Source: Spirogloea muscicola (lineage: Eukaryota > Streptophyta > Zygnematophyceae > Spirogloeales > Spirogloeaceae). Taken from it: a DNA stretch of 25,971 nt. The stretch covers positions 146,457 through 172,427 of the forward strand of contig WELB01000250.1 in the NCBI GenBank assembly GCA_009602725.1, given 5' to 3'. The notes beneath the pieces were generated by a model, which saw only the letters and a program-made list of their open reading frames with translations, did no database searches and was not told the DNA's origin. Shown piece after piece: positions 1 through 25,971 of this stretch (positions are counted from its first letter, which is position 1; the number at the start of each line of letters is the position of its first letter). Position numbers and translations under genes: made by a program.

Positions 1-540
1 CGCGGCGCAGGCGCCATGGCGGCCCCGCGGGCGCTGGTCGCAGCGGGCGCCCGGGGCAAAGGGGGGGCTGCCCTGCGCGCGCCGAGCCCCGGAGCGCCCA
101 CCCACCCCCGGGAACCCGGAGAAGAAAGAAGCCCCCCCCGGACTGACGGGGGGCTGTGAGCGGCCCAGAACCCGGCGGGGCACTGCTCCCGCTGCACATC
201 ACCGGCCGCCCCCGCTCCCCACCCGCGGGCCAGCCGCGAACGAGGCCGGGCGGCACAGCTCGGCTCGGCGCCGCTGCCCGGGCATTGCAGAAGTGGCTCT
301 CCCAATGGCCCACCCCCACTCTCAAGCAAATTTTCATATCAGCAGCCGCTTTCCTTTTCTCAAGCCGCCCCACACCCTCTTAGCTGCAGCACTACTCACC
401 CCCAATGCGATCAGCTCCTGCCAGCGGCAGTCGACATGTTTGGCTGCTTAGGTCCTCGTTCCATTACACCCTCCTTCAAAACATTGCCAATCCAGGCTAC
501 ACACGACGTGCAGATGTGTTTCCGGCTGAGATGGGCTTGC
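1..540. other. GC-rich unassigned stretch
   Basis: I see no recognisable gene here. The first 280 bases are strongly GC-rich, and short open frames occur in several frames without family resemblance. At 290-312 there is a short match to the 3' end of the hairpin-tail elements (minus orientation), and at about 325-350 a short piece of the tail seen in full at 6248-6348. The stretch is therefore at least partly repeat debris. Confidence 0.5.
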
Positions 541-828
541 CAGCTGCATATCTGTCGTTCTTGCAATAACGAGTTTCGGCCTGTTTGCAGCGTGCTCAGG
601 CTTAGGCTTTACACCAGAAAGCTGGGCGAACTCTAGTTGGTGGCAGAAGGGCTTCGTATCTGCCATCTAGACTTCAGGCATCAATTAGCGACCTTTATGT
701 ATTGACCCGTGGTTACTGAGGGGGTCAATCTGCCGTAGGTTATGTAGGTCTCCAGATGTGCTTGCCTTTGTACTTGGGCCATTTGGCCTTCGTTTGTTTC
801 AAATACACGAAGTTTTCCTCTGCTTGTC
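541..828 (+). mobile_element. REL-type LINE family B, 5'-truncated 3' end
   Basis: Reading the frame that ends at the stop near 718-720 gives a degraded C-terminus with the pattern LQRAQA..ALHQ.AGRTL, then SDLYVLTRGY and a stop. It carries one internal TAG. This is the same C-terminal motif as the better preserved LINE ends in the window. It is followed by a 3' untranslated tail containing the words GATGTGCTTGCCTTTGTAC and TTTCAAATACAC. A second copy of the same coding end and tail lies at 21690-21990 (about 85 percent alike by eye), and the same tail recurs on the minus strand near 15040-15100. It is a dead remnant. The left boundary is approximate. Confidence 0.75.
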
Positions 829-985
829 AGTTGCCGTCCGGTATTCGAGCATCGGTTAGCAACCTCGACATGCGGACTCGTGGTTGCTGAGCGGGTCAGC
901 TTTGCAGCAGGTGACGTTTCTCTGTCAATGTGCTTGCCTTTGTACTTGGCCACTCACGCCCACCATCCCCAAATACACACTCCAG
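829..985 (+). mobile_element. second head-to-tail family B LINE 3' end
   Basis: Directly after the tail of the previous copy comes another C-terminal fragment. It reads SNLDMRTRGC and a stop (about 855-883), a variant of the SDLxxLTRGY ending, and is followed by the same type of tail (TGTGCTTGCCTTTGTAC, then CCCCAAATACACAC). The two copies lie in the same orientation, with the second beginning where the tail of the first ends. Confidence 0.65.
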
Positions 986-1423
986 TCCAGAGAGAAGGCG
1001 CGCGGAGCGCATGAAATGAAAAAGAGGCCATCCATTCTATTTCAGAGGGAAGAATGGAGTACCACCCCTGAGACGAAGAATGGCTCTTACTGGGGAAGCC
1101 AATGTTGGCATTGGTGTATAGTGGTATGACAAGCATCTTCTTACTGCAAGCCTTTGGTGCTATGTGACGATGTTTAGAGTGCTGGAATGTCAATGAAGCA
1201 GTAGAGGGCTTGACAGATGCCTGGAGACTAGACACCTCATCCGGCTGACAGTAGATCGACTGTTAGTGCCGCAGGAAAGGCTTGACAGATGCCTGGAGAT
1301 GGGACCACTTCACGAGGCCGACGACTTGGTAAGTCGGTTTCTTCTTCGAGCTGAGAGCGGCGCAACATGAAGTCGTCACGCGCGAGACAGCGCGGGAAGA
1401 CGACTTCTTCCCCCTAGCCATTT
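986..1423. other. unassigned stretch with a 33-nt dispersed repeat
   Basis: No gene is recognised. Positions 989-1021 match 24559-24591 over 33 nt with one mismatch (core GGCGCGCGG-A/G-GCGCATGAAATGA). A short direct repeat, GCTTGACAGATGCCTGGAGA, occurs near 1208-1227 and again near 1279-1298. The rest is unassigned. Confidence 0.5.
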
Positions 1424-1701
1424 GACGTCTATGGGGCGTTCGGTGCTCGGTGGCTCGAGCTCCTACACCGGCTCTTGCGCAGCGCTGTGTCCCGCCATTA
1501 CCACGGGGAGCAGGCTGACTTTAAAAGCAGGCTGTCTCGCTCAGGTGCATCGCATGCGCCTGTCAGTCTCGCTGCGGCGATCGACGCGCTTTGCATCTGC
1601 GTGCCGGTCGCGTATTGGCTGCAGCCTCTGGCTCTGGCCAGGGGACCTGCTACCCGGAAACTACTTTCTCTGACCTGCGGTTGCTCAACAGGGTTACTGA
1701 G
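1424..1701 (+). pseudogene. REL LINE family A C-terminal fragment, frameshifted
   Basis: The frame opens with DVYGAFGARWLELLHRLLR, the counterpart of IDVHGxFGSGWLDLLQRLAR in better copies. After a frameshift it continues with AGCLAQVHRMRLSVSLRRS, then ASGS.QG and FSDLRLLN. The LTRGY-stop ending is spoiled by a one-base loss just before the final GGTTACTGA. The copy is 5'-truncated: no RT or catalytic REL residues remain. It is the first of three same-orientation LINE ends in 1.4-2.3 kb. Confidence 0.75.
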
Positions 1702-1737
1702 TGCCCCACTGTCACTTGAGTCGCTGTGTGCTTTAAT

Positions 1738-1980
1738 GACAGCACCTTGGCTGCTGCCTCCGGGGTCCGTCAGGGCGACGTCTGTCCGCCCTCTAGCTAT
1801 TCCAACTCGCACTTACTGACTGAGGTCACTGACAGCCTACTTGCTGACGTCTTAGAGATCAGTCACTTGCTTTTGCACCCTTCGGCCCTTCCAGACCTTG
1901 TTAATCCCTGTGGGCTGGCCTCTCACAGTCACTGCTGTTATTTTGGAAGCGCTGTTTCTTCAGAGACCGAAGGGTGCTGG
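1738..1980 (+). mobile_element. 5'-truncated LINE 3' end with type III hairpin tail
   Basis: The fragment reads LAAASGVRQGDVCPPSSYS and then a damaged version of the LLTRGY ending (about 1745-1826). A 3' tail follows with GGGCTGGCCTCTCACAG at about 1900 and TTTTGGAAGCGCTGTTTCTTC at its end. The same tail type occurs near 2255, 23098 and 24448 on this strand and near 21300-21400 on the other. The coding part is under 35 codons, so the copy is non-functional. Confidence 0.7.
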
Positions 1981-2086
1981 CCCTTGAACGGCGACGGGAG
2001 GCGGCAGCTCTGTAGACTACCTAATGCCAGCGCTAGCGGTCGTTGATGTTCACATGGACTATAGACCGCTCCCGCGGTCTCTAGTC

Positions 2087-2290
2087 GCGGTTCACTTGCG
2101 CGCAGGCCGCGCTTTGACGGCGGCCTCCAGCTTCCGTCAGGGCGACGTCTTTCCGCCTGCTAGCTATTCAGACTTGCATCTACTGACTAGAGGTTACTGA
2201 GAGTCCCCTCGCTGATGTCTTAGTCCTTAGCACTCCGGCTCCTTCAGACATTGTCCATTTCTTTGGGCTGGCCTCTCCCAGCCACCACTT
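2087..2290 (+). mobile_element. 5'-truncated LINE 3' end, intact C-terminus
   Basis: An uninterrupted frame from about 2087 reads AVHLRAGRALTAASSFRQ, GDVFPPASYSDLHLLTRGY and a TGA stop near 2199-2201. The short tail contains GGGCTGGCCTCTCCCAGCC (about 2262). It is the third same-orientation LINE end in this stretch. The C-terminus is one of the cleaner examples of the family ending. Confidence 0.75.
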
Positions 2291-2529
2291 ACTTAATCTG
2301 GCCGCGCTTGAATATATTATTTTTATTTAAAATTCATCCCCGCTGGTAGTAGCCCGTTGGTAGTAGACAGTCATTTGCTGTTGACGGGGCATTGGTGGGG
2401 GACCGTCGGTATGGCGGTGGTGGCCGACGTATGGGAACTTTGTCGGTGGTAGCCTGCTGGGAGCCGTCGACAAGTCGTGGTCTGGTCCGTCATCGAGAAA
2501 CCGTCGGTGCCAAGTTTCCCCACCCTGAG
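2291..2529. other. AT-rich patch and GT-rich unassigned sequence
   Basis: About 2310-2335 is a short AT-rich patch. It is followed by G/T-rich sequence with loosely repeated GTTGGTAG and GTCGGT words. I see no gene or recognised element. Confidence 0.4.
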
Positions 2530-2640
2530 ATGGGAAGAAGAATGTGCTCGCCCATAGAAAAGAGGGGATGGCAGAAGCCAGCCAAAACAGAATGGAAGGG
2601 GGTTTCACACCCCTTTGTTTGTTTCAAATACACGAAATTC
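2530..2640 (-). mobile_element. solo hairpin tail remnants
   Basis: The reverse complement carries the type I tail (GGCTGGCTTCTGCCATCCC, then CTTTTCTATGGGCGAGCACATTCTTCTT), here at about 2533-2600. Next to it, at about 2614-2640, TTTGTTTGTTTCAAATACACGAA matches the tail end of the family B copy at 541-828. No coding sequence accompanies either piece. Confidence 0.6.
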
Positions 2641-2679
2641 CTTTGAACTTTGTAAGAAGGAATTTCTGTGGGCTATTTA

Positions 2680-3440
2680 GGTCGCTGTGGAGAACTCCTC
2701 AGTGATGCCCATCAGCTGGGCGCGGACGGCCAGCCCCATGCACGGCGCGCCGACCTAGTCGCCATCCCGCCCGGCGGTGGTCCTCGCATCATCGCCGATG
2801 TGGTGACAACCGACTGCTTCGACTCCGCCAATCGCGGCCCTGGCGATTGATGTGCACGGGGCCTTCCGCAGCCGCTGGCTGGATCGTCTCCAGCGGCTTG
2901 CCCGTCAGGCCATTGATCGGCGGCCGGGACTGCCAGGAAGAAGGCTCGCCCATAGAGAAAGAGGGGCTGGCAAAGCCAGCCCAAAAAGAATGGACAATGC
3001 TCAAAGCCGAAGAATGAGATGCCGAGGAAGGGCTCCTCTACTCTACCAATCACGACAACATACTAGCGCTCCTGGTTTGTAGCGCCAGGAGCGCTGCCCG
3101 GCTTCAACGCCGCCGGTTCGCTTGCACAAGTCTTCCGCATGCGCCTGGCGGTATCGCTTCAACGCTCCCTTGCCCACGCCGTCCACACGCGAGCAGCCGT
3201 GCTATGGCCGCCGCCTCTGGGTCTTGGCGGAGTGCCTCTTCCCTGCAGCCAGCTATTCCGACCTGATGTTGCTCACTCGCGGGTACTGAGCTTCCCTTTG
3301 CGTCGTCGTGTGTTTTTTGCCGTGGTTTGTAGTGTAGTCCCATTTCGGCACCTCTTTCTTTGGCTTTGCACATTGTCCATTCTTTTTGGGCTGGCTTTGC
3401 CAGCCCCTCTTCGGGGCGAGCACTTTCTTTCTCCCAGCCA
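2680..3440 (+). pseudogene. REL LINE family A 3' end, interrupted and deleted
   Basis: The first block (about 2700-2838) encodes GADGQPHARRADLVA, then GGGPRIIADVVTTDC and SAN, which is the catalytic REL segment with D-X14-D spacing. About 100 bp are then missing relative to 25550-25650, removing the lysine-rich part that follows SAN. A second block (from about 2840) encodes ALAIDVHGAFRSRWLDRLQR and continues to GLPG, where a 164-bp minus-strand element (2935-3098) interrupts it. The frame resumes with FNAAGSLAQVFRMRLAVSLQ and ends SYSDLMLLTRGY-stop at about 3286. The 3' tail, with GGGCTGGCTTTGCCAGCCC and GGGCGAGCACTTTCTTTC, ends near 3437. The copy is clearly dead but shows the full layout of ORF end, untranslated region and hairpin tail. 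Confidence 0.85.
2935..3098 (-). mobile_element. short minus-strand tail element inserted in LINE
   Basis: This 164-bp insert interrupts the LINE frame between the G-L-P-G and F-N-A-A-G codons. The 5-bp word CTGCC occurs at both edges (2930-2934 and 3094-3098), and removing the insert rejoins the conserved protein block. Read on the minus strand, it ends with the type I hairpin tail (GGGCTGGCTTTGCCAGCCC, CTATGGGCGAGCCTTCTTC). Its other end carries an 11-bp perfect inverted repeat (3065-3075 and 3085-3095) around a 9-nt loop. It has no coding capacity. Confidence 0.75.
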
Positions 3441-3610
3441 CCTGTCGTGCCTGCCCGTATAGAGCTCACAACACGTCGAAGTGCCACACCTGAAGCTCCG
3501 CCTACAGGCCAGGAATCTGCTTGGCTAGCAGCAACCTGCATGGCCTCACTACCGGATAAGCAGACCTGCAAAGAATGTGGCAGAAGAGTCACCACACAGT
3601 GCGCGAGTGA

Positions 3611-4422
3611 CGGGGCTGAGCGAATCACCCAAGGCCGCGCGGGGGGCGGACACCCCGACCGCCTGCAGTGACAATTCAGGGGCTTCCGAAAGGGGCCCCT
3701 GCAGGTCAATTCAACCCCTTTTGCCTGCGCCGGTATCCGTGGTTGAGGAATCGTTGGCGGCGGAGCAGCCACCAAGCACTCGTGCCGTCGGGGTGGTCCT
3801 TGCAGGAGGGAGTCCGTCGCCTCCTAAGCGGCGGGTGTCGGAGCGGCTGGAGATCACCCCCGATGTGGCGTTGGTGGAGAACAGCCGCGGCCTTATCACC
3901 TTCAATGGCGCGGCGCCGCAACGGGTAATGCTCGATACGGGGGCGCAGCCAGTGCTGCTCGGTCACAGCATGGCGCGGCAGCTGGGGCTGCACGCGCAGG
4001 ACTTGCAGCCTTCCCCCATCGCCATAAAGACGGCAACAGGAGGCGTCTCGGTGGGCCTGCGGCAGACCAAGAAGCCTGTCTGCATCACCATCAACAAGGG
4101 TTCCGGACGAGGTCAGCCAGAACCTCCACTGCTTGCTGACGGAGGCTACTTCATACGACGTGCTCCTTGGGCCGGAGTTCCTGTACCCCTGCGGTGTTAG
4201 CATTGACCTACGGGAAGAGGTAGCGAGATATCGCCCGGGGGTCGCATGTGGAGAGGGGCGTCAGGTGGAGATCCCACTGCAGCTGGTGGCTGCAGCGGAG
4301 GATGGGGCCGCATTTCGCTTGCTACGGAGAAGCAGCATGGGTGCGTGGCGACTTGTGTGACATGCCGCAGGACGAGGCGGCCACCACGCCACTGGCGCCT
4401 GTGCGGGCGGGAAGCTGCTGCC
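3611..4422 (+). pseudogene. Ty3/gypsy-like aspartic protease, left palindrome arm
   Basis: The frame encodes PSTRAVGVVLAGGSPSPPKR and then RGLITFNGAAPQRVMLDTGA, a retropepsin active-site block with D-T-G-A (catalytic Asp codon at 3934-3936). This is followed by PVLLGHSMARQLGL. A 2-base loss near 4100 shifts the frame relative to the other arm. After it, YDVLLGPEFLYPCGVSID (4149-4206) supplies the second conserved retropepsin segment (LLGxxFL). RT is not attached. The segment is mirrored almost exactly by 4480-5292 on the other strand. By domain it is an LTR-retrotransposon Pol fragment, probably Ty3/gypsy-like because of the nearby gypsy RNase H and integrase remnants, but retropepsins alone do not settle the superfamily. 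Confidence 0.75.
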
Positions 4423-5292
4423 ACGCCCGGTCCACCAGCTCTTTCACCTGCCTCACTTGCATCACGGGCCTATGGCCAGCGGCAGCTGCTCCCACCCGCA
4501 CAGGTCGCCAGTGGCGTGGTCGCCGCCTCGTCCTGCGGCATGTCACACAAGTCGCTACCCACCCATGCTGCTTCTCCGTAGCAAGCGAAATGCGGCCCCA
4601 TCCTCCGCTGCAGCCACCAGCTGCAGTGGGATCTCCACCTGACGCCCCTCTCCACATGCGGCCCCCGGGCGATATCTCGCTACCAATTCCCATAGGTCAA
4701 TGCTAACACCGCAGGGGTACAGGAACTCCGGCCCAAGGAGCACGTCGTATGAAGTAGCCTCCGTCAGCAAGCAGTGGAGGTTCTGGCTGACCTCGTCCGG
4801 ACCACCCTTGTTGATGGTGATGCAGACAGGCTTCTTGGTCTGCCGCAGGCCCACCAAGACGCCTCCTGTTGCCGTCTTTACGCCATGGGGGAAGGCTGCA
4901 AGTCCTGCGCGCGCAGCCCCAGCTGCCGCGCCATGCTGTGACCGAGCAGCACTGGCTGCGCCCCCGTATCGAGCACTACCCGTTGCGGCGCCGCGCCATT
5001 GAAGGTGATAAGGCCGCGGCTGTTCTCCACCAACGCCACATCGGGGGTGATCTCCAGTCGCTCCGACACCCGCCGCTTAGGAGGCGACGGACTCCCTCCT
5101 GCAAGGACCGCCCCGACGGCACGAGTGCTTGGTGGCTGCTCCGCCGCCAACGAGTCCTCAACCAAGGATGCCGGCGCAGGCAAAAGGGTTTGAACCGACC
5201 TGCAGGGGCCCCTTTCGGAAGTCCCTGAATTGTCACTGCAGGCGGTCGGGGTGTTCGCCCCCTGCGCGGCCATGGGTGATTCGCTCAGCCCA
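3611..5292. repeat. large inverted repeat (about 810-bp arms, about 57-bp spacer)
   Basis: Positions 3611-4422 and 4480-5292 are reverse complements of each other with only scattered differences. For example, 3612-3630 mirrors 5274-5292, and 4394-4422 mirrors the sequence starting near 4480. The spacer is roughly 4423-4479. Both arms contain the same retropepsin segment. The structure could fold into a long hairpin. Confidence 0.85.
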
Positions 5293-5843
5293 GCCACGTC
5301 GCCCTCCAGCGCGTCCGGAAGGTGCTGCTGCAGTGCTTGCCGCAGCGCCAACTCTGAGCAGCCCACGCTTGCCAACGACGACAAGGGCGTGCTCATGAGT
5401 GCGGCCGCTAGCTGCCGCGCGGAGACTTGCCCCACGCCCTCTCCGACCTCGGCTGGCTGTGCATTCACCGCCGCTGGACCGTCTGCAGCCACCTCCGCCA
5501 CTCTTGCAAACGACAATGGGTAACGCCCGCCCTGCTCCTCACGGCGGCCGTGCTCTCTACCCGCCAAGCGATCGGCACCCCCTGTAGGCTGGCGGTTACC
5601 ACGCCCATGCCGCCCCGCCATCGCTGCATCTACCATCTCTACACCCATTCCGTAGCGGAGGCGATGTTCCGCCTCTTCTTCCTCTCTTCGAACCCCCCCC
5701 CGCCCATGCATGCGTGCCACGCCAGCCGCGCCCCGCCGGTTACCGGGCACTCGCCACGTCACAGGCCCGGACGGCCATGCAAGAAGGTGCTCTCCCAAAG
5801 AAGTTAGGGGCAGGGAAAGAAGTGGCTCTCCCACTGGGGGCAA
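4480..5843 (-). pseudogene. Ty3/gypsy-like gag/protease fragment, right palindrome arm
   Basis: On the minus strand an open frame starts at 5843 and runs 321 codons. Its N-terminal half is arginine- and alanine-rich and unassigned (possibly the end of Gag). Its second half repeats the protease block of the left arm, with the VLDTGAQPVLLGHSM motif (catalytic Asp codon at 4968-4970). The frame stops just after L-Q-P-S-P because of a one-base loss near 4886. Downstream the homologous sequence continues in another frame with YDVLLGPEFLYPCGVSID to about 4670. The two arms carry different disabling changes, so neither encodes a whole protease. Only this arm extends upstream of the palindrome (5293-5843). 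Confidence 0.75.
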
Positions 5844-6230
5844 GGCTGTGAAAAGCCAGCCCGAAAGGAAGCTGAAAAAGGTCCGAAGGGGCCGATGACG
5901 GAGAAGCCTTCAAAATTGCAAGGGGCTGGGAAAAGCCAGCCCAAAAAGAATAGACAAGGTCTGAAGAGCCTAATGGCGCCTATACCACACAGCTATGCAC
6001 AAGACTACCGCAGATGGAAGCTAAGTAACCACGAGTGAGCAGCAGCAAGTCGAAGTAACTCGCAGCTGGGAAAGAAGCACCTCGCCGTAACCCAGAAGCA
6101 GCAGCCTCAGCGCGGCCTGCCCGCAAGTGGACTGCGTGTTCCAGGCAGCGTTGGAAAGGGACAAAGAGCCGCATGCGGGATACCTGGGCAAGCGACCCGG
6201 GCAGCGTTGTAGCCGGAAGCAGAAGTGGCT
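5785..6230 (-). mobile_element. REL LINE 3' end with tail invaded by a second tail
   Basis: Read on the minus strand from about 6230, the fragment gives a damaged FNAAGSLAQVSRMRLFVPFQ, then HAVHLRAGRAEAAASGLRRG and SYFDLLLLTRGY. The normal TGA stop is read as TTA, so the frame runs on to about 5980. The 3' tail follows (GGGCTGGCTTTTCCCAGCCC at about 5928-5947). That tail is interrupted by an independent hairpin unit (about 5903 down to 5817: TCCGTCAT..., GGGCTGGCTTTTCACAGCC, CAGTGGGAGAGCCACTTCTT). Remaining tail sequence continues to about 5785. The arrangement is one tail nested in another. Confidence 0.7.
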
Positions 6231-6405
6231 CTCCCAAAGGGCGGCAATTGAGGGCGCCCTGTCTGCCTAGCCTTTGGCTCCGTCATGAACACCTGTATGC
6301 ATCTGGCTGGCTTTTCACAGCCGATTCTTTCATATCAGCAGCCGCTTCCCCAAAGGGCGGCAAGGGTAGTGAACAGCCAGCCCAAGAAGGAAGCATGCGG
6401 GTGCT
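6224..6405 (-). mobile_element. hairpin-tail unit, host of a nested insertion
   Basis: The minus strand carries a short tail unit ending GGGAGAGCCACTTCT (6225-6239). It is split by the 101-bp plus-strand insert at 6248-6348. The remainder (6349-6405) holds GGGCTGGCTGTTCACTACCC. The 15-bp word CCCAAAGGGCGGCAA appears on both sides of the insert. Confidence 0.7.
6248..6348 (+). mobile_element. 101-bp solo tail element with 15-bp TSD
   Basis: The insert is flanked by identical 15-bp copies of CCCAAAGGGCGGCAA (6233-6247 and 6349-6363), a target-site duplication. Its sequence, from TTGAGGGCGCCC through GGCTGGCTTTTCACAGCC to TATCAGCAGCCGCTTC, is almost identical to 17234-17336. At 17234 the same sequence directly follows a LINE ORF end, where TTGA overlaps the stop codon. 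It is therefore the bare 3' untranslated region of a REL LINE, moved on its own or as an extreme 5' truncation. No protein is encoded. Confidence 0.85.
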
Positions 6406-6440
6406 GATTCTAAACGAGCGGCTGTAAAGAAACGAAGAAA

Positions 6441-6590
6441 CTCTGATCAGCGCCCCGTCCCCCCCGCCCCTCCGCCGGCAGTTGCGCGCCGCGCCCCGGG
6501 CTCTTCGAATCAGCAATTCTGATCAGCAGCCCGCCGCGCCCCCGCCCTCCACAGGCAGTTGCGCCGCGCTCCCCGCGCCCGTCCCTGCCG
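6441..6590. repeat. two-copy tandem duplication, about 78 bp
   Basis: CTGATCAGC followed by a cytosine-rich run and then GGCAGTTGCGC occurs at 6441-6518 and again at 6519-6590. The two units are similar but not identical. Open frames through this GC-rich stretch are low in complexity, and I do not recognise a protein. Confidence 0.55.
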
Positions 6591-6985
6591 GCACCGTCGC
6601 CGCCGCCGCCGCGCCCCTGGCCCGCGCCTCGCTCCCCCGTACTTCGTCCGCCGCCCTCCGCCGCAGCACTGCCGAGGTGGTGGAGTCCGACGACGACGAC
6701 GACAGCGGCACAGCGGCGGCCCCCTCCGGGCCATGCTCGGCGTGCAGTCTCCAGCGATTCTGGAAACGTCTCCTGTACAACCATAGTCGGCAATGAGTGA
6801 CAGCCCATACAGGTGCTCAAAAATTCAGCTTCGCAAGCGGAAGTATTTCTCGTGATTGTTGGCTTGTTGCAGGCATAGGCATACATGCCTTTGATCATCC
6901 CGCTGGATGAGGACAGCACCCATTCTCACATAACTCCAGTCAGTGTGCAGGAATAATTCTTTCTCATCTTCAGGGGGACGTCATA
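6591..6985. other. GC-rich stretch without a recognised gene
   Basis: A plus-strand open frame to 6796 includes an acidic run (ESDDDDDSG, about 6683-6713) and ends LQRFWKRLLYNHSRQ. There is no family match I can name. Minus-strand frames here are arginine- and glycine-rich low complexity. I see no RNA gene. Confidence 0.35.
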
Positions 6986-6989
6986 CCAG

Positions 6990-7440
6990 GAGTTGAGTCA
7001 GGGCTTGTTTCAGAAGATGGAAGACAGCGTACGACCCTGGCCGCCTGCCTCGATAGTCGCGGACGCTGCCCTCCGAGAAGAAGGCTGGGTTCCGCTCCGC
7101 ACCTGGGGACATGCCGTCGACTACGTCGGATACGTACTTGTGCGAGTACAGCTTCGCGTCCCGCAACCAGCCGACAAACGCCGCGAACTCCATCAAGCCG
7201 AGGCAGCGGGGCCAGGTGGCCAGCCGCTGCCTCGGCTTGGTGGAGTCTGCGGCGTGGCTGCGGGACGCGAAGACGTCCCACAAGGACGTTTCCGACATGG
7301 TAGACGGGATGTCGGTCTACGCAAAGCGGATCCAGCCTTCTTCTCCGGGGGCAGCGTCCGCGACTACCGGCAGGCGGCCAGGGTCGTACACTGTCCTCCA
7401 GATTCAACATTTGAGTATGCCCTGACTCAAGCTCCTATTA
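6990..7440. repeat. near-perfect palindrome with about 14-nt loop
   Basis: Positions about 6990-7209 and about 7224-7440 are inverted copies. The inner stem AGGCAGCGG (7201-7209) pairs with CCGCTGCCT (7224-7232), leaving a 14-nt loop. The outer ends CAGGGC (about 6996) and GCCCTG (about 7421) also match. Both strands therefore encode similar peptides, seen as VRDYRGRRPGSYAVF on the minus strand and a matching TTGRRPGSYTVLQ on the plus strand. The right arm leads straight into the gypsy RNase H remnant. Confidence 0.8.
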
Positions 7441-7815
7441 CGTCTCCCTACCACGAGAGGGACCTTTTCTGCACACCGACCGGAGTAAAGCAGGAATGGG
7501 TGCTGTCCTCACCCAGCGAGATGATCAAAAAGCACCGAAGTCTATGGCAATGCCAGCTGTAGCAAGAATCCAACATCACAGGGAACTTGGCTCACGCAGG
7601 TGAATGTCTGGGCAGCTGTTTGGGCTGTTACTCAAGTCCGGCCATACATGTATGAGAGATGTTTTCAGTTGATCGCTGATCCTCAAGCTCTGCAATGGTT
7701 GCTGACAACCCAAAAGCTAACGGGAAAGCTGACTGGGCTTTGAAGCTCCAGGAGCATATATCCAAAGCTGTTCATCGACGAGGTACTTTGTGTTTGGTAG
7801 CCGGCGCTCTCAGTT
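7224..7815 (+). pseudogene. Ty3/gypsy Pol remnant: end of RT and RNase H
   Basis: In frame pieces the sequence reads ALTQAPITSPYHERDLFC and then HTDRSKAGMGAVLTQRDDQ (from 7472). This fits the gypsy RT-to-RNase H connection, in which an LKxALTxAPxL block precedes the first RNase H aspartate in TDxSxxGxGAVLxQ. The continuation WAVTQVRPYMYE (from 7621) and ADPQALQWLLTTQKLTGKL matches the later RNase H segment, and LQEHISKAVHRRGTLC follows. Stops and at least two frameshifts break it. No complete domain can be translated. Confidence 0.75.
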
Positions 7816-8065
7816 GTACAGCAACTCCTGATCCACTTTGTTTCTTCCTTGATTGATACAAAACGTCTTCAAGTGGCTCACATGACAATGCAACTAAGGC
7901 AAGCCCACCCATTTCGGCTTGCTCATGCTCTTACAACAGCTACACTTTGGCATCGACTGCATGTGCCCTGGATGTTTCCAACGACAACCTTTTATGTAGA
8001 GATGCTGTAGAGACCCATGTTGCGATATCCTCAGACCCGCATTCTACCCTTTCTGACTCTACAAC

Positions 8066-8155
8066 GATGCAGAAGAAAGTGCTCGCCCATAGAGAAGAGG
8101 GGCTGGCAATGCCAGCCCAAAAAGAATGGACAATTTGCTCGAAGGATCGAAGTGC
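8066..8155 (-). mobile_element. solo type I hairpin tail inside gypsy remnant
   Basis: The reverse complement of this stretch contains TGTCCATTCTTTTTGGGCTG, GCATTGCCAGCCCC and ATGGGCGAGCACTTTCTTCT, the full type I LINE tail. No LINE coding sequence is next to it. It lies within gypsy-derived sequence, between the RNase H and integrase remnants. Confidence 0.75.
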
Positions 8156-8639
8156 TTGCCGAGCTTGTGTGTAATACTTCACATGACAATCAGCTAATGA
8201 AACCCGATGTTGATCATGGCAATCACATTGTGTCACCTCCTGTGCGTGTATGAAGATCATAGCAAGACATCCATACATCTTGGGGCACGTTAGCATCAAC
8301 GCAATCAGTCTGTTGGCCACCATGTAGTCGTGATCTGGTGATTTCGACATGGTGAAACATGTCCCAGCAACATGAGAAGAATGTTTTTGATCCCGTAGCA
8401 CATTCTTCACAAGTCACCTCAGCTTCATCCCTCGGCTATTCATTCAATTGTGGAGTCTCGATGAGCTGGTCCTCTGCGTAGGGAGTACTCGGCACCTCAT
8501 GTGTTAGAATTCATGATCGAACGTTTCTCCTGATGGGTCGATATTGTTGTTGTCCATCCGAAGCCTAGTGCAAACATGTTGAAGCTTTTATTGGTAAAGG
8601 TTTTATCACGATCTGGAGCTCGTGCCAAGGTGCTTACGG

Positions 8640-8940
8640 CTGCTCAACTTTAAGGGGACTTGCAGTGTCTGCTCGACTGAACCTTCATTGACCACCGGTT
8701 CACTTCACGTGATCATCCACGAGCGGATGGATTAGCAGAACGCATAGTGCAAATCAGTAAACGTGGTCTGACAACATGTGCACTATGCAAGCGCATGGAA
8801 AGGTGGGTTGACTACATGACCGGGGTGTCGATGGATTACGGAATGTCCACACATGATTCTCGTTGTTCACCTATTGTCTGACTTTTTCCACTATGGACGT
8901 CATTCTACCGTTCCTATTTGTCTTTATGCTGGCAAGCGAG
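8640..8940 (+). pseudogene. Ty3/gypsy integrase remnant
   Basis: The sequence reads FTSRDHPRADGLAERIVQIS (from about 8699), which corresponds to the conserved integrase block with the catalytic glutamate (typically HPQTDGQxERxN). Further on, WVDYMTGVSMDYGMSTHDSR then SPIV, a stop, and LFPLWTSFYRSY corresponds to the end of the rve core (typically YN...H.STG.SPF.L.YG..P). The first catalytic aspartates are not recoverable. It is part of the same decayed element as 7224-7815. Confidence 0.65.
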
Positions 8941-9269
8941 GTGGTTGATGAAGATAAACCTGACAAGTAGCTCGAATTTTCTACTGAAACTCGGGAACAA
9001 ATCCAAAAGACATGTACCAACTGCTCGGCGATCTGCGCATAGCTCAACATTGCGATACTCAACGGTAGGCCACTACTTGTAGTATTTGTAGTGGTGGATA
9101 CAAACCATACCCTCTGACTATTGGGATCAACGATTGTGTGTATCATAGGGTGAAATATTCAGATGCCTTGTATGCTTCTAGAGGTCCATCGATACAAGAA
9201 GGAAGTGCTGGTAACAACACTCCAGGTGTCAACAGCCTTCGGGGATCCTGCAATAATCCAAATCATTTC

Positions 9270-9490
9270 CAGTATACTACACCGTGTCATATTACCCACA
9301 TTGATCATATGATAGGTCTGAATACAACAGGGTTTTTGTTGCATCGGTCATGCGAACTCTGTCATCAAGAAACCAGTCTGCCGTGATGGTCTTGTGTTCA
9401 GAGTGCAACAAAGGATCACGTACTCATCGTTTAACACCACCCCTTGAAACCATACCTACAGACGACAGATTTTGCAGTTCTTGTTTGGAT
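9270..9490 (+). pseudogene. degenerate PHD finger at the gypsy C-terminus
   Basis: CELCHQ (9351-9368) supplies the first C-x2-C pair. In another frame, MVLCSECNKGSRTH (from 9386), LTPPLETIPTDDRFCSSC supplies the rest of a PHD-type C4HC3 zinc finger. Typical PHD text is MLLCDxCxxGxHxxCLxPPLxxxPxxxWxCxxC. The cysteine expected after THx is an arginine and the tryptophan is replaced. Together with the frameshift, this means the finger is broken. It follows the integrase remnant in the same orientation, so I infer it was the C-terminal chromatin-reading module of the gypsy Pol. Confidence 0.65.
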
Positions 9491-9739
9491 GCTGACCCGA
9501 TACTTGGACCTCAGTCAGGACTCACAGTTGGGGGGAGGGCGGGGGGTTGGGGGGTCATCCTGAGAATCGATATCACAAGCTCTCAGTGAACCACGTCGTC
9601 GTTTCTGCTACATTGTTACCACTTTCTATTTGATCGTGTTTCCAAGTAATCTAGTATCTGATTGTATCTTTTCTATTTTTTAGACTTGCTTTTGTATTAC
9701 ATGTTCTGACACATCACCCAAATGCCTACTGATCTGACC
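9491..9739. other. end of gypsy remnant; G-rich tract and AT-rich stretch
   Basis: A G-rich tract (9530-9554) has four runs of three to six guanines separated by one or two bases, fitting a plus-strand G-quadruplex. From 9590 to 9715 the sequence is unusually AT-rich for this window, with long T runs. It could be the remains of a 3' LTR or untranslated region, but I cannot pair it with a second LTR. Confidence 0.4.
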
Positions 9740-10598
9740 TCTCGACATACTATGGCAGTCGACGCCTTCTGGCACAACAAACTTTCGACTCGGCGGCGGC
9801 CTCGGGTGCCGCCTACTGGCTCGCCTGTCCCGAGCGGCTCTTCTGGGATGCTGGGCCTCACTGCCCTCTACCATCTCCAGCCGCTTCACCCGGAGGGATC
9901 AGGCTGTCCTAGCACCCGCCACAGCGGGAGTGGAACTCCAGCTCTCCCCCTCCGCCACACGACGTGATCTCCTACGCTTCTACCATCACTGGCGGAGGGC
10001 CGTGCAGACTCTGTGGCATGGGCATGCTGTTCCAACGGAAAAGCACAGTCCCATCACACACATGCTGAGGACAGCAGGCTGCCTCTGAGCTGACGGGAAT
10101 GCTCCAAGGACGACGGACGCAATCTTATCCGGATCCTTTCCATAAGCTCCACGCGGGCGTCCAGAGTGGTTGAGATCTCTTCCAACATACGAGTCCCTCC
10201 GGCTCCCAAACGATTCGCTTCGCACAGCAATGCATCAGCACCTCGGCCTACGCCCCTTTGCTTGGATGGCATCCGCTAGTGCGAGTGTGGTCACATTGTT
10301 GACGTTGAGATTGCTCTGGCTGCGCACATGCTGAGGTGTGTCGAGCGTGGGCTGGCACAATGCCGTTCACAATCTACTCAGTGATGCTATGTTTGGCATC
10401 GTGCGCGAGGCCAGGTATCATCCGGCACTGGAGGTGTTTGGCATCACGCCGGTCCCCGACAGATGCGGCAAGCCATACGTGCTGCGTCTGGACGTGGTCG
10501 CCACCCTCCGAAGCGGGGGGCCTCGCTTGCTCCTGGACGTGGTACTCATCGACGCATTCAGAGCTGGAGCACCCAACTCAATTGTGCCTGGCTGGCCA
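9740..10598 (+). pseudogene. REL LINE family B: zinc knuckle and endonuclease remnant
   Basis: From 10280 to 10339 the frame encodes a C-X-C-X12-H-X3-C knuckle (CECG...ALAAHMLRC), identical in spacing to that of family A. After a frameshift come GWHNAVHNLLSDAMFG, LEVFGITPVPDRCGKPYVLR and LDVVATLRSGGPRLLLDVVL. This is the REL segment, with the two catalytic-type aspartates 14 residues apart, as in family A. Upstream (9740-10270) there is LINE-like but badly decayed sequence (for example DSAAASGAAYWLACPERLFW) with stops and shifts. The copy ends at about 10598, where it meets the minus-strand family A element tail-first. Confidence 0.7.
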
Positions 10599-11279
10599 CT
10601 CGATGGCTTGCCGGGCAAGCCGCTGGAGGAGATCCAACCAGCCACTGCCGAAGGCCCCATGTACATCAATGGCCAGGGCCGCGAAGTCATCGCCTGGAGG
10701 GTGGTCAAAGTACTTGCGCTCCTTACTCCGAGCCGCCAAAGCGACAGCGTGCCCGGCGAGCGTCGCCGACTTTGCGGGGTTGGCGGAATTGATGCAATCT
10801 GCAGTCACGACATCCGCGATAATACGTGGGCCTCCTCCGGGCGGGATGGCAACGAGGTCAGCGCGGCGGGTGTGAAGCTGGCCGTCAACGCCCCGCTGGG
10901 TGGGCATGATTGTCGTGACCTCCACTGCCACCTTGTAGCCGGCCTCCAGGAACACACCCTGCATGGCGTCTTGCAGGAGGTCGTGTGAACCTGTCTGCTC
11001 GCCCCCGTGCGCACAGCGGAGCACGTGGGCCGCCAGCGCCGCAGGGTCATCGTGGCGGGCACCGCATTCGCACTGTGGGACCCTGACGAGGCAGGGAGGG
11101 AGGAGGCCCAGGAGCCGGTGGGCCGCCGTCCTGAAAACCTCGTCAAAGATTGTCAGCGCCGCATACAGTGGGAACACTGATAACCACGCCGCCGCCCCGG
11201 GCGAGGAGGCGGACAGGAGCCGGGCGGGCCCTCGAATGTCGTGCGCTGGAAGGAGCTCCACCGCCTGGTCGTAGGCCAC
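10595..11279 (-). pseudogene. LINE C-terminal knuckle and REL endonuclease
   Basis: The open frame from 11279 reads through CECG...LAAHVLRC (knuckle) and GSHDLLQDAM (the R-H-N-like segment). It continues with LHTRRADLVAIPPGGGPRII and ADVVTADC (D-X14-D), then LAARSKERKYFDHP (the lysine segment) and ALAIDVHGAFGSGWLDLLQR. It loses family similarity after RQAIE at the inverted junction. Complete family members (25379-25944) continue for about 65 more residues to LLLLTRGY. The catalytic residues of the REL fold appear intact in this fragment. Confidence 0.85.
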
Positions 11280-11667
11280 TTAGTCCACAGCGCAGTGTAG
11301 CGGGCCTCGGCCCGCAGGTCGGGGGTGTGCGCAAGGTGGATAAACGGATCGACCTGCTTCGACATGTCGGGGTGGGCGGCCAGGAGCCCATCGCGGGCGG
11401 CGCGGAGAGCCGCTCTCCACTTCAGCTACCACCCGCTCCAAGGTGCGGATGCCGTGAGCTTGGAACCACTGGGGGTGGCGACCTGGGCCCAGCTGCCCAG
11501 GTAGGCGGCCTCGCAGACGCGGGCAACTGGGCGGCAGCCCAGACCACCGCGACCAACAGGCAAGCTAGCCTGGAGCAGCGCGGCTGGCGTGGTGAGGAAG
11601 CCGGGGCGTCGGAGGAGAGTGGCAGCGCTCGCCAGAATGCCAGAGTCAAAAGCCGCGTATGCCACCT

Positions 11668-13407
11668 TCACTGCTGGGGAGGGAGGGAGGACGCCGGCCA
11701 AGTAGTGCGGACGCTGGGCAATGCACCTGGCAGCATAGCGGTCGCCAGCTGCATGTCTTGCAGCGTGTGAAGGAGGTCCGCCGGCCGGAGGTGCTCCAGC
11801 AGTCGTGCCTGGAGCTGCTCCACCACAAAGGCTGGGGAGCCTATGGGGGCGCCGAGGAGGGTGAAGCCCCCAGCTGGAGGCTGGCAGCCCGAGGGCAAGC
11901 GTAGGTGGGCTGGCAGGCCCTGTGGAGACCAAGCACTGCATTTGGCTGCACGGATGCCCAGGCCGATCGCGCCCAGCTGCCCTTCGAGGGTGGCAAAGGC
12001 TGCTACGACGTCGTCTGGCGGCCCCACCGGCGTGGTGTCGTCAGCGTACGTGGGAGCGAGGACGCCCGGGTGAGCCGCGACCTTTGCCAGCAACGCACGG
12101 TTGTGAGCCAGCGCGTAGTACAGCCCCGCCAGCGGATCCCCTTGGCGCGCGCCTGTGGAGGAATGGAGGACCTTCACCCCACCGTGCCCAAACCGCCACA
12201 GCAAGTCGCTTGGCTGACCATAGCCCAGCCTGAAGAAGGGTAGGAGGCTGGGGAAGGCCGTCCTCAGCTCCTCGGCGATGACATCCCGGTCTGCGCTGTT
12301 GAATGCATTCTGGACATCTACCGCCAAGGCCATCTAGCCGAGATTCAGGTCCAGGGCGGCCCGGACACCGTGCACGACCACCTCACTGCCGCTCCGCAGC
12401 CCTGCGCCGAACTGGTGGGGCGCCAGGTGTGCCTGGGCCAGCCCCGCGTGCTGTTGCCATAGCGCGCGCCCCACCAGGCGGTTGAGCACTTCACCAACGG
12501 CAATGGGCCTGACCCCCCCATTGGTCTTGCTGAGGGCCAGCAGCGTGCTGGTGCAGAGGACGCCACGGATGCTGGCCGGGACCTGGTCGCGAGCAAGGAG
12601 CTGGCACACCTGGTGGAGCGCCTGGAAGTCACATGGGTCTCCCTCCAGGAAGAGCTCGCGGAGATGCTCGGTGAGCATGTGTGACGGACCTCCAGCGGCT
12701 GCGCGGCGGCTGCTCTGCAACGCCTGCCAAAGAGCGTCGGTGTCGAGGGCCACCTCCTCTGGCAGTGCGAAGGTAGCCAGCCACGGAGGCAGGGGGGAGC
12801 GGGCCTCAGGGTGCAGGACTCCAGGGCCGCCCATGTGGCTGCGGTGGCTGGCGCCAGCACCGAGTAGTCCAGGGCCTGGACTGCCCCTGGACAACTCGCC
12901 CGCATGACCAAAGCGCAATGCCCGGCGGACATTGGCGGCCCTGTCTGGCGCTGCCCGCTCATCACCTCTATTTGCTGCCGAGGCTGCCACCGCTGCGTCG
13001 TGGCGCCCAAGAAGCTCCTCCCAATGGCCGCTCTCGAACAACTGGACGCGCTCCAGGAGGGGCTGCTGGCCCTGCCGGCGGCCGTCGTGGGGGGCGCGCC
13101 CGAGCAGCAGCCGGGGAAAGAGGAAGAACAGCTTCCAAGCCGCCTCGTCCCGGTGGTCTCGGACAATCCGCTGCATCGCCGGGCGGAGCGCACGACGAAT
13201 GTGCGGGAGCACCCCGCTGGGCACATGGCGGAGGAGCGGGAGGGCTGCCTGGCGGTGGACGGCAGCCAGGTCGAGGCCGGCCAGCCACTGCCAGTGCTGA
13301 GGCGTGGGAGGGGTTGGCGCGGGAGGGACTGGCCTGCCTGGTCCGCCCCGACGGCCGCCCGCAGCCGCTGCGCTCCGTGTCTGCTCCGCACGATTGTTGC
13401 GGCTCTC
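11668..13407 (-). pseudogene. LINE reverse transcriptase domain, split by TAG
   Basis: One frame runs from beyond 13407 to 12337 and, after a single TAG at 12334-12336, continues to 11668. RT blocks seen in order are NGGVRPIAVGEVLNRLVGRA (blocks 1-2), LAVDVQNAFNSADRD (block A, first catalytic Asp), STGARQGDPLAGLYYAL (block B) and TYADDT (block C, 12051-12034). The stop falls just before block A, where a tryptophan codon is a plausible ancestor (TGG to TAG). The RT core is otherwise well preserved, suggesting this copy is not very old. Confidence 0.85.
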
Positions 13408-14224
13408 ACAGGCGCGTGCATGGTTGGCCCTGCATGACCGCGTGGTGAAGGTCGTCTGGCAGAACTGGCACAGCAGGTAGTCGGACGAGTGAGGTGGGGG
13501 CGAGGGCGGTGAAGCTGGTGCGGTCGGTGCAGGCGGAGGAAGCGGTGACGAGGGCGGCGTCGCAGGCCAATGGCGGGGGGCAGGGTGGCTCGAGAGGCGG
13601 GATGGTGGATGGCTGGGAAGGTGGCAGCGCAGGCGGGGGGAGTGGCGACGAGGTCGAGGCGGGTGACTAGCTCAGCGGGGGTGGACTCTGGGGGGGCGGT
13701 GGCGGCGGTGACGGCGACGGTGGTGACAGCGGCGGCGGCGACAGCGGTGGGGACGGCGACTGGGCGGGAGGCGATGTATGCTCCTCCATGGCCTGCTCCT
13801 GGGGTGAGGCTGCCAGGACCGTGGCGATGGGGTTGCAAGCTGCGGCGGCCACACCGGGCGTCGTGCCGGCGGGGCTGGGATACCCCTTGCAATGCTTCCG
13901 GTGCATGGAGACACCGCGAGGAGTTGCGAAGTCCCGCGGGCAGGTTGGGCACTGCGCGCGCGCGGGCGCCTCAGGCGGGGATGACGGCGGCGGAAGAAGT
14001 GGGGGGCTGCGGCGAAGGTGGCGTGTTGACGGCATCGAGGGCGGAGAGGAGGAGGAGCCTTTGCGCCCAAGCGAACTTGGCCGGGGGGGTACTCTGGGCT
14101 CCCGCTCCGGCGACGGCGCCCAGAACGCGCGGGTGGGGCGGCGGCGGGCGGCGCGGCGGCGACGGGGGCGGCGGTGGCGGGAGCACCTTCCAGCTGCGCT
14201 TGCTACTCCATTGAAGCCTTGCAT
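13408..14224 (-). pseudogene. LINE N-terminal zinc-finger region
   Basis: From the ATG at 14222-14224 the frame runs 185 codons. It is arginine-rich, then serine/proline-rich, and carries a finger C-P-T-C...H-R-K-H-C at 13951-13889. The codons after it are a PPPSP-type low-complexity run, and the frame stops near 13667. The second finger C-Q-F-C...H-A-R-A-C (13470-13408) lies in the frame of the downstream RT, so one shift separates the two. Paired N-terminal fingers in REL elements are thought to bind target DNA. Confidence 0.7.
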
Positions 14225-15039
14225 GTGCAGTCTGTGTGGAGGGCAAAAGCATGGCCGTAGTTTTCAACAACCCATTTCCAGGAGTATGATTCTCTGTCAC
14301 ACGACATTGTAGCCATCCTGATGCATGTGAAAGTGGTACATTTCCTGGCTCTGAAGAGAATTAAGAGCAGAATTCACCACAGCTTTCATTAGCCCAAGAG
14401 TGGGAGCCATGCCCTCCCTGTTAGTGGACTGCTTGTCGGATAGAAGGACTTACTAGCATCCCAGTGAGACACACTCGTGGTCATGATCGTAGTAGTCATA
14501 AACTGGTGGGGGCTCTGTGTTGTAATCATAGCCTGGATAGTTGGGGTCTGCAATAGGTGGGGCTCTGCTATCAATTGAGTCGCAGAGAATATGGTCTGGC
14601 TTGTTCTTGACTGCTGTGCAGACTCCTTTCCTGTAAGACGATTTTCAGAATCGAGGATCGACTTAAGGTTGAGCAGAGAGACTGCCATTTGCTTCAGCAG
14701 AATCCTGAAATGTAAGTCTAGAGATGTATACAAGTGTCATCTAACATACGAAGCCTCTGCATCCAGTACTTTGCAATTTGACAAGCTGGACAAGAATAGT
14801 GGAGGTGCTCTCACTAACTTGCAAACTTTCTCCATGCACTGGCTTGAGCACGACGTGTTGTCTGGGCTGGTGAATACTTTAGTACCACAGAAGCCATTCC
14901 CACTGCAATGTGATACCGTTTTCCAGAGCTAGCTCAATTCCTGTCTTTGCTTACGGGACCAGATTGCCTTTCTCATGTAGCTTGATTCTACTAGCTCCTC
15001 AAGGACTGGAGTCTACAGTAAGTTATGGAGGGCCCGTGT
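14225..15039. other. lower-GC stretch without a recognised gene
   Basis: This is the 5' flank of the family A element. Open frames are short (up to about 114 codons) on both strands and none resembles a known family. No RNA gene or repeat is seen. Confidence 0.4.
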
Positions 15040-15343
15040 GGCCACGTACAAAGGCAAGTACATTGACATATGTACATCACCTGCTGCTAAGCTAACCCGC
15101 TCAGTAACCACGAGTCAGCGCAGAGGTCGCTATCTGACGGGAATTGATATCAAGGATAGGAGCAAGAAAGCAAATGACATGAAAGGAAGGGAGTGGAGCA
15201 GCACCTGCAGTAGTTTGTCTTGCAGTTTGGCAGAGAGGTAGAGTTGCACAAGGTCTTGTTGTTTGCAAAGACAACAGTATAGCAGCCCCCAGTGCTGAGC
15301 AAAGAGAGCCACAGTGATATTCAGTAAGCACACTGCTGCTCAC
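15040..15343 (-). mobile_element. family B LINE 3' end
   Basis: On the minus strand the frame ends IATSALTRGY-stop at about 15101, followed by GCGGGTTAGC and a tail with GTACTTGCCTTTGTACGTGGCC (15060-15040). The same ending and tail words occur at 541-985 and 21690-21990. Upstream of the last 10 residues the protein no longer resembles the family, so only the very end of the LINE is supported. Confidence 0.55.
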
Positions 15344-15992
15344 CTCCGAATGAAGCAGCTTGACAGAAGTAACAGAATAGTCGAAATTGAGTTTAGCCTG
15401 TTAAAAGTACTTACATGAAGTTGTAGAAGCATCCATGATCTGACCTACACAGAGCTTTGAGACCTACGCCATGACATGGTATTGGATGTGTGCTGGTGAT
15501 GTGATGAGGGGAGTCTCGCAGCACACTACAAGCTCATGCTTGGTAGTAGCATCTATATTCAACTGTTGCAAGTAAGATGGTAGCAACCAGCATTCCACTG
15601 AGGATTCACTGGGGGATCATCCGATGGAATAGCAGTATAGCGGTATAGCAGCCCCCAGTGCTGAGCCAAGAGAGACACACTTATCATCAGTAAGCAATCT
15701 GCTGTTCACCAGTGCATGAAGCAGCATGACAGAAGTAACAGAACAGTCGGAAATATGTTCAGCCTTATTGAAGTATTAACATGACGTTGTAGAAACATCC
15801 AGGATCTGACCTACACAGAGCTTGGAGACCTACGCCATGACATGGCATTGAATGTGTGCTGGTGTTGTGAAAAGAGTCTCGAAGCACACTACAAGCTCAT
15901 GCTTGGTAGTAGCATCTATGTTCACCTGTTGCAAGTAAGATGGTAGCATACGGGATGCCACTGAAGATTTAGTGGGGGATCATCCGATGGAA
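15281..15992. repeat. tandem direct duplication, about 365-bp period
   Basis: The unit from AGCAGCCCCCAGTGCTGAGC at 15281 to GGGGGATCATCCGATGGAA at 15629 is repeated from 15647 to about 15992. Landmarks are shared in order: GACAGAAGTAACAGAA, ATCTGACCTACACAGAGCTT, GAGACCTACGCCATGACATG, CTACAAGCTCATGCTTGGTA. Copies differ by scattered substitutions and small indels (about 85-90 percent alike by eye). There is no open reading frame of note, so the unit is probably non-coding. Confidence 0.85.
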
Positions 15993-17132
15993 AGGCATTC
16001 TTGCACGGTCTTCCAGGATGCAGAAAGGCTGTGCAAGTGCCATTCCTGCAGACAAACAGAAGTGAATTTACATGGACAAGCACATCTCTTCATGGTCAGG
16101 CTGCCGCGTTAAAGAATGATGGTCAATCTAGACTCGTACACATGGTTTGGCAAGTCACATGTGACTTGCAAAGGGACATGGCAACGTACTGCAACATTAC
16201 ATCAATGTCGCAGTGGGATGAGATGCTGCATTTGCAATGAACGACCTGCAGAGATGATCTTGGCATTGGTCAAAAGCTCCAGAACAGAGGGCACCATCAA
16301 TTGCTTGCTGTGTCACGCAACTTCCCTTCCTGCAGCAGACGGATGAACCTGTCAATACTTTCATCCACTCCTATGAAGCGAAAGTCGACTCCACCTCAGA
16401 GAACACCTAGCAACTCAGGGAAAACACTAGTCCATTCTGCAAGCTTGCGACCAACCTTTTGACACGGCATCTTTGTTCCACGACATGCATAAGTGGTTTG
16501 TCAAATAAATCACTCATTCCTTGTACTCAAGCATGGCAAGACGGCTGAGCACATAGCCACAGCAAATCTGTTGCTCATCACATCTATGTGCTAAGCAAGT
16601 CTCAGTAAGCCTGCTTGCATGTCTGCGCGTCAAGTAAGAGGCAGTCAAGTACCCATCACAAGAAAGTTCCTGCTGGCAGAACTGAGGATCATCACGCCAA
16701 ACAGGTGGGTAATATACGGGGTATATCCAGCAAGGGCTTTGTGCAGGCTGGAAGACATGCACGCATCTCCCCCTCCTGCAGCATCATGCGCACACAGAGG
16801 TCAGGTCTTCATAAGGAGCCATTTCCAGAGGGCCTGCTTTGAGCTGATACGGTCTGGGTTGCGCTAGAAATATATGCACGCATCAAGCATATCTCAGATT
16901 TATTTTTGGTATACATGTGAGGAGAAGTCCTTGCTCACCTGCATACAACGGAAGCACAGTCGGAATCGGCGAAATCTACGTCATTGGGGCATTGTGTGGT
17001 ACTTCCTTCTGTGGTGCACTCAGCTGCCAAGACACAACAAAGTGAGGGAGCTGCCATGTCATGCAGATTTGAAGGCCAGGACCTGTTTATAGAGCTGGTG
17101 CAAACTCTGGCTACACCTTCCAAATGTGAGTG
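15993..17132. other. unassigned, lower-GC region
   Basis: No gene is recognised. A 20-bp perfect palindrome (GCAAGTCACATGTGACTTGC) lies at 16150-16169. Short open frames of up to 82 codons show no family resemblance. An N at 17133 marks an unresolved base at the border with the next LINE fragment. Confidence 0.4.
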
Positions 17133-17133
17133 N

Positions 17134-17337
17134 CCGCGCTGGTCGCGCCCTTGCAGCAGCCTCTGGCTTGCGCAGCGGGGTTGCTCTTCCTCCCCTCAGC
17201 TCATCTGACTTCCTACTGCTGACACGGGGGTATTGAGGGCGCCCTGTCTGCCTAGCCTTTGGCTCCGTCATGAACACCTGTATGCATCTGGCTGGCATTT
17301 CACAGCCGATTCTTTCATATCAGCAGCCGCTTTCTCC
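17134..17337 (+). mobile_element. REL LINE 3' end upstream of the Root_cap gene
   Basis: The frame RAGRALAAASGLRSGVALPP then SSDFLLLTRGY and a TGA stop (ending at about 17236) is the family C-terminus. It is followed by about 100 bp of tail (GGCGCCCTGTCTGCC..., GGCTGGCATTTCACAGCC, TATCAGCAGCCGCTTT) that is nearly identical to the solo insert at 6248-6348. The tail ends about 65 bp before the Root_cap start codon, so the LINE end probably forms part of that gene's promoter or 5' leader. The left edge coincides with the N base. Confidence 0.8.
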
Positions 17338-17401
17338 ACCTCGGCCTGCCCTTTCACTCACCTCCCGGCTCTTTCTCTCGCCGTCGCCCCACTCCGCCAC
17401 C

Positions 17402-19314
17402 ATGGCACAATCCATGCTGCTCGTTGCTTTCGCGCTCGGCCTCGCGCTTGCTGCTGTGCCCGCTGCCGCCGAGTGGGGCACGATCGACGGCTACATCTAC
17501 AAGGACCCCTGTGGTCACGGGGGCTCGCCTGGCAACCCCCACAGCACGCCCCTTCAGGGTGCTACGTTGAAGGTCACCTGCGACTACGGCACTGGTTCCC
17601 ACGGCGTCTCAGGCCTTCGCTTGTACACCGCCAAGACCGATGCCAGTGCGTGCCCCTGTCCTATCCACCCAGCCAACCCCTTGCGAGCTTGTAAATGGAG
17701 AATGTTGGCCCTTGCTGTGACTTGTTGCCCTCATGCCGGCCTTCCTTACCCTGACCCTATGCACCCATGCTGTTCTTCCCGCCCTCGACGCCTCCATTCA
17801 GTCAAGCATGACCGAAACCTCCTCCCTCTGCTGGCCCATGAGCGCAGCCGGATACTACATTGTGCGGCAGATCTACTCGCGAACCATGATTCCGCAGCTC
17901 AAGCCGAACGGCTGCGCGCTCAGCATGGTCTCCGGCACCACTGCATACTCCAAGAAAGGGCCCGGCCCCAACGGCTACGCCTTAGACGTGCCCGGCCACA
18001 TCGAACTCCATGCGCCCACCGCCGGCTACTGGCGCCCCACAACGCGGCCGAGCCCTCCTACATGCGCGCCCTGCAACGCTACGGGCGCTCTCTGCGGCGA
18101 CCCCCGCCTCGTCGGTGGCGATGGCATTGCTTTCTGGTTCCATGGCGAGCGCGAGCGCGACTTTTGCATCGTTTCCGACGCTGCGCTGCACATCAACGCG
18201 CACTTCATTGGCAAGCGCTCGGCTGATGGCGCACACGATCTCACTTGGGTCCAAGCCGTTGGCATCCTCTTCGGGCATGGGTCCAAGCCGTTTGCATCCT
18301 CAGGCCCCTTTGTAGCTGCTCACCGCTCTTAGGCCCCTCTGAACCTTTGTGAATTCTTTTTGGGCTGGCTTTTCGCAGCCCTTGCCCCCATTGGGAGTGC
18401 CACTTCTTCTTCGGGCAGCACAAGCTGTACATTGGCGCCCAGCAGGAGGCCGTGTGGGACCCTACTGCCGACCACCTCTTCTTCAGCCTCGACGGCCTGG
18501 TGAGTCAAATTGCGCTCTTGTGCTCCTTACCATCCTCCTCGAAGGTGTCTTATGGTCGAGCCCCCAGTTCTCCTCGGCTATTGCTTGGTGTTCCACACCT
18601 TGCCTGTTGAAGCACAGCCAGCTTCTAGCTTGGACATGCTCACTGACTTTGCTGGTGTGCCGCTTCTACAGCCTGTCATGGACGTTGTGCGCACTGGCGG
18701 GCAGCGGGAATTTGTCTCAGCCAACGGCGAAGTGAAAATTGAGAGGTCGGGCGTCCTCAATCACGCTCGCATTGAGATTGTGGGCCTCTTGAGCGTGACC
18801 ATCGATGTCAAGCCCATCGCACGCAAGGACTGGACCGAGGACAGCTGCCTTGCACATCTCGACCTCAGCTTCGAGTTCAGTCAGCTCTCTGGTCAGTTCC
18901 TTCGACAAGCTTCTGACTGCAGAATGGAACTTCCAGGGCTGCCGCGATTCTGCACATGTATGGTAATCAGCAAGGAGCTTGCCAATAGCTACACTTACAC
19001 GATAATTGAATGGCACAGGTCGCGTCGAGGGCGTCCTCGGACAGACGTACCAGAAGTCGTGGTCGCCCAATGACCGTGCAGTCGCTGACCTCAAGACGTA
19101 CATCCTGCACGAGGTTGACACATACCGCAGCTCAAGCCTCTTCTCTACCGACTGCACCGTCAGCACTTTTGAGGCGGCGCCCTACCTGCAGGGCGGCACG
19201 TCGGGCTACATTCAGACAGCACTCCTTGACGACCAGGAGGAGCCTGAGGAGGGCACCTCCCGTTGCTTCCATGACGCTGTCAGCGGTGGCCTCAAGTGCC
19301 TCGATCGTCGCTAA
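17402..19314 (+). CDS. secreted Ole e 1-like plus Root_cap (LEA-related) protein
   Basis: The ATG at 17402 is in a strong context (GCCACCATGG). Residues 1-23 look like a signal peptide cleaved after AAA, so the protein should be secreted, perhaps to the cell wall. Proposed exons: 17402-17645, 17848-18280, 18379-18499, 18672-18891, 19019-19314 (437 residues, stop TAA). Introns are GT-AG and phases agree. Residues about 24-130 resemble Pollen Ole e 1-like domains (LQGATLKVTC; TDATGYYIVR, formed across intron 1). The Root_cap domain follows: CGDPRLVGGDGIAFWFHG, DFCIVSDAALHINAHFIGKR, HKLYIG, LAHLDLSFEF, VEGVLGQTY, SSLFSTDC. Biochemical function is unknown for this family. Intron 2 is uncertain: it lies in a tail-element insertion, and a donor at 18312 with acceptor at 18418 also fits. 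If neither is used, the frame ends at 18330-18332. Confidence 0.8.
18302..18409 (+). mobile_element. hairpin-tail element inside Root_cap gene
   Basis: The segment has the solo-tail pattern: TTAGGCCCCTCTGAACC, a T-rich run, GGGCTGGCTTTTCGCAGCCC, TTGCCCCCATTGGGAGTGCC, ACTTCTTC. It matches the minus-strand units at 5817-5903, 22014-22105 and 24264-24354. It splits the conserved Root_cap stretch G-I-L-F-G / H-K-L-Y-I-G. Just upstream, 18246-18269 is repeated at 18278-18301 (24 nt, one mismatch; 32-bp period). The last 8 bases of that unit (TTCGGGCA) reappear right after the insert at 18410-18417. The element's own TTTTCGCAG (ending 18378) and the flanking TTCTTCGGGCAG (ending 18418) are both usable splice acceptors. 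Confidence 0.75.
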
Positions 19315-20424
19315 AGCGCGCTGCATCAGGCCGGGTTTGCGGGACCTTCCATGGAGGGTTTTGCTCCCTCACGAATGGCAAGTTGCCCTTGCAGGCGGTG
19401 CCACATCCAAGCCCCTTGTATACAACTGGATGTATATAACCTCACAGCAGAATCACTCGCTGTTGCTCACGCCCTCGTGTGGCTGAGGCTGCCAAAAGTG
19501 TAGAGTTTAAGGTGCTATTACATGTTGTCTTTTCATAGTGGCAGCATATGCTGCCTGCATGATGGCTCAGCCCTCAACTTCAAGCTGGGTGCGGGGCTGC
19601 CATAGCCTGAGCTTACTTTAGGAGGACTCTTCCAGTAATGTAGAAGAGCTTGAAAGTTCTATTACCTGTGAGCTCGTGAGGAGGCTAGCTTACCGAGTTT
19701 GTCTACAAGCCACCTTTGGCGCCTCTCATTCTGTACTCATTTGCGGCACGTATTTTAGTGTTGTCCTTGTATGAAGTTGGCCACAGCCCTCGACAAGAAC
19801 AGTCTGCAGAGCCTTGTATGCTTAACCAATCAATCTCATGGCTGATAGCTAAGTGAACATCTAACGAAGAGCCAGGTGAGGCTACGTTGCTATAATGCTG
19901 CTAACTGGTGCTTTGAGATATATAAGCATGGACACTTCCAATTCATGGACGCTTATCACTTTCTCTTGGATCACCAGAGTGGTGGAGTCGGTCATTATTT
20001 GCTGACCCGACCTGTGGATGCTGGTGAGATACTGAACGAGATACTGTGAGTATTTAAGTGTGGGTGATGCAAGCACGGGAAATGGCGATGTGGAGCCCTT
20101 TCGCCAACCTGCTGTGGTCTTCCTGATCCTGTAAAACAAGTAAACCGATATGGCAGGAAAGATTTCAGCCGGTTTCAGCTTGTTGCGTTTGAAGGGAAAG
20201 GGAGGCCACTGTTCTGATCCTGTAAAGGCGTTCACCAGTATCGCAAGCATTCTTCAGATGGACGCTCGCACTGCACTAGGGAATGAACGGGAGGCGAAGT
20301 GCAGCCACTTTACTGATCTTGCAGAAGCAAAGAAAGTGCAACCGATGGGGCTACACAAAGTGAAGCCTTAGGCAAGGAGGGTCTAAAGAAGCAGGGCGAA
20401 AGCACGGTCGGAGGGGGGCATTGT
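19315..20424. other. 3' flank of Root_cap gene; no recognised gene
   Basis: The 3' untranslated region of the Root_cap gene presumably lies at the start of this stretch, but I cannot place its end. GATCCTGTAAA is repeated near 20116 and 20217 within loosely similar sequence. Open frames are short (up to 122 codons) and unassigned. Confidence 0.4.
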
Positions 20425-20870
20425 TACTACGGGTGAGCGCACACAAGTTGGACAGGCTTATCTGGGGAGCCGGAGCACCTCCACAGAAGCCAGTGGCCTA
20501 GCCCAGGGCACGCCCAGCATGCTGATGACGAGCTAGGCCTGCGAGCGCTGCAGGCTTAGCGAGAGCCGCATCTTGTAACAATCAATGCCTGGGGACACTA
20601 TCATGCAACAAGCTGCCGCTACCCTGACTAGGGCGGCTCGCATCAACCTGCTAAGCTGCATAGTGCGCTGGAGGGAGGACCATTAATCTCTGCAGCCGCC
20701 GTCAATGCCATGGCGCATGGATGGAAGGTGTTGGTACTTGTACTGCCTCCTTGTACCGCTAAGAAGAGCAGATGATGTACTTCATCACAGTAGTGCCCGG
20801 AGTGCCCTTTCTCTCTTGCAAAACTGAATGTATCGCCCCTCCTTTGCAGTATACGCTGTCTTTGCCGTCC
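20425..20870 (-). mobile_element. decayed family B LINE 3' end
   Basis: This stretch runs parallel to 24691-25010. Shared words in order are GGGTGAGC.CACACAA, GACAGGCT/GACAAGCT, GCGAGCGCTGCA, GAGAGCCGCAT/AAGAGCCGCAT, GGGAGGACCATT and CCATGGC. On the minus strand the LTRGY-type ending is damaged (about 20440). No usable frame remains. It identifies a second copy of the family B 3' region. Confidence 0.6.
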
Positions 20871-21290
20871 ACCCTTCCACACATCCTTCTGAAGTCACTC
20901 TGTGCCCCCCATCATTCCATACTGAGAGCCATCAAAGTGCACAGCCCACAAGATCCAAGTCGAACACGCCCTTAATTATGCAGCATGCAATGCGTTCGAC
21001 GAGCGCATGCAGGTAGCCTTCCCACATAAGACGAAGCTGCAGCCCCGAACTTGAAGTATGTGTCCTTGTCAGACATAAGTGTGTCATATGTATGACAGCA
21101 CGCACGCGTGGCTTCTTGCGATTAGAGTGCCAGTTGCACGACTCGACAATAGCTAAGTTCCCCAGTTCCTGCATGCTTGGTGCAACTATCAAGGAGGGTT
21201 ACGTTTGAACACTCATGGGCCGCATTTCCAAAGCCCTCGCCCCCTTCGAAAGCCCTGCTTCTTCGACTTGACAAGACTCCACACAGAAGT
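20871..21290. other. unassigned stretch
   Basis: No gene or RNA is recognised. TGTCATA and TATGACA flank two bases near 21085 and could form a small hairpin. Open frames are short and unassigned. Confidence 0.35.
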
Positions 21291-21420
21291 CACGGCTAGA
21301 GCCTAAGTGGGGCAGGGTCAGCCAGCGGCCTCTCAAAAAGGAAGAAAAAACGCTCTAGTCGAGGGCGGCTGTGAGAGGCAGCCCAGAAAAGAAATATGAA
21401 CAAGAACATAACTTTTAAAC
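21291..21420 (-). mobile_element. solo type III tail remnants
   Basis: The reverse complement holds GGGCTGCCTCTCACAGCCGCC (21361-21381 region) and, further along, CCTTTTTGAGAGGCCGCTGGC. These resemble the GGGCTGGCCTCTCACAG tail with its downstream GGAAGCGCT...TTCTTC. No coding sequence is attached. Confidence 0.5.
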
Positions 21421-21639
21421 CTGCCCGGCTTCAACGCCTCCGGGTCGCTTGACAAGGAGTTTCGTAAGCGGCTACCCAATCCATGGGGAGCCCCGTGGAC
21501 GTTAACAGCACGCGTGACAGAGTCGTCGCCAGCGGGGTGATCTGCGTCCCTGTCGGCGAGCCCTTTCTCTGATCTTTGTACTTCTCCTTGGCTCCCGCTT
21601 GGTAAACGATGTCTTTCCGCCCTCTAGCTACGTTGACCT

Positions 21640-21990
21640 GAGAAACAGCTCCAAATTGACAGCAGTGACTGGGAGCCCCTCTTGCCAGCTGCATATCTGT
21701 CGCTCTTGCGACGACGAATTTCGGCCTATTTGCAGCGTGCTCAGGCTAGCGCCTTGCACCAGAACGCTGGGCGAACTCTAGTTGGTGGCAGAAGGGCTCC
21801 GTTTCTGGCATCTAGCATTTAAGCATCGAGTAGTGTGACCTTTATGTTTTGACCCGTGGTTATTGAGCGGGTCCATCTGCTGTAGGTTATGTAGATCTTA
21901 AGATGTGCTTGCCTTTGTACCTGGCCATTTGGCCTACATCTGTTTCTACTACACGGTCCTGCTCTTGCCAGCCTTTCTTGTCTATAAGCG
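21640..21990 (+). mobile_element. family B LINE 3' end, sister of 541-828
   Basis: The coding remnant RRISAYLQRAQASALHQNAG, RTLVGGRRAPFLASS, and, after a frameshift, CDLYVLTRGY-stop (to about 21858) parallels the copy at 541-720. The tail GCGGGTCCATCTGCTGTAGG and GATGTGCTTGCCTTTGTACC likewise parallels 720-780. The two loci are near opposite ends of the window in the same orientation. Confidence 0.75.
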
Positions 21991-22013
21991 AGCACTTTGT
22001 GAGGGCCAGTTCA

Positions 22014-22105
22014 GAAAGACAGTGGAACTCCCAATGGGGCAAGGGCTGTGAAAAGTCAGCCCGAGTAAACATTAACAAAGCTTCGAAGAGGCCAAAATGA
22101 CGGAG
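22014..22105 (-). mobile_element. solo type II hairpin-tail unit (about 90 bp)
   Basis: Read on the minus strand it goes from TCCGTCATTTTGGCC, through GGGCTGACTTTTCACAGCCC and TTGCCCCATTGGGAGTTCC, to ACTGTCTTTC. Length and both ends agree with the units at 5817-5903 and 24264-24354. It has no coding capacity. Confidence 0.7.
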
Positions 22106-22149
22106 GACCCCAAAGCGCTATGTCAGAACGGGTGTAGGATGGCCCACTC

Positions 22150-22510
22150 AGTGGCTACGATTGAGGAGCCTCAAATCCTACAGCCCAAAGGAATGGACAA
22201 GGTCTAAAGGGCCGGACTGCGCAGAAAGCAGGATACTAATGTGTAAGACGGCAGCAAGTAGCTCAAAGATATCAGAAAGGAGACTCTCAGAAACCTCTTG
22301 TCAGCAAGTGCAGGTCAGAATAGCTAGAGGGCGGAAAGACGTCGCCCTGTCGATATCCGGAGGCAGCAGCCAAGGCGCGGCCTGCCCGCAGGTGGACGGC
22401 AAAGGCAAGGCTCCTCTGCAGGGACATTGACAGGCGCATCTTGAACACTTGAGCAAGCGACACGGCAGCATTGAAGCCGGGTTGCTCGCTCTGCTGCCCT
22501 TGGCCTGCAC
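22150..22510 (-). mobile_element. REL LINE 3' end, minus strand
   Basis: Reverse reading gives FNAAVSLAQVFKMRLSMSLQ, RSLAFAVHLRAGRALAAASG, then YRQGDVFPPSSYSDLHLLTR-GF-stop (ending near 22285). The tail with CTTGTCCATTCCTTTGGGCTG extends to about 22180. A plus-strand end of the same subfamily begins at about 22508, so the two copies point away from each other and share their borders as a short inverted repeat (22261-22310 with 22497-22545). Confidence 0.7.
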
Positions 22511-23165
22511 TTGCTGACTCGAGGTTTCTGAGAGTCTCCTTCCTGTCATCTTAGCGCTTGACATCCCATTTCGTCCGCCATCTGGCCCTTTCAGAATCGG
22601 CGTCGACAGCAGGAAACGCGGTCGGCACGGCAACTCGCGGCAAGGAGCGCAAGTACGCGGATCACCCAGTTGGAGATAATGTCGCGGCCCTTGCGATCGA
22701 CGTACACGGCGTACGGCCTACAGTCGCTGGCTGGACAACCTGCAGCGGCTTGCCCGGCAGGCCATTGATCGGCGGTCGGGTCAGCCAGGAAAGGTGCCGG
22801 GCTTCATTGCTGCCGGCTTGCTTGCTTAGGTCTTTCGCATGCGGCTCTCCGTCTCTCTCCAGCGCTCCTTGGCTCACGCAGTCCTCACGCGTGCCGGCCC
22901 CGCTATGGCTGCGCCTCTGGGTCTCGACGGAGTGCTTCTTTTTCAGCTGCGAGACACTCGGACTTGCTGCTGCTCACTTGCGGGTACTGAGCTTCCATCT
23001 GCGGTGTAATGTCTAGCTTATTGGTCGTGTGTTGTCTAGCTGTGTGTTTTTCCTTCTCGGCCCCTTCTGGCTCTTTGGACCTTGTCCATTCTATTTTGGG
23101 CTGGCCCATTCTGTTAGGCTGGCTCCTCACAGTCACTGCTGTCAAGCTGGAAGTGCTTTTACTTC
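22508..23165 (+). pseudogene. nested REL LINE 3' ends with type III tail
   Basis: At 22508-22610 a short end (LLTRGF-stop and tail) is followed by a longer family A fragment from about 22610. This encodes KERKYADHPVGDNVAALAID and VHG; then, after frameshifts, it continues with MRLSVSLQRSLAHAVLTRAG and HSDLLLLTCGY-stop (about 22990). The tail contains GTCCATTCTATTTTGGGCTG and CTCCTCACAGTCACTGCTGT and ends at GGAAGTGCTTTTACTTC (about 23163). Several shifts make it non-coding. Confidence 0.7.
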
Positions 23166-23685
23166 CTGCGGGCCGCTGACGGACAGCTTCACACCTGCCG
23201 CACTGACCTCGCTGCCATCCTGCCCGGAGGAGGCCCGCGCATCATCGCTAATGTGGTGACTGCAGATTGTGTCGATTCCGCCAACCCCGCAAATTCGGCG
23301 ACGCTTGTCGGGCACGCGGTCGCTTTGGCGGCTCGGAGTAAGGAGCGCAAGTCCTCTGACCACCCTCCAGGCGATGCCTTCGCAGCCTTGGCCATTGACG
23401 TACACGGGGCCATCGGCAGTGGCTGGTTGGATCTCATCCAGCGGCTTGCTCGGGAGCTCATCGAGCGGCGGCCGGGTTTGCCAGGCTTCAAGGCTGCCGG
23501 CTCCCTCGCGCAGGCATTTCGCGCAGGCATCTGCGGCTGCTTAGCAGGGGTTACTGAGTGTCTCGAAGCAGCTTTGTTTCTGTTACTTAGCGCTTCCCCT
23601 GGCCCCCTTCTCGTACTCTGTTCATTCTTTTTCGGGCTGGTTGTTCCAGCCCCTATTCTCAATGGGCGAGCACTTTCTTCTTTCG
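23166..23685 (+). pseudogene. REL LINE family A 3' end, head-to-tail copy 2
   Basis: The copy starts at the catalytic REL segment: DGQLHTCRTDLAAILPGGGP, RIIANVVTADC, SATLVGHAVALAARSKERK, ALAIDVHGAIGSGWLDLIQR, GLPGFKAAGSLAQAF. Note that the second catalytic-type aspartate is changed (IIAD to IIAN). A deletion removes the C-terminal 60 or so residues and joins FRAG to GVTEC, within the GGTTACTGAG of the normal end. The tail, with GGGCTGGTTGTTCCAGCCC and GGGCGAGCACTTTCTTCTTTCG, reaches 23685. It begins immediately after the tail of the preceding copy. Confidence 0.75.
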
Positions 23686-23990
23686 TATGAGGCTGGCGGT
23701 CTCGCTCCAGCGCTCTTTGGCTCATGCGGTCCACGCGCGCGCTGGCCGCGCTATGGCTGCTGCTTCCGATTCTCGGCAGGGTGCCGCTTTTCCTGCTTCG
23801 AATTACTCTGATCTGCTATTGCTAACACGTGGATACTGAGCATCCCTCTGCTTTTCCCTCTGCACCGTCTCGTGCTTTGTAGTGTAGTCCTTTTTCGGCA
23901 TTTCTTTCTTTGGCTTTGGACATTGTCCTTTCTTTTTGAGCTGGCTTTGCCAGCCCCTCTTCTCAATGGGCGCGCTCTTCTTCTTTTACT
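23686..23990 (+). pseudogene. REL LINE family A 3' end, head-to-tail copy 3
   Basis: Directly after the previous tail, the frame MRLAVSLQRSLAHAVHARAG, RAMAAASDSRQGAAF and SNYSDLLLLTRGY-stop (about 23687-23838) is intact. The untranslated region and the tail GAGCTGGCTTTGCCAGCCCC follow, ending near 23985. The bases TTCTTTCG at the junction also occur at the matching place inside complete elements (25782-25790), so the join has microhomology. Confidence 0.8.
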
Positions 23991-24500
23991 TACGCGATGG
24001 CTTGACCTTCTTCAGCGCCTTGCGCGGCGTGCGGTGGCTTGCCGCCAAGGGCAGCAGAGCGAGCAGCCTGGCTTCAATACCGCCGGGTCCCTTGCTCAAG
24101 TGTTCCGGATGCGCTCGCCCATGTCCTTGCAGAGGTCCCTTGCCTTCGCTGTCCACTTGCGTGCAGGCCGCTCCTTGGCTGCTGCCCTTGGTGTCCGTCA
24201 GGGCGGACGTCTATCCGCCTGCTAGTTACTCTGACTCGCAATTTCTGGCTCGAGATTACCGAGAAGAAGTGGCTCTCCCAATGGGGGCAAGGGCTTTGAA
24301 ACATCAGCCCAAAAAAAATTTGACAAAGATTCGAAGGGGCCAAATGACGGAGGGGAGGTTACTGAGAGCCCCTTTGCTGCCGTCTTAGCAATCAATCTCT
24401 TGCTTTTTGTGCCATCCGGCCCCTCCCGACCTTGTACTTCTTCTGGGCTGGCCTCTCACGGCCACAGTTAAATCGGAAGCGCTATTCTCTTACTCCTCTT
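23990..24500 (+). pseudogene. REL LINE 3' end, head-to-tail copy 4, interrupted
   Basis: The copy encodes RWLDLLQRLARRAVACRQGQ, PGFNTAGSLAQVFRM, SLQRSLAFAVHLRAGRSLAA and ALGVRQGG, then loses frame before the SYSDxxxLxRGY end. At the stop codon region a 91-bp minus-strand tail unit (24264-24354) is inserted. The sequence GAGGTTACTGAGAGCCCC then resumes, followed by a type III tail with GGGCTGGCCTCTCACGGCC at about 24447 and GGAAGCGCTATTCTC. Confidence 0.75.
24264..24354 (-). mobile_element. 91-bp solo tail unit with 12-bp TSD
   Basis: The insert is flanked by GAGATTACCGAG (24252-24263) and GAGGTTACTGAG (24355-24366), a 12-bp duplication with two differences. Removing it restores the normal LINE stop region. 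On the minus strand it reads from TCCGTCATTTGGCCCC, through GGGCTGATGTTTCAAAGCCC, to TTGGGAGAGCCACTTCTT. It is non-coding. Confidence 0.8.
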
Positions 24501-24690
24501 TTGGTGGACTGCATAGCCTGCCTCCTCCGCCGATTGTTGGGAGCTCCTGAAAAAAGAGAGAGAGAAGGCGCGCGGGGCGCATGAAATGAAATGGAGGCGA
24601 ATTCAAGCCGATACATAGTTCAGGCAGTCTAGAGCCAACTAAACAGGGCTACATAATACGGAAAACGAAACCAAGATGCCTGAGGTGACA
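24501..24690. other. unassigned with the 33-nt dispersed repeat
   Basis: GA-rich sequence (24552-24566) precedes the second copy of the 33-nt repeat (24559-24591; other copy 989-1021, one mismatch). I see no gene. Confidence 0.45.
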
Positions 24691-25274
24691 TCAGTACCCA
24701 CGGGTGAGCACACACAAATCCGACAAGCTAACTTGCGGAGCTGGAGCGCCGCCACGAAAGCCGGAGGCCTGACTTAGAGCGCGCTCTGCACGTTGATGAA
24801 GAGCCAATGCTTGCGAGCGCTGCAAATTAAGTAAGAGCCGCATTCTATAATATGTAACTAAGGCCTGCGGAATGCTGGAGTGGCCCAAGCTGCCCCCCCG
24901 ACTTCGACAACGCGCATCAACCAGCCGGACCAGATGCTGGATCAGGGAGGACCATTTACACCGTAGCCTCTGTAGATATCCATGGCACACGGATGAAGAT
25001 GGTCCACTCGGGGATGGTCCTAGTAGTGCCGCTCCTTCTTGCGCTCCGCGCTGGACGTGGCCCAGCCAGACCCGGTTGACGTGGGTGCGCCAGCCTTGTA
25101 CGCGTCGATCAGTACCACGTCCAGGAGGAAAAAGAGAGCCTTGCGCGGGGGAAAGCCTTGCGCGGAGGAAAGCCTTGCGCGGGGCCTGCTGCAGGTGCGT
25201 GGGCCCACCGGCCGGGCCTGCGGCGGCGGGCGCCCATTTGGCGTCGGCCGCAGCACGCCGGCCCGTTGCCGCAT
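24691..25274 (-). pseudogene. REL LINE family B 3' end, minus strand
   Basis: The leftmost part reads RSQALALHQRAERALSQASG, FRGGAPAPQVSLSDLCVLTR and GY-stop (ending 24691), a clean family B C-terminus. At its upstream end (25125-25050) the frame LLDVVLIDAYKAGAPTSTGS matches the REL segment of the family B copy at 10520-10590. The part between is frameshifted, and sequence beyond about 25130 is a short tandem repeat. A long open frame that crosses from here into the inverted family A copy is an artefact. Confidence 0.7.
25137..25186. repeat. three-unit minisatellite (about 17 bp)
   Basis: AAAGCCTTGCGCGGAGG-like units occur three times in a row (G/A-AGCCTTGCGCGG then a purine-rich link). They lie just inside the upstream edge of the family B fragment. 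Confidence 0.7.
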
Positions 25275-25339
25275 CTGGGACCAGCAGGCGGCGCGCCGGG
25301 CCGCGTGGTTCGCCGCCCTCCTGACCCCCTCCTCTCCCT

Positions 25340-25378
25340 TTCAGCCCTTTCGGGCTGGTTGTTCCAGCCCCTATTCTG
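25340..25378 (+). mobile_element. truncated hairpin tail
   Basis: TTTCGGGCTGGTTGTTCCAG and CCCCTATTCT match the tail at 23634-23660 but stop before the GGGCGAGCAC ending. The family A copy begins on the next base, another tail-to-body junction. Confidence 0.7.
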
Positions 25379-25944
25379 TGTTCCTGGAGGCCGGCTACAA
25401 GGTGGCAGTGGAGAACTCCACGATAATGCCCATCCTGCGGGGCGCCGATGGACAGCTTCACACCCGTCGCGCGGACCTCGTTGCCATCCCGCCCGGAGGA
25501 GGTCCGCGCATCATCGCTGATGTGGTAACTGCCGATTGCGTTGATTCGGCCAACCCCGCGAAGTCCGCGACGCTCGTCGGGCACGCGGTCGCTCTGGCGG
25601 CTCGGAGTAAGGAGCGCAAGTACTCTGACCACCCTCCAGGCGATGCCTTCGCGGCACTGGCCATTGACGTACACGGGCCCTTTGGCAGTGGCTGGTTGGA
25701 TCTCCTCCAGCGGCTTGCCCGGGAGGCCATCGAGCGGCGGCAGGGTTCGCCAGGCTTCAATGCTGCCGGCTCCCTCTCGCATGTCTTTCGGATGAGGCTG
25801 GCGGTCTCGCTGCAGCGCTCCTTGGCTCATGCGGTCCACGCGCGGGCTGGCCGTGCTATGGCTGCTGCTTCCGGGTCTCGGCAAAGTGCCGCTTCTCCTG
25901 CTCCGAGTTACTCTGATCTGCTGTTGCTCACACGTGGATACTGA
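25379..25944 (+). pseudogene. REL LINE family A: intact endonuclease and C-terminus
   Basis: An unbroken frame covers the last 188 codons of the LINE ORF. It starts VFLEAGYKVAVENSTIMP, then DGQLHTRRADLVAIPPGGGP and RIIADVVTADC (D-X14-D), GHAVALAARSKERKYSDHPP (lysine segment), ALAIDVHGPFGSGWLDLLQR, HVFRMRLAVSLQRSLAHAVH and SYSDLLLLTRGY-stop. It lacks RT and the zinc knuckle, so it is a 5'-truncated insertion, but its REL residues are all present and nothing is frameshifted. It is the reference for the family end in this window and may be among the youngest copies. The window ends 27 bases after the stop, inside the 3' untranslated region. Confidence 0.85.
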
Positions 25945-25971
25945 GCAGCCATCTGCATCTCCCTCTGCACC

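What the first reader, a model, noticed from the sequence alone, without database searches (positions are those of the whole stretch)
18246..18421. Retrotransposon tail insertion that may have become a spliceable intron
In the Root_cap gene the conserved stretch G-I-L-F-G / H-K-L-Y-I-G is split by a 108-bp hairpin-tail element (18302-18409), beside a 32-bp-period duplication of host coding sequence (18246-18269 repeated at 18278-18301, with TTCGGGCA completing the second unit at 18410-18417). Left in the mRNA, it gives a stop at 18330-18332. The element and its edge supply plausible acceptors (TTTTCGCAG at 18378; TTCTTCGGGCAG at 18418). Phase-compatible GT donors exist at 18281 and 18312, either restoring the downstream frame with about 11-13 extra residues. 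This looks like intron birth from a short repeat (introner-like), or else a very recent gene knockout.
Basis: partly seen in the sequence, partly recalled or inferred. Interest (0 to 1): 0.82.

Follow-up and report, generated by a model that had tools for sequence, protein, structure and literature searches.

The report
Retrotransposon tail breaking a gene
A short tail of a recently active jumping gene (a LINE) has landed inside a protein-coding exon and breaks its reading frame; it brings usable intron ends but no good intron beginning, so it looks like an ordinary recent gene disruption rather than a newborn intron.

Summary
The insertion is real, but its boundaries need correcting. Close paralog C74 shows the empty site; the added block is 18278-18417, 140 bp, not a multiple of three. 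The mobile part is 18292-18409 (118 bp), not 18302-18409. Of 43 listed genome matches, 40 (this copy included) are 100% identical over 120-121 bp; a 28-base core occurs 770 times. In 91 copies the 5' ends are staggered, and 34 of 77 have target-site duplications above a 5% null: 5'-truncated LINE insertions. The 32-bp "duplication" is an 8-10-bp target-site duplication plus 14 bp recopied from the host exon, best explained by a microhomology template switch. A splice-site model from 68 introns of the gene family rates three acceptors as typical but the insert's donors as poor; composition-shuffled tails give frame-restoring GT-AG pairs in 80% of trials. None of 24 paralogs has an intron at this site, though nine have one 23 nt upstream. 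Most likely: a very recent LINE insertion that truncates one member of a large Root_cap family before its Root_cap domain. Intron birth is not excluded without RNA, but has little support.

The parts
17402..19314 (+). Root_cap-family gene: exons 17402-17645, 17848-18499 (interrupted by the insert), 18672-18891, 19019-19314 (TAA 19312-19314)
   Evidence: ORF pieces; spliced alignment to family proteins; Pfam PF06830; start and stop letters. Introns 17646-17847, 18500-18671, 18892-19018. No transcript data.
18270..18277 (+). left copy of the target-site duplication, TTCGGGCA (10 bp, TCTTCGGGCA, if the ambiguous TC is counted)
   Evidence: one search scores it 8.0 against null 95% = 5.8 and 99% = 8.48; empty site
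18278..18291 (+). 14-nt filler TGGGTCCAAGCCGT, an exact copy of host 18246-18259
18292..18409 (+). 118-bp 3' end of a LINE, 5'-truncated, ending CACTTCTTC
   Evidence: 39 other copies 100% identical over 120-121 bp; staggered 5' ends in 91 copies
18362..18381 (+). possible hairpin of the LINE 3' end (GGGCTG...CAGCCC, 6-bp stem)
   Evidence: found when a 36-nt piece is folded; the best fold of the whole 118 nt chooses another pairing of the same region; similar inverted repeats in other tails of the window by eye
18410..18417 (+). right copy of the target-site duplication, TTCGGGCA
18330..18332 (+). in-frame TAG brought by the insert; the product would end 18 residues after the host sequence ...GILFG
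18246..18259 (+). host sequence that served as template for the filler, followed by TGGCATCCTC, which matches the element start TTGCATCCTC at 9 of 10

Best explanation
A LINE-type (non-LTR) retrotransposon inserted its 3' end into exon 2 of one Root_cap-family gene by target-primed reverse transcription. The bottom strand was nicked before TTCGGGCA and the LINE RNA was reverse transcribed from its CTTCTTC end. Synthesis stopped after about 118 nt. The free cDNA end (complement of TTGCATCCTC) then annealed to the near-identical host sequence TGGCATCCTC just beside the nick and was extended for about 14 nt along the host strand. The extended end was joined to the top strand, nicked 8 nt further on. 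This leaves target-site duplication, 14-nt host filler, LINE tail, target-site duplication. The result is a frameshift (140 bp) and a stop 18 codons later, which removes the Root_cap domain. Shown: the empty site in a paralog, the LINE-like truncation pattern, duplications, filler, frame break and stop. Inferred: the order of strand events and the loss of function.
For: Empty site in the close paralog C74. 40 of 43 listed matches, this copy included, 100% identical over 120-121 bp (40 of 1816 candidates scored). 770 exact core copies, 382 forward and 388 reverse, 0 reversed-control hits. Staggered 5' ends in 91 copies, element lengths 55 to 742 nt, the upper end limited by the fetched flank; 62 of 77 evaluable copies match the last 14 nt at 13 or 14 places. 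Target-site duplications above the 95% null in 34 of 77 evaluable copies, against about 4 expected. Longer copies carry an ORF upstream of the tail; a sister copy 66% identical in that ORF has a reverse transcriptase domain, RVT_1 E 1.5e-13. Filler is an exact copy of nearby host DNA joined at a 9-of-10 match. Donors poor. Shuffled-tail control. The Root_cap domain lies wholly after the insert.
Against: No transcript data, so splicing was not measured. The splice-site model comes from one gene family only (68 introns in 37 groups, inferred by protein-guided alignment with GT-AG assumed), and one real donor group scores as low as -2.5, so poor donors are sometimes used here. Three acceptors in or at the edge of the insert are good (each reached by 1-2% of 1462 exonic AG decoys). 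The target-site duplication of this copy alone scores between the 95% and 99% null, and 43 of 77 copies have none above the 95% null. A prior 32-bp tandem duplication followed by a LINE insertion without target-site duplication would give the same letters. The reverse transcriptase was read in a sister copy, not in this subfamily; in the one near-identical copy read upstream (L122) the frame was interrupted.
Confidence: 0.88

Rival explanations
1. Intron birth: the tail is removed by the spliceosome, using its acceptor at 18378 or the hybrid acceptor at 18418 and a weak donor in the filler (18281, 18290) or in the element (18312), so that the gene still makes a protein with 11 to 17 extra residues.
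For: Acceptors 18378 (score 7.2), 18418 (8.5) and 18303 (8.5) score at or above 19, 25 and 25 of 37 real groups; only 1-2% of exonic AG decoys do as well. Frame-restoring pairs inside the insert exist: 18290-18378, 18281-18378, 18312-18418, 18312-18397. The first three would be introns of 89, 98 and 107 nt; family introns run from 66 to 368 nt. In print, some introners carry one splice site and take the other from the target (PMC9860276, passages read).
Against: Donors 18281, 18290 and 18312 score -6.4, -2.1 and -9.6; real donor groups run from -2.5 to 11.7, and 86%, 59% and 97% of 1236 exonic GT decoys score as well or better. Shuffled tails give a pair in 79.9% and one as good in 39.4% of 1000. 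None of 24 paralogs has an intron there.
Confidence: 0.06
2. Altered splicing: the good acceptors of the tail pair with a donor upstream in exon 2, or with the donor of intron 1, so part of exon 2 is lost from the mRNA rather than a clean new intron being made.
For: Among 54 frame-restoring pairs the ones with the highest summed scores use exon 2 donors, for example 17928-18418, 18137-18378 and 17988-18418; acceptors good. Pairing with the intron 1 donor was not computed.
Against: Those exon 2 donors also score low (at most 3.0; only the lowest few real groups are that low); such products would lose from about 47 to about 117 host residues. No RNA tested.
Confidence: 0.1
3. Two events: a 32-bp tandem duplication of the exon first, then a LINE tail inserted in the second unit, joined by the 10-bp near-match without any target-site duplication.
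Against: Needs an extra event that would itself shift the frame (32 is not a multiple of three); leaves the TTCGGGCA duplication, common in the family (34 of 77 copies), as a by-product; the paralog C74 has one unit only.
Confidence: 0.08
4. Ancient intron at this place that merely picked up the repeat.
For: Nine of 24 paralogs (L040, L046-L050, L056-L058) have a phase-0 intron close by, between WVQ and A.
Against: That intron lies 23 nt upstream and in another phase; none of the 24 paralogs has one at the insertion point; the exon reads through in C74, C15, C2, C46, C47 and C66.
Confidence: 0.01

Closest known systems
5'-truncated insertions of non-LTR retrotransposons (LINEs) by target-primed reverse transcription
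   Same: Shared 3' end, staggered 5' ends, short target-site duplications, insertion in many places; 5' truncation from incomplete reverse transcription is described as frequent (PMC2881922, passages read).
   Different: Nothing essential. The tail is CTTCTTC rather than poly(A).
Restriction-like-endonuclease LINEs (R2, NeSL, HERO, Utopia, Dualen groups)
   Same: The ORF upstream of the tail ends with a Cys-Cys-His-Cys stretch and a D-x14-D stretch that by eye (motif recalled) resemble that endonuclease; the sister copy has two Cys2-His2-like stretches before its reverse transcriptase. Utopia has that order of parts (PMC4640811, passages read).
   Different: Most such families are target-specific (PMC4640811, abstract passage); this one is spread over many contigs. 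The endonuclease match is by eye only; Pfam and PDB searches found nothing. Clade not assigned.
Insertion-site rearrangements of R1 and 5' junction microhomology of R1/R2 in Drosophila
   Same: A target-site duplication with an extra copy of upstream target DNA, and microhomology at truncated 5' ends (PMC2718515, passages read).
   Different: There the extra copy is 28S rDNA in full-length R1 at a fixed site; here it is 14 nt of a protein exon in a truncated copy.
Introners
   Same: Short repeated element inside a coding exon with a target-site duplication; some introners supply one splice site only (PMC9860276, passages read).
   Different: No good donor, frame and stop not resolved without splicing, no clear exon preference seen, LINE origin. 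In the main text of PMC9860276 the stem retrotranspos occurs once, in a reference title, and non-LTR not at all, while DNA transposon occurs nine times.

Membership tests
LINE (non-LTR retrotransposon) insertion | shared 3' end with variable 5' truncation | tested here: met
   91 copies; 62 of 77 match the last 14 nt at 13-14 places; earlier 31 copies
LINE (non-LTR retrotransposon) insertion | target-site duplications of variable length | tested here: met
   34 of 77 above the 95% null; this copy 8-10 bp, empty site known
LINE (non-LTR retrotransposon) insertion | reverse transcriptase encoded by long copies | tested here: inconclusive
   RVT_1 found in a sister copy 66% identical in the C-terminal ORF; in the one near-identical copy read upstream (L122) the frame was interrupted
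LINE (non-LTR retrotransposon) insertion | no long terminal repeats, no terminal inverted repeats | tested here: inconclusive
   none seen in the printed ends of truncated copies; no dedicated search and no full-length copy examined
Restriction-like-endonuclease LINE | CCHC motif plus PD-(D/E)xK-like endonuclease after the reverse transcriptase | tested here: inconclusive
   seen by eye in the ORF; no Pfam or PDB match
Introner | many near-identical copies that are themselves introns in genes | tested here: inconclusive
   70 joined flanks: stop-free stretch median 142.5 against 126 codons at control points; eight of the sixteen longest had no Pfam domain; no annotation or RNA at hand
Introner | good donor and acceptor carried by the element or taken from the target | tested here: not met
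   acceptors good; donors in the insert ahead of the stop score below all real groups, or below all but one for 18290
Introner | splicing seen in RNA | not testable with these tools
   no transcript data

The most novel reading that the evidence does not exclude
A LINE whose 3' end carries ready-made acceptors (its CTTCTTC tail becomes a pyrimidine tract in front of whatever AG the target offers, and its hairpin region holds TTTTCGCAG) acts as a half-introner: each exonic landing supplies a 3' splice site, and wherever the target or the copied filler happens to give a donor, a new intron is born. In this gene the weak donor 18290 or 18281 would do so now.
Probability: 0.06. Interest if true: 0.72.

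Novelty: new member of a known kind. Interest (0 to 1): 0.24.

Why it matters
It is a clean, very young example of how a LINE breaks a coding exon, with the empty site of a paralog, the target-site duplication and a copied host filler all readable, so it documents a microhomology step in 5' joining. For intron birth it is an instructive near-negative: a stop and frameshift plus GT and AG pairs are not evidence, since shuffled tails do about as well. If RNA did show splicing, a LINE as source of introns would be of interest, since the introner survey whose passages I read (PMC9860276) ties introners to DNA transposons.

Tried and rejected
Ancient intron at the site rejected. The first grouping of introns for the splice model merged nearly everything (3 groups), so it was redone with stricter grouping (38 and 37 groups); both stricter versions give the same picture, and the numbers given are those of the 37-group version. 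Rows dropped before the splice-site count: the forced 140-nt intron of the window copy, a 40-nt one in L043, an 84-nt one in L050, and all of L059. An allelic copy of the locus in the assembly was looked for and not found (self, pieces on the same contig at 85-86%, C74 pieces at 77-99%, weaker ones elsewhere). Of 91 element copies, 14 were dropped before the duplication count because of N or short flank. Junction fillers: of the 34 copies with a duplication, six have a filler of 5 nt or more; by shuffling, the window copy is clearly templated (1 of 500 shuffles reach it), the others are weak or not (18 to 500 of 500). Pfam scan of eight of the sixteen longest ORFs across insertion points gave nothing. 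Paper searches for retrotransposon insertions spliced as introns and for introners together with non-LTR elements showed ten listing rows each without such a case by title and abstract start; of those I opened for this question PMC7789003 (passages), where non-LTR elements are mentioned only as genome content. That is not proof of absence.

Full report
Setting. The window is C250:146457-172427 of a 153-Mb, 471-contig genome. The gene reads MAQSMLL... from 17402, with introns 17646-17847, 18500-18671 and 18892-19018 and a TAA at 19312-19314. Its second half matches Pfam Root_cap (PF06830, E 1.1e-13) and its first exon weakly Pollen_Ole_e_1 (15.8 bits, below the cut-off of 23).

Is the insert real? 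Yes, as far as the assembly goes. The closest paralog, C74 (97% identical protein over this exon), reads straight through the site: GGCATCCTCTTCGGGCA|GCACAAG. The window copy has 140 extra bases, 18278-18417. A search with the downstream part of the gene found no second near-identical copy of the locus, so whether all cells or strains carry the insert is not known.

What is it? A search with the 121-bp segment gave 43 listed matches, 40 of them (this copy included) 100% identical over 120-121 bp; only 40 of 1816 candidates were scored. An exact 28-base core occurs 770 times, 382 forward and 388 reverse, against 0 for the reversed pattern. In 91 copies examined the 5' ends are spread, with element lengths from 55 to 742 nt, the upper end limited by the fetched flank; 62 of 77 evaluable copies match the last 14 nt at 13 or 14 places. 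Duplicated target sites exceed the 95% null in 34 of the 77. Upstream of the tail, longer copies carry an ORF ending ...LSDLRLLTRTY or a close variant, which goes on upstream in L121. A protein search with that stretch listed 119 matches from 116 scored of 6240 candidates, the best from the same subfamily and many at 63-68% identity. A sister copy read further upstream has an open frame with two zinc-finger-like stretches and a reverse transcriptase domain (RVT_1, E 1.5e-13); the near-identical copy L122 was interrupted there. By eye the C-terminus resembles a CCHC plus restriction-like endonuclease, but Pfam and the PDB gave no match, so the clade is left open.

How did the odd repeat arise? 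In the window copy the order is: host ...TTCGGGCA, then TGGGTCCAAGCCGT, then the LINE from TTGCATCCTC to CACTTCTTC, then TTCGGGCA and the host again. The 14-nt filler is an exact copy of host 18246-18259. In the host the letters after that template are TGGCATCCTC; in the element they are TTGCATCCTC. A cDNA end that annealed there and was extended along the host strand gives the structure in one event. In Drosophila R1, duplicated target DNA beside a target-site duplication, and in R2 and R1 microhomology at truncated 5' ends, are described (PMC2718515, passages read). The alternative with a prior 32-bp tandem duplication cannot be excluded. Of 34 copies with a duplication, six have a filler of 5 nt or more; only this one is clearly templated.

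Can it be an intron? I aligned family proteins to 24 paralogs and the window gene with GT-AG introns allowed and took 68 introns (three doubtful ones and locus L059 left out), which fall into 37 groups. Real donor groups score from -2.5 to 11.7. Donors in the insert ahead of the stop: 18281 -6.4, 18290 -2.1, 18312 -9.6. Acceptors: 18303 8.5, 18378 7.2, 18418 8.5, at or above 25, 19 and 25 of 37 real groups, and reached by only 1-2% of 1462 exonic AG decoys. So the insert has good 3' splice sites and no good 5' splice site. There are 54 frame-restoring GT-AG pairs in the exon with its insert, four of them wholly inside the insert or its edge. Shuffling the tail 1000 times (single bases) gives at least one such inside pair in 79.9%, four or more in 32.7%, and one as good as the best in 39.4%. 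The presence of compatible sites is therefore no evidence by itself.

Is there an old intron? None of 24 paralogs has an intron at the insertion point. Nine have a phase-0 intron between WVQ and A, 23 nt upstream. The close paralogs C74, C15 and C2 do not.

Does the family behave as introners? For 70 copies whose flanks could be joined (this one among them), the stop-free stretch across the insertion point had a median of 142.5 codons against 126 at control points; the difference was not tested. Of the sixteen longest, several are other LINE coding regions or tails by eye; eight sent to Pfam had no domain. Among those sixteen the Root_cap copy is the only one I could place in a host coding exon. 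This is a small sample without annotation, so it is weak evidence.

Consequence. Read as retained, the protein ends 18 residues after ...GILFG at the TAG 18330-18332, before the Root_cap domain. The family has many other members (51 listed matches for exon 2, some weak or fragments), so loss of one may be tolerated. That is inference.

Verdict. A very recent 5'-truncated LINE insertion that breaks a coding exon, with a readable templated 5' junction. Known kind; low to moderate interest. The intron reading remains possible only through poor donors and needs RNA.

Noticed in passing
17848-18499 against C74 (L035): Exon 2 is 96.3% identical to the paralog (493 of 512, insert left out; third positions differ at 15 of 171), while exons 3 and 4 are 78% and intron 1 is 80%: a patch that looks like gene conversion, its edges close to the exon.
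   Followed up: partly
L040, L046-L050, L056-L058: Nine of 24 Root_cap paralogs share a phase-0 intron between WVQ and A, absent in the closest relatives; two of them have an unusual donor (GTCCGG in L040, GTCCAG in L046).
   Followed up: partly
18292-18409 read on the minus strand: In antisense the LINE tail carries a strong donor, GCG|GTGAGC (score 7.7, at or above 17 of 37 real groups); antisense insertions in genes could affect splicing.
   Followed up: no
L022, L024, L014, L017, L075: Five other LINE copies also show 6-20 extra bases between target-site duplication and element; in L022 eight of them repeat the flank, but 39 of 500 shuffles do as well.
   Followed up: partly
C250:175005-175855 (L059), about 2.6 kb beyond the window: A partial, decayed second copy of the same gene, 85-86% identical in two pieces, with the stretch from early exon 3 to the end of intron 3 missing and stops in the exon 2 part.
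   Followed up: partly
2964-3406, 5817-5973, 22016-22096, 24262-24344: Diverged relatives of the LINE tail, with GGGCTG...AGCCC-like inverted repeats by eye.
   Followed up: partly
3577-4200 (+) and 4878-5843 (-): ORFs with retroviral-type aspartyl protease domains (PF13650, PF13975), perhaps remains of LTR retrotransposons.
   Followed up: no
L011, L012, L030: A single N sits exactly at the 5' junction of these three LINE copies, possibly assembly gaps closed to one base.
   Followed up: no
C46, C47, C66 (L038, L039, L041): Three Root_cap genes, alike by eye, in which exons 2 to 4 are fused and only a 5' intron is left: intron loss or a partly processed copy.
   Followed up: no
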